A program made the position numbers and the translations under genes. Below are positions 1 to 59,802 of a stretch of 59,802 nucleotides of DNA, piece by piece. The DNA is from Chloroflexi bacterium ADurb.Bin180 (GTDB taxonomy: Bacteria > Chloroflexota > Anaerolineae > UBA2200), in contig MWCV01000013.1 of NCBI GenBank assembly GCA_002070215.1, positions 1 to 59,802 of the forward strand. The letters run 5' to 3'. Positions within the stretch are counted from its first letter, which is position 1. Each line of letters opens with the position of its first letter. The notes under the pieces were generated by a model. That model did not search any database. It worked only from the letters and a program-made list of their open reading frames with translations, and was not told where the DNA came from.

Positions 1-47
1 TGGCGGTTGGTCGTGTCGCAGGCAAATGCGCTATCGGCCAACCGCCA
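1..47. terminator. Inverted repeat downstream of the beta-helix gene
   Basis: Bases 1-10 are the exact reverse complement of bases 38-47, giving a 10-bp stem with a 27-base loop just past the stop of the minus-strand secreted-protein gene. It may be the end-of-operon hairpin. The window edge hides any U-tract on the minus strand, so terminator function is only a guess. Confidence 0.35.
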
Positions 48-57
48 GTCTTGTTGT

Positions 58-3000
58 CTACGGGTTGTAGGTGACGATCATCTGTGGACGCATGCTGATG
101 GTGGCATTGTTCACATTGGCAAAGTACATCATGCTGTTCTGTATCGGGGAAAAAGTGCTCAGCATCCACCCATTGTTGACTAGTGTGCCCCCTACCCATT
201 CCTGTACAAGTCGGGTGAGGTCCCACTCATAGTACTGACGCGGTCCCGCGGTTGTGACAACACTCTCGGCATCAGCTCGCCGGTCGGTGGCAGGATCGCC
301 GGCTCCGGGCACACCCCAGGGAGAGCCGGCCCTGGCCTGATTCCAGGTGGCCTGACAGACGTTGAGGTCCCGAAGAATAGCGAATGCTCCAGCCGTGATA
401 TCGGCGCCTCCCCAGGCTGTGGAATACAAGCGGACCGTCGCGCGAGTGATGGTCGCCCCCGAGGGGATACTCGACAGGTCGAAGCGCAGCAGTGCACCAT
501 AGCGCTGTTTGTAGCCGACGCGGAAAGTGTCCATTGAGCAAAAGTTGGTTGTCGGGTCGTAGCGGTCCACCTGAGTGGCTCCGCTGCCGGAATAGCCATT
601 CACTCCCTGTTGCAAGGTGATGGTCACAGGTCCGGCTCCCGGTGTGCGCGTGAGAGTAGCGGTGGCTGTGGGCGTTGGTGTGGGCGTATCGGCTGGGGCC
701 GCCCCCGTAGGCGTGAGGGTTGGTGTCTGGGTGGGGCCTGGTGGGACTCGATAGGTGAGCACCAACCTGGGCCGGTAGGCAACAGTGCCGTAGTGGGCGC
801 TGGCAAAGTAGAAGGAGCCGACGGTGTAGGCCGAGTCGATCAAGACCCCGTTGTTTGCCAGGCTGCCATTGACCCAGCCCTGCGCAACTGCGGTGAGGTC
901 CAACCCGTACCAGGCGCGGGCTCCGCGGGTGAGCACGGTGCTCTCTGGCGCGGGCCTCCGGTCGGTCAGAGTGTTTCTGGCGCCTGCCTGGCCCCAGGCC
1001 TCACGGGAGCGCGACCGATTCCAGGTGAGCTGGCACATAGATACCGTTCTGGTGATATAGTAAGCGCCGAGGCTGATGTCGGTTCCGCCCCATCCGGTTG
1101 CATAGAGCTGGAGTTCCGCCCGCGTTACGGTGGCATTCGAGGGAATGGCTGATAGGTCGAAACGCAGCAGGCTGGCGTACTGCTGCTTGTAGCCGACTTT
1201 GAGTGGGTCGCTGTCGCAGTAGTTGGTGTCAGGCATGTACTGAAACACGTGGCTGTCCTCGGCACCGGTGTAGCCGTCCAAGCCCTGTTGCAACGTGACC
1301 GTCGTTTCCGCCCCGCTGGGGAGCGTAGGAGTGGGCGTGGCGGTGGGTACGGCGGTCGCCGTTGACGTGGGAGTCGGTGAAGGCGCGCCAGGTGTCGTCT
1401 GAGTTGGCGTCGGGGTTACGGTAGTGGCAGTCCGGGTTGGTGTCGGAGTGGGTGTCTCGAGACTCGCCGTGCGGTAGCTTACTACGAGCCGAGGCCTCTC
1501 GTTGATGGACGGGCTCTCCGCAGCCTGGATGTAGAAGTAGCCCACGTTCTCGTAAGAAGTACGGAGCACAACCCCGTTGTTGGCAAGTTGGCCGCTGCGC
1601 CAGCCGCGAGCCAGGGCAGTCAGGTCAAGGCTGTACCACTTGCGGGGTCCGGTGGTAGTGACCGTGGACTCGGGCGATGGCCGGCGGTCGGTGGCGGTAT
1701 TCACGGCACCATCGCCGCCCCACGGGTTTCCGGATCTGGCCTGCTTCCAGGTCGCCTCACAGATTGACATCGTTCTGGAGATATAGTAAGCGCCCATGGT
1801 AATCTCTGAGGCGGCGCTCCAGGCAGGCATATAGAGATCCAGGGAAGCGCGAGTGATCAGTGCATCAGCAGGGATGGGCGAAAGGTCAAAACGAAGAATG
1901 GGCTGGTACGACCAACGCAGGCCGACCTTGAGTTGCGACGCAGTGCAAAAGTTGGTGGTCGCGTTATAGTTGTCCATGTAGGTGTCTTCGGCGCCCTGGT
2001 ATCCGTTAACGCCGTATTGCAGTGTTACCGTGACAAAGCTGCCTGGCGGCAGCGGTGTCTGGGTTGGCGTCGGAGTGGGCGGGGCGAGAGTGAACTCGTC
2101 GAGCCCGATGTCGGGCCTGGCAATCCCGTCTCCGTCGCCGTCGATTGGCCTGGCGTCGCCGTCAATATCGAACGCCGGGGCATCGGCGGGATTGCCAGCA
2201 TCGATCATCGGCGACCCGGAAAGCAGATGATAGTCTCCGCCCGCCGCGTCGCGCAGCATGGGATTCAGGGCCAGGCTGTTCGTGCCGGCGGCTACGCCGC
2301 TGTAGTTGGCGGTGTTAATCCACAGGTTGTTGTAGCGCAGGGTGGGCGATGCGGTTCCATCGCCGCGAACGCCGATGGCCTCGTAGGCGATGATGTTGTT
2401 GGCAATGATGGGCGAGGAGCTGCCCTGCAGCTCAAAACCAATAACCCCGCCCGGGGGGATGCCCCAGATAACGTTGTTGACAATCACGGGCGACGAGTTG
2501 ACCACCAGGACTTCGGCCTGGGCATTCTCTTTGATGGCGTTGTTGGTCAGACGCGGAGCCGCGTTCAGGATGTGGATGCCTCCGCCAGCCGGTGCGGTAT
2601 TGCGCCTGACGGTGTTGCCGTTGAGCACGGGGCTGGAGCCGCTGGCAACCGATATGCCTCCACCCGCTGCTCCTGCGCCTGACGCGGTGTTGAAGGCGAT
2701 ATCATTGAATTCGACTACACCAGTGGTGCCAGTATCGAGAGCGAGCCCCGCTCCCGAGGTCGCGGTACTGCTGTAGATCCGGTTATTGCGAATGACAACG
2801 TTCGACCCCTCCACGTGGATAGCGCCGCCGCGCACGGGCGCCGTGTTGCCGATGAAGGTGTTGTCTTCGATCGTGGCCGTGTAGGTGATGCCGTTGTAGA
2901 CGGCGATGGCCCCGCCGCTTTTGGCCGTGTTGCTGATGAAGGTGTTGCCCCTGATCAGAGGAGCGGCATTGTCGACGAGGATAGCGCCCCCGCCGGCACC

Positions 3001-3531
3001 ATCGGTGAGCGCGTTGCCCATCAGGGTGTTGCTGATAATGGTCGGAGTCGCACCAAAAGCGATATAGATGCCTCCAGAATGCCACTGGCCGGTCGAGTTC
3101 TTGACGACGCAGTTGCTGACGGTTTCTTTCTCGTGAGGGTAGTCAAAGTGCAGGGCACTGTTGGGCGAATCGCAAACGACGGTGAACCCATCAATGACCG
3201 CACCGGCAGTCTCCTGAGGATAACCAAGCACAGCCGGCCATGGGCTGTCGCAAGTGAGAGTTACCTTGTCTGCTCCAGCTCCCTGGACACGGACTCCGCC
3301 GCGCAGCCAGATATGCTCGTGATACAGTCCGGGACCCACGCTGACTGTGTCGCCCGGCTGTGACTGGGAGAGGGCGGCCTCTATGCTAGTGAACTGGCAG
3401 CCGCTCGGGCATACGGTCAGTGTATTGGCTCGAGCTGACAAAGGTCGAGTCAGCAACACCAGGGCTACGACGAGCGCTGCAAATACGAGGATGGCAGTGA
3501 GACCGCGAGAGAAGATCGGCTTTTTCAACAT
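58..3531 (-). CDS. Secreted right-handed beta-helix protein with three C-terminal DNRLRE modules
   Basis: The protein is about 1157 aa and likely exported. I start it at the ATG at 3531 because a GAAGGGGG ribosome site sits just upstream and a typical signal peptide follows (MLKKPIFSRG, then a hydrophobic run ending near ARA). The longer open frame would overlap the preceding gene. Residues ~40-480 form a parallel beta-helix of the NosD/DUF1565 kind, with many N-N-x-I/F and GGG-I turns. Three similar modules of ~190 aa follow (about 497-690, 738-925 and 966-1157). Each has an LRFDLS-x-IP core, an NFC cysteine and a second Cys before TW, matching DNRLRE domains. Thr-Pro linkers separate them. 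Such proteins are usually cell-surface carbohydrate-binding or adhesive proteins; the ligand is unknown. It is the last gene of the minus-strand run. Confidence 0.85.
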   Translation of the reverse strand: MLKKPIFSRGLTAILVFAALVVALVLLTRPLSARANTLTVCPSGCQFTSIEAALSQSQPGDTVSVGPGLYHEHIWLRGGVRVQGAGADKVTLTCDSPWPAVLGYPQETAGAVIDGFTVVCDSPNSALHFDYPHEKETVSNCVVKNSTGQWHSGGIYIAFGATPTIISNTLMGNALTDGAGGGAILVDNAAPLIRGNTFISNTAKSGGAIAVYNGITYTATIEDNTFIGNTAPVRGGAIHVEGSNVVIRNNRIYSSTATSGAGLALDTGTTGVVEFNDIAFNTASGAGAAGGGISVASGSSPVLNGNTVRRNTAPAGGGIHILNAAPRLTNNAIKENAQAEVLVVNSSPVIVNNVIWGIPPGGVIGFELQGSSSPIIANNIIAYEAIGVRGDGTASPTLRYNNLWINTANYSGVAAGTNSLALNPMLRDAAGGDYHLLSGSPMIDAGNPADAPAFDIDGDARPIDGDGDGIARPDIGLDEFTLAPPTPTPTQTPLPPGSFVTVTLQYGVNGYQGAEDTYMDNYNATTNFCTASQLKVGLRWSYQPILRFDLSPIPADALITRASLDLYMPAWSAASEITMGAYYISRTMSICEATWKQARSGNPWGGDGAVNTATDRRPSPESTVTTTGPRKWYSLDLTALARGWRSGQLANNGVVLRTSYENVGYFYIQAAESPSINERPRLVVSYRTASLETPTPTPTRTATTVTPTPTQTTPGAPSPTPTSTATAVPTATPTPTLPSGAETTVTLQQGLDGYTGAEDSHVFQYMPDTNYCDSDPLKVGYKQQYASLLRFDLSAIPSNATVTRAELQLYATGWGGTDISLGAYYITRTVSMCQLTWNRSRSREAWGQAGARNTLTDRRPAPESTVLTRGARAWYGLDLTAVAQGWVNGSLANNGVLIDSAYTVGSFYFASAHYGTVAYRPRLVLTYRVPPGPTQTPTLTPTGAAPADTPTPTPTATATLTRTPGAGPVTITLQQGVNGYSGSGATQVDRYDPTTNFCSMDTFRVGYKQRYGALLRFDLSSIPSGATITRATVRLYSTAWGGADITAGAFAILRDLNVCQATWNQARAGSPWGVPGAGDPATDRRADAESVVTTAGPRQYYEWDLTRLVQEWVGGTLVNNGWMLSTFSPIQNSMMYFANVNNATISMRPQMIVTYNP

Positions 3532-3542
3532 GGTACCCCCTT

Positions 3543-4256
3543 CTAGCACGAACCATCTGCCCGTTTGCGGGCATCGATCAAGTCGTAATGCGTCTGCCAG
3601 CGTCGCGTGGTGACCTCCTCCAGGCCGAGCTCCCGCAGCATCGCTTCCAGAGCGTGGCGCGGAAAAGCGTGGCCAGGGTAAAAGTACCGGTCTACGCCGA
3701 CGCGGTTGGTAATCATCAGGCACCCGCCTGGCTCAAGAACTCGAACCATCTCCTGCAAAGATCGCCTGGCGTCAGGCAGCAACTCGAGCGCCTCGATGCA
3801 GGTCACAGCGGCAAAGCTGCCGTCGGCAAAAGGCAGGCAGGTGGCCGGATCGAGAACCCAGGCCGCCCTGTCTCGGTGTCTCTCCAGCCGCTCCTGCGCA
3901 ACCCGCAGCATGCCAGAAGACAGATCAACACCTACCACTCGCCCGCCAAAGTCGAACTGGCGGAACAGAGCGGCCGGCAAACGTGCCGTGCCTGTAGCCA
4001 CATCCAGCACCGCCCCCTGCGCCTCCGAAGCGTCTGCCGGGGCACGCTTCTTGAGAGCGTCGACGAGCGGCCTTGCCAGATGCACTGCGTCTTGCAACGG
4101 CAGCACACCTTTGATGTCATCATACTGCTGCGCGCTCCGGTCGTAAAGTGCGATGACCACGCGGCTGCCCAGATAGACGCCCTCGCTGATGATCAACAGC
4201 CAGTAGATGGTAGCTGCCAGCACTAGGCCACAGGCAATCAGGATGACCCAGGTCAT
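3543..4256 (-). CDS. Membrane-anchored class I SAM-dependent methyltransferase
   Basis: This is a 237-aa protein starting at the ATG at 4256, which overlaps the TGA of the upstream gene (ATGA) and implies translational coupling. Residues 1-26 form one hydrophobic segment (MTWVILIACG onward), so the enzyme is probably tethered to the membrane. A class I methyltransferase fold follows: motif I at about residues 83-92 (VLDVATGTAR), an acidic motif II (VVGVDLSSGM), a post-motif near LPFADGSFAAV, and a motif III-like VLEPGG. It resembles UbiE/Methyltransf_11 enzymes. Substrate unknown; a lipid or prenyl substrate would suit the membrane anchor, but that is inference. Confidence 0.8.
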   Translation of the reverse strand: MTWVILIACGLVLAATIYWLLIISEGVYLGSRVVIALYDRSAQQYDDIKGVLPLQDAVHLARPLVDALKKRAPADASEAQGAVLDVATGTARLPAALFRQFDFGGRVVGVDLSSGMLRVAQERLERHRDRAAWVLDPATCLPFADGSFAAVTCIEALELLPDARRSLQEMVRVLEPGGCLMITNRVGVDRYFYPGHAFPRHALEAMLRELGLEEVTTRRWQTHYDLIDARKRADGSC

Positions 4257-5173
4257 AGAGCAGTGCCAACAGCAAGTGCCGCGACGACCATCGCTGTCGC
4301 CCATGGCACCTGGAGCGACTGGAAGTATCGCCTCCGCCGATCAGCGGCGCCAAGCGCCGGCGCCCACAGCACCTGAGCAAAGGCGAACAGACCAACAACC
4401 AGGCCCGCCAACAGTCGGCCCGTGATTAGGACGCACAGCACCAGCAAGACTTGCGGTGCAAGCTGAAGCAACAGGCCGCCGCCTTTGCGCTCGACGGCGA
4501 AAAACGCCGAGGGCCCCGCAGCGAGCGCCAGCCCGGTCACGACTGGCAGGGCGTAGAAATGGCCTGACAACGACAACGCCACCAGCCAACAGAGCAGAAG
4601 GGGCAGGGTTACCGTGGCCAGCGTGTTGTCGGCTGGTGTCTTGCTGGCCATGGCTATTGTGAATGCGGCAACTGCGCCCGCAAGGGTCAGCCACAGGGTG
4701 GGTGTGCCCAGAAACGCCGCCACAACAAGCGCTCCGGCACACCCGACACCCAGTTCGATCAGCGGCAGCTCGAGCAACCGACGTACGTTGCGCCAGTGGT
4801 GGATGATCCGGGCCAATGATGATGTGAGCCTTTGCCCGGCAGATGAAGGCAGCACGTAGGGCAGTTGGAATCGGGCTGGGCCCGGGTCGCTCGGCGAGAC
4901 ACCCTGAAGCCTCAGCCGCTGTTGACTGAACGACAATGCCCCACGCCAGGCGGTCCCCAGCAGGGGGATCACCAGGACGAGACCCAGGAACGGGGGCAGT
5001 ATGGCTGCGTCCGGCGATCGCCAGTAGCCCGAGGCGAGCACCCCACATCCATAGTACCATAGCGGAGCCAGCCAGGAGAGCGGCGAGGCAGGATAGAGCT
5101 CGCGGCCAAAGTAGTTGACGGCGGAGGCGGGCGGCAGTGGGTCGAGTTGGGTGGAGCCGGGCGCGGTAACCAT
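4253..5173 (-). CDS. Polytopic membrane protein of unknown function
   Basis: This is a 306-aa hydrophobic protein with roughly eight predicted membrane segments and no family motif I recognise. The N-terminal ~35 residues are polar and Pro-rich, then come two hydrophobic segments, a basic loop (about residues 85-130) and a dense membrane region. Its ATG lies one base after the lepA stop, and its TGA overlaps the start of the methyltransferase gene, so it is probably translated in step with both. It and the methyltransferase may act together at the membrane, but nothing in the sequence proves it. Confidence 0.6.
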   Translation of the reverse strand: MVTAPGSTQLDPLPPASAVNYFGRELYPASPLSWLAPLWYYGCGVLASGYWRSPDAAILPPFLGLVLVIPLLGTAWRGALSFSQQRLRLQGVSPSDPGPARFQLPYVLPSSAGQRLTSSLARIIHHWRNVRRLLELPLIELGVGCAGALVVAAFLGTPTLWLTLAGAVAAFTIAMASKTPADNTLATVTLPLLLCWLVALSLSGHFYALPVVTGLALAAGPSAFFAVERKGGGLLLQLAPQVLLVLCVLITGRLLAGLVVGLFAFAQVLWAPALGAADRRRRYFQSLQVPWATAMVVAALAVGTAL

Positions 5174-5174
5174 A

Positions 5175-6974
5175 TCACTCGTCGAGCTGCAGGATGCTCA
5201 TGAACGCTTCCTGAGGGATCTCCACGTTTCCCAGGCGCTTCAGGCGCCGCTTGCCTTCTCTCTGCTTTTCCAACAACTTGCGCTTTCTGGTCACGTCACC
5301 GCCATAGCATTTGGACAGGACGTCCTTGCGCAGCGCCTTGACGTTGGCTCTGGAGATGACCCGCGAACCGACCGCCGCCTGAATGGCCACGTCGAACAAC
5401 TGCCGCGGGATCACGCGCTTGAGCTTGCTCACCAGGGCCTGGCCGCGCAGATAGGCTTGCTCACTGTGAACGATGATCGAGAGAGCATCAACCGGCTCGC
5501 CGTTGACCAGCACGTCCAGCCTGACCAGATTGCCCGGGCGGTATTCGGCCAACTCATAGTCGAGAGAAGCATACCCGCGAGTGCTGGCCTTGAGCCGGTC
5601 GTAGAACTCGACGATGATCTCGGACAAGGGGATAACATAATTCAGGAGGACTCGCCGCTCGTCCAGGTATTCCATTCGGCTGAACTCGCCGCGCCTGCCG
5701 GTGGCCAGCTCCATGACCGGGCCGATGAACTCGGTAGGGGTGAACACGCTGATGCGCATCCAGGGCTCGCTGATTTCTTCGATTCGGTCGGGTTCCGGCA
5801 GGTCGGCCGGGTTGCGCACCTCGGTCATGACTCCGTCGCGGGTCCGGACCTGATAGCCGACGCTTGGCGCTGTGGCGATCATCTCCAGACCGTATTCGCG
5901 CTCCAACCGCTCCTGCACGATTTCCATGTGCAGCAGGCCAAGAAAGCCGCAGCGAAAGCCGAAATTCAGTGCCTGCGACGTCTCTGGCACGTAGGACAGG
6001 GCAGCGTCGTTGAGATTGAGTTTCTCCAGTGCGTCGCGGAGCAGGGTATAGTCCTCATTGAAAACCGGGTAGAAGCCGGCAAAGACCATCGGTTTGGCCG
6101 GTTTGTAGCCGGGGAGAGCCTCTACAGCCGGAGCATCTACCGAAGTGATGGTATCACCAACCGAGCACTCGCGGACAGTCTTGAGACCGGTCGCCACGTA
6201 TCCGACGTCTCCGGCGACAAGCTCGGTGATGGGCACCATCTTGGGCCTGAACACCCCGACTTCGAGGGCTTCCAGGCTGGTCCCTTTGGCCATCATATGC
6301 AGAGCCTGGTCCGCGCGCAGGCGGCCATCGACCACGCGCACATAGGCCACCACGCCTTTGTACGAATCGTAGTGTGAGTCAAAGATCAGCGCGCGCAGTG
6401 GGCGCTCGGCGCTGCCTTTTGGGGGAGGGATGCGCGCAATGATCGCCTCGAGAATCTCATCCGTGCCGATGCCCTCCTTGGCCGAGGCGCGAATGATCTC
6501 GTCCCTGGAGATGCCAAAGAGGTTGTCAATATCCTGGGCTACGAGGTCGGGCTGGGCTGAGGGGAGATCGATCTTGTTGACCACTGCGATAATCGACAGG
6601 TTGTGATCGATAGCCATGTAGAGGTTGGCCAGCGTCTGAGCCTCGATGCCTTGCGAGGCATCGACCACCAGGATGGCGCCCTCGCAGGCGTTCAGCGCCC
6701 GCGACACCTCGTAGGTAAAGTCAACGTGCCCGGGAGTGTCGATGAGATTGAGCTCATAGTCCTGTCCATCCCTGGCGTGGTAGAGCATTCGAACGGCCTT
6801 GGCCTTGATGGTGATGCCCTTTTCCCGTTCCAGGTCCATCTGGTCAAGAACCTGGTTCGACATCTCGCGAGGGCTGACCGTGCCGGTTCGCTCCAGCAGG
6901 CGGTCACTCAGCGTGCTCTTACCGTGGTCGATATGGGCAATGATACAAAAGTTACGGATGTACTGCGGATCCAT
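5175..6974 (-). CDS. lepA: Elongation factor 4 (LepA), ribosome back-translocating GTPase
   Basis: This 599-aa protein is the usual length for LepA. It has the translational GTPase G1 motif AHIDHGKST near residue 13, the DTPGHVDF G3 motif, and NKIDLP (G4). The LepA-specific C-terminal domain contains [18 protein letters not shown] and ends with the conserved IPQEAF segment. EF4 binds ribosomes and promotes back-translocation or subunit-biogenesis steps. The gene lies between an AI-2E family gene (2 bases upstream) and a membrane protein gene (1 base downstream), so it is in the middle of a minus-strand operon. Very secure assignment. Confidence 0.98.
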
Positions 6975-6976
6975 TG

Positions 6977-8161
6977 TTACTCTCGGGGTCTGCGCTGTCG
7001 CGAAAAGGCCCGCCGCAGCATTGGCAGAGGCGAAAGAGGAGCAGCTCGGACTTGCGCCACGGCGTCGGACGGAGACAATGGGTGGTCATCCAGCCTCAAA
7101 TAGAGATAATGAGAAATGTCACGCACCATCGCCGTCAGGGGCAGGCTGAGTATTGCTCCCAGGACGCCGCCTACCTCGCTGCCTACGATGAGTACGAGGA
7201 TCGAGATCGCAGGCGGTATGCGCATCGAGCCGTGTGAGATCTGGGGAACGAGCACATAGTTCTCCAACTGCTGTACCACCACGGCAAGCCCAATTACCCA
7301 GAGCAGCCGCTGTGGAGAGGACGCCAGGGTGACCAGGACAGCCGGCACTGCTCCAAGGATAGGGCCGAGGACCGGAACGATCTCCAGGACGCCGGCAATC
7401 GCGCCGAGCAAGAGAGCCAGGTCGATGCCCAGAATGGACAGGCCGATGGTGGTTGCCGTCCCCACCGCGAAACAGAGTATCAGTTGGCCGCGCAGGTAAG
7501 AGCCCAGCAGCCCATCGATCAACAGCAGGATATGCCTGGTATCGTCCCTGAGCGGGAGAGGGATGAGGCGGTAGAAGGCGGCGGTCATTTCGGGTCTGTC
7601 GCGCAGCACGTAGAACATCCACAGCGGGACGACGAGCAGTCCAACCATATAGCTCAGGGTGGTCAAGACCACATTCACTGCCTTGAGGGCGCCTGTCTGT
7701 ATGCTGTCGGCCAGAGCCTGCACCGTATTGTCAAAACTGCGCTGCACCGCCAGACGGATGTTGGCGGGTACCAGTTCGTTGTAGCGCTCCAGAAGGTTCT
7801 GGACCACCTCGGGCGCGACGCGTTGAACGCTCGCGGCGAGGTCGGGGAGTCTCTTCAGCAGGACCTGGAGTTGAGCACCAATAGGCGGAATGATCGATGC
7901 CAGGAAGCCTGCGATCACTGCCAGGCTGAGCAGGTAAACCACCAGCACCATCGCCGAGCGCACAAATTGCCGTTTTCGGAACGCCGGCCTGATGTGCGCG
8001 TCGAACCAATCGATCAGGGGCAGCATGATATAAGCTACCAGGGTCCCCACGGCAAGCGGCATCAATGCCCGGCGAGCCGTGAAGAGCAACCCTGCCACCA
8101 GCAGCACCAGCACCAGCGTGAGCGCGGCCCGAGCACGTCGCACAGCAGTCCAACCAGCCAT
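6977..8161 (-). CDS. AI-2E family transporter (UPF0118-type permease)
   Basis: This is a 394-aa integral membrane protein. The N-terminus has three hydrophobic segments ([15 protein letters not shown], then [16 protein letters not shown]). A middle amphipathic region with [15 protein letters not shown] is followed by a C-terminal bundle with the family signature around [18 protein letters not shown] and [10 protein letters not shown]. The family includes TqsA and various small-molecule or ion exporters, so the autoinducer role should not be assumed. The C-terminal tail after ~370 is basic. The gene ends 2 bases before lepA. Confidence 0.9.
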
Positions 8162-8174
8162 CTTCGTTCCTGCC

Positions 8175-8912
8175 TTACTGGGAGGGGGCTGAAGCAGCCC
8201 TGGCCCTCTTGTCGGCCTTGAGAACCAGTTTGACCCAGAGCCGGATCAGATCCAGGCCGACACGGAAGGTGCGTCGGAAGTTAAAGAACTGAGAACGGCC
8301 GTAAGCGCGATGGTAATGGTGCACGGGCACCTCGGCGATGACGAATCCGGCGTCCTGGATCTTTTTCATCATTTCGGCGCAGATGACCCCGCTGTCGGAC
8401 TCGAGGGTCACCCGGTCAAAGATCTCTCTCCGCATCAGCCTAAAGTCGCAATCTACGTCTCGCAACTTGAGGCCGAAGGCGAGCTTGACCGTCCAATGGT
8501 AGATGCGTCCGATGACCGTTCGGTACCAGGGGTCAGAGCGGCTGATCTTGTACCCATTGACCATATCCACTCCGTCAACCAATGCTGGGTACAGGAGCTT
8601 GAGCTCGCGCGCATCGTACTGGGCATCGCCATCGGTATAAAAGATCAAGTCCTTGGTTGCGCTGGCAAACCCGGTGCGAAGGGCGCCCCCGTAACCCCTG
8701 TTCTTTTCGTGATGAATCACCCGCACCCGGTCGTAGATGGTGGCCAGCTCATCCAGAATCTCCGGTGTATAGTCCGAGCTGCCGTCATCGATGACAATGA
8801 CTTCGTAATCGTCGGTCAGTTGCCTCAGGGTGATCAGCACTGACAGCACCATGCTGGCGATGGTGCCTCCGTCGTTGTAGGCAGGGAAGAAGGCGGTGAT
8901 GCTTCTGGTCAT
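8175..8912 (-). CDS. Family 2 glycosyltransferase (polyprenyl-phosphate sugar transferase type)
   Basis: This is a 245-aa GT-A fold glycosyltransferase. It starts SITAFFPAYNDGGTI, has the nucleotide-binding VIDDGSSDYTPEIL motif near residue 40, and the metal-binding YTDGDAQYD around residue 92. The downstream DVDCDFRLMRREIF resembles dolichol-phosphate mannose synthase-like enzymes. No C-terminal membrane domain is present. The start overlaps the DegT gene stop by 4 bases, so a nucleotide-sugar aminotransferase and a sugar transferase are co-expressed, suggesting a surface glycan or glycolipid. Acceptor and donor cannot be read from sequence. Confidence 0.92.
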   Translation of the reverse strand: MTRSITAFFPAYNDGGTIASMVLSVLITLRQLTDDYEVIVIDDGSSDYTPEILDELATIYDRVRVIHHEKNRGYGGALRTGFASATKDLIFYTDGDAQYDARELKLLYPALVDGVDMVNGYKISRSDPWYRTVIGRIYHWTVKLAFGLKLRDVDCDFRLMRREIFDRVTLESDSGVICAEMMKKIQDAGFVIAEVPVHHYHRAYGRSQFFNFRRTFRVGLDLIRLWVKLVLKADKRARAASAPSQ

Positions 8913-10051
8913 CTGGTCTCCTGAGGTTCGAGGCCCACCCGGCGCTGTGCGGTACTCCAGTCGCGAATTGCTTCCGCGACCCGGCGAACCTTCGAGTCGG
9001 TCAGTTCGGGATAGATGGGCAACGATAAGAGTTGTGAGGCCAGGCTCTCAGCAACGGGGAACGAACCCGGAGCAAGGCCCAGCCAGCGATATGCTTCCTG
9101 CAGGTGAATCGGCGTCGGATAGTGGATGGCTGTCTCGATTCCACGGTCAGCCAGGTACTTTTGCAGTGCGTCTCGGTGCGGCGTGCGAATGACATAAAGA
9201 TGGTACACGTGGTGGGCGCCGCTGGCCTCAAAGGGCAGAGCGAGATCGGTGTCGCTGAGAATCGCCGTGTACAGTGCGGCGATGTGGCGCCTGCGCTCGT
9301 TCCACTGCTCCAGGTGAGGAAGTTTGGCCAGCAGGATGGCGGCCTGCAATTCGTCGAGCCGGCTGTTCCTGCCGAGCAACTGGTGATCGTAGCGGCTCTT
9401 CTGACCTCCGTGGCGCAGCATCCGCACTCTCTCCGCCAGCTCGGGGTTGTTGCTGGTGACCAGGCCCCCGTCGCCATAGGCGCCGAGGTTCTTGCTCGGG
9501 TAAAAGCTGAAACAGCCCAGGTCGCCGATGGTGCCGACGTGGCGGCCGTTGTACCTGGCGCCATGGGCCTGAGCCGCGTCCTCGATGACCTGGATTCCCC
9601 GCTGCCTGGCCAGCTCCATGATCTGGTCCATCGGAGCCGGCTGACCAAAGAGGTGCACAGGAATGATGGCGCGCGTAGAGGAAGTGATCGCGTCAGCCAG
9701 CTTCTGTGGGTCCAGGTTGTAAGTCGCAGGGTCGATGTCAACAAAGGCCGGCCTGGCGCCGACAGCCGAGATAGCCAGAGCAGTAAAGGTCGCGCTGTTC
9801 GGCGCGGTGATCACCTCGTCGCCTGGTCCGACGCCGCAGGCCATCAACGCCAGTTGTAGCGCGTCTGTGCCGTTGGCGACGCCGATGGCAGACGCCGCGC
9901 TACAATACGTGGCAAAGGCGGCTTCGAACGCGGCTACGCTCTGGCCGAGGACGAACCAGCCGCTTTCCAGTACGGAGCGAACCGCCTCGTCTATCTCGGG
10001 CTGTAGCGTGCGGTATTGCAACTTGAGGTCACCGAAAAGAACCTTTTCCAT
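8909..10051 (-). CDS. DegT/DnrJ/EryC1/StrS family sugar aminotransferase
   Basis: This 380-aa PLP enzyme of the fold-type I sugar aminotransferase family has the N-terminal FGDLKLQYRTLQPEID, the GVANGTDALQLAL phosphate-binding region, VIEDAAQAHGA, and the PLP lysine in SFYPSKNLGAYGDGG (K187). The C-terminus has HYPTPIHLQ and LPIYPEL. Such enzymes aminate 3- or 4-keto nucleotide sugars for surface polysaccharides. It is the first gene of the minus-strand operon, with GAGGCGAT before the ATG and a good promoter just upstream. The sugar substrate is unknown. Confidence 0.95.
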   Translation of the reverse strand: MEKVLFGDLKLQYRTLQPEIDEAVRSVLESGWFVLGQSVAAFEAAFATYCSAASAIGVANGTDALQLALMACGVGPGDEVITAPNSATFTALAISAVGARPAFVDIDPATYNLDPQKLADAITSSTRAIIPVHLFGQPAPMDQIMELARQRGIQVIEDAAQAHGARYNGRHVGTIGDLGCFSFYPSKNLGAYGDGGLVTSNNPELAERVRMLRHGGQKSRYDHQLLGRNSRLDELQAAILLAKLPHLEQWNERRRHIAALYTAILSDTDLALPFEASGAHHVYHLYVIRTPHRDALQKYLADRGIETAIHYPTPIHLQEAYRWLGLAPGSFPVAESLASQLLSLPIYPELTDSKVRRVAEAIRDWSTAQRRVGLEPQETR

Positions 10052-10071
10052 ATCGCCTCTATCGAACCCAT

Positions 10072-10100
10072 ATTATAGCATCGCCGGCCAGATGCGCCAA
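10072..10100 (-). promoter_or_regulatory. Sigma-70-type promoter of the DegT-lepA operon
   Basis: On the minus strand a perfect TATAAT (-10, 10077-10072) follows TTGGCG (-35, 10100-10095) with a 17-base spacer. The predicted start of transcription near 10065 would leave a very short leader before the DegT ATG at 10051. Based only on consensus match and position. Confidence 0.65.
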
Positions 10101-10178
10101 CTTGCCTCCTGTGAGAGTGTGGAATATGTGGGCGACGTGCAACAGCAGATGGGAGATCGCCAAGTACGAACGCGGAAA

Positions 10179-10267
10179 GGTTCGTAGTACAGGCTTCAGC
10201 CTGTCCGGATGGGGAGCGCTGAAGCGCCTCTTCGCAGTAGCTCAGAGACCTACGGCAACTACGAACC
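10179..10267. repeat. REP/MITE-like palindromic intergenic element
   Basis: An 89-base element bounded by a perfect 10-bp inverted repeat (GGTTCGTAGT at 10179-10188, ACTACGAACC at 10258-10267). Inside are a nearly loopless hairpin, ACAGGCTTCAGCCTGT (10189-10204), and a second small one, GCGCT-GA-AGCGC (10216-10227). It encodes nothing and lies in the 367-base gap between the DegT operon promoter and the tlyA stop. The rest of the gap (10268-10418) shows no gene or clear signal to me. The layout fits REP/BIME-like elements, but a second copy is not visible in this window. Confidence 0.55.
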
Positions 10268-10418
10268 TAATCCCGCTCGAACACCATGCCCTGACTGTGT
10301 TCGTGCTCCTCAGGCGGTTTTTCCACACTCTCCTCCTGTCATAGACCAGCCATTGGCTGAGGCAGGTCGGCGACGCGGCGGGTGACCAGTCCTTGTGACG
10401 AACCGGGCAGTCGGAAAG

Positions 10419-11222
10419 TCAGGCCTTCTCTTGCAGCCTGGCGGCGTGGCTGAGCGCCGATTCGACCAGCGCGGCGATGGAGCCCGCTGTCGTCTCACCG
10501 CGGGTGGACCAGTGCACGAGGAATTCAATGTTGCCGGCTGGCCCCCTCAGAGGCGAGACAATGAGGCCATGCGTGCTCAGGTTTTGTGTCGCAGCCCAGG
10601 CGAGCATCTCTTCCAGCACTGACCGATGGACCGCCGCATCGCGCACTACTCCGCCTTTGCCGACCTGCTGACGGCCGGCCTCGAACTGCGGCTTGATCAG
10701 GGCAATGGCCTGCCCGGCCGGCTTGAGGAGCCTCAGCACCGGTGGCAGCGCGAGTCGGAGTGAGATGAACGAGACGTCGATGGTCACCAGGTCTAGAGGT
10801 TCGGGGAGCTCCCTAAGGTAACGAACGTTCACTCGCTCCATGACTACCACGCGCGGGTCCAGCCTGAGTCTCCATGCCAACTGGCCGTACCCGACATCAA
10901 TGGCGTACACGCGAGCGGCGCCCTTTTGCAGCAAGCAGTCGGTGAACCCGCCAGTCGAGGCACCGACGTCCCCTACTACCCAGCCAGTTGGGTCGATAGC
11001 GAAGGCGCTCAGGGCCGCTTCGAGCTTGAGGCCGCCCCGGCTCACATACTGACATGCTTGCTCGACAACGATGGCGGCCTCTCGGCCCACGCGGGTACCG
11101 GGTTTGTCCTCCAGACGCCCGTTGACCGTTACCTGGCCGGCCAGTATGTAGCGTCTGGCCAGTTCGCGGCTTTCGGCCAGCCCTCGCTCGTGCACCAGGA
11201 TGTCGAGTCTCTCGCGGTCCAT
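10419..11222 (-). CDS. tlyA: TlyA-family rRNA 2'-O-methyltransferase (S4/RrmJ fold)
   Basis: I use the ATG at 11222, giving 267 aa starting [15 protein letters not shown], the conserved N-terminus of this family; the longer open frame has an unrelated head. Residues ~4-65 are an S4 RNA-binding domain ([14 protein letters not shown]). An FtsJ/RrmJ-type methyltransferase follows with [18 protein letters not shown] (SAM site), [10 protein letters not shown] and LIKPQFEAG. TlyA proteins 2'-O-methylate 16S and 23S rRNA and were first described as hemolysins. No Shine-Dalgarno precedes the ATG, and the likely promoter implies a leaderless mRNA. Confidence 0.93.
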
Positions 11223-11229
11223 GGCGGCT

Positions 11230-11258
11230 AGAATAGGTACCGAGCAGGGAGAAGTCAA
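11230..11258 (-). promoter_or_regulatory. tlyA promoter (probably gives a leaderless mRNA)
   Basis: On the minus strand TTGACT (-35, 11258-11253) and TATTCT (-10, 11235-11230) are separated by 17 bases. The predicted transcription start is at about 11223, one base before the tlyA ATG. Its -35 shares the palindrome GTCAAGTTGAC (11254-11264) with the divergent promoter. Confidence 0.6.
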
Positions 11259-11259
11259 G

Positions 11260-11288
11260 TTGACCCACCGGCCCGTATTCGCTATCAT
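11260..11288 (+). promoter_or_regulatory. Promoter of the UbiA prenyltransferase-der run
   Basis: TTGACC (11260-11265), a 17-base spacer and TATCAT (11283-11288) lie 35 bases before the ATG at 11323. It is back-to-back with the tlyA promoter, and the two -35 boxes lie in one palindrome. Confidence 0.6.
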
Positions 11289-11322
11289 CAGGAGCACGAT
11301 TCCTAACGGGAGAAGTCAGGCA

Positions 11323-12192
11323 ATGCTATTGTCGTTGTTCAAAGCGATGCGCCCGAAGCAGTGGAGCAAGAACGTCTTTGTTCTGGCCGCGCTGGTATTT
11401 GATCTCAAGCTGCTGGTGCCCGAGTTCCTCGGCAAGTCGCTGGCGGCCTTCGTCATCTTTTGCGCCGTCAGCAGCGCGGTCTACCTCATCAACGACCTGG
11501 CGGACATCGAAAAGGACCGGCAGCATCCGGTGAAACGCAACCGACCGCTGGCATCTGGCAAGCTGTCGCCCCGTGTCGCCGTGATCGCGGCGCTCCTGCT
11601 GGTAGGGCTATCTCTGCCGCTGGCCTTCTGGCTCGACCCGGAGTTTATGGCCATCGTTGCCGGCTATTTCGTGATGATGATCCTTTACTCCTTCTGGCTC
11701 AAACAAATCGTTCTGATCGATGTTCTAACCGTGGCTGGCGGTTTTGTGCTGCGGGTAGTTGCCGGAGTGGTTCTGGTCAACACAGCTCGTTTTTCGCCGT
11801 GGCTGTACCTCTGTATGGTCCTCCTGGCCCTGTTCATTGCCATCAGCAAGAGGCGCCACGAGCTGGTGCTTCTGCAGGGGAATGCCAATGCGCACCGCAG
11901 CATCTTTGAGGACTATAGCCTGCCGCTGCTGGACGATATGACGCGTATGGTCACTGCCTGTACCGCCATGGCCTACTCGCTCTACACGTTCTCCGCGCCC
12001 AACCTCCCTCAGAACCATGCCATGATGCTGACCACGCCCTTTGTCTACTATGGCCTGTTCCGCTATATGTACCTGGTCCACATCAAGAACGAGGGCGGTG
12101 AGCCGGAGGATCTGGTGCTCAAAGACCGGCCCCTGCTGGCCACGGTAGTGCTGTGGGGGCTGGTGGTCGTGCTCGTCCTCTATCGGTGGTAG
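11323..12192 (+). CDS. UbiA-family polyprenyl-phosphate phosphoribosyltransferase-like membrane protein
   Basis: I start at the ATG at 11323 (289 aa), preceded by GGGAGAAG. The N-terminus MLLSLFKAMRPKQWSKN and the Mg-binding NDLADIEKDRQHPVKRNRP motif (NDxxDxxxD) are typical of decaprenyl-phosphate phosphoribosyltransferase-like UbiA proteins. About eight membrane segments follow, with a second conserved region around SKRRHEL. Mycobacterial members transfer phosphoribosyl to decaprenyl phosphate for arabinan synthesis; homologues in other bacteria are less well defined. Here it lies upstream of der with a 37-base gap, so the lipid substrate is inferred only from the family. Confidence 0.85.
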   Translation: MLLSLFKAMRPKQWSKNVFVLAALVFDLKLLVPEFLGKSLAAFVIFCAVSSAVYLINDLADIEKDRQHPVKRNRPLASGKLSPRVAVIAALLLVGLSLPLAFWLDPEFMAIVAGYFVMMILYSFWLKQIVLIDVLTVAGGFVLRVVAGVVLVNTARFSPWLYLCMVLLALFIAISKRRHELVLLQGNANAHRSIFEDYSLPLLDDMTRMVTACTAMAYSLYTFSAPNLPQNHAMMLTTPFVYYGLFRYMYLVHIKNEGGEPEDLVLKDRPLLATVVLWGLVVVLVLYRW

Positions 12193-12229
12193 GCGTGACG
12201 CAGTCTTCTGTTGCTGGAATGTGACCGCG

Positions 12230-13552
12230 ATGAGTAAGCCTCTTGTTGCCATTGTCGGCCGACAGAACGTCGGCAAGTCCACGCTGTTCAACCGCATCGT
12301 CGGTGAACGCATCGCCATCGTCGAGGACGTGCCGGGTACGACCCGTGACCGGCTCTATGCTGATGCGGAATGGCAGGGACGCGCCTTTGCCCTGGTCGAC
12401 ACTGGCGGACTGGCGCTCGATACGACTGACAGCCTTCTGGCGCGAGTTCGCGCTCAGGCCGAGCTGGCCATCGACGAGGCCGACGTCATCATTCTGGTCA
12501 CGGACGTGCTCAGTGGGGTAACAGCGGATGACCTGGAGTTGGCCAGGATGCTGCGGCGCACCAGCAAGCCCATTCTGCTTTGTGTGAACAAGGCGGACAG
12601 TGAGTCGCGCCGACTCGAGGCTAACGAGTTCTACTCACTAGGTCTGGGAGATGTCCACGCTGTTTCGGCCATCCACGGCATCGGCGTGGCTGATCTTCTG
12701 GATGCGGTGACCGCGACGTTCCCGGTGGCGGCGGAAGCCGAAGACGATACCACCATGAAGGTGGCCATTATCGGACGGACCAGCGTGGGCAAGTCATCCC
12801 TGTTGAACGCGTTGCTCGGCGAGGAGCGGACGATCGTCAGTGCAGTGCCGGGTACCACGCGCGATGCGATCGACACATCGCTCAAGTTCCACGGGCAGAA
12901 GATAACCCTGATTGACACCGCGGGCATTCGCAAGCGGGGGGCTGTCTCTCCGGGTGTCGAAAAGTACAGCGTGCTGCGAGCACTCAAGGCCATCGACCGG
13001 GCAGACGTAGTGCTTCTGCTGATCGATGGCAGCCAGGGAGTGCTGGCCCAGGATGCGCATATTGCGGGCTATGTGGTCGAGGCCGCCAAGAGCGTGGTGG
13101 TGGTGGTCAACAAATGGGATCTGGTGATCAAAGACAGCACCACGATGGATGCCTACAGGGAGCATGTGAAGCAGGAGCTCAAATTCGTACCCTACGCCCC
13201 GGTGCTGTTCATCTCGGCTCTGAAGCGGCAGCGCGTGGATCAGGTGCTTGACACGGCCCTCCGAGTGCACGAACAGCGCTTTCAGCGTATCCCTACCTCT
13301 GACTTGAACGATCTGGTCCAGGAGTCGATCGCGCGGCACAGCCCTCCGTCTCGCTGGGGCAAAAAGCTCAAGTTCTACTACTCGACTCAGCCAACCGTCG
13401 ACCCACCAACCCTGGTCTTTTTCGTCAACGACGCGCGGTTGGTTCACTTTTCCTATCAGCGCTATCTCGAGAACCGTATCCGAGAGAGATGGGGCTTTGA
13501 AGGCACGCCGATCAGACTGCGCTTCCAGGGCAGAACCGACAAGGACGCCTAA
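12230..13552 (+). CDS. der: GTPase Der (EngA), 50S ribosome assembly
   Basis: The double-GTPase ribosome-assembly factor. Starting at the ATG at 12230 gives 440 aa; an in-frame GTG at 12221 is an alternative. GTPase 1 has GRQNVGKSTLFNRI, the PGTTRD switch and DTGG. GTPase 2 has GRTSVGKSSLLNALLG, PGTTRDAIDT, DTAGIRKRG and NKWDL. A C-terminal KH-like domain ends in the usual NDARLVHFSYQRYLENRIRE region. The Walker A sequences differ slightly from the common GRPNVGKS in both domains, but the invariant GxxxxGKS is intact. Assignment is secure. Confidence 0.97.
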   Translation: MSKPLVAIVGRQNVGKSTLFNRIVGERIAIVEDVPGTTRDRLYADAEWQGRAFALVDTGGLALDTTDSLLARVRAQAELAIDEADVIILVTDVLSGVTADDLELARMLRRTSKPILLCVNKADSESRRLEANEFYSLGLGDVHAVSAIHGIGVADLLDAVTATFPVAAEAEDDTTMKVAIIGRTSVGKSSLLNALLGEERTIVSAVPGTTRDAIDTSLKFHGQKITLIDTAGIRKRGAVSPGVEKYSVLRALKAIDRADVVLLLIDGSQGVLAQDAHIAGYVVEAAKSVVVVVNKWDLVIKDSTTMDAYREHVKQELKFVPYAPVLFISALKRQRVDQVLDTALRVHEQRFQRIPTSDLNDLVQESIARHSPPSRWGKKLKFYYSTQPTVDPPTLVFFVNDARLVHFSYQRYLENRIRERWGFEGTPIRLRFQGRTDKDA

Positions 13553-14924
13553 GCCGGTCGCCGAGGATGCCCCTCGCACTGGCGCGAGCTACCGGGTGGC
13601 AGCGGCGGCTCCTACCGGGAGGGCTGAGCCTGCGCCAGCTCATCGCGAGGGCCGGCTCTACCTGCCGGTCACCCTGGTGCGGCTGCTGACGCTACTGGCT
13701 CTGGTTCTGACCGCAGGGGCTATTGTCCCCGGCGAGAGGTCCCCCATTTCGCGGGGCGCTGGCAGCCTTGAGACTGTGGGCACGGTCCGGGTGGTCCACC
13801 TCTCGGGCGACCCCTACGAAATGGGGCTGCAGCAGGGGCGACTGCTGAGCGAGTCTATCCGCGAGCTTGTCAGTCAGTACCTCTACGGCCGTCTGGTCAA
13901 GTCGGGCGCCCAGCATTTTTGGATGCTCGTTCAGTCGCGGCTCACCGAGCCCCGGCTGCCGCCGAGCATCCGCAGCGAGCTACACGGCATAGCTGACGGC
14001 GCTGGTTTGTCGTACCGGGACGTGTTGCTGCTGAATACGGTACCGGACCAGCTTGCTCTGGCCCATACGCTGCCTGACGCGTCGTTGCTGCGCGGGCTCT
14101 TCTCCCCTTCCCTGCCGCTGACCGGCTCGCTATCACTCTGCACCTCCTTTGTTGGCTGGGGTAGCGCGACTGACAATGGACAACTTCTGCTGGGACATAA
14201 CGTCGAAAACGCAGAGGGGGACGTGCTGCGTGATCAACTGGTGCTCGTGGTTCGGCAGCCCAGGTCCTCGGCTGCCACCGTGAGTTTGGGACTGGCGGGG
14301 AGCGTGGGCATTTGGGCCGGTATGAACGAGCGGTCTCTGGCTGTGACCCTGGCGTCGTCCCCTTCGGTTGACGTCAAGTCGGTCGGGCAGCCCCTGCCCA
14401 TCCTGTTGCGCATGTCGCTCGAGACGAGCGGTGACCTGGAGACGTTGGTTGGCTCTGTCGTGTCCGCGGATCGGCAGTACGGAGGGAACGTGATCGCCGC
14501 CGACGGCAAGGCGCCGAGGGCTGTGGCCATTGAACTCTCGGCACACCAGTATGCACTGTTCGACGGCGCAGCGCATGGCGGGGAATTGGTGCGCACGAAC
14601 CACTTTGTCGATTCAGAGCTGTCAATCACGCAGGCAAGTGCAGTGGATGACGGCGTGAAGCGGGCCAGCCAGGAGCGGCTTGACCGGGTCACCGACTGGA
14701 TGGAGCGAAACAATGGCTGGATCGGGGTCGACAAGGCCCTGGCGCAGCTGCTTGACGTCAGCTCCTGGCCAGAAGCCGGGCGCACCGATTCGCGGACGCT
14801 GCAGAGCATCCTTTTCGTTCCAGCCGATGCTTGTCTCTGGCTGGCTCAAGACGCTCACAGCTCGCCGGGAACTTATTCGCGGCTGACGTTTGATGAGCTG
14901 ACTGGCAGAAGAGTGGCACCGTAA
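13497..14924 (+). CDS. C45-family peptidase / acyl-CoA:6-APA acyltransferase-like Ntn hydrolase
   Basis: A protein of up to 475 aa with the C45/AAT fold: VVHLSGDPYEMGLQQGRLLSE at the start of the domain, then the probable catalytic Cys in SLCTSFVGWGSAT, LLGHNVEN, and a C-terminal RTNHFVDSEL-like segment. Family members are self-processing N-terminal nucleophile amidases with Cys as nucleophile. Before the domain (residues ~61-76) is a hydrophobic segment, so it may be exported or membrane-anchored. The ATG at 13497 overlaps der by 56 bases; GTG at 13677 is an alternative start that would place the hydrophobic segment at the N-terminus. Natural substrate unknown. Confidence 0.8.
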   Translation: MKARRSDCASRAEPTRTPKPVAEDAPRTGASYRVAAAAPTGRAEPAPAHREGRLYLPVTLVRLLTLLALVLTAGAIVPGERSPISRGAGSLETVGTVRVVHLSGDPYEMGLQQGRLLSESIRELVSQYLYGRLVKSGAQHFWMLVQSRLTEPRLPPSIRSELHGIADGAGLSYRDVLLLNTVPDQLALAHTLPDASLLRGLFSPSLPLTGSLSLCTSFVGWGSATDNGQLLLGHNVENAEGDVLRDQLVLVVRQPRSSAATVSLGLAGSVGIWAGMNERSLAVTLASSPSVDVKSVGQPLPILLRMSLETSGDLETLVGSVVSADRQYGGNVIAADGKAPRAVAIELSAHQYALFDGAAHGGELVRTNHFVDSELSITQASAVDDGVKRASQERLDRVTDWMERNNGWIGVDKALAQLLDVSSWPEAGRTDSRTLQSILFVPADACLWLAQDAHSSPGTYSRLTFDELTGRRVAP

Positions 14925-14998
14925 CGGAGCAGCCTGGGCGCCGGAGTGGCGCATCCTGAGCTGGTCGCTGCGCCTTCTGCGGCGGAGATGGATGCAGG

Positions 14999-15580
14999 TC
15001 AGGCTGCAGCCGCAACCGGGCGAGCCCGCAGGGTAGCGAGGCGCTGACACAGGTCTCGGCGAGCGTGGAATAGCCTCGACTTGACCGTGCCGACGGGGCA
15101 TTCGAGAATGGAGGATATCTCCTCGAGTGGGAGGTCCTGCAGATAGTACAGGACTACCACTGCTCGATGCTTTGCATCGAGGGCCTCAATGCCGCTGTGC
15201 ACCGCGGCTTTGACCTCGTTGTTCTCTGATCTTTCTTCGGGCGACAACCCGCGAGCGTTGAACAGGCGGTCGCTGATCTCCTCCAACGGAATGGTCATGC
15301 GGGACAGGTAGTTGCGGCGCAGGCGGCTGTAACACAGGTTCACCGTCACGCGATGCAGCCACGGTCCCACGGACGGATCCCCGTGGAGGTGGTTCAGGTG
15401 CCGATGGGTGCGCACGAAGCAGTCCTGTAGAACCTCCTCGGCCGCCTGACGGTCGCCAAGGATACCCCAGGCGGTGCGGAACACAGAGTGCTCGTACTTG
15501 TGGTACAGAATCTCGAAAGCGTCCAGGCTGCCCTGCTGGGCCTCTGCCAAGAGTTCTTGATCGCTTGACCGGGTGTCCAT
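14999..15580 (-). CDS. ECF-type RNA polymerase sigma factor
   Basis: This is a 193-aa sigma-70 family factor. The ATG at 15580 follows GAGGGAAG; the longer open frame has no family-like head. Region 2 covers ~25-90 (FEILYHKYEHSVF, then QAAEEVLQDCFVRTHRHL). Region 4 lies near the C-terminus (LDAKHRAVVVLYYL, VGTVKSRLFHARRDL). There is no region 1 or 3, which marks it as extracytoplasmic-function type. No anti-sigma gene is adjacent: it converges on the C45 gene and diverges from the Lon-like gene. The 74-base convergent gap holds nothing I can name. Confidence 0.93.
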   Translation of the reverse strand: MDTRSSDQELLAEAQQGSLDAFEILYHKYEHSVFRTAWGILGDRQAAEEVLQDCFVRTHRHLNHLHGDPSVGPWLHRVTVNLCYSRLRRNYLSRMTIPLEEISDRLFNARGLSPEERSENNEVKAAVHSGIEALDAKHRAVVVLYYLQDLPLEEISSILECPVGTVKSRLFHARRDLCQRLATLRARPVAAAA

Positions 15581-15727
15581 AGCTTCCCTCGCTCCAGGAC
15601 GGCGATACCAACGGTGCTCTCTCCCAACTCCATTTCGAATATACCGCACGCTCACCTGCCACGGAAGGGAAATCCAGGGGCAAGTGAGGGACAGCCAGGA
15701 GTCGTTCACAGCGCCGTGGGCGCGCCT

Positions 15728-15755
15728 TTGCGGCGGGATATCCTAGGCGTATCAT
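15728..15755 (+). promoter_or_regulatory. Possible promoter of the Lon-like protease gene
   Basis: TTGCGG (15728-15733), a 16-base spacer and TATCAT (15750-15755), ahead of an AAGGAGATGA ribosome site. A moderate match only. Confidence 0.35.
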
Positions 15756-15788
15756 TACGTGCTACTCGTGCATAAAAGGAGATGAAGA

Positions 15789-18266
15789 ATGAGTGACGCG
15801 CCCGCTACGCCAGCCGGCACTGAGAGACGCGAAACCGAGTTGCGAGTTGACCAACTACGCAGGGTGTGCGACCCGACTCAGCTAGGGTTCGACACTACCG
15901 AGTCGGTCGAACCCCTGACCAGGATTGTGGGACAGGACAGGGCGTTACGCGCCTTGAGCCTCGGTCTGAGCATGACCCGCGATGGCTTTAACGTCTATGC
16001 TTCGGGCTGGCCGGGGACGGGCCGAACCTCAGCGGTGACCGCCTATTTGCGGGAACTTGCCAAAAGCAAACCAGCGCCATCTGACTGGTGCTATGTGAAC
16101 AACTTTCGCGATCCCTACAACCCCAGGGCGTTGTGTCTGCCTCCGGGGCAGGGACAGGCGTTCAAGGCAGCGATGGGGCGACTTGTTGGCCTGCTCAAGC
16201 AGAGGCTGACCCTGGCCTTTGAGAATGACCCGTACATTCGGCAGAGAGACGCGATCAGTGGCTCGTTCGAGCAGCAGCGAGCCGCCGTGTTCGCAAAGGC
16301 GGCCGAGGTAGCGCAGGCAAGGGGGTTTGTGCTGCAGTCTACGGGCGGCGGAATGAGGCTGGTCCCGCTGACCGACGGCCGGGTGATGACCGAGGAGGAG
16401 TTCAACGCGCTGCCGGAAGACCGGCGCAGGTCAATCATCGGGTCGCGAGGCACGACAGAGGCCGAGGTTGGCGCGATCCTGAGGAATGTGCATCTGGCCG
16501 AGACGCAGATGCGAGAGCAACGCGTTGCACTCGACAAAGAAACCTCACTGGCCGCTGTCCAACCGCCTGTAGGTGAACTGCGGCAGCAGTTCCGGCTCAT
16601 CAAGGGCTTGGGCGCTTACCTCGATGAGGTTCAGGAAGAGGTCCTGCACAACGTCGCACTATTCCGGCCTCCGCAGGAGGACGAAAAACCTGGCGAGGTA
16701 GCCGCTCAAAGGGAAGCTGGACCAGACCCCGTGGCCGCGTTCTGGCGTCAGTTCGAGGTGAACCTTCTCGTTGACAACAGCAGCCAGACGAGCGCTCCAG
16801 TGATTCGGGAGTTCAACTTGAGTTACGGGTATCTGTTCGGCCGAATCGAGCGCGACGCCGAGTTCGGCGCACTGGTGACCGACTTTACGATGCTTCGTCC
16901 CGGTGTCGTGCACAGGGCCAATGGTGGGTATCTGGTCATGGCCATCGAGCGGTTGCTGGCCAACCCAGCCTCGTGGGACGCACTGAGGCGGACCCTGAGA
17001 AGCGGGCAGATCACCATCGAGGACACGATCGAACGCAGTGGCGGTGTGCCGGTAAGGAGCGTGCGTCCCCAGGCGATCCCGGCTCGATTGAAAGTGGTTC
17101 TGGTGGGGACCCCTGACGTGTATGCCTTCTTGAGCCGCGTCGATCCCGACTTTGGCGAGCTGTTCAAGATCAAGGCCGAGTTCGACATCGAAATGGAGCG
17201 CACTGAGACCAACATTCAGGCCTATGCCGGTTTTGCCAGCGCGCTGGTTCGCCGGGAGAGCATGCGCCATCTCAACAGCGCGGCGGTGGCACGACTGGTT
17301 GAACATGGTTCGGTACTGGCCGGAGACCAGGAGAGGTTATCGACGCACTTTGCCAGTCTGGCCGACCTGATTCGGGAAGCCAACGAATACGCGGACCAGG
17401 CCGGTTCGGACGTCGTGACGGTGGAGGCGATGGACCGGGCGATCCGGGAGCGCGTCGGACGTTCTGACCTCACGCAGCAGCACTTGAGCGAGGCGATTTT
17501 GCGGGGCTCGCTGCTCATCGACACTGCCGGCGAGGCAGTGGGACAAGTCAATGGATTGAGTGTGGTCAGCACCGGCGATTACTCGTTTGGCTTTCCCAGC
17601 CGCATCACCGCCGCTGTTGGCCAGGGGCGGGATGGAGTGCTGGCCGTTGACCGTGAAGCCGACCTAGATGGACCGATTCACACCAAGGGCGTGCTGATCC
17701 TGAGCGGGTATCTGACTCAGAAGTATGCCCACGACAAACTACTGAACCTCTCGGCCAACCTCTCGTTTGAACAGTCGTACACAGAGGTGGATGGCGATAG
17801 CGCGTCGTCGGCAGAACTGTATGCTCTTCTGTCTGCCCTGGCCGAGGTGCCGGTGAAGCAGAGCCTGGCCGTGACCGGTTCCGTCAATCAGTGGGGGCAG
17901 GTGCAAGCCGTTGGAGGGGTGAATCTCAAGATCGAAGGGTTCTTTGACCTGTGCCGGGCGCGCGGACTCGACGGCACGCAGGGCGTGATTATCCCGGCGG
18001 CCAACGTGCCCAATCTGATGCTGAAGGAAGAAGTGCTGCAGGCGGTTCGAGACGGGCGATTCCATGTCTATGCTGTAGGCAACGTCGATCAGGGGATCCG
18101 AGTGCTCACTGGTGTCGAAGCCGGCGAGCTGCGGGATGGCCAGTACGCTGACGGTTCGATCCACTTCAGGGTAGATGGCAGGTTGCGTCAATTCAGCCGG
18201 GAGTCGCCCTCCGTGCCACCTAAACCTCGCAGGGACGACCGCAGGCGTCGAGCGAGAGAGAGCTAG
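15789..18266 (+). CDS. Lon-like ATP-dependent protease (LonB/YcbZ-type, COG1067)
   Basis: This 825-aa AAA+ protease has a strong AAGGAGATGA site before the ATG. Residues 73-80 carry a P-loop variant, GWPGTGRT, with Arg where most AAA+ proteins have Lys. The middle has the long helical insertion of this family, and NGGYLVMAIERLL and VVLVGTPDVYAFL match the Walker B and sensor regions. The C-terminal S16 protease domain has the catalytic pair Ser671 (DGDSASSAE) and Lys714 (GGVNLKIEG). Their 43-residue spacing matches Lon. It probably degrades damaged or regulatory proteins in the cytoplasm; the Arg may mean weaker or altered ATP use. Confidence 0.92.
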   Translation: MSDAPATPAGTERRETELRVDQLRRVCDPTQLGFDTTESVEPLTRIVGQDRALRALSLGLSMTRDGFNVYASGWPGTGRTSAVTAYLRELAKSKPAPSDWCYVNNFRDPYNPRALCLPPGQGQAFKAAMGRLVGLLKQRLTLAFENDPYIRQRDAISGSFEQQRAAVFAKAAEVAQARGFVLQSTGGGMRLVPLTDGRVMTEEEFNALPEDRRRSIIGSRGTTEAEVGAILRNVHLAETQMREQRVALDKETSLAAVQPPVGELRQQFRLIKGLGAYLDEVQEEVLHNVALFRPPQEDEKPGEVAAQREAGPDPVAAFWRQFEVNLLVDNSSQTSAPVIREFNLSYGYLFGRIERDAEFGALVTDFTMLRPGVVHRANGGYLVMAIERLLANPASWDALRRTLRSGQITIEDTIERSGGVPVRSVRPQAIPARLKVVLVGTPDVYAFLSRVDPDFGELFKIKAEFDIEMERTETNIQAYAGFASALVRRESMRHLNSAAVARLVEHGSVLAGDQERLSTHFASLADLIREANEYADQAGSDVVTVEAMDRAIRERVGRSDLTQQHLSEAILRGSLLIDTAGEAVGQVNGLSVVSTGDYSFGFPSRITAAVGQGRDGVLAVDREADLDGPIHTKGVLILSGYLTQKYAHDKLLNLSANLSFEQSYTEVDGDSASSAELYALLSALAEVPVKQSLAVTGSVNQWGQVQAVGGVNLKIEGFFDLCRARGLDGTQGVIIPAANVPNLMLKEEVLQAVRDGRFHVYAVGNVDQGIRVLTGVEAGELRDGQYADGSIHFRVDGRLRQFSRESPSVPPKPRRDDRRRRARES

Positions 18267-18351
18267 GGCCGCGTTGCGTCGGGTCCAGTACCAGGCCAGA
18301 TTGCTCTTACAGGCGCGCCGCAGCTCGCCTCGGTGAGACGTCCGGCGCGGT

Positions 18352-18379
18352 TTGACAACCAGGACAAGACTGCTATAAT
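18352..18379 (+). promoter_or_regulatory. Strong sigma-70 promoter of the greA operon
   Basis: Consensus TTGACA (18352-18357) and TATAAT (18374-18379) with a 16-base spacer. Expected start of transcription is about 18386, some 126 bases before the greA ATG. Confidence 0.85.
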
Positions 18380-18394
18380 TGCCGGCAATAAAGC

Positions 18395-18421
18395 CGCGCC
18401 TGAGGGGCGCGCCTTTTTGTT
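18395..18421 (+). terminator. Terminator-like hairpin in the greA leader
   Basis: CGCGCC (18395-18400) pairs with GGCGCG (18406-18411) over a 5-base loop, followed by CC and TTTTTGTT. It lies only ~10 bases into the predicted transcript, between the promoter and greA, so it could terminate early and yield a ~35-nt leader RNA or act as an attenuator. Confidence 0.6.
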
Positions 18422-18511
18422 ATGGTGACGGGGCGAACAACCCCTGGCAAGAGAAGTACGGCCGGTCCTGGCTGGGGCTTGGTCGTGAGTACGAGGAGGA
18501 CTGAGGCTTCC

Positions 18512-18976
18512 ATGACAGAGACGACATATCTAACGGCAGAAGGGCGGCGCAAGCTGCAGGAAGAACTCGACCATCTGCGCACCGTACGCCGACCGGCTGT
18601 GGCCAGGCAAATCCATGAGGCCAAGGAAGGCGGCGACATCATGGAGAATGCTGGCTACGACGAGGCCAAGAACGAGCAGGCGTTCGTTGAGGGGCGCATT
18701 ATGACTCTGGAGGCGCTGCTCAACCAGGTGCAGATCATCAGCGAGGGTAGCCAGGGCGAGGTCGTCTCGCTGGGCAGCAAGGTGACCGTGGCCGAAGAGC
18801 GCGGCGATGCCGAGGTGTTTAACATCGTCGGCAAAGCCGAGGCGGATCCGGGGAAGGGCCGCATTTCCAACGAGTCTCCGCTAGGTCGGGCACTAATGGG
18901 TCGTCGCAAGGGTGAGAAGGTGACCGTGCAGGCGCCCGACGGGCCCGTGGTTTTTCGTATCCTCAAGGTCGGATAG
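18512..18976 (+). CDS. greA: Transcription elongation factor GreA
   Basis: This 154-aa protein starts at the ATG at 18512 (MTETTYLTAEGRRKL), with GAGGAGG upstream; the longer frame runs back into the leader hairpin. The N-terminal coiled coil carries the tip GGDIMENAGYDEAKNEQAF, including the acidic Asp and Glu that position Mg2+ in the RNA polymerase active site. The C-terminal domain has the FKBP-like end SNESPLGRALMGRRKGE. GreA rescues backtracked polymerase by stimulating RNA cleavage. lysS follows after 15 bases. Confidence 0.96.
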   Translation: MTETTYLTAEGRRKLQEELDHLRTVRRPAVARQIHEAKEGGDIMENAGYDEAKNEQAFVEGRIMTLEALLNQVQIISEGSQGEVVSLGSKVTVAEERGDAEVFNIVGKAEADPGKGRISNESPLGRALMGRRKGEKVTVQAPDGPVVFRILKVG

Positions 18977-18991
18977 ACGAGGTGAACTGAC

Positions 18992-20521
18992 GTGTCAGAA
19001 GCTACAGACGGAGCTGCGGGGCGTCCCGGAAGCGATGAGCGAGAACGAAGGATAGAAAAGCTCGCGCTACTGCGCCAGGCGGGGATCGATCCCTATCCGG
19101 CCCGGTCTGACGTTACTCACAGTGCTCTGCAGGTGGTAGAGGCATTCGCTGCAGCAGAAGCTGGTGCAGGCACGGGAGAACACCCCGCGAGCGAGGTGGC
19201 TGTGCGCACAGCCGGAAGGCTGACCTCGATTCGCGTGATGGGCAAGGCCAGTTTTGCTCACCTCGTGGATGGAACCGGCAAGGTACAGATCTATATCCGT
19301 CAGGATGAGGTAGGCGAGGAAAGCTACGACCGATTCATCAAGCTGGTTGATCTTGGTGACATAATCGGCGTGGCCGGCGCCGTGTTCCGCACGAGGACCG
19401 GCGAGATCACTGTCCGCGTTGGCCAGTGGTCCCTGCTGGCCAAGACCTTGCGCCCGCTGCCCGAGAAGTGGCACGGCCTGACCGATGTCGAGGTGCGTTA
19501 CCGGCAGCGGTACCTGGACCTGTTGACCAACGAACGGGCCCGCAAGACGTTCATTGTGCGTACCCGCCTTGTCTCGGCCATTCGGCGCTATCTCGACGAG
19601 CGGGGCTTTCTGGAAGTGGAGACCCCGGTGCTGCAGCCCATCTACGGTGGCGCTGCGGCTCGCCCCTTCGTGACCTTTCACAACGAGCTCGGAGCCAATC
19701 TGTTCCTGAGGATTTCCGACGAGTTGTACCTCAAGAGACTCATCATTGGCGGCCTGGACCGGGTGTATGAAATCGGCCACGACTTTCGCAATGAGGGTGT
19801 GTCCACCCGGCACCACCCCGAGTTTACCATGCTCGAAGTGTACCAGGCTTATGCAGACTATAACGACATGATGCGCCTGACCGAAGAGCTCTATTTCGCT
19901 GTGGCGCAAGAGGTGCTGGGCACCGGCAAAATCACGTTCGGCGGGAATGAGATTGACCTCACGCCGCCGTGGCGCCGGGTATCGATGCGCGACGCAATTC
20001 TTGAAAAGACCGGGATCGACATCCAGCAGGCGAACACCCTGCCTGCGCTGCGCCAGGAAATTGCATCTCACGGGTTGACGGTTGAGCCCAAGCACAACTG
20101 GGGCAAGCAGGTGGAGGAGCTCTTTGATGCCACTGTGGAACCCGGGCTGATTCAGCCGACCTTTGTGCTCGATCATCCCGTTGAGATCTCGCCGCTGGCC
20201 AAACGTCGCGCCGACACGCCTGAGCTGGTCGAGCGCTTTGAGTTCTGGATCGCGGGGCAAGAATCAGGCAATGCCTTCAGTGAGCTGAATGACCCCATCG
20301 ATCAGCGTTCTCGCTTTGAGAACCAGGGTCAGCAGCAAAAGGCCGGAGACGAAGAGGCCCATCCGATGGACGAGGACTGGATCCGCGCTCTTGAACACGG
20401 CATGCCGCCAACCGGCGGGCTGGGCATTGGCATCGACCGTATGACGATGCTCTTTACCGACAACACGTCTATCCGCGAGGTGATACTCTTCCCGGCTCTC
20501 AGGAGCAAAGCGGGCGAGTAG
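18992..20521 (+). CDS. lysS: Lysyl-tRNA synthetase, class II
   Basis: This 509-aa protein starts at GTG 18992 behind GAGGTGA. An N-terminal OB-fold anticodon-binding domain (VRTAGRLTSIRVMGKASFAH) is followed by the class II catalytic core: motif 1 around RRYLDERGFLEVETPVLQ, motif 2 FRNEGVSTRHHPEFTMLEVY, and motif 3 GGLGIGIDRMTMLFT. It charges tRNA-Lys. The N-terminal ~20 residues are extra and polar. It is second in the greA operon and is followed without a gap by the M23 gene. Confidence 0.98.
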   Translation: MSEATDGAAGRPGSDERERRIEKLALLRQAGIDPYPARSDVTHSALQVVEAFAAAEAGAGTGEHPASEVAVRTAGRLTSIRVMGKASFAHLVDGTGKVQIYIRQDEVGEESYDRFIKLVDLGDIIGVAGAVFRTRTGEITVRVGQWSLLAKTLRPLPEKWHGLTDVEVRYRQRYLDLLTNERARKTFIVRTRLVSAIRRYLDERGFLEVETPVLQPIYGGAAARPFVTFHNELGANLFLRISDELYLKRLIIGGLDRVYEIGHDFRNEGVSTRHHPEFTMLEVYQAYADYNDMMRLTEELYFAVAQEVLGTGKITFGGNEIDLTPPWRRVSMRDAILEKTGIDIQQANTLPALRQEIASHGLTVEPKHNWGKQVEELFDATVEPGLIQPTFVLDHPVEISPLAKRRADTPELVERFEFWIAGQESGNAFSELNDPIDQRSRFENQGQQQKAGDEEAHPMDEDWIRALEHGMPPTGGLGIGIDRMTMLFTDNTSIREVILFPALRSKAGE

Positions 20522-21583
20522 ATGCCAGGGACAGGTTCTGAGGGCGGTCGCACGCACTTGGCGTCACGCTCGCGATTGATTGCTCTCGCTCTCTCTGTTG
20601 CGGCATTGATGGTCGGCTGCAGCCTGGTCGATTCATGGCTGCCGGGCGTGTTGGTCAGGCCCACGCCCACGGCCACTTCCACTGCCACGCCGACACACAC
20701 CAGCACTTGCACGCCCACCCTCACTCCGACGGCCACGGTGCTCCCCACACCGGAACCACTGCACCTGTTCGTGCAGTTCGACCCCTCGCCAGCCCGTCAG
20801 GGCGACACTGTGCTCATCAACCTCTCTGCCAATCGCCGCTTCAGAGTTGCTGGAAGCCTGGGGGGCAGGCCGCTTCACTTCGTCTTGCGCGGCGAAGGTG
20901 AGGTGTCGGAAGCGGCGTGGGCGGTGGTGGGCATCGCGGTCACCGAGCTGCCGGGTGATTTGCCTCTGCAACTCCAGGTAGTGGATGACCTGGGCAGGGA
21001 GTCTGCCGTCTCGGTCAACCTGACCGTGGAGGCGGCTGACCTGGGTGCGGAGGTCATCAACGTTCCCCCGGACAAGCAGGAGCTGCTGGAATCACCAGCA
21101 TCAGCCGAGGAAGCCAGGCTGCTCCGCGATCTCTACCAGGGTTGGACGCCTGAGCGATACTGGGAAGGCCGCTTTGTCTGGCCGCATCTTGGCGCGGTCA
21201 CCTCTGGATTTGGGATGGCCCGCGTCTACAACGACGGGCGCCGCAGTAGCTACCATGGAGGAGTCGACATCTCCGGCGACGTTGGCATGCCCGTGTCGGC
21301 GTCGGCAGCGGGGCGGGTGGTGCTGGCCAGGGAGCTTCAGGTGCACGGCGGAGCGATTGTCATCGACCACGGCCTGGGCGTGTATTCGGCGTATTACCAT
21401 CTGTCGGCCATCGCCGTCGCTGTGGGCCAGGCGGTCAATCAAGGGGATGCCATCGGTCGGGTGGGGAACACCGGCCTGTCAACCGGCGCGCATCTGCACT
21501 GGGAGATGTCGGTGGGCGGCGTTCTAGTCGACCCCCGCGAATGGGCCGCCCGCGACATTCCGAGCAAAGGTATGCGCCAGTAG
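20522..21583 (+). CDS. M23-family metallopeptidase lipoprotein (LytM/NlpD-like)
   Basis: This is a 353-aa exported protein. A hydrophobic leader ends in LMVGC, a plausible lipobox, so it is likely lipid-anchored. A Thr-Pro-rich linker follows (~45-80), then a beta-rich domain. The C-terminal M23 domain (~235-345) has the Zn ligands in SYHGGVDIS (His and Asp) and GAHLHWEM (His-x-His). Such enzymes cut peptidoglycan cross-bridges or activate amidases. The ATG directly abuts the lysS stop, so expression is coupled. Confidence 0.92.
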   Translation: MPGTGSEGGRTHLASRSRLIALALSVAALMVGCSLVDSWLPGVLVRPTPTATSTATPTHTSTCTPTLTPTATVLPTPEPLHLFVQFDPSPARQGDTVLINLSANRRFRVAGSLGGRPLHFVLRGEGEVSEAAWAVVGIAVTELPGDLPLQLQVVDDLGRESAVSVNLTVEAADLGAEVINVPPDKQELLESPASAEEARLLRDLYQGWTPERYWEGRFVWPHLGAVTSGFGMARVYNDGRRSSYHGGVDISGDVGMPVSASAAGRVVLARELQVHGGAIVIDHGLGVYSAYYHLSAIAVAVGQAVNQGDAIGRVGNTGLSTGAHLHWEMSVGGVLVDPREWAARDIPSKGMRQ

Positions 21584-21601
21584 CGGTTCTGGAGGCACAG
21601 C

Positions 21602-22363
21602 GTGGAGACCAAGTCATTCCCCTACAAGACGAGCCCTCTGAACCTGGGGCACCGGGGTGCGCAGAAGGTGGCCCCCGAGAATACACTGGCTGCGTTCGAG
21701 CGTGCGCGCGTTATGGGTGCGGACGGTGTGGAGTTGGACGTGCAGCTCTCTGCGGACGGCGCGCTGATCGTCATGCACGACTTTAGGGTCGAGCGCACGA
21801 CCAACGGGCAGGGGGCAGTGAAGGAGCTCAAGCTCGACTACCTGCGCGGTCTGGATGCAGGTGGATGGTTTTCGCCCGAGTTCCGCGGCGAGCGTGTGCC
21901 GACGCTCGACGAGGTGCTGGACTGGGCCGGTGACGCCATGCTCTTGAACATCGAACTCAAGTCCTTCAGCCTGAGAGGTGATGGGCTTGAGCAGAAGGTG
22001 ATCGAGGCGGTACGCCGGGAGCAGCTACAGGGCAGGGTGATCCTGTCGTCCTTCAATCCCTTGAGTCTAATACGTGCCAAACGCATTGCCCCGGAGATCA
22101 GCATCGGCTTGCTCTATGCCAGTGACCTGCCACTGCCCTTGAGAAGGGCCTGGCTGAGGCCGGTGGTTCGCCCCAATGCTCTACACCCGCAGTGGAGGAT
22201 GGTCAGCGATCCCTATATGACCTGGGCACGCCGAGCTGGCTATCGCGTCAACGTCTGGACAGCGGACGAGTTCCGCGATCAGCAGCGGCTGACCGAACTT
22301 GGCGTAGACGCGATCATCACCAACCGGCCAGATACGCTGGCGGCACTGCTGAAACGGCCCTAG
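21602..22363 (+). CDS. Glycerophosphodiester phosphodiesterase
   Basis: This 253-aa GDPD-family protein begins at GTG 21602 with GGAGG upstream. It has the GHRGAQKVAPENTLAAFE signature and the metal and acid residues in GVELDVQLSADGALIVMHD, followed by a TIM-barrel end with NVWTADE and ITNRPD. It hydrolyses glycerophosphodiesters to glycerol-3-phosphate and an alcohol. No signal peptide is seen, so it is probably cytoplasmic. It is the last gene of the greA operon. Confidence 0.95.
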   Translation: METKSFPYKTSPLNLGHRGAQKVAPENTLAAFERARVMGADGVELDVQLSADGALIVMHDFRVERTTNGQGAVKELKLDYLRGLDAGGWFSPEFRGERVPTLDEVLDWAGDAMLLNIELKSFSLRGDGLEQKVIEAVRREQLQGRVILSSFNPLSLIRAKRIAPEISIGLLYASDLPLPLRRAWLRPVVRPNALHPQWRMVSDPYMTWARRAGYRVNVWTADEFRDQQRLTELGVDAIITNRPDTLAALLKRP

Positions 22364-22380
22364 ATACGGCGTTTGTTCAG

Positions 22381-22402
22381 CGCCCCGGACCTCATCGGGG
22401 CG
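22381..22402. terminator. Hairpin between convergent genes
   Basis: CGCCCCG (22381-22387) pairs with CGGGGCG (22396-22402) over an 8-base loop, between the GDPD stop and the end of the MBL hydrolase gene, and overlapping the latter's last codons. It lacks a U-tract on either side, so it is a weak terminator candidate. Confidence 0.35.
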
Positions 22403-23018
22403 GTGGTTCCAGAATCACCACCGGCACGTGGCACTTTTTCTGAAAGGCCTCGGCGTCGGCCCTGGCGCCAATGATATCCCCCCAGTGCATCGGAACGGCC
22501 ACCTGCGGTTTGATTCTGTTGGCCGCGTCAGCGGCTTCGGCCGCGTTCATGGTGTACTTGCCACCCACCGGCAGGAGAGCTACGTCCACCTGCAGTCCGG
22601 CCATCTCGGGGATGACATCAGTATCTCCAGCGTGGTAGATGCGCCTGTCGCCGATGGTTAGTACAAAGCCGACGTGGCCAGCAGATTGGGGATGGAACTG
22701 CTTGGCCGGATTGTACGCAGGAACAGCGGCCACGGTGATCCCCATGACCTGCATCTGATCTCCGGGCTTGACCACGCGCACGTCGCCCTTTAGCTGGGCT
22801 GCTACCTGCTGGATGGTGACGATGACCGTGCCTGGCTTGCGCAGCTTTTCCACATCTTCTGGAGAAAAGTGGTCACGGTGTTCGTGCGTAATCAGGATCA
22901 GGTCCGCTTTTTCCGCCTGGTTCAGTTTCCACGGGTCGATGTATACCACCGCGTGCGGTGCAGTGATCCGAAAGCTATCGTGACCCAACCAGGTGATGCC
23001 TTTCAGTAGGTCCGCCAT
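22392..23018 (-). CDS. UPF0173-type metal-dependent hydrolase (MBL fold)
   Basis: This is a 208-aa protein from the ATG at 23018 behind GGAGGT. It has a metallo-beta-lactamase fold with ITWLGHDSFRI at the start, metal ligands in THEHRDHFS, the later YHAGDTDV and VPMHWGD. This pattern is typical of the UPF0173/YtkL group, whose substrates are mostly unknown. It has its own divergent promoter. Confidence 0.92.
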   Translation of the reverse strand: MADLLKGITWLGHDSFRITAPHAVVYIDPWKLNQAEKADLILITHEHRDHFSPEDVEKLRKPGTVIVTIQQVAAQLKGDVRVVKPGDQMQVMGITVAAVPAYNPAKQFHPQSAGHVGFVLTIGDRRIYHAGDTDVIPEMAGLQVDVALLPVGGKYTMNAAEAADAANRIKPQVAVPMHWGDIIGARADAEAFQKKCHVPVVILEPPPR

Positions 23019-23046
23019 GACACACCTCCCTCCCAGTTGCTGCTTC

Positions 23047-23076
23047 ATTATACCCGAGCGCGGTGCGGCCTGGCAA
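23047..23076 (-). promoter_or_regulatory. Promoter of the UPF0173 hydrolase gene
   Basis: On the minus strand TTGCCA (23076-23071), an 18-base spacer and a perfect TATAAT (23052-23047), just before the ribosome site of the hydrolase. Confidence 0.6.
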
Positions 23077-23097
23077 CACCCTGGCGCTGAGGTGCGT

Positions 23098-23136
23098 TTG
23101 CCCGAAGGATTGGCTGTGGTATAATTGGTCGCCAAT
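23098..23136 (+). promoter_or_regulatory. Promoter and operator-like palindrome of the acd-etfBA operon
   Basis: TTGCCC (23098-23103), 16 bases, then an extended -10 TGGTATAAT (TATAAT at 23120-23125). The palindrome ATTGG-TCG-CCAAT (23124-23136) overlaps the -10 and start site, where a repressor would block transcription. A site of the same layout lies before the thiolase gene. Confidence 0.6.
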
Positions 23137-23182
23137 CGCCCATATCATCCCTGGCCAGTGGCCGGACTCGCAAGGAGGAAGC

Positions 23183-24403
23183 ATGGACCTGGCTCTGAAT
23201 GAAGAGCACCAGATGGTGCGCAAGATGGTGCGCGAGTTTGCCGAGAAAGAGATCGCACCGCGGATCAAGGAGCTGGACCGCCAGCAGGAATACGACCGCG
23301 GCATATTGACCAAGCTGGGGCAGCAGGGCATCCTGGGTATCTGCATCCCGGTTCGCTACGGCGGTGCCGGCATGGACTATATCTCGCTGGCCATCGCCTG
23401 CGAAGAGCTCGAGCGGATCGACACGTCGGCCAGAGTGGCCATGTCGGTCCACGTCGGGCTGAACAGCCTTACTCTTCTCCAGTGGGCCACCGAGGAGCAG
23501 AAGCAAAAGTACCTCGTGCCTCAGGCCATGGGGCAGAAGATCGCTACCTATGCGCTCACCGAACCAAACGCCGGTTCCGATGCCGTGGGCATTCAGACTA
23601 CCGCGAAGAAAGAAGGGGATCACTGGGTCCTCAACGGCGAAAAGATGTGGATCTCGCTGGCCGACGTGGCTGACAACTTTGTCATCATCGCCTGGTCGGA
23701 TGCCGAAAAGAAGCGCCAGCGCGACCACAGCGGCATGACGGCCTTTATCGTTGAGCGCAGCTTTCCGGGCGTCACCACGGGCAGTATCCACGGCAAGCTG
23801 GGGGTGCGGGCGGGGAACACCGGCAGCATTACCCTTACCGAATGCATCGTGCCCGCGGCCAATGTGCTGGGTTTGGAAGGCGAGGGGTTCAAAATCGCCA
23901 TGGCCGCCCTCGATGGCGGGCGCTACACGGTGGCGGCCGGTGCGGTGGGATTGATTCAGGCCTCGCTTGATGCCTCGGTTCGCTACGCCAACGAGCGACA
24001 GGCCTTCGGGGTGCCCATTGGCAGGCATCAGCTCGTGCAGCAGATGATCGCCAGGATGGTGGCGCGACTGGACACCGGGCGGCTGCTGGTCTACCAGGCC
24101 GGCTGGCTGAAGAACGAAGGCAAGCGCAACACTCGCGAGACTTCGCTGGCGAAATGGGTCAACTGCGACGGCGCATTTGAGTCAGCGAACGACGCGGTAG
24201 AAATCCACGGCGCCTACGGCTACTCTGATGAGTACGATGTCGAGCGCTACCTGCGCAACTCGCGCGGCGCCGTAATCTATGAGGGCAGCAGGGAGATCCA
24301 TCAGCTCGTTCAGGCGTCCTATGCGCTGGGTTATCGTGAAGACAAACCCTTACGCTGTGAGCTGCCGAAGTACGACGCGGCGGAGTGGCAGAGGGAACAC
24401 TAG
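23183..24403 (+). CDS. Acyl-CoA dehydrogenase, first copy (ETF-linked)
   Basis: This 406-aa flavoprotein starts at the ATG at 23183 behind AAGGAGGAAGC. The order is N-terminal helical domain, the ALTEPNAGSDAVG and NGEKMWIS FAD-binding signatures of the beta domain, then the helical C-domain with EIHGAYGYSDEY and IYEGSREIHQL. The Glu in YEG sits where short-chain enzymes have the catalytic base. It oxidises acyl-CoA or reduces enoyl-CoA, with FAD. It is followed by etfB after 68 bases and then etfA, so ETF is its electron partner. Chain-length specificity is not readable. It is not a close copy of the second enzyme at 44485. Confidence 0.95.
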   Translation: MDLALNEEHQMVRKMVREFAEKEIAPRIKELDRQQEYDRGILTKLGQQGILGICIPVRYGGAGMDYISLAIACEELERIDTSARVAMSVHVGLNSLTLLQWATEEQKQKYLVPQAMGQKIATYALTEPNAGSDAVGIQTTAKKEGDHWVLNGEKMWISLADVADNFVIIAWSDAEKKRQRDHSGMTAFIVERSFPGVTTGSIHGKLGVRAGNTGSITLTECIVPAANVLGLEGEGFKIAMAALDGGRYTVAAGAVGLIQASLDASVRYANERQAFGVPIGRHQLVQQMIARMVARLDTGRLLVYQAGWLKNEGKRNTRETSLAKWVNCDGAFESANDAVEIHGAYGYSDEYDVERYLRNSRGAVIYEGSREIHQLVQASYALGYREDKPLRCELPKYDAAEWQREH

Positions 24404-24471
24404 CAGCGGCAAGAAGCCGGCGGAAGCCGGTTGATGCGAGACTTCAACCTTGGGACAAGGAGGTCTATTCG

Positions 24472-25272
24472 TTGAACATCATTGTCTGCATCAAACAGGT
24501 GCCGGATACTACCGAGGTCAAGATCAATCCCGAGACTGGCACCCTCATTCGCGAGGGAGTACCCTCTATCGTCAACCCCTTTGACATGTACGCCATAGAG
24601 GAGGGGCTCCGCCTCAAGGAGAAGCACGGCGGCAAGGTGACCGTGATCTCGATGGGCCCTCCGCAAGCCAAAGAAGCGCTCAAGGAGGCGGTGGCCATGG
24701 GCGCCGACGAGGCGATCCTGCTCTCGGACCGCTCCTTCGCCGGCTCGGATACCTGGGCCACCGCTTACACCCTCGCTCAGGCCATCAGGAAGCTCGGCCA
24801 GGTTGACGTAATCCTGTGTGGAAAGCAAGCCATCGACGGCGACACCGGTCAGGTTGGGCCGGGCATCGCGCGGCAGTTGGGAATCAACCAACTGACCTAT
24901 GTCTTCAAGATCCTCAAGCTGGATCCGGAAACGCGTGCCCTGGCAGTGGAGCGGCTGCTGGAAGAAGGACGCGAGGTGGTGGAAACGCAATTGCCTGCTC
25001 TGCTGACCGTGGTCAAAGATATCAACCAGCCGCGCTACCCAACTTTTCTAGGCATCAGGCGCGCCACCAAGCTGGAGATCCCGGTCTGGGGGGCCGCCGA
25101 TTTGCCTGCTACCGATGCGACCAAGCTTGGGCTGAAAGGCAGCCCGACTCAGGTGGTCAAGGTCTTTAGTCCTCCCAAGCGTGAAGGCAAGGTCGAGATG
25201 ATCACGGGCGACACAGTGGACGAAGCCGCGGCGGCGCTGGTAGACAAGCTGCTGGCCGAGAAGGTCATCTAG
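24472..25272 (+). CDS. etfB: Electron transfer flavoprotein beta subunit, first copy
   Basis: This 266-aa protein starts at TTG 24472, chosen because AAGGAGGT lies 7 bases upstream and the family begins NIIVCIKQVPDTTEV. It has the AMP/FAD-binding regions around ISMGPPQAKEALKEA and ILCGKQAIDGDTGQVGPG, and the C-terminal GLKGSPTQVVKVFSPP. It pairs with EtfA to carry electrons between acyl-CoA dehydrogenase and another carrier. In bifurcating ETFs this subunit holds the flavin that splits NADH electrons; whether that happens here cannot be proved from the motifs I can read. Confidence 0.95.
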   Translation: MNIIVCIKQVPDTTEVKINPETGTLIREGVPSIVNPFDMYAIEEGLRLKEKHGGKVTVISMGPPQAKEALKEAVAMGADEAILLSDRSFAGSDTWATAYTLAQAIRKLGQVDVILCGKQAIDGDTGQVGPGIARQLGINQLTYVFKILKLDPETRALAVERLLEEGREVVETQLPALLTVVKDINQPRYPTFLGIRRATKLEIPVWGAADLPATDATKLGLKGSPTQVVKVFSPPKREGKVEMITGDTVDEAAAALVDKLLAEKVI

Positions 25273-25282
25273 GGAGGACACC

Positions 25283-26479
25283 ATGGCACTCTTGGAGATC
25301 AATCGCGAGGAATGCATTGGCTGCGGCGCCTGTGTCGATGCCTGTCCGTTCGGCGCTCTCAGGCTGGTCGACAACATCGCCGAGGTTGATGACAAATGCA
25401 CCGCCTGTGGCGCTTGCCTTGAAGTGTGCCCGGTGAGCGCACTGTCGTTGCCGGAACGTCCTCAGGCCAAGGAGGAAGGCCTGGCCGGCTACCAGGGTGT
25501 GTGGACCTGGGTGGAGCAGTTTCAGGGTCAGGCGTGCAGCATCTCCTGGGAGATGCTGGGCCAGGGCAGAAAGCTGGCCGATCAGCGCAAGACCAGCCTG
25601 ACCGCCTGCGTACTGGGGCACAACGTGGAGCATATCGGCCGTGAGGCCATCGCCTACGGCGCAGACCGGGTGTTTCTCATTGACGATGCAACGCTGGGGG
25701 TGTACCGGACTTTGCCCTATGCGGACGCTCTGGTCAAGCTTGTGCGCCAGTTCAAGCCAGAGATCTTTTTGCTGGGCGCGAGCTCGCGCGGTCGGGACCT
25801 GGCGGGATCGGTAGCCACGGAGCTGTACACAGGGCTGACGGCTGACTGTACTGGTTTGGATATCGATGAGCAGACGAACCTGCTGCGGCAGACGCGACCC
25901 GCCTTTGGCGGGAACATTATGGCCACGATCATCTGCCCCAACTACCGGCCGCAGATGTCGACGGTGAGGCACCGCGTCTTTGAGATGCCTGTTGCCGATG
26001 CTGCCCGGCAGGGACAGATCGTGTCTGTTGCGGCGGGTATGGACGAGGGGCAGATCGCCAGCAAGGTAGTAGAGTTCATCACCGAGCAGGGCGAGGTCAA
26101 TCTGGCTGATGCCAAGATCATTGTGTCGGGCGGGCGTGGTGTCGGTGGACCAGATGGATTCGGACCCATTCGCGAGCTGGCTGAGGTGCTTGGCGGGGCG
26201 GTGGGCTCTTCACGTGCGGCGGTCGATGCTGGCTGGATCCCCTACGCCCACCAGGTAGGCCAAACGGGGCGCACCGTGCGGCCTGATTTGTACATCGCGT
26301 GCGGCATCTCCGGGGCGGTACAGCATCTGGCCGGAATGGGTACGGCCAAGGTCATCGTGGCCATCAACAAGGATCCCGAGGCGCCGATCTTTTCGATGGC
26401 CAACTATGGCATCGTCGGCGACCTGTTCCAGCTCGTGCCGGCGCTGACGGCGCAGTTCCGCAAGAAACTGCACCAGTAG
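25283..26479 (+). CDS. etfA: Electron transfer flavoprotein alpha subunit with N-terminal 2[4Fe-4S] ferredoxin, first copy
   Basis: This is a 398-aa protein. Residues 1-55 are an 8-Cys ferredoxin domain (C11-C14-C17-C21 and C39-C42-C45-C49). The usual EtfA follows, with the FAD-binding end [24 protein letters not shown] and ISGAVQH. Ferredoxin-fused EtfA is known from CarE of the caffeyl-CoA reductase complex of Acetobacterium woodii and from lactate dehydrogenase-linked ETFs, where the extra clusters serve flavin-based bifurcation or confurcation. The context (acd-etfB-etfA, next to korDAB) supports low-potential ferredoxin chemistry. The start is 10 bases after etfB. Confidence 0.96.
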
Positions 26480-26552
26480 AATGGGCGGCCCGGGCCAGGC
26501 GTGGGCGCCTGACGCCAGGCGAGCGAGCCATTTCAAGCTCGGAGGAGCAGTG

Positions 26553-27095
26553 GTGATCAAGACGGATCTGTGGCAAGACCTGCCAACGGGTGAGCACGCT
26601 CCGGAAGTGGTCTATGCCGTGGTGGAGATTCCGCGCGGGCATCGCAACAAGTACGAGTACAACAAAAAGCTCGGGGTGATCCATTTGAGCAGGGTACTGT
26701 TCAGCCCGATGCATTACCCCGGAGACTATGGCTTTATCCCGCAGACCTGTGCCGACGACGGCGACCCCCTCGACATTCTGGTCATGGTTACCGAGCCGAC
26801 CTTCCCCGGCTGTGTGATTGAGGTTCGGCCGATCGGGGTGTTTCATATGCTGGACAACCGGGAAGGCGACGAGAAGATCCTGGCTGTCCCTGCCGCTGAT
26901 CCCCTGTTCGGGCAGTATGACTCGATCACCGACGTGCCCAAGCACTACCTGGCTCAAGTGAGCCACTTTTTCGAGACCTACAAACAGCTCGAGGGAGTGC
27001 ATGTGCAGGCACTGGACTGGGAAGACGTGGATGCGGCCAGGGCGGTCATTCGCGAGTGCTGCGAGCGTTACAAGCGCATCTATGGCCCAAAATGA
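26553..27095 (+). CDS. ppa: Family I inorganic pyrophosphatase
   Basis: This is a 180-aa protein. The GTG at 26553 is favoured because GGAGGAG sits 5 bases before it; the GTG at 26550 is the alternative. The signature DDGDPLDILVM and the Lys/Glu-rich NKYEYNKKLGV are intact, as is YPGDYGFIPQT. It hydrolyses pyrophosphate, for example from the acyl-CoA ligases, pulling those reactions forward. Lying after etfA, it may share that transcript. Confidence 0.95.
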   Translation: MIKTDLWQDLPTGEHAPEVVYAVVEIPRGHRNKYEYNKKLGVIHLSRVLFSPMHYPGDYGFIPQTCADDGDPLDILVMVTEPTFPGCVIEVRPIGVFHMLDNREGDEKILAVPAADPLFGQYDSITDVPKHYLAQVSHFFETYKQLEGVHVQALDWEDVDAARAVIRECCERYKRIYGPK

Positions 27096-27243
27096 GCCCC
27101 GCGTGGAGCGGCTGCTGCGAGAGCACGGTTGAGCCAACGGCATCCAGCCAGAGCCGGGTGAGCCAGGGAAGAGGCGGCCGGTGCCTGGTTAGGCGCGGGT
27201 TCGAACATCACTAGTCCCCTCGAGAGGCCGAGGCCAGAGAGCG

Positions 27244-27468
27244 ATGACCCGTATCGACATTAGTGACGATTGGTGCAAGGGCTGCCACATCTGCGTGGGC
27301 GTCTGCCCTCGCCACGTATTGGAGACGGATGAGAGCAGGTTTGTCCGGGCGTTCCACCCGGTGGTCGTCGTCCGGCCGGAGGACTGCACAGGCTGCCTGC
27401 TCTGTGAGCTGCTGTGCCCGGACCTGGCTATCACCGTCGAACGCAAGGCCCAGAGGCAGGAAGCGTGA
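27244..27468 (+). CDS. korD: 2-oxoacid:ferredoxin oxidoreductase delta (ferredoxin) subunit
   Basis: This is a 74-aa 2[4Fe-4S] ferredoxin with Cys at 11, 14, 17, 21 and 48, 51, 54, 58. Its TGA overlaps the GTG start of the next gene (GTGA), so it is the delta subunit of the KorDAB complex. It passes electrons from the TPP-bound substrate to soluble ferredoxin. The 148 bases upstream contain no gene I can support; a GGTTCGAA there does not build a tRNA. Confidence 0.93.
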   Translation: MTRIDISDDWCKGCHICVGVCPRHVLETDESRFVRAFHPVVVVRPEDCTGCLLCELLCPDLAITVERKAQRQEA

Positions 27469-28619
27469 CCGGTCAGCCCCTGATCGCCGTGCCCAGTGTG
27501 CTCAAGCCCGGTCGGTACTTTATGCAGGGTGACGAGGCCTGCGCCGAGGGCGCCATCGCCGCTGGCTGCAACTATTACGCTGGTTACCCCATTACGCCGG
27601 CCTCCGAGATCATGGAGCACCTCTGCCGTCGCTTTGCCCGACTCCCCGGCCGTGTGTTCGTGCAGATGGAAGATGAGATCGCCTCTATCGCTTCAGTCGT
27701 TGGCGCCTCCTGGGCGGGAGCACGGGCGATGACTGCGACCTCCGGGCCCGGCCTCAGTCTGATGCTGGAGAACATCGGCTATGCCATCATCACCGAGACG
27801 CCCTGCGTGGTGGTTGACGTGCAGCGTGCCGGTCCCAGCACAGGGCAGGCCACCCGACCGGCGCAGGGCGATGTGATGCAGGCGCGCTGGGGTGCGCACG
27901 GCGACTACGAGATCATCGTGATCTCGCCCTGGTCCGTGCAAGAGTGCTACGAAGAGACGGCCCGTGCCTTCAACCTCGCCGAACGGTTCCGCCTGCCAGT
28001 GCTGCTGCTGATGGACGAGGCAGTAGGTCACCTCAGAGAAAACATCACCGTGCCGACGGAGACACCATTCTTCACGCGGGTGAAGGGCATCGATCAGCCT
28101 CCTTTTGGCGAGGCGGAAGTGCCGCCAATGCCGGCTTTCGGCGAAGGCGCCAGGCTGCTGGTGACTGGCTCGACGCACGATGCGTGGGGCTACAGGCGCA
28201 CTTCCAGCCCGGAAGCGCAGTCGACACTCGTCGAGCGCCTCGCAGGCAAGGTGCTCAATCACACCGGTGAGATCGAGCGCACCTGCTGCCACCTTTGTGA
28301 CGAGCGAGAGCTGGACATCCTGCTCATCGCCTACGGCTTTACCGCGCGCAGCGCGCTGGGCGCCGTTCGCCAGGCGCGAGCTGACGGCATCAAAGCAGGC
28401 CTGCTGCGGCTGACTACTCTGTGGCCGTTCCCGGCCCAGGTCGTACGCAGTATCGCTCAAAGGGCGCAGGTCGTGCTGGTGCCGGAGATGAATCGCGGGC
28501 AGATGCTGCGCGAGGTGCAGCGCGAGGTGCCGGCAGCCAGAGGCTATCACCGCACGGACGGAGAAGTCATCACCATGCCAGAGCTTGTGGCCGCAGCCAA
28601 AAAGGAGCTGGGCCGGTGA
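27465..28619 (+). CDS. korA: 2-oxoacid:ferredoxin oxidoreductase alpha subunit
   Basis: This 384-aa protein starts at GTG 27465, overlapping korD by 4 bases. It has the pyrimidine-binding GYPITPASEIMEHL, an MEDEIASI segment, and ATSGPGLSLMLENIGYA typical of KorA/PorA. The C-terminal half carries a second transketolase-like domain. It has no gamma domain fused. It works with KorB to decarboxylate a 2-oxoacid to acyl-CoA while reducing ferredoxin. Substrate could be 2-oxoglutarate or branched or aromatic 2-oxoacids. Confidence 0.94.
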   Translation: MTGQPLIAVPSVLKPGRYFMQGDEACAEGAIAAGCNYYAGYPITPASEIMEHLCRRFARLPGRVFVQMEDEIASIASVVGASWAGARAMTATSGPGLSLMLENIGYAIITETPCVVVDVQRAGPSTGQATRPAQGDVMQARWGAHGDYEIIVISPWSVQECYEETARAFNLAERFRLPVLLLMDEAVGHLRENITVPTETPFFTRVKGIDQPPFGEAEVPPMPAFGEGARLLVTGSTHDAWGYRRTSSPEAQSTLVERLAGKVLNHTGEIERTCCHLCDERELDILLIAYGFTARSALGAVRQARADGIKAGLLRLTTLWPFPAQVVRSIAQRAQVVLVPEMNRGQMLREVQREVPAARGYHRTDGEVITMPELVAAAKKELGR

Positions 28620-29461
28620 GAGAGCAACCACGTTCGCCTGCCAGGGGAGCCCAGCCTGGTGCTGGCTCTACGGCTTCGATTCGCCGCTACCTTCGGGTGG
28701 ATGCGATGCCCACTCCGTTTTGTGCTGGCTGTGGTCACGGCATCCTGATGGCAGCCATTCTGCGCGCGGTAGACGAGCTGGGGCTCGACTTCTCACGGAT
28801 GCTGTTTGTGTCGGGGATCGGCTGTGCCGGGTGGATTCCCAGTCCGCACTACAGCGCCGATACACTGCACGTGACCCACGGTCGACCGGTTGCCTTCGCC
28901 ACGGGGGCCAAGCTATTCAATCCCGGGCTCAAGGTGGTAGTCATCGGAGGCGATGGTGACATTGCCTCCATCGGGGGCAATCACCTGATCCACGCCGCCC
29001 GGCGCAATGTCAACCTCACCGTGATCTGCGCCAACAACTTGATCTACGGCATGACCGGCGGCCAGGTGACCCCGACCACTCCGCAGGGGGCGCGGACGCT
29101 GACGACCCCGGCGGGCAATCCAGAGCCTCCCTTTGATCTGGCGCGACTGGTTGCGGCAGCGGGTGCCACCTATGTGGCGCGTTACTCAGTCTGGCACATA
29201 CGTGCCCTGATCGCCTCGCTGCGGCGGGCGCTCGCGCACAGCGGGTTCGCCTTTGTCGAGGTGCTCAGCATGTGCCCCACCCAGTACGGCCGACGCAACA
29301 GCAATCCGACGGCGTTGGGCATGCTGCGCGGGTTCAGAGAGAACTGCGTGTCGCTAGAGAAAGCCAGGTCGATGGCGCCGGCCGAGCTCGTGGGCAAGAC
29401 CCTCATCGGCGAGTTCGTTGGGGGTTCGGGGAGCCGCGAGTCCGCGTCTGGGGCAACGTGA
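28616..29461 (+). CDS. korB: 2-oxoacid:ferredoxin oxidoreductase beta subunit
   Basis: This 281-aa protein starts at GTG 28616, which overlaps the korA TGA (GTGA) and has AAGGAG upstream. It has the TPP-binding signature GGDGDIASIGGNH then ICANNLIYGMTGGQ, the N-terminal FCAGCGHGI with cluster-binding Cys, and GIGCAGWIP. It completes the TPP-dependent reaction with KorA. The next gene is on the other strand, so no gamma subunit follows. Confidence 0.95.
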   Translation: MREQPRSPARGAQPGAGSTASIRRYLRVDAMPTPFCAGCGHGILMAAILRAVDELGLDFSRMLFVSGIGCAGWIPSPHYSADTLHVTHGRPVAFATGAKLFNPGLKVVVIGGDGDIASIGGNHLIHAARRNVNLTVICANNLIYGMTGGQVTPTTPQGARTLTTPAGNPEPPFDLARLVAAAGATYVARYSVWHIRALIASLRRALAHSGFAFVEVLSMCPTQYGRRNSNPTALGMLRGFRENCVSLEKARSMAPAELVGKTLIGEFVGGSGSRESASGAT

Positions 29462-29475
29462 CTAGAAGGTAGTGC

Positions 29476-30342
29476 TCAGGGCTGGCCCTGCACCTGCGCG
29501 GGGGGATCTCCGTACAGCCGGCTGATGACCGCACGACCCCGTAGGCCTCGGGCGAACTGGACAAACGAGGTGGCTTCGGAGCTCGCCGCTGGCAAGGTCG
29601 CCAGGACCAGCGGGCGGATAATGCCATAGCTGCCTTTCTGCAGGCTCTCTCTGGATGGGTCGGCCCCATCGATGCGCACCACGGCGACACCGCTGGTAAC
29701 CCACCCCAGAGACACATAGCCGATTGCCTGGCTGTGCTGTGCCACATAGTCCACCACGGCCTGGCTGGCCGGCATGACCACTGCCCCTGAGCTGACCGGA
29801 AAGCCAGACATCACTCGTTCTTCGAGGACCGTTCTGGTGGCCGAGCCCTCCTCGCGGCTGAGTGGCACTACCTCGCCGGCGACACCTCCCAACTGCGCCC
29901 AGTCGGTGATGCGCCCCTGGAACAACTTGCGCAGGGTGAACGAATCCATCTCCCGTACCGGGTTGTGCTCGTTGACAACCACCGCGATGGCATCGGTGGC
30001 AATGGCGTAGGCGTTCAGCAGGCGTCTGCCCGTGCGGCTGTCCAGGGCCTCGTCTGTGTCCAACTCCCGCGATACCATGGCCAGATCTGCCTGACCCCGG
30101 CGGAGTAGTTCCAGGCCTGAGTCTGAGCCAACCGCTAGCACCTCGCAGGTCACTTGCAGATGCTCGTGAGTGTAAGCCGCGCAGAGCTCGCGCGCCAGCG
30201 GCACCATAGAGGTTGAGCCGGCGAGACGAAGCAGAACGGCGGATGAGTCCTTCTGTGGCGCCAGCGCGGACGTGCCGCAACTCTGGGTGGCGAGAGCCAT
30301 GGCGAGAAGCAAGACGAAGAGCGAACTAGTGGGACGGGGCAT
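29476..30342 (-). CDS. Phosphate-type (PstS-like) solute-binding lipoprotein
   Basis: This is a 288-aa exported lipoprotein. The leader is hydrophobic and ends in ATQSCG, the lipobox. The mature part has the PstS/PBP_like pattern LAGSTSMVPLARELC and VGSDSGLELLRRGQADLAMVSREL, with an Arg-rich hinge region. It probably binds phosphate or a related oxyanion outside the membrane. No pstCAB permease genes are nearby, so it is an orphan binding protein. It lies 12 bases after uppP. Confidence 0.85.
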   Translation of the reverse strand: MPRPTSSLFVLLLAMALATQSCGTSALAPQKDSSAVLLRLAGSTSMVPLARELCAAYTHEHLQVTCEVLAVGSDSGLELLRRGQADLAMVSRELDTDEALDSRTGRRLLNAYAIATDAIAVVVNEHNPVREMDSFTLRKLFQGRITDWAQLGGVAGEVVPLSREEGSATRTVLEERVMSGFPVSSGAVVMPASQAVVDYVAQHSQAIGYVSLGWVTSGVAVVRIDGADPSRESLQKGSYGIIRPLVLATLPAASSEATSFVQFARGLRGRAVISRLYGDPPAQVQGQP

Positions 30343-30354
30343 CTCGAGCGCAGC

Positions 30355-31209
30355 CTACCTTACAAAGGTGAGCACCAGGGCAACCATTCCGGCAATCCAG
30401 CAATAGACGGCAAACACGGTCAGGCTTCGCCGCCGCACTTCTGCCAGCAACCAGCGAATGCAGAGTGTTCCACTGACAAATGCCGCGACAAAGCCAGCGG
30501 CGAGCGGCACGATGGTGGCACCCGCGTCGCCTGCGCCGAGGAGCTTGATCGCCTGCAGCAGGCCAGCGGCCAGAATGATCGGGATGGACAGCAGAAAAGA
30601 GAACCTGGCAGCGGACTCGCGCTTTAGCCCGGCTAGCAGGCCAGCACCGATGGTCGCGCCAGAGCGAGAGATGCCCGGCGCGATGGCGCAGCCCTGGGCA
30701 AGGCCGATGAACAGTGCCTCCCACAGGGTGAGCTGCTCGACCTGCTTCACTCGGCGCCCCAGGCGCTCTGCGATCACCAACCAGACGCCAGTCAGCAACA
30801 GGAACAGCGCTACCCAACGAGGACTGCCGAACAAGGCTTCGAATTGGTCTTGCCAGAGCAGGCCCATCAGCCCAGCAGGGATGGTGGCCAGGATGACCCA
30901 CCAGGCAACCCTGGCCTGAGAGGATTGCTCAGGAGTCACCGGTTTCGCCTGGCCAGGGGCGTGACCAATGCGCGATAGAGCGGCGCTCAAGGTGGCCAAC
31001 GAGCCCGCAATCAATCCAATCAGGTCGCGCCACAACACAGAGACAACCGCCAGCAGGGTGCCCAGGTGCAGCACGGTGTCAAAGGCCAGGCCAGGGCTGG
31101 GCCAGCCGAGCGCCCACGGTACCAGCACCAGATGTCCGGAGCTGCTCACCGGCATGAACTCGGTTGCTCCCTGGAGGATCCCCAGGAGGATGGCTTGAAT
31201 GATGTTCAC
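30355..31209 (-). CDS. uppP: Undecaprenyl-diphosphatase (BacA/UppP)
   Basis: This is a 284-aa membrane enzyme starting at GTG 31209. It has the family signatures GATEFMPVSSSGHL near the N-terminus and SRSGATIGAGLLAGL in the middle, and about eight membrane segments. It dephosphorylates undecaprenyl pyrophosphate to recycle the lipid carrier for cell-wall synthesis. It sits in a minus-strand run with tgt and the PstS-like gene. Confidence 0.96.
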   Translation of the reverse strand: MNIIQAILLGILQGATEFMPVSSSGHLVLVPWALGWPSPGLAFDTVLHLGTLLAVVSVLWRDLIGLIAGSLATLSAALSRIGHAPGQAKPVTPEQSSQARVAWWVILATIPAGLMGLLWQDQFEALFGSPRWVALFLLLTGVWLVIAERLGRRVKQVEQLTLWEALFIGLAQGCAIAPGISRSGATIGAGLLAGLKRESAARFSFLLSIPIILAAGLLQAIKLLGAGDAGATIVPLAAGFVAAFVSGTLCIRWLLAEVRRRSLTVFAVYCWIAGMVALVLTFVR

Positions 31210-31275
31210 AGACGGCCTTTCTGCCCAGATTGGTCGAGCCGGAGCTGGCCTGTGGTGATAGCCACAGCCGCCAGA

Positions 31276-32499
31276 TCAGTCGCCAGAGCCAACCGCTGAG
31301 TCGGCTTGTCCGCGGTGTCTGCCGCTGGTAGATCCTCTCCGTTCGCGACGCTGGGTGAGGTTGTCTCGGCGCTGCGCTTCGTCGGCCACGGGCACGTAGC
31401 TGCGCGCAAAGTCCGCTTTCAGTTCAGAGAACGTGCCCGACAGGATGGAGCCGCGTATGCGACGCATCAGATCGAGCAAAAAGTGCAGGTTGTGCAGAGT
31501 ATTGAGCCTGAGACCAAGGATCTCGTCCGCTTTGTACAGGTGATGCAGGTAGGCGGCAGAGAAGCGCTGGCAGGTGTAGCAGGTGCAGCCTTCCTCGATC
31601 GGTCCGCAGGCCTCGGCGTAGCTCGCGTTACGCAGGTTGATGCGGCCGCGGGAGGTGAAGAGCGCCCCGTTGCGAGCGAGTCGGGTGGGCAATGCACAGT
31701 CAAAGATGTCGATGCCGCGCTCAACGCCCGAGAAGAGGTCCTCGGGAGAGCCAACGCCCATCAGGTAACGCGGTTTGTCCGGAGGCAGAAGGGGAACCGT
31801 CCAGTCCAGCATCTCCAGTGTCTTGGCTTTGGGCTCGCCCACGCTCAGTCCGCCGATTGCGTAGCCCGGCAGGTCGAGCCGCGAGAGGAACCTGGCGCTC
31901 TGCTCGCGGAGATCCGCGAACACCCCGCCCTGGACGATCCCGAACAACGCCTGATCGGCACGCGTCTGCGCTTTCTGGCAGCGCTCTGCCCAGAGGTGGG
32001 TGCGCTGCAGAGCGATTCGGTTGTAGCCATAGTCGATCGGGTCAGGGCATTCGTCAAAGGCCATGATAATGTCGGCTCCAAGCTGCTCCTGGACCTCGAC
32101 CGACTTTTCTGGAGAGAAAAAGTGCTCGGCTCCATCGATATGCGATCGAAAGGTGACTCCCTCGTCAGAGACCTTGCGCAGGCCGGCCAGACTAAACACC
32201 TGGAAGCCGCCGCTGTCGGTGAGGATCGGCCCCGACCAGCCCATGAACTCGTGTAGGCCGCCGAACCGGGCAATCAGCTCGGGCCCGGGCCGGAGGTACA
32301 GATGGTAGGTGTTTGCCAGAATGAGGCGTGCCCCGAGCTGAGTCAGCTCATCTGGAGTCAAGGTCTTGACCGTGGCCTGCGTGCCAACCGGGGCAAAGAC
32401 TGGCGTCGGAATGTCACCGTGCGGCGTTGAGAACACCCCGGCGCGCGCGCCAGAGCTCTCGTCCTGCTCTTTGATAACGAACTTGAATGGTGTAGGCAT
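31276..32499 (-). CDS. tgt: Queuine/preQ1 tRNA-guanine transglycosylase
   Basis: This 407-aa protein has the TIM-barrel Tgt pattern. The substrate-side Asp is in [11 protein letters not shown] and the nucleophilic Asp is in [14 protein letters not shown]. The zinc site is built from [10 protein letters not shown] and a later His (YLHHL). It exchanges guanine-34 for preQ1 in tRNAs with GUN anticodons. The last ~25 residues are Arg-rich and not part of the core fold. The other queuosine genes are not in this window. Confidence 0.97.
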
Positions 32500-32534
32500 A
32501 CCCGTTTCAAGGGATAGAAGTGGCGCGGCTGGTG

Positions 32535-34091
32535 CTAATGCGCCGCGGTCGGGCCATCGCCCGCCGGCAGGCCCTCGCGGAGGAGGCTTAGCATTGCCTG
32601 AATATGCGGGAACATCACCGTGTCGTGCTCGAGGAAGGGCACCCGCGCGCGGATGGCGTCAAAGGCCGGCCTGGTGCCCTTGCCCATTTGGAGACCGGTG
32701 GATTCCTGACGACGGAAGTCAATGCCCTGTGCCGCACACAGCAGCTCGATGGCGACGATGGTCTCCACGTGCTCGACCACCAGCAGCGCCTTGCGCGCGG
32801 CGACCGTGCCCATGCTCACGTGGTCCTCAGTGTTGGCTGAGGTTGGAATCGAGTCGGCTGATGCCGGATGAGCCAGGACCTTGTTCTCGGAGGCCAGAGC
32901 GGCGGCCGTGTACTGCAGCATCATCAGCCCGGAGTGCAGGCCGCTGTGCCTGGCCAGGAACATGGGCAGAACGCCTCCATTGCTGGACGAGTCGAGGAGC
33001 CTGGCGATGCGGCGTTCGGAGATGTTACCCAGGTCAGTGAGGGCGAGGGCCATCAGGTCGGCGGCCAGCGCCACCGGTTCACCGTGGAAGTTGCCCCCCG
33101 ACAAGGCCAGGTCGACCTCGCCGTCCTGGAAAATGAGCGGGTTGTCCGTGGCCGAGTTCAGCTCGACCTGCAGCACGCGCTCTACGTGGTCCAGTGCGTC
33201 GCTGATTGCCCCGTGAACCTGCGGCGCGCAGCGCAGGGTATAGGCGTCCTGCACGTCGGTGCTGGTGGCTTCGCGAAGGAACTGGCTGCCTTCAAGGAGA
33301 CTTCTCAGGTGCTCGGCGCATGATACCTGACCGTGGTGAGGACGCGCCGCATGCAGGCGGGCATCGAAGGCGAGGATGGTTCCGTGCAGCGCCTCCAGAC
33401 TCATCGCGGCCGCAGTATCGGCGCTGCGCAGGAGCCTCCTGGCGCGGTCGAGGGCCAGGCAGGAGATCGCAGTCATCAGGCTGGTGCCGTTGAGCAGGGC
33501 CAACCCTTCCTTGGCTTGAAGGGAGACGGGCTGCATTCCCACCTCGTGCAGAGCCTGCACTCCGGACATCCTCTGGCCGTCCACAATTGCTTCTCCCAGG
33601 CCAATCAAGACCAGTGCCATGTGGGCCAGCGGAGCCAGGTCACCACTGGCCCCGACAGATCCCTGAGACGGAACAACCGGGTGTACCCCGCGGTTGAGCA
33701 GCTCCAGCAGTGCCTGCAGCGTCTCCGGCCGAATGCCAGAGTAGCCTTTGGCCAGCGCATTGGCCCGAACCAGCATCATCGCCCGGACGGTTGGCTCAGG
33801 GAGCAGAGGGCCAACGCCAACCGCGTGGCTCATCAGCAGGTTTCGCTGCAGCTCTGCGGTTTCGCTTGAGGCGATGAGTTTGCTCTTGAACGCCCCAAAG
33901 CCGGTGGTGATGCCATAGACAGTGCGACCCGCCGACACCATTCTCTCCACGGATTGACGCGATGCCACGATGCGCGAAATGGCGTCCGGGGCGATGGACA
34001 CGCGGAACGAGCCAGCTCGCTGACCGGCGTCGGCCACCTGAACGACGGTGGAGATGTCCAGGTTTTCGCCATTGAGGAGGATTTCGCGCAT
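32535..34091 (-). CDS. hutH: Histidine ammonia-lyase
   Basis: This is a 518-aa protein from the ATG at 34091. Ala-Ser-Gly in [15 protein letters not shown] cyclises to the MIO prosthetic group. Other landmarks are [18 protein letters not shown] (the His-containing selectivity region of histidine-type enzymes) and [16 protein letters not shown]. It converts L-histidine to urocanate and ammonia. None of hutU, hutI or hutG is present here, so the assignment as histidine-specific rests on the motifs; a phenylalanine or tyrosine lyase is less likely. Confidence 0.9.
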
Positions 34092-34265
34092 CTCTGTACC
34101 TCGCACTCTGTGCCTGGGAGTGGAAGACCGCACCGAGTTGTGCCAATGCCGGCCCCTGAGGCGGCCTTGTTCGGGTGGCCAGTCGGACGGTTCAACCCGA
34201 CGGGTATTGTCGCCTAGATGAGGGACCCTGTCAAACGCCGTCTAGCCCGTGGCAGCCTGCTGCAT

Positions 34266-34294
34266 TTGGCGAACGTCTCTGCTGGAGGTAGAAT
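34266..34294 (+). promoter_or_regulatory. Promoter of the class III aminotransferase gene
   Basis: TTGGCG (34266-34271), a 17-base spacer and TAGAAT (34289-34294), 76 bases before the ATG at 34371. The rest of the 279-base gap to hutH shows no gene. Confidence 0.5.
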
Positions 34295-34370
34295 GCGAGC
34301 CGGCGTCCACCGGAGGCGAGGTCGGCTCGGAAGATCGGACAGACGCCGTGACCAAACACAGGAGGCCTGT

Positions 34371-35696
34371 ATGACAGCAACGAAGCAACGGATTCCAGGC
34401 AAACGCGCCACAGCTCTGGTAACGCGCGATGAAGCCGTGATGTCCCCTTCCTACACGCGCTCCTACCCGTTCGTGATGGATCATGGCAAGGGCAGCCTGG
34501 TCTGGGATGTGGATGGCAACCGGTTTATCGATTTCACTTCCGGTATCGGCGTGACCTCGACCGGGCACAGCCACCCCGAAGTGGTCCAGGCGATCAAAGA
34601 CCAGGCCGACAAGTTCCTGCACATGTCTGGCACGGACTTTTACTACCAGGTTCAGATCGAGTTGGCGGAAAAGCTCGGCAAGCTGGTACCCGGCGACTAT
34701 GCCAAGCAGGTGTTCTTTACCAACTCGGGTACCGAGTCGGTGGAGGCGGCATTCAAGTTGGCGCGATACTCCACAGGCTGCAGCAGGATGATCGCCTTTA
34801 TCGGCGCTTTTCACGGACGAAGCATGGGTGCGCTTTCGCTCACGGCATCCAAGTACGTGCAGCGAGCCGGCTTTTCCCCCCTAGTTCCAGGCGTAACCCA
34901 CGTTCCGTACGGCTACTGCTATCGCTGCGCTTACAACCTCACCTACCCTTCCTGCGACGTCTACTGCGTCAAGTACATCGAAGACACCCTCTTCCGTCGG
35001 TTGGTCTCACCCGAAGAGGTCGCAGCGGTCTTTGTCGAACCGATTCAGGGCGAGGGTGGCTACGTTGTGCCACCGCAACTGTATCACCAGCGGCTGAGGG
35101 AGTTGACGGACAAGTACGACATCCTGCTGGTGGACGACGAGATTCAGGCGGGTATGGGGCGTACGGGCAAGATGTTTGCTATCGAGCACTGGGGAATCGT
35201 GCCCGAGATCGTAACCATCGCCAAGGGCGTTGCCTCCGGGCTGCCGCTTGGAGCGATGGTGGCCAGCAAGAGACAGATGACCTGGCACCCGGGCTCGCAT
35301 GGCAACACGTTCGGCGGCAACCCGGTTTCCTGCGCGGCCGCCCTGGCCACGCTGCGGTTGATCGAAGGCGGCTTTATGCAAAACGCCGCAGTGATGGGGG
35401 ACCGGTTCATGGAGCAGCTCAAGAGCATGCAGTCGAGGCACAAGTCGATGGGCGACGTGCGTGGGCTTGGCCTGATGGTGGCCACAGAGCTGGTGAAGGA
35501 CAAGGCCACCAAAGAGCCAGCAGTGGATTTGCGCGAGGCGGTGGTCGAAAAGTGCTTTGAGAAGGGCCTGCTCGTGCTGGCTTGCGGCATGAGCGCGGTG
35601 CGCTTTATCCCGCCGCTCAACATCAGCGCGGACCTGGTGGACGAGGGCCTGCGGCTCTTTGAGGAGGCGCTGACCGAAGCCGAGGCGACGACCTAA
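34371..35696 (+). CDS. Class III (ornithine/4-aminobutyrate-type) aminotransferase
   Basis: This 441-aa PLP enzyme starts at the ATG at 34371 behind AGGAGG. It has the class III pattern: IDFTSGIGVTSTGHSHP, FFTNSGTESVEAA, LVDDEIQAGMGRTG and the PLP lysine in TIAKGVASGLPLGA. An unusual Cys-rich insert, YCYRCAYNLTYPSCDVYC (CxxC-x8-CxxxC), matches a subset of family members. The substrate could be 4-aminobutyrate, ornithine or a branched or aromatic amino acid. It is monocistronic, with its own promoter and a good terminator. Confidence 0.93.
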   Translation: MTATKQRIPGKRATALVTRDEAVMSPSYTRSYPFVMDHGKGSLVWDVDGNRFIDFTSGIGVTSTGHSHPEVVQAIKDQADKFLHMSGTDFYYQVQIELAEKLGKLVPGDYAKQVFFTNSGTESVEAAFKLARYSTGCSRMIAFIGAFHGRSMGALSLTASKYVQRAGFSPLVPGVTHVPYGYCYRCAYNLTYPSCDVYCVKYIEDTLFRRLVSPEEVAAVFVEPIQGEGGYVVPPQLYHQRLRELTDKYDILLVDDEIQAGMGRTGKMFAIEHWGIVPEIVTIAKGVASGLPLGAMVASKRQMTWHPGSHGNTFGGNPVSCAAALATLRLIEGGFMQNAAVMGDRFMEQLKSMQSRHKSMGDVRGLGLMVATELVKDKATKEPAVDLREAVVEKCFEKGLLVLACGMSAVRFIPPLNISADLVDEGLRLFEEALTEAEATT

Positions 35697-35724
35697 GTCG
35701 TCTAGCGCCAGGTGGCAAACAGGC

Positions 35725-35755
35725 AGGCGGGGGGCGCAAGCCTCCCGCCTTTTTT
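35725..35755 (+). terminator. Rho-independent terminator of the aminotransferase gene
   Basis: An 11-bp stem (35725-35735 with 35740-35750, one G-U pair) closed by a GCAA tetraloop, then six T (35750-35755). A clear intrinsic terminator for the plus strand. Confidence 0.9.
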
Positions 35756-35782
35756 CGTGCACAAACCCAGACCAACTGCGCC

Positions 35783-36703
35783 CTAGCGCAGGTTGATCGA
35801 ACCCAGCACGACCTCGGCGCGAATGTCCACCCGGCTGGCGGCAGACGCATAGTTGTCGCTGATCCAGTAGCTCCCTGACTGGCTTAGCTGATGGCCGCTG
35901 ATGTTCAGTGAGCCGAGCAGCCGGGAGGGCCGCAGTTGGATCCCGACTCCAACGGGCGCGAGGATGGTGATCTCGCCTATCGCCGTCTTGACGGTAACGG
36001 TGGTGGTTCCCGGTGAATCAGGCAGACTCAGCGTCGTGCTGCCAGTCGCCACGTCCACCTTGACCTGCGATACCTGGAGGCCACGCAGGTCCGCGTCGAC
36101 CTCACCGGCGGCCAGCTCCACGTCGAGGTCAAGCGGTACACGTCCGTTAAGCTTGACGGTCCACTCATCATTCCAGCCGCCCCCGGGGGCGATGACGGTC
36201 GACGCCTGCCTGCTGCGCAGCGTCCACTCGGCCTGGCCGTTGCGGATTTCGAACTTGTCTTCGACCGGGCTGGAGCGTCGGGAATGCTCCAAGCGTGCCT
36301 CGACCAGGTTCGGCGAATCACTGACTGGGCCTACCTCGATGGTGCCCGCAGCCATACGCAACCTGATGCGTGCGCTTTCCGCGTCCTGCAGGGCATGGGA
36401 GATAGTCTCAGTGCCTGTCGCGGGCCGCTCGGTCGCACTTCCGCCGCGCAGCACCGCATAAGCCACCAGCCCGCCGACGACCGACAGGGCCAGTACTACT
36501 CCCAGAAGGTACATCCATCGAGACCGGCTAATGCCGAGCAACACCTCGATCCCGGCGAGAATGAGGATGACGGGCCAATAGCGCCATACGTTCCACCAAA
36601 AGTCGCCGGGCAGTCTTCCTAGCTGGTTGAGCAGCAGTACGACACCGATGACGATAAGAATCATCGGGCCGAGGATTCCAGGGCGCTCACCTTTGTTTTT
36701 CAC
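35783..36703 (-). CDS. LiaF/LiaI-like membrane protein
   Basis: This 306-aa protein starts at GTG 36703 behind AAAGGAG. Three N-terminal hydrophobic segments (ILIVIGVVLLLNQL, then YWPVILILAGIEVLLGI, then LGVVLALSVVGGLVAYAV) match a LiaI/LiaF-type membrane region. The rest is a soluble beta-rich domain of repeated strands (LDLDVELAAGEVDADLRG). LiaF-like proteins act with envelope stress systems in Gram-positive-type cells. It follows pspC after 28 bases. Confidence 0.82.
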   Translation of the reverse strand: MKNKGERPGILGPMILIVIGVVLLLNQLGRLPGDFWWNVWRYWPVILILAGIEVLLGISRSRWMYLLGVVLALSVVGGLVAYAVLRGGSATERPATGTETISHALQDAESARIRLRMAAGTIEVGPVSDSPNLVEARLEHSRRSSPVEDKFEIRNGQAEWTLRSRQASTVIAPGGGWNDEWTVKLNGRVPLDLDVELAAGEVDADLRGLQVSQVKVDVATGSTTLSLPDSPGTTTVTVKTAIGEITILAPVGVGIQLRPSRLLGSLNISGHQLSQSGSYWISDNYASAASRVDIRAEVVLGSINLR

Positions 36704-36731
36704 AGCCTGCTCCTTTCCGCTTGACGTGGGG

Positions 36732-37205
36732 CTAGCGCGGGCGAAGGGCCCGGTAGAGCATGACGCCGCCGATCAGGATCAACGCCAGCGCCCAGGCCAT
36801 CTCCTCTCGGAACCACTGCAGCCAGCCCATCCCATGTGCCAGGGAAACCAGACCGGTCAGGATCAACAACCCTCCCAGCCAGAGAACCCGTTTGCTCGCC
36901 GGTTGATCCGGGGCGGCCTTGCCGCCAAAGAGGTTGCTCAGCTCGCGCCCAAAGCCGCGCGCCTGGGCTCCGATGTCGCGAACGTTCTCGCGCATTGTCT
37001 GGCCCTGCTCTGCTGAGGGGGATGTCTTTTCTGGCAGGATGATCCAGAGGATGAAGTAGAGCACCACGCCGGAACCACCGGCCAGGGCCAGAAGAACAAA
37101 CCCGAGCCGTATGAGGGAGGCACTGACACCAAAGTAGTCGGCCAGGCCAGCGCACACGCCGGCGATCATTCCGCGGGATTTGTCGCGATAGAACTCGTTG
37201 ACCAT
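36732..37205 (-). CDS. PspC-domain membrane protein
   Basis: This is a 157-aa protein from the ATG at 37205 behind AGGAGGT. Its N-terminal PspC domain has the signature GMIAGVCAGLADYFGVSASLIR followed by LYFILWIILP. A short polar linker and two further hydrophobic segments follow. PspC domains are part of envelope or phage-shock responses. Co-location with a LiaF-like gene suggests an envelope-stress pair. No PspA or two-component genes are nearby. Confidence 0.9.
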   Translation of the reverse strand: MVNEFYRDKSRGMIAGVCAGLADYFGVSASLIRLGFVLLALAGGSGVVLYFILWIILPEKTSPSAEQGQTMRENVRDIGAQARGFGRELSNLFGGKAAPDQPASKRVLWLGGLLILTGLVSLAHGMGWLQWFREEMAWALALILIGGVMLYRALRPR

Positions 37206-37285
37206 TTCTACCTCCTGCTTACATTGACAATACGCCAAACCCAGGGTGCAGGTTTCGAATTCAGCCCACGAGGTGAAAACAGTTG

Positions 37286-39046
37286 TCAGCGCATAAAGCT
37301 CCGCTCCAGTTGCGCGGTGCTGAGGCGAATCATGGTCGGGCGCCCGTGAGGACAGGTATAGGGGCTGATCGTCTTTTCCAGTTGCTGGATGAGCTGGCGC
37401 GACTCGTCGAGGGTGAGCGTCTGGCCGGCGCGAACCGCGCTGTGGCAGGCAATCACGTCTACCATTTCCTCGACCGCGGTGGCCGGGTCGCGTCCTTCAC
37501 TGACGGCGTCGAGCAGCTCGGTCAACACCGCTTTGGCATCTTGAGGCTGCACGATGGCCGGGAGCGCACGCAAGAGGTATGTCGTTCCTCCAAAAGGGGC
37601 GATGTCAAAACCGAGTTCCGCTACGGCGGTGCCAGCCGCTTCTAGAGTGGACTGGTGACGGGGTGCGAGTTCCACCGGCAAGGGCTCTAGCAGATTCTGC
37701 GCGGCGATGCCCATGGACTGCTTCTCGGCCAGAAGCAGCTCAAACAACACCCGCTCGTGGGCAGCGTGTTGATCGATCAGATAGAGCCCATCGGGGCCCT
37801 CAGCGATGATGTACATCTGCCTGATCTGCCCCAGGACACGCAGCATGGGAAGCTGCTGATGCATCGGCACGCCGGCACCCTGGTCGGCGACGGGTGCGGC
37901 GGTGCGCTGGACATCCAAGCCGAACTGGCCGCGCTGCAGATCACTCTGGGGTGGTCTCTGGACCCACGGGATGGGCGGCTGCTGCGCCCAGCCTTCGGGA
38001 ACCACGGGGTGTGGCTCTGCCGGCAGCGGGGCGACGGGCGCCTGTCCGAGAATGAGCGAGCGCACCGCGCGCTGAACCGCGGCAAATACGGCCCGCGGCT
38101 CACGGAACCGGACCTCGCGCTTGGTGGGGTGTACGTTCACGTCGACATCCTGCGGATCGAGCTGAATGCGCAGCACGGCAATCGGGCAGCGGCCCGAGGG
38201 GATCAGAGTACGATAGGCTTCCTCGATAGCAAAGCTCAGCGAGCGGTCCTGAATCCAACGTCGATTGACAAAGAGAAGCTGGTAGTCGCGAGAGGCGCGG
38301 TGCTGGCTGGGCGTTCCGACGTACCCGTCGACGATGATAGCTGGGTCAGACAGCAGGGTGCCATCCGGCTGCCGGTCGAGAGCGAGCATCTGCTGCGCCG
38401 TGTCGAGTCCGAACACCTTGATGAGCACGCTGAGCAGTTTGCCGTCTCCCGCCGTTTGGAGCGCCGGCCGCCCATTGTCGGTCAGCTCAAAACGCAGCTC
38501 CGGGTAGGCCATGGCGTAGGCACTGACCAGCTTGATGATATGGCTGCTTTCCGTCGGCTCGGAGCGCAGGAACTTTAATCTGGCCGGCGTGTTGAAGAAC
38601 AGGTTCTCGACAGTCACCGAGGTGCCGGCGGGTCCCCCGTATTGTCGGTGCTCCCTGACATCACCGCCCTGGATGCGTAGCTGTGTGCCGATTTCCTCGC
38701 TCGCGGCACGGGTGAGCATCGTGGTGTGAGAGACAGCAGCGATGCTCGCCAGGGCCTCGCCACGGAAACCCAGGGTACGAATATGTAACAGGTCGTCCTC
38801 AGCCAGAATCTTGCTGGTGGCGTGACGGGCAAAGGCCAGAGCGACCTCGGCAGATGGAATGCCCGCGCCGTCGTCGGTCACGCGGATCAAGCGCCGCCCG
38901 CCCTGGCGTATCTCCACTCGAATGTCGGTGGCGCCGGCGTCAATGGCGTTTTCGAGCAGTTCCTTGACCACCGAGGCCGGGCGCTCAACGACCTCGCCGG
39001 CAGCGATCTTGTTGGCTACTGTGGGGGGCAGCAGACGAATGGGCAC
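37286..39046 (-). CDS. mutL: DNA mismatch repair protein MutL with endonuclease motif
   Basis: This is a 586-aa protein with a GTG start at 39046 (VPIRLLPPTVANKIAAGEVV), preceded by CAGGAGAG. The longer frame would add an unconserved head. GHKL ATPase motifs are present: ELLENAIDAGA, DDGAGI, TLGFRGEALASI. The C-terminal half has DQHAAHERVLFE, which fits the DQHA(X)2E(X)4E metal-binding endonuclease motif, plus ACHSAVRAG and CPHGRPT. It is therefore the nicking type of MutL. mutS is not in the window. Confidence 0.96.
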   Translation of the reverse strand: MPIRLLPPTVANKIAAGEVVERPASVVKELLENAIDAGATDIRVEIRQGGRRLIRVTDDGAGIPSAEVALAFARHATSKILAEDDLLHIRTLGFRGEALASIAAVSHTTMLTRAASEEIGTQLRIQGGDVREHRQYGGPAGTSVTVENLFFNTPARLKFLRSEPTESSHIIKLVSAYAMAYPELRFELTDNGRPALQTAGDGKLLSVLIKVFGLDTAQQMLALDRQPDGTLLSDPAIIVDGYVGTPSQHRASRDYQLLFVNRRWIQDRSLSFAIEEAYRTLIPSGRCPIAVLRIQLDPQDVDVNVHPTKREVRFREPRAVFAAVQRAVRSLILGQAPVAPLPAEPHPVVPEGWAQQPPIPWVQRPPQSDLQRGQFGLDVQRTAAPVADQGAGVPMHQQLPMLRVLGQIRQMYIIAEGPDGLYLIDQHAAHERVLFELLLAEKQSMGIAAQNLLEPLPVELAPRHQSTLEAAGTAVAELGFDIAPFGGTTYLLRALPAIVQPQDAKAVLTELLDAVSEGRDPATAVEEMVDVIACHSAVRAGQTLTLDESRQLIQQLEKTISPYTCPHGRPTMIRLSTAQLERSFMR

Positions 39047-39169
39047 AGGTTTTACTCTCCTGAGACTCTGGCGGTCGGCGTAGTCGCGACCGTCTGCGTC
39101 AGACAAGCTCATGTGCGGATACCCGCCAGGCTATTCTACCAGTACGCCAGAGAAGAGACAAGCGCCTGC

Positions 39170-39186
39170 CGATTGTTGCACAATCG
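39170..39186. promoter_or_regulatory. Operator-like palindrome upstream of the thiolase operon
   Basis: CGATTGT-TGC-ACAATCG is a perfect 7-bp palindrome about 33 bases upstream of the thiolase -35, within the 430-base gap between mutL and the thiolase. It shares ATTG-N5-CAATCG with the palindrome at 23124-23136. Confidence 0.4.
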
Positions 39187-39218
39187 ACGTTGGGGCGCTT
39201 GTGAAAAGAATCACCAAA

Positions 39219-39247
39219 TTGCCTTTTTAGTGGATTTGGTGTACCAT
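39219..39247 (+). promoter_or_regulatory. Candidate promoter of the beta-oxidation operon
   Basis: TTGCCT (39219-39224), a 17-base spacer and TACCAT (39242-39247). Moderate match. It would give a ~220-base leader containing the hairpin at 39352-39397. Confidence 0.4.
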
Positions 39248-39351
39248 AGGCTGGCAATACCGTTGGCGTCGCGTCCCTCGCTCTTGGCAATGTGCGCCGT
39301 GAGCAAAGGCGCTGGGAGGCGAGAGTGCTACAGTCGGGACTTGCGTCGAGT

Positions 39352-39404
39352 ACGGCAAGGGTGGAGGGGGGGCCAGATGCCTCGCTGCCCTTGCCGTTTG
39401 TTGT
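39352..39404 (+). terminator. Hairpin followed by T-rich tract in the thiolase leader
   Basis: ACGGCAAGGG (39352-39361) pairs perfectly with CCCTTGCCGT (39388-39397) over a 26-base loop, followed by TTGTTGTTTC. It resembles an attenuator or terminator lying in the leader 80 bases before the thiolase start. Confidence 0.45.
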
Positions 39405-39476
39405 TTCTGCTGGCGGCTTGACGCTTGGCACTTCTCACGACGGAATTGCGTTTGCAGCACACAAAAGGAGGGCAAG

Positions 39477-40676
39477 GTGAAAGAAGTCGTCATTGTTGGC
39501 GGGCTGCGTACGCCCATCGGGCGGCATGGTGGCGGGCTGAAGGATGTTACGGCTCAGGACCTGGCTGCCCGGCTGATGAAGGAGATCCTCAACCGCACCA
39601 AGATCGACCCGATGCTGATCGCTGACGTCATCGTGGGGTGCTGCGGGCAGCTCAGCGACGCCCCTAACCTGGCGCGGGTTGCGGCCCTGATGGCCGGCCT
39701 GCCCATCGAGGTGCCCGGATATACCGTTCAGCGCAACTGCGCCTCCGGCCAGGTGGCCATCACCAATGCCTACCAGGCAATCCAGGCCGACGATGGCGAG
39801 GTGTTTATGTGCGGGGGCACGGAGAGCATGTCGAATGCCCCCTACATGGTGCGAGGGGCAAGGTGGGGCCTCAAGCTGCGCCACACCACCTTTATCGACA
39901 CGCTCTGGGAAGGTCTGACCGATCCCATCTGCAACCTCATCATGGGACGCACGGCAGAGAACCTGGCCGAGAAGTACCAGATCACTCGGCTGGAGCAGGA
40001 TGAGTTTGCAGTGAACTCGCACAAGAAGGCCTTTATGGCCACGCGTATGGGCAAGTTCAAGGACGAGATCTTCCCCGTTGAGGTGAAGAAGAGAGTCGCC
40101 GGACAGGAGGTCGCATCAGAAAGCGTCTCTCAGGATGAGTGCATCAGCCCGACTCTGAGTGTCCAGAAAGCCGCTCTATACCCGACGGTGTTCAAGGAGA
40201 ACGGCACGGTCACTCCGGCCAACGCGTGCCCCATCTCTGATGGTGCGGCTATGTGTCTGGTAATGACGGCTGACAAGGCGAAGGAACTGGGGCTGGAGCC
40301 GATGGCCTACATTCGCGGATACGCTTACGCTGCGGTTGACCCGGCCATCATGGGCATCGGGCCGGCCTATGCTGTTCCTAAGGCGCTGAAGAAGGCCGGA
40401 CTCAAGCTCACCGACATGCAGCTCATCGAGCTCAATGAGGCTTTTGCCGCCCAGGCCATAGCGGTGGGCAAAGAGTTGGCCAAGGATGGCTGGGACTGGG
40501 ACAAGGTGAACGTCAACGGCGGAGCCATCGCACTGGGGCACCCTGTCGGCTGTTCCGGCATACGCATCGTGATCACTCTTCTGAGCGAAATGAAAAAAAG
40601 TAACCTCTCGCTGGGATTGGCCACGGAATGCGTCGGAGGCGGCCAGGGAGCGGCCATCGTCTTGGAGCGCAAGTAG
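39477..40676 (+). CDS. Acetyl-CoA C-acetyltransferase (thiolase)
   Basis: This is a 399-aa protein from GTG 39477 behind AAGGAGG. Catalytic Cys88 is in [11 protein letters not shown], His355 in [10 protein letters not shown], and the second Cys385 in [12 protein letters not shown]. This is the complete thiolase set. It cleaves 3-oxoacyl-CoA in beta-oxidation or condenses two acyl-CoAs. It is the first gene of a run with 3-hydroxyacyl-CoA dehydrogenase and crotonase, so a degradative or reversible role is likely. Confidence 0.96.
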
Positions 40677-40733
40677 GCACACAGACCCGCATCGACCTGC
40701 GGTGACGTAATTCAACCCAAGGAGGGACTGGCG

Positions 40734-41954
40734 ATGTACATCTTTAAGGCGGCGGTCGTTGGGGCGGGCTTTATGGGCGGCAGCATCGCCCAGGTGATTA
40801 CCTTCTCAGGCCTGCCCGTGGTATTGAAGGATGTCGACCAGAAGATGTTGGACAAGGGCATGGACCAGTTGCGGAATATCTACCAGCGCCGCGTCGACAG
40901 CGGCAAGATGAGCGCTGGCGAGATGGCGGAAAAGGTAGGCATGGTCACGCCCAGCCTCACCTACGATGACTTTGGCGATGTCGACATTGTCATCGAGGCC
41001 GTGCCCGAAGTGATGAAGATCAAAAAGGCCGTATTCACCGAGCTGGACAAGGCCTGCCCGGAACACACCATTTTTGCCTCGAACACCTCTGCCCTGTCGA
41101 TTTCGGAGATGGGTGCAGCGACCAAGCGTCCGCAGAAGATGATTGGCATGCACTTTTTCTCGCCGGCCCACGTGATGAAGCTGGTGGAGATCATTCCTGG
41201 TCTGGACACCTCCCAGGAAACGATCGACGACGTGGTTATGTTCACCGAGTCGCTGCGCAAGATACCAGTGGTGGTGCAGGAGTGCCCTGGCTTCCTGGTG
41301 AATCGGCTGCTGATGCCGTACCTGGGCGAAGCCGGAATGGCGCTTCAAGAGGGCGCCGCGACGGCCCGTGAAATCGATGAGGAGATGGTCAAGTTCGGCT
41401 GGCCGATGGGCCCCTTCACCCTGATGGATATGCTGGGCAACGATGTGATCTATCACACGGCCAGGTACCTGGGTGAGGAGTACGGGGTGGAGACACCGCC
41501 CTTGTTTGAGGAGCTGTTCAAGGCCGGACGCCTGGGTGAAAAGTCAGGCGCCGGTTTCTACGGCTATGGGGACCAGACTGACGAGCCAGTGAAGGCCATG
41601 ATCAAAAAGCTGCAGGAGGAGGGCAAGGTCAAGACTGGCACCCCCTTTACCTGGCAGCGCCTCATGATGCCGATGATCAACGAGGCGGTCACCTGTATTA
41701 CCGAAAACATCGCTCCGCCCGACAAGATCGACATGGCCATGATCGCCGGAACGGGTATGAAGTATGGCGAGGAGCGTATGGGCCCGCTCCAGTTTGCGGA
41801 TGTGATCGGTCTGGACACGGTGCTGGCCGAACTCCAGAAGTACCAGGCCATGTTCGGCAACCGCTTCCGCCCGGCACGGCTGCTCAAAACCAAGGTGCGT
41901 GCCGGCCATCTGGGCAAAAAGACCGGCAAGGGCTTTTTTGAGTACACCACCTAG
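40734..41954 (+). CDS. 3-hydroxyacyl-CoA dehydrogenase
   Basis: This 406-aa protein has an NAD-binding GAGFMGGSIAQ near residue 10, SNTSALSIS, the catalytic-region GMHFFSPAHVMKLVEII, and PGFLVNRLLMPYL. The C-terminal helical domain is duplicated (GKGFF and related repeats), as in FadB-type enzymes, which explains the length above the ~280 aa of simple HBDH. It interconverts 3-hydroxyacyl-CoA and 3-oxoacyl-CoA. Ribosome site AAGGAGG. Confidence 0.95.
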   Translation: MYIFKAAVVGAGFMGGSIAQVITFSGLPVVLKDVDQKMLDKGMDQLRNIYQRRVDSGKMSAGEMAEKVGMVTPSLTYDDFGDVDIVIEAVPEVMKIKKAVFTELDKACPEHTIFASNTSALSISEMGAATKRPQKMIGMHFFSPAHVMKLVEIIPGLDTSQETIDDVVMFTESLRKIPVVVQECPGFLVNRLLMPYLGEAGMALQEGAATAREIDEEMVKFGWPMGPFTLMDMLGNDVIYHTARYLGEEYGVETPPLFEELFKAGRLGEKSGAGFYGYGDQTDEPVKAMIKKLQEEGKVKTGTPFTWQRLMMPMINEAVTCITENIAPPDKIDMAMIAGTGMKYGEERMGPLQFADVIGLDTVLAELQKYQAMFGNRFRPARLLKTKVRAGHLGKKTGKGFFEYTT

Positions 41955-42017
41955 CGGGCGTCGATTGCACGCCACTCGCTCGGATGTCACAGATTACTTA
42001 CGAAAGGAGCTCTGACC

Positions 42018-42818
42018 ATGGCGGAACGCCAGTATGTCAAGATTTCGATAGAGGAACGGGTCGCGATCCTCACCATCGATCATCCGCCGGCCAACGCTTT
42101 CAACGGGCCGACCGTGGATGACCTGGCCAGTGCGTTTGATGAAGTGTCGGCCAACCCCGAGGTCAAGGTAATCATCATCACCGGGGCTGGGCAGTTTGCC
42201 TTTGTCGCCGGGGCCGACGTGAACGAGATCAAGAGCCAGATCGACTTGGCACGGTCCGGGCAGCCAGTCAAGACGGACCTGATCGAAAAGGGCCAGCAGC
42301 TCTTTTTGCGGATCGAGCGCAGCAAAAAGCCGGTCATTGCCGCCATCAACGCGGTGTGCCTTGGCGGAGGGAACGAGCTGGCAATGGCCTGCCACATTCG
42401 TATCGCCTCCGATACGGCGCGCTTTGGACAGCCGGAGGTGAATCTCGGCGTGCTGCCAGGATGGGGCGGCAACATCCGCCTCGCGCGTATCGTCGGTCGC
42501 GGCAAAGCGATTGAGCTCATCCTCACCGGCGACATGATCCCGGCCCAGGAGGCAGCCCGGCTGAACCTGGTCAACAAGGTAGTTCCGGCAGGGCAGGTGG
42601 TCAAGACCGCCATGGACCTGGCCAAGAAGCTGGCTGGCAAGAGCGCGTTGGCCATGGGAGCCATTCTGGAGACCATTGACTATGGCCTGACGGTGCCTAT
42701 CGAGGACGGCCTCAAGAAGGAGCTGGAAAAGTTCGCCTACCTCTGCTCCACCGAGGATGGCTTTGAAGGCGTGAGCGCTTTTCTGCAAAAGCGCCAGGCC
42801 AAATTCACTGACAAGTAG
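42018..42818 (+). CDS. Enoyl-CoA hydratase (crotonase family)
   Basis: This is a 266-aa crotonase with GAGQFAFVAGADVNE forming the CoA site and oxyanion hole, and both catalytic glutamates in VCLGGGNELAMACHI and GQPEVNLGVLPGWGG. The hydratase reaction is therefore intact. Together with the preceding genes it completes hydration and oxidation of short-chain acyl-CoAs. Confidence 0.96.
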   Translation: MAERQYVKISIEERVAILTIDHPPANAFNGPTVDDLASAFDEVSANPEVKVIIITGAGQFAFVAGADVNEIKSQIDLARSGQPVKTDLIEKGQQLFLRIERSKKPVIAAINAVCLGGGNELAMACHIRIASDTARFGQPEVNLGVLPGWGGNIRLARIVGRGKAIELILTGDMIPAQEAARLNLVNKVVPAGQVVKTAMDLAKKLAGKSALAMGAILETIDYGLTVPIEDGLKKELEKFAYLCSTEDGFEGVSAFLQKRQAKFTDK

Positions 42819-42881
42819 CCGGATACAGAGGGCGTGCGGCGGGCCCGTCGCTCGCCGCGCGCCAGCCGCTTCATGTGAGCT

Positions 42882-44438
42882 ATGAGCCTCAACCTGGCAA
42901 TCGTCCTTGAAACGGGAGCCGCAAGCCGGCCTGAGCACACGGCAGTGATCGCCGACGCGGCTCAGGGCGGCGCAGGCCGAAGGCTGACCTATCGTGAGCT
43001 GAATGAGCTCGCCTGTCGCTGCGCCAGCGGACTGGCCAAAGCCGGTGTCCGCCCCGGCGACAAGGTGGCAGTCTTGCTGTCAAACGAGCCCGAATTCCTC
43101 ATTGCCTACTTTGGAGTGCTCAAGGCGGGCGCGTGCGTCGTCCCGCTCAACACGCTCCTCAAGTCCGGCGAAATCGCCGCCGAGTTGGAGGATTCGGACT
43201 CTACCCTGCTAATCGCGGATGAGGCTCTGCTGTCCGAGGCACGCAGTGCCTTTGCGCGAGTAGAGGCATGCGACCGTTTGGTTGTGGTCAGAGCAGGGCC
43301 GAGGAACGGAACGCAGGGGCAGGCGCCGGTGGAATGCGGCTGCGACTGGCAGGAGTTGCTGGGCAACGGTTGCCCCGACTGGGACACCGTTCAGGCTCGC
43401 CCTGACGACACAGCTGTGATTCTCTACACGGCTGGTTCGTTCGGACGGCCGAAAGGGGCGGAGCTATCCCACTTTAGCCTGTTCTATAATGCGGCCCTGA
43501 CCTGCGATCAACTGTCGCATACAACGCCGGATGACGTATCGCTGGCCAGCCTGCCCTTGTTCCACGCCTTTGGGCAGACCTGCGTGATGAACGCTACCCT
43601 GTATGGCGGAGGAACGCTGGTTCTTCTGCCGCGCTTTGAGCCGGACCGGGCGCTTCAGGCAATCGAGCGTCACAGGGTGACGATTCTGGTGGGCGTTCCC
43701 ACTATGTATTGGTACCTGCTGCACTACCCGGCTGCTGGCAAGTACGATTGGAGTTCGCTGCGCCTCTGCTGCTCCGGAGCGGCCGCCTTGCCGCCGGAGA
43801 TGCTGGCCGAGTTTCAGCAGCGGTTTGGGCGGCCGATCTACGAAGGTTATGGTCTGACAGAGACTTCGCCCGTGGCGTCATTCAACCCGACGGATCGACC
43901 ACCGGTCCCTGGCTCGGTGGGCCGGCCGATCTATGGTGTCGAGATCCGCCTGGTTGACGAAAAAGACCGTCCGCTGCGGGCGGGTCAGGTCGGCGAAATC
44001 GTCATCCGCGGACACAATGTTATGAAGGGCTACTACAAGCGGCCCAGACCCACGGCGGAGGCGCTGTCCGGCGGCTGGTTCCACACCGGCGACCTTGGCA
44101 AGATGGACGAGCAGGGCTACCTGCACATCGTCGGCCGCAAGAAAGACCTGATCAAGCGGGGAGGTCTGAACATCTACCCGCGCGAGGTCGAGGACGTGCT
44201 CCAGGGACATCCGGCAGTCGCCCAGGCTGCAGTAGTGGGCATACCGGACGATGTGATGGGCGAGGAGATCAAGGCTTTCGTAGTGTTGCAGCAGGACGAA
44301 TCCATAGAGGCCGAGGAGCTCATCGAATATGCACGCTCCAAGGTAGCTGCCTACAAGTACCCTCGCTACATCGAGTTTCGCACGGAACTGCCGAAGGATG
44401 CCGCCGGTAAGGTGATCAAGAGACAGTTGCGACGGTAA
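42882..44438 (+). CDS. AMP-dependent acyl-CoA ligase, first copy
   Basis: This is a 518-aa ANL-superfamily enzyme. The adenylation core has YTAGSFGRPKGAELSH, where the usual YTSGTTG reads AGSFG, then EGYGLTETSP and GWFHTGDLGKMD. The C-terminal lid has GGLNIYPREVED and the catalytic Lys in PKDAAGKVIKRQL. It activates a carboxylic acid to acyl-CoA. No strong ribosome site is seen before the ATG. Substrate likely a medium or long fatty acid, but not certain. Confidence 0.92.
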   Translation: MSLNLAIVLETGAASRPEHTAVIADAAQGGAGRRLTYRELNELACRCASGLAKAGVRPGDKVAVLLSNEPEFLIAYFGVLKAGACVVPLNTLLKSGEIAAELEDSDSTLLIADEALLSEARSAFARVEACDRLVVVRAGPRNGTQGQAPVECGCDWQELLGNGCPDWDTVQARPDDTAVILYTAGSFGRPKGAELSHFSLFYNAALTCDQLSHTTPDDVSLASLPLFHAFGQTCVMNATLYGGGTLVLLPRFEPDRALQAIERHRVTILVGVPTMYWYLLHYPAAGKYDWSSLRLCCSGAAALPPEMLAEFQQRFGRPIYEGYGLTETSPVASFNPTDRPPVPGSVGRPIYGVEIRLVDEKDRPLRAGQVGEIVIRGHNVMKGYYKRPRPTAEALSGGWFHTGDLGKMDEQGYLHIVGRKKDLIKRGGLNIYPREVEDVLQGHPAVAQAAVVGIPDDVMGEEIKAFVVLQQDESIEAEELIEYARSKVAAYKYPRYIEFRTELPKDAAGKVIKRQLRR

Positions 44439-44484
44439 CAGTCCTGCACTGGGCAGGACACTTTGGGTCAGCAAGGAGGAACCG

Positions 44485-45657
44485 ATGGACTTTACGTTTC
44501 CCAAAGAGTACGAGCTGCTCCGTCGAATGATCCGCGAGTTTGCGGAGAAAGAAGTAGCTCCTCTCGCCGAGGAGATCGATCGCGACGAACGCGTGCCGAT
44601 GGAGACCATCAAGAAAGCCGCGGAATTGGGCTTGATGGGAGTGCCGTTTCCTCAGAAATACGGCGGCGCGGGCGCGGGCGAGACCGGCTACTGCATCCTG
44701 ATGGAAGAGATGAACAAGGTCTGCGGCTCGACGGCCACGGTCATCGGCGCCCATACGGGAATCGGCGCGATGGCTATCTATCTGGATGGCACCGACGAGC
44801 AAAAGAAAAAGTACCTCGTGCCTCTGGCCAAGGGCGAGCTCATTGCCGCCTTTGCGCTGACGGAGGCCAATGCCGGCTCTGACGCTGCGGCCATCCAGAC
44901 CCGCGCCGTGCGCGATGGCAACGAGTTCGTGCTCAATGGCTCCAAGATATGGATCACGAACGGAGACATTGCGGACATCATCAGCGTGTTCGCCGTCACC
45001 GACCCGGCTCTGGGTGCCAGAGGCGGGGTGACGGCTTTCATCGTCGAGAAGGGCTTTCCCGGGTTCAAGGTTGGGCACAAGGAAGAAAAGATGGGCATTC
45101 GCGGCTCGTCAACGGCCGAGCTCTTCTTTGAGGACTGCCGCGTTCCGGCCGACAACGTGCTGGGCATCTTTGGTGCGGGTTTCCTGACGGCAATGAAAAC
45201 CCTGGACGTGGGGCGCATCAGCCTGGGCGCGGGTGGCCTTGGCGCCTCACAGCAGGCGCTCAAGATGAGCATGGACTTTGCCAAGAGCCGCTACCAGTTC
45301 GGCGCGCCCATCGCTGCGAAGCAGGCCATTCAGTGGATGATCGCTGACATGGCCATCGAGGTCGAGGCGTTGCGCTCGCTGGTCTATCGGACCGCCTGGA
45401 TGATGGACAGCGGCAACATGGGGCGCGACTTTAGCACCATGGCGGCCATGTGCAAGGTCTACGGCTCAGAAGTTGCCTGCCGCGCGGTCGACGCCGCGGT
45501 GCAGATTCACGGCGGAATGGGCTACATGAAAAGCTATCCGATTGAGCGGATGTATCGGGATGCCCGCATCACGCGCATCTTTGAAGGGACCAATGAGATT
45601 CAGCGCGATGTGATCGCCAAGAATCTCTTCCGCAGTGTGGGGCTCAAGCTGAGATAG
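44485..45657 (+). CDS. Acyl-CoA dehydrogenase, second copy (short-chain type)
   Basis: This is a 390-aa protein behind AAGGAGGAACCG. It has FALTEANAGSDAAA, NGSKIWITNGDIAD, IHGGMGYMKSYPIERMYRDA and IFEGTNEIQR, with the catalytic Glu in FEG. It is closer to butyryl-CoA dehydrogenase-type enzymes than the enzyme at 23183 is. etfB follows after 24 bases, so ETF is its direct partner. Confidence 0.96.
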   Translation: MDFTFPKEYELLRRMIREFAEKEVAPLAEEIDRDERVPMETIKKAAELGLMGVPFPQKYGGAGAGETGYCILMEEMNKVCGSTATVIGAHTGIGAMAIYLDGTDEQKKKYLVPLAKGELIAAFALTEANAGSDAAAIQTRAVRDGNEFVLNGSKIWITNGDIADIISVFAVTDPALGARGGVTAFIVEKGFPGFKVGHKEEKMGIRGSSTAELFFEDCRVPADNVLGIFGAGFLTAMKTLDVGRISLGAGGLGASQQALKMSMDFAKSRYQFGAPIAAKQAIQWMIADMAIEVEALRSLVYRTAWMMDSGNMGRDFSTMAAMCKVYGSEVACRAVDAAVQIHGGMGYMKSYPIERMYRDARITRIFEGTNEIQRDVIAKNLFRSVGLKLR

Positions 45658-45681
45658 GAAAACCGGGAGGAGGAGCTACCT

Positions 45682-46467
45682 ATGAAGATCGTGGTCATGA
45701 TCAAGCAGGTTCCTGACACTACCGAGGTCCGGCTTGACCCCAAGACCGGGACTCTGATTCGCGAAGGAGTGCCGAGCATCATCAACCCGGAGGACAAGAA
45801 CGCGCTGGAGGAGGCCCTCAAGCTGAAAGAGAGCCAGGGCGCACACGTTGTGGTGGTGTCGATGGGGCCGCCTCAGGCCGAAGATGCGCTGCGTGAGGCT
45901 CTGGCCATGGGAGCGGATGAGGCCATACTGCTCACCGACCGCGCCTTTGCCGGTGCCGATACCTGGGCTACGGCGGCCACGCTGGGCTATGCCGTGAAGA
46001 AGATCGGCGACTATGATCTGGTGCTGGCGGGCCGCCAGGCTATTGATGGAGACACGGCTCAAGTTGGTCCGCAACTGGCCGAGTTCCTGAGGATTCCGCA
46101 GGTCACCTACGTGCGCGAGCTGACTGTGGCCAACAACAAGGTGAAGGCCAGACGGATGCTCGAAGACGGTTATGAGGATATCGAGGCATCGCTGCCGGCT
46201 CTGCTGACCATCGTCAAGGAGGCGAACACACCACGGTATCCACATGCAGCCGCGATCATCAACGCCTATCGCGAGCAGAAGGTCACTTACTGGAAGCTCG
46301 CTGACGTGGAGGCGAACCCCGACAGCGTTGGCCTGAAGGGATCGCCCACACAGGTCAAGCGCAGCTTTTCGCCCCCGCCCAAAGAGCCGGGCCAGATCCT
46401 CAAGGGAGGGCCGCCAGAAGCGGCCAAAGATCTGGTGGCGATCCTCCGTCAGAAGAACATCATCTAG
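45682..46467 (+). CDS. etfB: Electron transfer flavoprotein beta subunit, second copy
   Basis: This 261-aa protein has the same landmarks as the first copy: MIKQVPDTTEVRLDPKTG, SMGPPQAEDALREALA, LAGRQAIDGDTAQVGPQ and GLKGSPTQVKRSFSPP. The ATG at 45682 follows GGGAGGAGGAG. The two EtfB proteins are recognisable paralogues. Its etfA partner lies 2 kb further on rather than next to it. Confidence 0.95.
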   Translation: MKIVVMIKQVPDTTEVRLDPKTGTLIREGVPSIINPEDKNALEEALKLKESQGAHVVVVSMGPPQAEDALREALAMGADEAILLTDRAFAGADTWATAATLGYAVKKIGDYDLVLAGRQAIDGDTAQVGPQLAEFLRIPQVTYVRELTVANNKVKARRMLEDGYEDIEASLPALLTIVKEANTPRYPHAAAIINAYREQKVTYWKLADVEANPDSVGLKGSPTQVKRSFSPPPKEPGQILKGGPPEAAKDLVAILRQKNII

Positions 46468-46514
46468 GACGGGATGGGGGAATAAGTCGGTTGGGGCGTC
46501 AGAGAACCGTGCTT

Positions 46515-47183
46515 ATGGAATGGATGAGCCAGGTGCGCTGGGGGCTTTTCGACCTTGACAACACACTCTATCCCAGCGATAGCGGGGTGTTTCAGGCCAT
46601 CGGCCAGAGAATCCATGACTTTATGGCGGAGCGGCTGGGCATGGACGACGACCTGATCGCCAGCCTGCGCCAGGAGTATATGGCGGCCTATGGCGCCACG
46701 ATGAGGGGCCTGGCCCTGGATTACGGCGTCGACCCGGAGGACTATCTGGAGTACGTGCATCGGCTGCCGGTAGGGCGGTACATCCAGCGCAATGACACAC
46801 TGGACGAAACCCTGCAGGCCCTGCCCTGGGAGAAGGTGATACTGACCAGCTCGACGCGCGAGCATACGCAGGCGGTGCTCTCGGCGCTTGGCGTCGGCCA
46901 TCATTTTGGTCGGGTCTTTGACATCCGCGACACCGCTTACATAGGAAAACCGGCCGAGTCGGCCTACCGCGTGGTGCTGGAGGCCATCCCGGCCGAGGCG
47001 GAACACTGCCTGTTCCTGGATGACTCTCCGGCGAATGTCCGGGCGGCCGCCGAGCTGGGTATGAGGACGGTGCTGGTTGGTGCGGAACACAAGAGCGAAG
47101 AGGCGGACCTGCACGTAGCACGGGTTGAAGACGCACTGGCTCTCATTGGGTCGCTGGGCCCGGGAGCTGCGGCGGATAGATGA
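46515..47183 (+). CDS. HAD-superfamily hydrolase (pyrimidine 5'-nucleotidase-like)
   Basis: This is a 222-aa HAD phosphatase with the nucleophile Asp in FDLDNTLYP, the LTSSTREH motif II, and the FLDDSPANVRAA acidic motif. It resembles pyrimidine 5'-nucleotidase/SDT1-type proteins. The start is uncertain: ATG 46515 is used, ATG 46524 and a TTG at 46491 (with GGGGGA upstream) are alternatives. It sits between etfB and an aminotransferase gene. Confidence 0.85.
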   Translation: MEWMSQVRWGLFDLDNTLYPSDSGVFQAIGQRIHDFMAERLGMDDDLIASLRQEYMAAYGATMRGLALDYGVDPEDYLEYVHRLPVGRYIQRNDTLDETLQALPWEKVILTSSTREHTQAVLSALGVGHHFGRVFDIRDTAYIGKPAESAYRVVLEAIPAEAEHCLFLDDSPANVRAAAELGMRTVLVGAEHKSEEADLHVARVEDALALIGSLGPGAAADR

Positions 47184-48463
47184 GTCACTACAATACGAAT
47201 GGATGGGGGGAGTTCATGACAGAAGGTCGAGAGGGAGCCACGCAGAACCTGAGTGGCTGGGATGGCCAGTTTACGACCAACTGGGAAAAGTCGCTGGCCA
47301 AGCGCACGGAGCGCATGACCAGTTCGATGATCCGCGAAACACTAAAGATGATGGCTACGCCGGGAATGATCTCCTTCGGGGGAGGCAATCCGGCGCCGGA
47401 ACTGTTCCCGCTGCGCGAGTTTCAGGAAGCATGCCGCTATGTGCTGGAGCACGACGGCCCCAGCTCTCTGCAATACAGCGTCACCGAGGGATTCCCGCCG
47501 TTGCGCCAATTTCTGGTGGAAAAGATGCGCAAATACGGGGTCCCGGCGGAGCAGGAGAACATTCTCATTGTCAACGGTTCACAGCAGGCGTTGGACCTGG
47601 TCGGCAAGGTCTTTCTCAACCCCGGCGACGCAGTGCTGACCGATAGGCCAACCTATCTGGGTGCCATCCAGGCGTGGTCGGCCTATGAAGCACGGTTTGC
47701 CACCGTACCACTCGATGATGACGGCACCCGAATTGACCACGTCGAAGAAATCCTGCGCCGCGAGCCGGTCAAGTTTATCTACTGCCTGCCCAATTTTCAC
47801 AACCCGGCGGGAGTCACCCTCTCGCTGGAGAGGAGAAAACAACTGGTGGAGCTGGCGGCCCGCCACGGAGTATTCATCGTCGAGGACGATCCCTATGGCG
47901 AACTCCGGTTCGAGGGGGAGGACCTCACGCCGCTCGTAGTGATGCACAAGGAGAACACCATCTATCTGTCGACGTTCTCCAAGACGCTGGCGCCCGGAAT
48001 ACGAATCGGGTGGATCGTCGCTCCGGCCAAAGTGCTCGGCAGGATCGTTCAGGCCAAACAGGGCGCTGACCTGCACACCAGCAGCTTTGTGCAGATGATC
48101 GCCAATGACATCTGTCAGAGAGGATTCCTGCGGCAGCATGTGCGACGCATCCGTGATACCTATCGTGAGCGCTGCGGGGTGATGCTGGCCGCGATGGACA
48201 AGTACTTCCCTGAGGGTGTGCGTTGGACAAGGCCCAAGGGAGGGCTTTTCCTGTGGGTAATCTTGCCCGAGGGTATGGATTCGATCAAGCTGCTCAAGGC
48301 GGCCATCGAAGAGAAGGTCGCCTTCATCCCCGGGCCGGCTTTCTACCCCGATGGCAAGGGCCAGCATACCTTCCGTATGACCTTTGCGACGGCCAGCCCG
48401 GAGATGATCGAGGAGGGTATTCGGCGGCTGGGAAAGGTCATCAAGAGCCAAATGAAGCCGTAA
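47180..48463 (+). CDS. PLP-dependent aminotransferase (2-aminoadipate/LysN-type)
   Basis: This 427-aa fold-type I aminotransferase overlaps the HAD gene by 4 bases (ATGA); ATG 47216 with GGGGGAG is an alternative start. It has ISFGGGNPAPELFPL, the FIYCLPNFHNPAG segment and the PLP lysine in STFSKTLAPGIRIGW. This group contains 2-aminoadipate, aromatic and branched-chain amino acid aminotransferases. It could feed 2-oxoacids to the KorDAB complex or to 2-hydroxyacid formation. Confidence 0.92.
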   Translation: MSHYNTNGWGEFMTEGREGATQNLSGWDGQFTTNWEKSLAKRTERMTSSMIRETLKMMATPGMISFGGGNPAPELFPLREFQEACRYVLEHDGPSSLQYSVTEGFPPLRQFLVEKMRKYGVPAEQENILIVNGSQQALDLVGKVFLNPGDAVLTDRPTYLGAIQAWSAYEARFATVPLDDDGTRIDHVEEILRREPVKFIYCLPNFHNPAGVTLSLERRKQLVELAARHGVFIVEDDPYGELRFEGEDLTPLVVMHKENTIYLSTFSKTLAPGIRIGWIVAPAKVLGRIVQAKQGADLHTSSFVQMIANDICQRGFLRQHVRRIRDTYRERCGVMLAAMDKYFPEGVRWTRPKGGLFLWVILPEGMDSIKLLKAAIEEKVAFIPGPAFYPDGKGQHTFRMTFATASPEMIEEGIRRLGKVIKSQMKP

Positions 48464-48532
48464 GCACGTTTCGGAAGCGGACGCCCATATCCGAGCTGCG
48501 CTTGGCAGCACCAGAACAGAGGAGGGCCAGGA

Positions 48533-49735
48533 ATGGAACTCAAAGTAGATCTCGACAAGTGCACCGGGTGCGGTACCTGCACCTTCGCCTGCCCATTCGG
48601 AGCGATTGAGATCAAAGACGGCAAGGCGCATATCTATGAGAGCTGCACCGACTGCGGTGCCTGCGTCGAGCAGTGTCCTGAAGGCGCCCTGTTCATCGGC
48701 GTCAGGGTCGCGGGTTCGGTACGCGTGCAAGACTATCGCAATGTCTGGGTGTTCGCGGAGCAACGCGAAGGCGTTCTGACCAAGGTTGCTCATCAGCTCA
48801 TGGGCAAAGCCCGTCAGCTCGCTGACACCCTTGGCGCGCAGGCAGCAGCGGTGCTGCTAGGCGACGGCGTGGAGCCGCTGGCCAAGGACCTCATCGCCGA
48901 TGGGGCAGACATTGTCTATCTGGCCGAGAATCCACTGCTAAAACACTACCGCACCGACGCCTACGCCAAGGTGCTCAGCGATCTGATCCAGGAAAAGAAG
49001 CCAGAGGTCGTGCTCTTTGGGGCAACGACGGTTGGCCGCGACCTGGCGCCGCGGATCTCCCAGCGCATCTACACCGGGTTGACGGCTGACTGCACGGGAC
49101 TGGACGTGGACGAAAGCGAGCGATTGCTGTTGCAGACCCGACCTGCCTTTGGCGGTAACATTATGGCTACGATCGTCTGCCCTCACCATCGACCCCAGAT
49201 GTCGACGGTGCGCCCTGGTGTGATGACGGTTCCTGTGCCGGACAAAAACCGCCAGGGAACGGTGGAGAAGGTGCAGGTCGCTCTCGGCGAGGATGACCTC
49301 AACGTCAAGATCCTTGAGGTCGTGCGCGAGGCTCGCCGGCGGGCAGACCTGGAGGCGGCCAAGATTATCGTCTCTGGTGGTCGCGGTCTGGGAGGCCCCG
49401 AAGGATTCAAGATGATCGAGCAGTTGGCCGAGGCGCTGGGCGGCGAAGTGGGCTCGTCGCGCGCGGCAGTCGATGCCGGGTGGATTGACCACGACTATCA
49501 GGTAGGCCAGACAGGCAAGACCGTGCGTCCGGAACTGTATGTGGCGTGCGGCATATCCGGCGCCATTCAGCACCAGGCCGGGATGAAGGAAAGCAAGTTC
49601 ATTGTCGCCATCAACAAAGACCCCGGAGCACCCATCTTTCAGATCGCGGACATCGGCGTGGTGGGTGACCTGTACAAGGTGATCCCGGAACTCGTCAAGC
49701 AGCTCAAAGCGGCCGGTGCGGGGAGCAAGATCTAG
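48533..49735 (+). CDS. etfA: Electron transfer flavoprotein alpha subunit with N-terminal 2[4Fe-4S] ferredoxin, second copy
   Basis: This 400-aa protein has the same build as the first copy: eight Cys (C10, C13, C16, C20; C38, C41, C44, C48), then EtfA with [43 protein letters not shown] and ISGAIQHQ. It probably pairs with EtfB at 45682. Two ferredoxin-fused EtfA genes in 26 kb is unusual. Confidence 0.96.
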   Translation: MELKVDLDKCTGCGTCTFACPFGAIEIKDGKAHIYESCTDCGACVEQCPEGALFIGVRVAGSVRVQDYRNVWVFAEQREGVLTKVAHQLMGKARQLADTLGAQAAAVLLGDGVEPLAKDLIADGADIVYLAENPLLKHYRTDAYAKVLSDLIQEKKPEVVLFGATTVGRDLAPRISQRIYTGLTADCTGLDVDESERLLLQTRPAFGGNIMATIVCPHHRPQMSTVRPGVMTVPVPDKNRQGTVEKVQVALGEDDLNVKILEVVREARRRADLEAAKIIVSGGRGLGGPEGFKMIEQLAEALGGEVGSSRAAVDAGWIDHDYQVGQTGKTVRPELYVACGISGAIQHQAGMKESKFIVAINKDPGAPIFQIADIGVVGDLYKVIPELVKQLKAAGAGSKI

Positions 49736-49741
49736 CTCTTG

Positions 49742-49820
49742 CCTTCCGGCGGAAGGATCAGGACACGCTGGTGCACGCCTGGCCGGCCGAACAGGCGTGC
49801 ACCGGGAAGAAGCTTCCGCC
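49742..49820 (+). other. Nested inverted repeats in the etfA-thioesterase gap
   Basis: Perfect 12-bp stem GGTGCACGCCTG (49770-49781) with CAGGCGTGCACC (49792-49803), wrapped by an outer 8-bp stem GGCGGAAG (49748-49755) with CTTCCGCC (49813-49820). GGAAGG (49751-49756) can also pair with CCTTCC (49742-49747), which would compete with the outer stem. No U-tract follows. Possible switch, RNA processing site or factor-dependent terminator. Confidence 0.6.
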
Positions 49821-49894
49821 CTTTCCACGGTGCGGTATGTCGTGTTGTGACCCCACTTGATCGGCTTGAGATCAGCAAACGAGGTCGTGTGTCT

Positions 49895-50329
49895 ATGAAG
49901 CCAGCCACGGTCATCGAATCCACCCTACGAGTCAGGTATGCAGAAACCGATGCCGAAGGCGTGGTCTACTACGCCAACTACCTGATCTACATGGAGGTAG
50001 CCAGAGTCAACTACTTGCGCGCTCTGGGGGTTGATCGTGGAATCTGGGGGGTGCACGGCCTGGGCCTGGTGATTGCCGAGGCGCTGTGCCGCTATCACGC
50101 CCCGGCACACTTTGACGAAGAGCTGGTCATTCGGGCCTGGCTGGAGTCAACCAGACGTTCGAGCTCGGTCATGCATTACGAGGTGGTACACAAGGAGTCG
50201 GGGCGCTTGCTGGCTGACGGACACACCGTGCAAGTCTTTGTTGACCTGAAGACGATGAAACCGGCACCTATACCCGCAGAGGTGCTGGAAAAGCTGCGGG
50301 CGGCGGTGGGGGGCAGGCAAGCAGAATAG
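49895..50329 (+). CDS. Hotdog-fold acyl-CoA thioesterase (4-HBT/YbgC type)
   Basis: This is a 144-aa protein from the ATG at 49895 with GAGGT upstream; the longer frame runs into the structured gap. VRYAETDAEGVVYYANYL contains the active-site Asp and the substrate-gate region of 4-hydroxybenzoyl-CoA thioesterase-like proteins. It would release free acid and CoA from an acyl-CoA. Position upstream of the dehydratase genes suggests a role in ending or balancing that pathway. Confidence 0.92.
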   Translation: MKPATVIESTLRVRYAETDAEGVVYYANYLIYMEVARVNYLRALGVDRGIWGVHGLGLVIAEALCRYHAPAHFDEELVIRAWLESTRRSSSVMHYEVVHKESGRLLADGHTVQVFVDLKTMKPAPIPAEVLEKLRAAVGGRQAE

Positions 50330-50368
50330 GATCCGCGCCAGCGCGGCGGGCGCGGGTGGCGGTGCGTT

Positions 50369-51241
50369 ATGCTGGAGGAGCGGCAGTACGGTCCAGTAGT
50401 TGCCTTCCGGTCGGCTCGCACTTTCTTTGGGCGAGGCTACTACTATACTGCTGCCTACTATGTAGATACACTCCTCATTGACTCTGGCTGTGCCTACAGC
50501 GCGGCAGAGTTGGCGGCCAGGCTAAAGCCGGCCCGGCCAGTGTCGCAGATTGTGAATACCCACTGCCACGAAGATCACATCGGGGCGAACGGGCTGCTCC
50601 AGTCAAGATTCGGCTGTCGGATTGCCGCCCATCCGCTGGCTCTGCCGGTTCTTGAGAATCCGAGATTGCAGCCATTGCAGCCCTATCGTCGGTTCTTCTG
50701 GGGCTGGCCCCTGCCCTCTCACGGGCAGTTTGTGGACGAGTGGGTGCAGACGGAGCACCACTGCTTTCGGGTGATCCCGACCCCGGGCCACAGCCCTGAT
50801 CACATTGCCCTCTTTGAGCCGGAGCAGGGCTGGCTCTTCAGCGGTGATGCCTACATCGGCGGCCGCGACCGCGCAGCCAGGCCGGACTATGATGTCGTGG
50901 CCATGATTCGTTCGCTGCGGACGTTAGCCTCTCTGGAGATCGCTGCACTCTTTCCTGGCAGCGGCACGGTGCGCCAGAATCGCCCGGCGGATGAACTGGC
51001 GCGCAAGGCCGCTCAACTGGAAGAGCTCGGCGAGAGCATCAAGATCCTTCATGCCCAGGGCCAGAGCCCCGCAAAGATACGCGACCGCCTGCTGGGTCGA
51101 GAGGGGAGTCTGTTCTATATGACTCTGGGCCATTTCAGCGGCGTGCATCTGGTGGAGCTGTTCTTGAAACCGTCGATGGAAGAGGATGGCGAAGGTGGGG
51201 ATGCAGGACTCGCTGCGCTGGCTGGAAGACCCCTACGCTGA
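50369..51241 (+). CDS. MBL-fold hydrolase
   Basis: This is a 290-aa protein with the zinc motif NTHCHEDHIGANG, later PTPGHSPDHIALFE and FSGDAYIGG. It resembles the glyoxalase II/hydrolase branch, so it may hydrolyse a thioester. Its last 56 bases overlap the dehydratase subunit gene, which points to tight coupling. Substrate unknown. Confidence 0.88.
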   Translation: MLEERQYGPVVAFRSARTFFGRGYYYTAAYYVDTLLIDSGCAYSAAELAARLKPARPVSQIVNTHCHEDHIGANGLLQSRFGCRIAAHPLALPVLENPRLQPLQPYRRFFWGWPLPSHGQFVDEWVQTEHHCFRVIPTPGHSPDHIALFEPEQGWLFSGDAYIGGRDRAARPDYDVVAMIRSLRTLASLEIAALFPGSGTVRQNRPADELARKAAQLEELGESIKILHAQGQSPAKIRDRLLGREGSLFYMTLGHFSGVHLVELFLKPSMEEDGEGGDAGLAALAGRPLR

Positions 51242-52295
51242 CTGGCCGCAGCGGTTCCCCGGACGCAAGGCCATTGGCTATTTCTGCAGCTATGTGCCGC
51301 TGGAGATCCTGCATGCTGCGGGTCTGACGCCAGTGAGAATCCTGCAGCTTGGCAGCACGGTTGCGGCGGCCCATGCTCACTTTCCTGCTTTCTCCTGTGC
51401 CATGGCACGAACGGCGCTCGAACGCCTGGTCAGCAGCCAGTTGGGTTTTCTGAACGCGGTGGTCTTTGCCCACACCTGCGACACGATGCAGTGTCTTGCT
51501 GACGCCTGGAGGATGGTGGACTCGAGCCAGAGAGTGCTCCACTTTTCACTGCCCACGACACTCGACGCGGCCGGGTCAGAGGAGTACGTGCGGACTGCCC
51601 ACCACCAGCTCCTGGGAGAGCTGGAGCTGCTGAGCGGCGTAAGGTTTTCGGAGGAAGCGCTCTTGGCAAGCATTGCTCTCTACGAGGAGCGGCGGCGCTT
51701 GCTGGCCGAGTTGTACCGGGCCAGGGACTCCCTGGGCGCCGGTGAGCTGTGGCGGATTACGGTCGCGGGCCTGCTCATGCCAGTCGAGGAACACCTTACG
51801 TTGCTGGGGAGGGCCATCTCTAGCCTCTCAGACGCGCCTGCGCGTTTCGGCACGGGCCCCCGGCTGGCTGTGGCTGGGACTGCTCTCCACGATGGCTCGC
51901 TGCTGGAACTGATCGAGGAGCTGGGAGGCCAGGTGGTGGCCGACAACCTGTGCACGGGAGAACGTGCCTTCCAGGGTCAGGTGGACCTGCAACACCATTC
52001 CGATGCACTGGCCGCCCTCACAGCGCGCGCCCTGGAAAGGCCCATTTGCCCGGCCAAACACAAAGTGGGGCAGGAGGCCGAGGCGCGCATCCTGGAGCTG
52101 GTGCGGTCGAGCCGGGCTGATGGTGTGGTCTTTGTGCAGCCCAAGTACTGTGACCCGTGCGCCTTTGATTATGTGCCTCAGCGGAAGGCCCTGGAGGAGG
52201 CCGGGATTCCGCACGTTGTGGTGGAAACCGAGACCGGGGCTTGCGGTGCCCAGGCGCGAACGCGTCTGCAGGCCTTGCTCGAGATGCTGTCCTAG
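51186..52295 (+). CDS. 2-hydroxyacyl-CoA dehydratase, smaller (HgdB/FldC/HadC-like) subunit
   Basis: This is a 369-aa protein from the ATG at 51186, with GGAAGAGG upstream and 56 bases of overlap with the MBL gene. Cys71 (FSCAMAR), Cys98 (HTCDTMQ) and Cys322 (KYCDPCAFDY) fall at the spacing of the [4Fe-4S] ligands in 2-hydroxyacyl-CoA dehydratase subunits. The larger subunit and the activator follow at once. It removes water from a (R)-2-hydroxyacyl-CoA by radical chemistry. A benzoyl-CoA-reductase role is less likely because only one activator is present. Confidence 0.85.
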   Translation: MAKVGMQDSLRWLEDPYADWPQRFPGRKAIGYFCSYVPLEILHAAGLTPVRILQLGSTVAAAHAHFPAFSCAMARTALERLVSSQLGFLNAVVFAHTCDTMQCLADAWRMVDSSQRVLHFSLPTTLDAAGSEEYVRTAHHQLLGELELLSGVRFSEEALLASIALYEERRRLLAELYRARDSLGAGELWRITVAGLLMPVEEHLTLLGRAISSLSDAPARFGTGPRLAVAGTALHDGSLLELIEELGGQVVADNLCTGERAFQGQVDLQHHSDALAALTARALERPICPAKHKVGQEAEARILELVRSSRADGVVFVQPKYCDPCAFDYVPQRKALEEAGIPHVVVETETGACGAQARTRLQALLEMLS

Positions 52296-52310
52296 TCTGG
52301 GGTTGGCGAA

Positions 52311-53555
52311 TTGGCGCAGGCACACCGTCGGTTGAGGTCGGCGAAGGAACTGCAGCGCCTGATGCAATGGCACTATGCCAGCATCCGTCTGCCGCGGCTG
52401 GGACGGCCCCTGGCCTGGGTGACGAGCGGGGCTCCGGTGGAGCTCCTGAGGGCTGCCGGGGTGGTAGCAGTCTACCCTGAGAACTATGGGGCGTTGTGCG
52501 GCGCGCAGCACCAGGCGGTGGCTCTGTGTCAGAAGGCCGAGTCAGAAGGGTACTCGCCTGACCTGTGCTCGTACGCTCGGACCAGCCTGGGTTCTGTGAT
52601 CGCGCCCGAGTCAGCTCCCCTGGGAGGACTGCCGCGGCCAGACCTGCTGATTGCCTGCAACAACATCTGTTCTACGGTGGTCAAGTGGTACGAGACGCTG
52701 TCCGACCGGTTCCAGGTGCCTCTCTTTGTGCTCGACCTGCCGTTCATTCATGACCGGCTCACGCCGGCGATGACAGCCTATGCCGTGACGCAGTTGCGAG
52801 ACCTGGTGACCTTCCTGGAGCGAGAATGTCGCCGCAAAGTGTCTTCGGCAAAGCTGGGCGAAGCGGTGCGGCAAGCGAACGAGACAGTCCGCCTATGGAC
52901 AGAGATACACGAGCTGTGCCAGGCGCATCCTTCACCGCTCAACGTTCCTGACCTGTTCGTGAACATGGCCCCGATTGTCGTCTTGCGCGGCACGGCCAGC
53001 GCCACCCGCTTCTATCGCCATCTGCGCGATGAGGTCGCTGAGCGGGTCCGAGAGGGCGTGGGAGCGGTCGCCGAAGAGCGCTACCGCCTGCTGTGGGACA
53101 ATATCGCCATCTGGCATCACCTCTACCGCCTGTTCAACTACTTTGCCGAGCAAGGCGCCTGCTTTGTGGTTGATACCTACACTACCGCCTGGTCCGCGGA
53201 GATTCCCCGGGGCGACCTGCTGGAGAGTCTGGCCGAGGCCTATGCCGGAGTGTATCTCAATCGGAGCCTGGAGTTCCGTGCACGGCGCATGACCGACATG
53301 ATCCAGGCCTATGATGTGTCTGGCTTTGTGATGCACGGCAACCGGAGCTGCAAACCCTACTCGCTGGGGCAGGTCGAGACGCGGCGGCTGGTCACAGAAA
53401 TGACGGGAGCTCCTGGTCTCCTGATCGAGGCTGATATGTGTGATTCCAGAGCCTTTGCGCCCGAGCCAATCCGCACACGCATTCAGGCGTTCATAGAGAC
53501 CCTTGAGAGCTCTGGCCGCGAGATGAGGGGAGAGGCACAGGGGGAGCGGCGATGA
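52311..53555 (+). CDS. 2-hydroxyacyl-CoA dehydratase, larger (HgdA/FldB/HadB-like) subunit
   Basis: This is a 414-aa protein starting at TTG 52311, whose N-terminus HRRLRSAKELQRLM matches the family; an ATG at residue 18 is a weaker choice. Cys86 (PDLCSYAR), Cys120 (CNNICSTVVKWYE) and Cys347 (GNRSCKPYSLGQ) are the likely cluster ligands. IEADMCDSRAFAPEPIRTRI near the end is typical. Its stop overlaps the activator start by 4 bases. Confidence 0.88.
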   Translation: MAQAHRRLRSAKELQRLMQWHYASIRLPRLGRPLAWVTSGAPVELLRAAGVVAVYPENYGALCGAQHQAVALCQKAESEGYSPDLCSYARTSLGSVIAPESAPLGGLPRPDLLIACNNICSTVVKWYETLSDRFQVPLFVLDLPFIHDRLTPAMTAYAVTQLRDLVTFLERECRRKVSSAKLGEAVRQANETVRLWTEIHELCQAHPSPLNVPDLFVNMAPIVVLRGTASATRFYRHLRDEVAERVREGVGAVAEERYRLLWDNIAIWHHLYRLFNYFAEQGACFVVDTYTTAWSAEIPRGDLLESLAEAYAGVYLNRSLEFRARRMTDMIQAYDVSGFVMHGNRSCKPYSLGQVETRRLVTEMTGAPGLLIEADMCDSRAFAPEPIRTRIQAFIETLESSGREMRGEAQGERR

Positions 53556-54346
53556 CCAAGCGCGCCTATCTTGGAATTGACATTGGCTCCCTGACGGTCA
53601 AGGTCATCCTCATCGACGAGCAGGGCAGGGTGATCGGCCGTGCCCTGGCGGTGGCGGGCTACGGTGGTCAGCAGGCGGCGAAAGACCTCGTGGCCGCGGT
53701 ACTGTCAGACGCAGGCCTGGCGCGTTCTGCCGTGGCTGGCTCGGTGGTGACCGGTTACGGCCGCGTGACCTTCGGCGAAGCAGACCGCGAGGTGTCGGAG
53801 ATCTCGTGCCATGCCAGGGGGGCAAGCTTCCTGATCCCGACGACGCGCACGGTGATCGATGTTGGGGGCCAGGACAGCAAGGTCATCCGCATCGACCAGA
53901 GGGGTCGAGTGGTTGACTTTGCCATGAACGACAAGTGCGCCGCAGGAACGGGCCGTTTCCTGGAAGTGATGGCCAACGCGCTGGGTCTGGCAGTCGAGGA
54001 ACTTGGGCGAGTGGCCCTTGTCAGCGCACATCCGTTGACCATCAGCAACACCTGCACCGTGTTCGCCGAGTCCGAAGCAGTGTCGCACCTTGCGCGCGGT
54101 GCCGCGCGAGAGGACGTGGCCAGCGGCCTCATTCAGGCCGTGTCGAGCCGAGTGCTGGGGCTCGCCGCCCGGGTGGGCCTGCGGCCGCAGGTGGTCTTCA
54201 CCGGCGGGGTCGCGCTGAACGAGGGCATGCTGACAGAGCTGCGCCGACAATCCGGGCTGGAGATCCTGGTTCCACCGGATCCCCAGATGGTTGGCGCCCG
54301 CGGAGCCGCGCTCTTTGCGCGGCAGTTCTCGGCGGGAGGAAGCTGA
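53552..54346 (+). CDS. 2-hydroxyacyl-CoA dehydratase activator (HgdC-type ATPase)
   Basis: This is a 264-aa ASKHA-fold ATPase. It has GIDIGSLTVKVIL (phosphate 1), DVGGQDSKVI (phosphate 2), VFTGGVALNEG (adenosine) and the cluster-binding Cys129 (NDKCAAGTGRF) and Cys168 (NTCTVFAESE), shared by a dimer. It injects one electron at low potential into the dehydratase at the cost of ATP. Reduced ferredoxin, which the Kor and ETF systems could supply, is the expected donor. Confidence 0.95.
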   Translation: MTKRAYLGIDIGSLTVKVILIDEQGRVIGRALAVAGYGGQQAAKDLVAAVLSDAGLARSAVAGSVVTGYGRVTFGEADREVSEISCHARGASFLIPTTRTVIDVGGQDSKVIRIDQRGRVVDFAMNDKCAAGTGRFLEVMANALGLAVEELGRVALVSAHPLTISNTCTVFAESEAVSHLARGAAREDVASGLIQAVSSRVLGLAARVGLRPQVVFTGGVALNEGMLTELRRQSGLEILVPPDPQMVGARGAALFARQFSAGGS

Positions 54347-54418
54347 CCAAGCAGACCGCTGGTTTGCTGTGTTCCTCACGCCGGCAGCCCTCGCGTGACG
54401 GCATAGAGGTTGCAGGTC

Positions 54419-54448
54419 TTGACGGCTTGACAGAAAGAATGCTATACT
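54419..54448 (+). promoter_or_regulatory. Extended -10 promoter of the second acyl-CoA ligase gene
   Basis: TTGACG (54419-54424), an 18-base spacer and extended -10 TGCTATACT (TATACT at 54443-54448). A second TTGACA at 54427 is too close to the -10 to be used with it. Confidence 0.6.
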
Positions 54449-54529
54449 GCAAGCGGCTTGAAAGGCCTTTGCTGAGCGGCGGTTTGGCTGCCGGGGTGAA
54501 CACTCACAATCGAAAAGGGAGGGAGAAGA

Positions 54530-56218
54530 ATGGAAAAGCCGTGGTTGAAAAGCTATGAGCCTCAGGTTCCACCTACGCTGATCTATCCGCACCGACCTCT
54601 TCAGGATAATCTCGCCGAGTCCGCGCGCAAGTACCCCGACGCGCCGGCCACCATCTTCCAGAACGCCAAACTCAGCTACGCCGAACTGAATGCGCTGGTC
54701 GATCGGTTCTCGGCGGCCCTCCAGGAGCTCGGGGTCAAGAAGGGCGACCGGGTCGCCGTCTACATGGCCAACTGCCCGCAGTTCATCATCGCCTACTACG
54801 GGGCACTGAGAGTGGGGGCGATCGTGGTCGCGTTTAATCCCCTCTATGCGGCCCCCGAGGTGGAGCACCAATTGGTTGACTCAGGTGCAGAGACCATGGT
54901 CTGTATGTCGCGCTTTTACCCCAACGTCAAGAGCGTGCGCGCCAGAACCTCCCTCAAGAACGTCATTGTCACCAACATCAAAGAGTACTTTCCTCCCGTG
55001 CTGAAGGTACTTTTCACGCTGTTGAAAGAAAAGCACGGCGGGGACAGGCAGGACATCTCGGGCGACGCCAACACCTACTGGTTCCAGGAGCTGCTGGCCA
55101 GGGCCCCTGCCGAGCCCAGAGCGGTGGTGGTGCAGCCGGAGGACACGGCGGTATTGCTGTACACAGGCGGGACAACGGGGGTGCCCAAAGGCGCCGAGCT
55201 TTCCCATGCCAGCATGATGTCCAATGCGGTGATGTGCCGTCACTGGTTGCACGACTCCCAGGAAGCGAAAGAGATAGTGCTGACGACCTTGCCGCTATAC
55301 CACAGCTACGGCATGACCACCTGCATGAACTTTGGCATCTATGCGGCGGCCGCCATGCTGCTGATTCCCAACCCTCGCGACTATGTCGACATTATGAAGA
55401 ACATCAACAAGCACCACCCGACCTTGTTTCCCGGTGTGCCAACGATGTACGTGGCCTTTAACAGCTTTCCCGACATTGGCAAGTACAATGTCAAGTCAAT
55501 TCGTGCTTGCCTGAGCGGGGCGGCTGGGTTGCCCAAGGAAGTGCAGACGCGATTCCAGCAGCTCACTGGCGCCAGGCTAGTGGAAGGGTATGGGTTGAGC
55601 GAGGCCTCGCCGGTGACCCATGCCAATCCGGTCTATGGCAAGAACAAGATCGGCACGATTGGCGTGCCGTGGCCGGACACGGAAGCCAGAATCGTTGACA
55701 TTGACACTGGTCTGCAGGACATGCCGATGGGCGAGAAGGGCGAACTGGTCGTTCGTGGACCGCAGGTGATGAAAGGCTACTGGCGCATGCCCGAGGAGAC
55801 GGCCATCGCCCTGCGCGATGGCTGGCTCTACACCGGCGACATCGCCGTAATGGACGACGAGGGCTACTTTACGATTGTGGACCGCAAGAAGGATATGATC
55901 ATTGCCGGCGGTTTCAATATATACCCGCGCGAGGTGGAGGAGGCCCTCTACAGGCATCCCAAGATCAAGGAGGCCGTTGTCGCGGGGATCCCAGATCCTT
56001 ACCGCGGTGAGACGGTCAAAGCATATGTGATTCTGAAGGATGGCGAGACGGCCACCGAAGAGGAGATCATCGAGTTCTGCAAGACCCAGGTCGCCAAGTA
56101 CAAGGTGCCGACCGCAGTCGAGTTTCGCACCGAGCTGCCCAAGACAATCGTTGGCAAGATCTTGCGCCGCATTCTCGTTGACGAAGAGAAGAAGAAACAG
56201 GCCGCTCAGGCCAAGTGA
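54530..56218 (+). CDS. Long-chain acyl-CoA synthetase, second copy
   Basis: This 562-aa ANL enzyme has a good GGGAGGGAG ribosome site. It has the standard YTGGTTGVPKGAELSH P-loop, VEGYGLSEASPVTH, DGWLYTGDIAVMDDEG, GGFNIYPREVEE and the catalytic Lys near PKTIVGKILRRI. It likely activates long-chain fatty acids. It has its own promoter and a terminator, so it is regulated apart from the dehydratase genes. Confidence 0.94.
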   Translation: MEKPWLKSYEPQVPPTLIYPHRPLQDNLAESARKYPDAPATIFQNAKLSYAELNALVDRFSAALQELGVKKGDRVAVYMANCPQFIIAYYGALRVGAIVVAFNPLYAAPEVEHQLVDSGAETMVCMSRFYPNVKSVRARTSLKNVIVTNIKEYFPPVLKVLFTLLKEKHGGDRQDISGDANTYWFQELLARAPAEPRAVVVQPEDTAVLLYTGGTTGVPKGAELSHASMMSNAVMCRHWLHDSQEAKEIVLTTLPLYHSYGMTTCMNFGIYAAAAMLLIPNPRDYVDIMKNINKHHPTLFPGVPTMYVAFNSFPDIGKYNVKSIRACLSGAAGLPKEVQTRFQQLTGARLVEGYGLSEASPVTHANPVYGKNKIGTIGVPWPDTEARIVDIDTGLQDMPMGEKGELVVRGPQVMKGYWRMPEETAIALRDGWLYTGDIAVMDDEGYFTIVDRKKDMIIAGGFNIYPREVEEALYRHPKIKEAVVAGIPDPYRGETVKAYVILKDGETATEEEIIEFCKTQVAKYKVPTAVEFRTELPKTIVGKILRRILVDEEKKKQAAQAK

Positions 56219-56233
56219 CCGCGCAGATGTGCA

Positions 56234-56264
56234 GCCCCCGCCCCAAGCCCTGGGCGGGGGCTTT
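56234..56264. terminator. GC-rich hairpin after the acyl-CoA synthetase gene
   Basis: GCCCCCGCCC (56234-56243) pairs perfectly with GGGCGGGGGC (56252-56261) over an 8-base loop, followed by only three T. It lies between convergent genes. The rest of the 196-base gap holds no other feature I can support. Confidence 0.6.
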
Positions 56265-56414
56265 GCTGCTGAGGAGTGCTGCCGGGACTCGAGCAGCGGG
56301 CTGTGGGAGAGAAGAAGGCTGTCGGGCGAGCATTGGTCTGGCGACGCCTTGGGCCGGCGTGACTGTGATGCCTGACATCACACCATAGACAACGAGCGGG
56401 CCTCGAAAGCGAGG

Positions 56415-56795
56415 TCAGCGCTTGTCGTCCGTGGCAGTCTCCACGCGAGGGCGCGAGAGCAGCTCTTCCCAACAGGCAAAGGCTCGCCGGAGGTGAGGGA
56501 TGACGATAGAGCCGCCCACCACCAACCCCACGCCGAGCGCTTCGGTTACCTGAGGAGTGGTCACGCCCTCCTCGAAGCAGCGAATGACATGGTATTGGAT
56601 GCAGTCGTCACACCTTAGGACCAGAGACGCCACCAGTCCCAGCAGCTCTTTGGTGGCCCGGCCCAGCGCCCCCTCACGATAGGCCTGCGTATCGAGGCTG
56701 AAGAAGCGCTGGATGGTGAGATCGGCATGCTGCATCACGAGCTCATTCAGCTTGGCTCGCTCCTTCTGGAACTCATCGACGGTCCGTTGAGGCAT
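56415..56795 (-). CDS. Carboxymuconolactone decarboxylase/AhpD-like protein
   Basis: This is a 126-aa protein from the ATG at 56795 behind AGGAGGAG. The all-helical AhpD-like domain has the redox CxxC and His in LRCDDCIQYH. Members with this motif are usually peroxidase-type or thiol-redox proteins rather than decarboxylases. It has its own promoter, divergent from the transporter gene. Confidence 0.88.
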   Translation of the reverse strand: MPQRTVDEFQKERAKLNELVMQHADLTIQRFFSLDTQAYREGALGRATKELLGLVASLVLRCDDCIQYHVIRCFEEGVTTPQVTEALGVGLVVGGSIVIPHLRRAFACWEELLSRPRVETATDDKR

Positions 56796-56824
56796 AGGGT
56801 TCTCCTCCTGCGTGTCCTGGGCGA

Positions 56825-56852
56825 ATTGTAGATCATTCGACAGGAGGGTCAA
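56825..56852 (-). promoter_or_regulatory. Promoter of the AhpD-like gene
   Basis: On the minus strand TTGACC (56852-56847), a 16-base spacer and TACAAT (56830-56825), about 30 bases before the ATG. Confidence 0.6.
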
Positions 56853-56951
56853 AGGCCGGCGAATAGGGCGGCGGTCGAGTGTAGGATGTGCGGTGAGCGG
56901 TCGGCGTTTTGCTTGCGCCGATGGATGAGCTTGGCAGGATAGGAGCACAGA

Positions 56952-58400
56952 ATGCGTAGACTGCGCTGGTACGATTACGTGACGATCAACCTCTTCTGGC
57001 TAGGCCTGAACATCCGTAACACGGCTGTGGGCAACGTGTTCCTGCCTTTTCTGGTGGACTCTTTTGTGCGTCCCGAGGTCAAGAACTCGGCTTTGGGGGT
57101 CATGCGCACGGCGGGTTTGATCATCGCCATGCTTGTTCAGCCGGCCATGGGGCTGCTCAGCGACCGCAGCACCTCGCGCTTTGGCAGACGCAGACCCTTT
57201 ATCGTGGTGGGTGTGCTGCTGGACCTGGTGTTCCTGGCGGCAGTGGGTCTCTCGCGCAGCTATACCGCGCTGCTGATCGCCGTTCTGCTGCAGCAGTTCT
57301 CGGCGAACATCTCACACGGTGCAGTGCAAGGGCTGATTCCGGACCTGGTGCCCGAAGACCAGCGCGGCCGCGCGGCAGCGGTCAAATCGATCCTGGAGCT
57401 GGTGGCGATCATCCTGGTCGGACTCACTATCGCCAGGATGGTTGGCGCGGGGCAGCTCGGTTGGGCTGTCGTGGCCACCGGAGGGACGCTCTTGCTCATC
57501 ACAGTGCTCACGGTGTGGTGGGTGAAGGAGACGCCGCTGAAGGAGGCACCGTCGACTCCACTGGCCGGGCCGATGAAGCGCGTGCTCGGGATCCTGGCCG
57601 GAATCGTGGTCGGCGCTGCTGCTGGCATAGCCGGCGGCGCGGTTGTCGGTGGGATCGTCGGTTTGGTGGTGTTGCTGCTGCGCGGCCGGGCGGCTGCTAT
57701 GGCTGTAGGGGTTGGGATCGGCGGAATGGTGGCAATGGCCACTGCCGTGGTGGTGGGGGTGTGGGCTGGCGCGTTGGCCACCCTCGGCGCGCACGCGCGG
57801 CGTAACTCGAACTTTGCCTGGTGGGTAGTGAACCGGCTGCTCTTCCTGGCCGCAGTGACCTCCATCCAGGGCTTTGCGCCTTACTTCTTGATGTATGCCT
57901 TCGGTGTGACTCGTGAGGCGGCGACCGCGATGAGCGGCACGCTGATTTCGTTCGTGGGGGTATTCATGCTGGCGACGGCTCTGCCCGGGGGATGGCTGTC
58001 CGACCGAATCGGCCCGCGCAGGCTGGTGGCGCTCGGCGGCATTGTGGCCGTAGTAGGAACGGCAATTCTGCTCAGCACGATCTGGGTGCCGCGACTGCCC
58101 GTGATGTACCTGGCCGGGGCCGTGATTGGCCTTGGCACAGGGCTGTTCATGACCACCAACTGGGCTATGGGAACGAGTCTGGTGCCGCCGGCAGAAGCGG
58201 GCCGGTACCTCGGTATCTCCAATCTCGCCGGGGCTGGCGCAGGAATGGTGGGTTCGGGTCTCGGGGGGCCGCTGGCGGACTATCTCAATCGCTACCGACC
58301 TGGCCTGGGCTACTTCGCCATCTTTGCCTGCTACGGGCTGCTCTTTGCACTGAGCACCATCAGTCTGAGGGCCGTCCGCTCACAGAAGCGGGCCGGCTAG
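56952..58400 (+). CDS. MFS transporter with extra Gly-rich hydrophobic segment
   Basis: This is a 482-aa major facilitator protein. The first half has the loop motif MGLLSDRSTSRFGRRRPF, resembling sugar:cation symporters of the SLC45/GPH kind, and the second half has the paired GGWLSDRIGPRRLV. Residues ~209-278 form an inserted, very Gly/Ala/Val-rich hydrophobic stretch (VVGAAAGIAGGAVVGG, then VGVGIGGMVAM), long enough for two extra membrane segments in place of the usual soluble central loop. Substrate unknown. It has AGGAG before the ATG. Confidence 0.88.
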   Translation: MRRLRWYDYVTINLFWLGLNIRNTAVGNVFLPFLVDSFVRPEVKNSALGVMRTAGLIIAMLVQPAMGLLSDRSTSRFGRRRPFIVVGVLLDLVFLAAVGLSRSYTALLIAVLLQQFSANISHGAVQGLIPDLVPEDQRGRAAAVKSILELVAIILVGLTIARMVGAGQLGWAVVATGGTLLLITVLTVWWVKETPLKEAPSTPLAGPMKRVLGILAGIVVGAAAGIAGGAVVGGIVGLVVLLLRGRAAAMAVGVGIGGMVAMATAVVVGVWAGALATLGAHARRNSNFAWWVVNRLLFLAAVTSIQGFAPYFLMYAFGVTREAATAMSGTLISFVGVFMLATALPGGWLSDRIGPRRLVALGGIVAVVGTAILLSTIWVPRLPVMYLAGAVIGLGTGLFMTTNWAMGTSLVPPAEAGRYLGISNLAGAGAGMVGSGLGGPLADYLNRYRPGLGYFAIFACYGLLFALSTISLRAVRSQKRAG

Positions 58401-58412
58401 CTGCTGTCATCG

Positions 58413-58445
58413 AAAACGCCCGCAGCCAGGTGTCTGCGGGCGGTC
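58413..58445. terminator. Bidirectional terminator between convergent genes
   Basis: CGCCCGCAG (58417-58425) pairs perfectly with CTGCGGGCG (58434-58442). AAAA on the left (58413-58416) becomes a U-tract for minus-strand transcripts, and GTCGTTT follows on the right. It should serve the MFS gene and the HD gene. Confidence 0.7.
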
Positions 58446-58465
58446 GTTTGGCTCTTGCCGGTCGA

Positions 58466-59314
58466 CTAGTAGCGAATGGCATCGACGAGTTTCTTTTCCT
58501 GCCCCTCGACGAATGCTTCGACCTCGACATAAGGCTCCAAACCCGAACCACTCAGCTTGTCGCGCAGCAGGTCGTCAAGCTGGAATATGCCGGCCGAGTT
58601 GTTCATCCTCACCCGCAGCTTGACGGGCTTGGACTCCCCCGCCTGGATCGCGAGGCTTTCGATGGCTGCGGCCGAGACCGAGTGGATGTTGAACTCGCCT
58701 GCCTCAAAGGGGATCCTGGAGCGCCCCTTGGCCATATCCAGCGCGTCGGCGACGCGAACGATGCCCGCCTCTAGTGTTAGCGGATGGCCGCCGGCGCGGT
58801 GGGCGATGATGGCGTGCAGGACCTCTGACAGGAGCACCGTTCTTTCGGGGATGTTGTAGAGGCCCATCAGGAGCTCCTTGATAATGGGCTCAGCGACGAA
58901 CAGGCTGTAGCGTTCGTGGTCCTCGCGATGGATGGACATGCCCACGTCGTGAAGCAGTGCGGCGAGCACAACGATCACCTCGGCATCGTCGGATCTGAGG
59001 CCATAGTCCCGAACAACGTTTGGTTCGATGCCCTTGTCCATCAACAGCCGCAGCAGCTTGAGCGCGATATTGGCGATGATATGCACGTGGACCGGCCCGT
59101 GATCGCTCATGTGCAGGCGGTCAACAGCGGTCACGTTGCACACGCGCCACAGTGTCTGCAGCTCCTGGTGGGCATTGATGCGCCTGACCACTTCTTCCAG
59201 TGTGGCGTTGTGCCGGGAGGGCAGATGAAGCTCGGTGGGTTGCTGCAAGAGCTCCTTGGCGGTCAGGGTCTTGCGAGCGGCTGGTTTCGCCAGGGGCTGC
59301 TCCTTTTTGGTCAT
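58466..59314 (-). CDS. HD-domain phosphohydrolase-like protein
   Basis: This is a 282-aa protein from the ATG at 59314 behind AAAGGAA. The metal site has an upstream His (HGPVHVHIIANI), the HD pair in LLHDVGMSIHREDHE and further His/Asp in AIIAHRAGGHP and VRVADALDMAKG. The last ~70 residues form a separate domain (KLRVRMNNSAGIFQLDDLL). HD proteins hydrolyse phosphomonoesters, nucleotides or cyclic dinucleotides; no specific substrate can be given. The first ~25 residues are Lys-rich. Confidence 0.85.
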   Translation of the reverse strand: MTKKEQPLAKPAARKTLTAKELLQQPTELHLPSRHNATLEEVVRRINAHQELQTLWRVCNVTAVDRLHMSDHGPVHVHIIANIALKLLRLLMDKGIEPNVVRDYGLRSDDAEVIVVLAALLHDVGMSIHREDHERYSLFVAEPIIKELLMGLYNIPERTVLLSEVLHAIIAHRAGGHPLTLEAGIVRVADALDMAKGRSRIPFEAGEFNIHSVSAAAIESLAIQAGESKPVKLRVRMNNSAGIFQLDDLLRDKLSGSGLEPYVEVEAFVEGQEKKLVDAIRY

Positions 59315-59341
59315 TGTCGATTCCTTTCGGCCGGCGCTGCG

Positions 59342-59785
59342 TCAGGTGGTGCGCGGTCGGGGCCGGCGACGAGCCATAGCCTGATAGGCCAGCCGGTTGG
59401 CACGCTCGTTGTGGGGGTGACCGGCGTGACCCTTGAGCCAGTGCCAGCGCACCGTGTGTTGCTTGGTAAGGTGGCTCAGCTCCTGCCACAGGTCGACATT
59501 CAGGACAGGCTGATTGCCGCTGCGGCGCCATCCCCTGGCCTGCCACGATGGAAGCCAGAGCGTGATGCCCTGCTGGAGGTAGCGCGAGTCCGTATAGAGC
59601 TCGACTGCGGTTGAGGACGTGAGGGAGCGCAGCGCCGAGATGGCCGCCGTGAGCTCCATGCGGTTGTTGGTGGTGGCCGGCTCGCTGCCGGAGAGCTCTC
59701 GCACCTGACCCTGAGCGATGATCACGGCCGCCCAGCCGCCGGGGCCGGGGTTGGGCTCACAAGCGCCGTCGGTGTAGATGACCAC
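59342..59785 (-). CDS. rnhA: Ribonuclease HI (probably runs off the window)
   Basis: At least 147 aa. The catalytic carboxylates are in IYTDGACEPNPGPGGW, NRMELTA and LYTDSRYL, with the loop His in WLKGHAGHPHNERANRLA. The fourth acidic residue, Asp134 in E. coli, is Asn here (NERAN). The GTG at 59785 is in-frame, but the frame stays open to the window end (codons for P-A-S-R-S), and family members usually begin several residues earlier, so the true start may be outside. It cuts RNA in RNA-DNA hybrids. Confidence 0.9.
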   Translation of the reverse strand: MVIYTDGACEPNPGPGGWAAVIIAQGQVRELSGSEPATTNNRMELTAAISALRSLTSSTAVELYTDSRYLQQGITLWLPSWQARGWRRSGNQPVLNVDLWQELSHLTKQHTVRWHWLKGHAGHPHNERANRLAYQAMARRRPRPRTT

Positions 59786-59802
59786 CGAACGACTGGCGGG
59801 GG

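Follow-up and report, generated by a model that had tools for sequence, protein, structure and literature searches.

Genes on either side of the etfA-thioesterase gap

The window (the whole 59,802-nt stretch of DNA analysed) is one contig of a 3.13-Mb assembly in 170 contigs, and metagenome genomes carrying the label Anaerolineales or Chloroflexota are its nearest named relatives when etfA is compared. A co-directional run of forward-strand genes passes from a thiolase gene (beginning at 39,477) through etfA (ending at 49,735) and, after a gap of 159 nt, into a thioesterase gene (beginning at 49,895). The order upstream of the gap is thiolase, 3-hydroxyacyl-CoA dehydrogenase, enoyl-CoA hydratase, acyl-CoA ligase, acyl-CoA dehydrogenase and etfB (39,477-46,467), then a HAD hydrolase, an aminotransferase, and etfA. 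The etfA open reading frame (48,533-49,735), the last gene of the upstream segment, matches the Pfam families ETF, ETF_alpha and Fer4 and encodes an N-terminal 4Fe-4S ferredoxin domain. The downstream segment begins with a YbgC/FadM-type acyl-CoA thioesterase gene (49,895-50,329, with the start set by codon usage) and continues with a metallo-beta-lactamase-fold hydrolase, two 2-hydroxyacyl-CoA dehydratase (HGD-D) subunits and a dehydratase activase (50,369-54,346).

The acyl-CoA dehydrogenase, EtfB and EtfA proteins match the NCBIfam acryloyl-CoA reductase models AcrC, AcrB and AcrA, respectively, all below the cut-off. The etfB and etfA genes are not adjacent, being parted by the HAD-type hydrolase gene and the class I/II aminotransferase gene (46,515-48,463). 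A single run (39,477-54,346) holds thiolase, 3-hydroxyacyl-CoA dehydrogenase, enoyl-CoA hydratase, acyl-CoA dehydrogenase, an ETF with a ferredoxin domain, thioesterase, and 2-hydroxyacyl-CoA dehydratase with its activase, and it looks like that of a reductive acyl-CoA (fermentative) pathway. The genome of the window also encodes PNPase (TIGR03591, 1008.7 bits, above the cut-off) and Rho.

Stems in the gap and elsewhere in the genome

The original prediction for the gap was of a perfect 12-bp inner stem nested in an 8-bp outer stem, the left arm of which could pair instead with the CCTTCC immediately before it. All three stems are present at those places. The inner hairpin (49,768-49,805, forward strand) has a 14-bp stem and a 10-nt loop; 12 perfect pairs join 49,770-49,781 to 49,792-49,803, with a U-G and a C-G pair at the base. 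There are 32 nt between the etfA stop codon and the 14-bp hairpin, and the 12-bp core lies 34 nt past the stop. When the 159-nt gap was dinucleotide-shuffled 5000 times, a perfect stem of at least 12 bp never arose, and one of at least 10 bp arose 23 times. With loops of 3 to 25 nt, only two perfect stems in the 59.8-kb window reach 10 bp, and the inner stem is the longer. Its predicted pairing probability is 1.0 in all five stretches folded, and a 121-nt stretch folds with z = −2.48 (5 of 200 shuffles fold equally well or better). Given its rarity among shuffles and a probability of 1.0 in every stretch folded, the inner hairpin is solid, and it is the only stem in the gap clearly beyond chance.

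The U-rich tract that directly follows the stem of a Rho-independent (L-shaped) terminator is absent after the inner stem: the first eight bases contain no T, either here or in the orthologue of the same-genus relative L036. Eight bases free of T are not rare by base composition alone, and we give this feature moderate weight. A terminator scan restricted to loops of 3 to 8 nt lists nothing at the site, the 10-nt inner loop being outside that range. Rfam returned no match at the gathering threshold across the window. The hairpin is single-copy, since BLAST of its own genome on both strands returns the site alone.

The outer stem pairs 49,748-49,755 with 49,813-49,820 (eight perfect pairs), and the rival small hairpin CCTTCC-GGC-GGAAGG (49,742-49,756) pairs 49,742-49,747 with 49,751-49,756 (six pairs, 3-nt loop). 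Positions 49,751-49,755 are used by both, so the two stems cannot coexist. Among 5000 gap shuffles, 140 held an 8-bp outer arm pair and 149 held a 6-bp rival hairpin, about 3% in each case. Across the five stretches folded, the probabilities of the outer and rival stems were 0.71 and 0.29, about 1 and 0, about 1 and 0, 0 and 0.78, and 0.09 and 0.24, dominance shifting with the ends of the stretch. In a predicted fold, the upstream bases GGGGAGCAAGA can pair with UCUUGCCUUCC and sequester most of CCUUCC. The inner stem is retained with either alternative; the energy is −37.3 when the outer stem forms and −33.8 when the rival does, and the best fold of 49,742-49,820 reaches −44.2 with further pairs. 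If the outer stem closes, it is followed by the pyrimidine-rich tail CCTTTCCACG, with three T in eight bases. Folding thus upholds the inner stem at every choice of ends, whereas the other two trade places. Mutual exclusivity is present in the letters, yet, with shuffle rates of this size and probabilities that vary with the stretch folded, it is not strongly different from chance and not robustly predicted. The outer stem and its rival are probably incidental.

Hairpins elsewhere in the genome were surveyed in the window and ten 20-kb stretches, a hand-picked, non-random sample of 259,802 nt. There are 22 perfect stems of at least 10 bp with loops of 3 to 15 nt, against about 4.4 per shuffled set, and 17 of the 22 lie outside called genes, in a non-genic portion of 29,225 nt. 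In intergenic gaps of 40 to 400 nt (the survey covers gaps of at least 40 nt), stems of at least 9 bp occupy 7 of the 13 convergent gaps, 7 of the 67 co-directional ones and none of the 19 divergent ones. The same count in a 128,746-nt sample of the same-genus genome (G001) gives 5 of 8, 7 of 47 and 0 of 8, respectively; the site of the window and its orthologue are counted among the co-directional hairpins, and the stretch holding the orthologue was chosen deliberately. At these ordinary gap sizes the distribution is the pattern of gene-end (terminator-type) hairpins. Above 400 nt, where cases are few, the contrast is lost: the counts for convergent, co-directional and divergent gaps are 1 of 2, 2 of 4 and 3 of 4 in the genome of the window and 0 of 2, 0 of 2 and 1 of 1 in G001. 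The 16 co-directional hairpins of both samples carry zero to six T in the eight bases past the stem; zero is found only at the site of the window and its orthologue, the other 14 having one to six. Next in length among the perfect hairpins of the window is one of 11 bp (56,233-56,262), which lies in a convergent gap, 14 nt past an acyl-CoA ligase gene, and is an ordinary terminator candidate. One surveyed stretch (L139, G000:C2:60001-80000) is 53% coding by a simple gene caller, compared with 88-99% in the other ten.

The junction in related genomes

The order-level sample comprises seven genomes, among them that of the window (G000) and one other genome of the same genus (locus L036, genome G001). 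A search of 60 genomes with the DNA of the gap reached, besides the window, only the end of etfA in G001 and G004. The L036 etfA gene is 91% identical to that of the window and is followed, at +28 to +65 past the stop, by a 15-bp perfect stem that none of 200 shuffles matched. This hairpin is single-copy in G001 and without a match in G000, and MAFFT aligns it in register with the hairpin of the window. All 14 inner pairs are kept: seven are unchanged, one has a one-sided change and six have two-sided changes, and pairing is retained although 7 of the 14 letters of the left arm differ. When the 3′ partners were slid by one to three columns, pairing of the inner and outer stems, counted together, fell from 93% to 23-50% of cells. 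As a register control, 300 artificial independent hairpins were set at this site: 20 of them retained every one of the 14 pairs, and 13 of the 20 also shared at least seven left-arm letters, as the real one does. Because 13 of 300 independent hairpins align equally well, the inner-stem covariation, drawn from two sequences, is suggestive and no proof of common descent; the safer statement is that the hairpin is maintained. A longest-common-subsequence comparison of the arms was dropped, since 130 of 20,000 shuffles equalled it and some unrelated hairpin arms scored proportionally as high.

The compensatory changes that the original prediction made its test are seen for the inner stem in this one same-genus genome, with the reservation set by the control hairpins; the alternative folds fail the test. 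The outer stem keeps five of its eight pairs in L036, one of them by a two-sided change, and the rival stem keeps one of five countable pairs, one further pair being left uncounted at an alignment gap. Another outer stem, of 5 bp (GGCCC/GGGCU), can close around the L036 hairpin, and a nested layout with other letters might persist; a stem of five pairs is too short to be distinguished from chance.

We then compared 15 places, including the window, at which etfA matches over its full or nearly full length with at least 70% identity. The 15 are not independent, several coming from one genus or family; L047 (60% etfA identity) was excluded as too distant, and L148 is the same place as L013. A strong hairpin is present in 10 of the 15 etfA gaps (9 of 14 relatives), and the hairpins are mostly unrelated in sequence. 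Eight places (the window, L036, L037, L040, L042, L045, L046 and L148) have a perfect stem of at least 10 bp matched by at most 2 of 200 shuffles. The other two, L039 and L146, have in common a long stem that is interrupted and has a base of 11 bp; the shuffle comparison covers L039 of the pair, whose longest perfect stem does not stand out (114 of 200 shuffles equal it). No strong hairpin was found in the etfA gaps of five relatives (L038, L147, L041, L043 and L044). Gap ends for the single-hairpin display were set by hand from the positions of the thioesterase motif.

The thioesterase motif comes next after etfA in 13 of the 15 gaps, the window among them. In L038 the following gene resembles, by eye, the metallo-beta-lactamase-fold gene, and the L042 sequence covers just 324 nt beyond the last sense codon. 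In the four gaps where the thioesterase motif follows and a strong hairpin is missing, the motif starts 42-88 nt past the stop, a close spacing that speaks for a shared transcript of long standing. The L037 hairpin extends to +46 and the thioesterase motif there starts at +115, which leaves little space for a promoter. The junction hairpins of L037, L039 and L042 carry U-rich tails.

In three other genomes the hairpin after etfA is supplied by a dispersed palindrome. The repeat has 62 matches in G045 (L148, G045:C24:31939-32039) and 56 in G007 (L045, G007:C69), both at E up to 0.01, and a 74-nt palindrome in L040:4204-4404 (G060:C219) has 70 matches at 69-100% identity in a 5.4-Mb genome; many of the matches in these genomes were counted on both strands.

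Read-through, termination and other readings of the hairpin

We favour, with moderate confidence, an intercistronic gene-end hairpin with read-through, which would shield the 3′ end of the upstream etf segment, partly terminate transcription, or both. The inner stem-loop would sit between the cistrons of a co-directional gene run, and the lack of a U-tract after the stem would let RNA polymerase past it in at least some rounds of transcription. In the transcript the hairpin would block 3′-to-5′ exonucleases such as PNPase, some termination could occur at it, and the acyl-CoA dehydrogenase/etfBA side would build up above the thioesterase/dehydratase side. The observations behind this reading are the hairpin itself, its rarity by chance, its place after the etfA stop, the in-register counterpart in the same genus, the hairpins of relatives, the missing U-tract, and the presence of PNPase and Rho; from these we infer co-transcription across the gap, blocking of exonucleases and the direction of the imbalance.

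Comparable elements are known from other operons. An intercistronic stem-loop in the puf operon of Rhodobacter was reportedly described by Chen and colleagues in 1988; there too a hairpin stands between operon parts, although the puf mechanism is experimental and the present one is deduced. The malE-malF element of E. coli is composed of REP repeats, whereas the hairpin here is single-copy and lies between different genes. The site nevertheless has the features of malE-malF and differential operon decay as presented in PMC5927463: a stable hairpin without a U-tract soon past the upstream stop, between co-directional genes, in a genome that encodes PNPase. According to that source, of 34 E. coli gene pairs in which the upstream gene is stabilised, 26 have the 3′ end of that gene immediately after a stable hairpin that lacks a U-tract. 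For the cip-cel operon of Clostridium cellulolyticum, PMC4423207 describes 3′-end stem-loops in selective RNA processing and links them to the relative abundance of the genes on either side; both cases have stem-loops at the ends of genes within an operon, and processing sites were mapped in cip-cel, whereas the stem-loop here is a predicted one. Among the papers listed by our literature search there was none on hairpins at the etfA-thioesterase junction, which does not prove that there is none. One survey of hairpin terminators omitted Chloroflexi for lack of good RNA-seq (PMC8355165).

The hairpin also resembles a Rho-independent terminator in being GC-rich and following a stop codon, and differs in having no U-tract past the inner stem. 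It may simply be a weak terminator. Against read-through stand the terminator-like hairpins in 7 of 13 convergent gaps, the U-rich tails in L037, L039 and L042, and the five of 14 relatives without a strong hairpin. The main rival to a read-through hairpin is Rho termination followed by trimming: factor-dependent termination is possible, Rho being encoded, and hairpin ends lacking U have also been read in this way, according to PMC13289151. In its full form this alternative, which we regard as possible although clearly less probable, holds that the etf transcription unit ends here by near-complete termination, either intrinsic without a U-tract or Rho-dependent farther on with trimming back to the hairpin, and that a separate promoter for the thioesterase-dehydratase genes lies within the 89 nt from the stem to their start. 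The preference of such hairpins for gene ends, the tails in relatives and the three T of CCTTTCCACG after a closed outer stem agree with it. The T-free bases past the inner stem do not, and no sigma-70-type promoter match was found in 45,000-54,000 (by a scan that may not suit the phylum), nor any strongly C-rich, G-poor (rut-like) stretch, the C/G ratio being at most 1.41 in 78-nt windows starting at 49,701-50,391. The 4 of 14 relatives with a thioesterase motif within 42-88 nt and no strong hairpin also speak against a unit end at this junction.

The original prediction had suggested that the nested element sets the ratio of the two parts of the operon. The alternative folds fail; a ratio-setting role for the inner hairpin fits the hairpins in 9 of 14 relatives and the lack of a U-tract here. 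This is a real hairpin of an ordinary kind, for which an effect on the ratio of the two operon halves is plausible. If the read-through hairpin is as we propose, hairpin-set operon stoichiometry, a principle already known from E. coli, Rhodobacter and Clostridium and not itself new, would extend to uncultured Chloroflexota; position and stem strength would be kept while the sequence turns over, and motif or Rfam searches would miss such elements. A broader and more doubtful proposal is that the hairpin slot at the etfA-thioesterase junction is under lasting selection in Anaerolineae, the sequence varying while a strong hairpin is kept or regained, so that the enzymes of fatty-acyl reduction and the ETF stay above the thioesterase and dehydratase that drain the same CoA pool. 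It would have to span three kinds of sequence: a unique stem, a canonical terminator and a dispersed palindromic repeat.

A two-state RNA switch, in which the exclusive outer and CCTTCC/GGAAGG stems set read-through or processing, is very unlikely. Both stems exist and overlap, their energies are not far apart, and L036 can close its own outer stem. A riboswitch or attenuator would be expected to keep both exclusive helices in relatives, however, and in the one same-genus relative compared the rival stem is broken and the outer stem partly so; in addition, about 3% of shuffles equal each stem, the predicted winner changes with the choice of stretch, and Rfam gives no match at E up to 1 for 49,650-49,950.

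We give equally little credence to a DNA palindrome that serves as operator for a regulator of the thioesterase genes. Two 12-bp inverted half-sites, 22 bp apart from start to start, do lie upstream of the thioesterase start, but the half-sites are not kept in the genus, half of the left-arm letters differing while pairing stays. A one-arm search of the same genome allowing at most one mismatch gave 38 places (9 for the reversed pattern), and among the 20 listed loci of the 38 the inverted repeat does not recur; these 20 include the two arms of the site itself, as well as L121 and L130, which were truncated by contig ends and for which the comparison used incorrect letters. Apart from the site itself, none of the 20 listed loci has a partner arm within about 60 nt (best 9 of 12 letters), and together with the BLAST result this led us to reject a repeat family in the genome of the window.

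Least likely of all is an inserted REP-like palindromic repeat without a local role, for although dispersed palindromes fill the slot in G045, G007 and G060, the single-copy status of the sequence in the genome of the window largely refutes it there, and the L036 hairpin is likewise single-copy. By eye, the hairpin letters of L046 are similar to the G045/G007 repeat.
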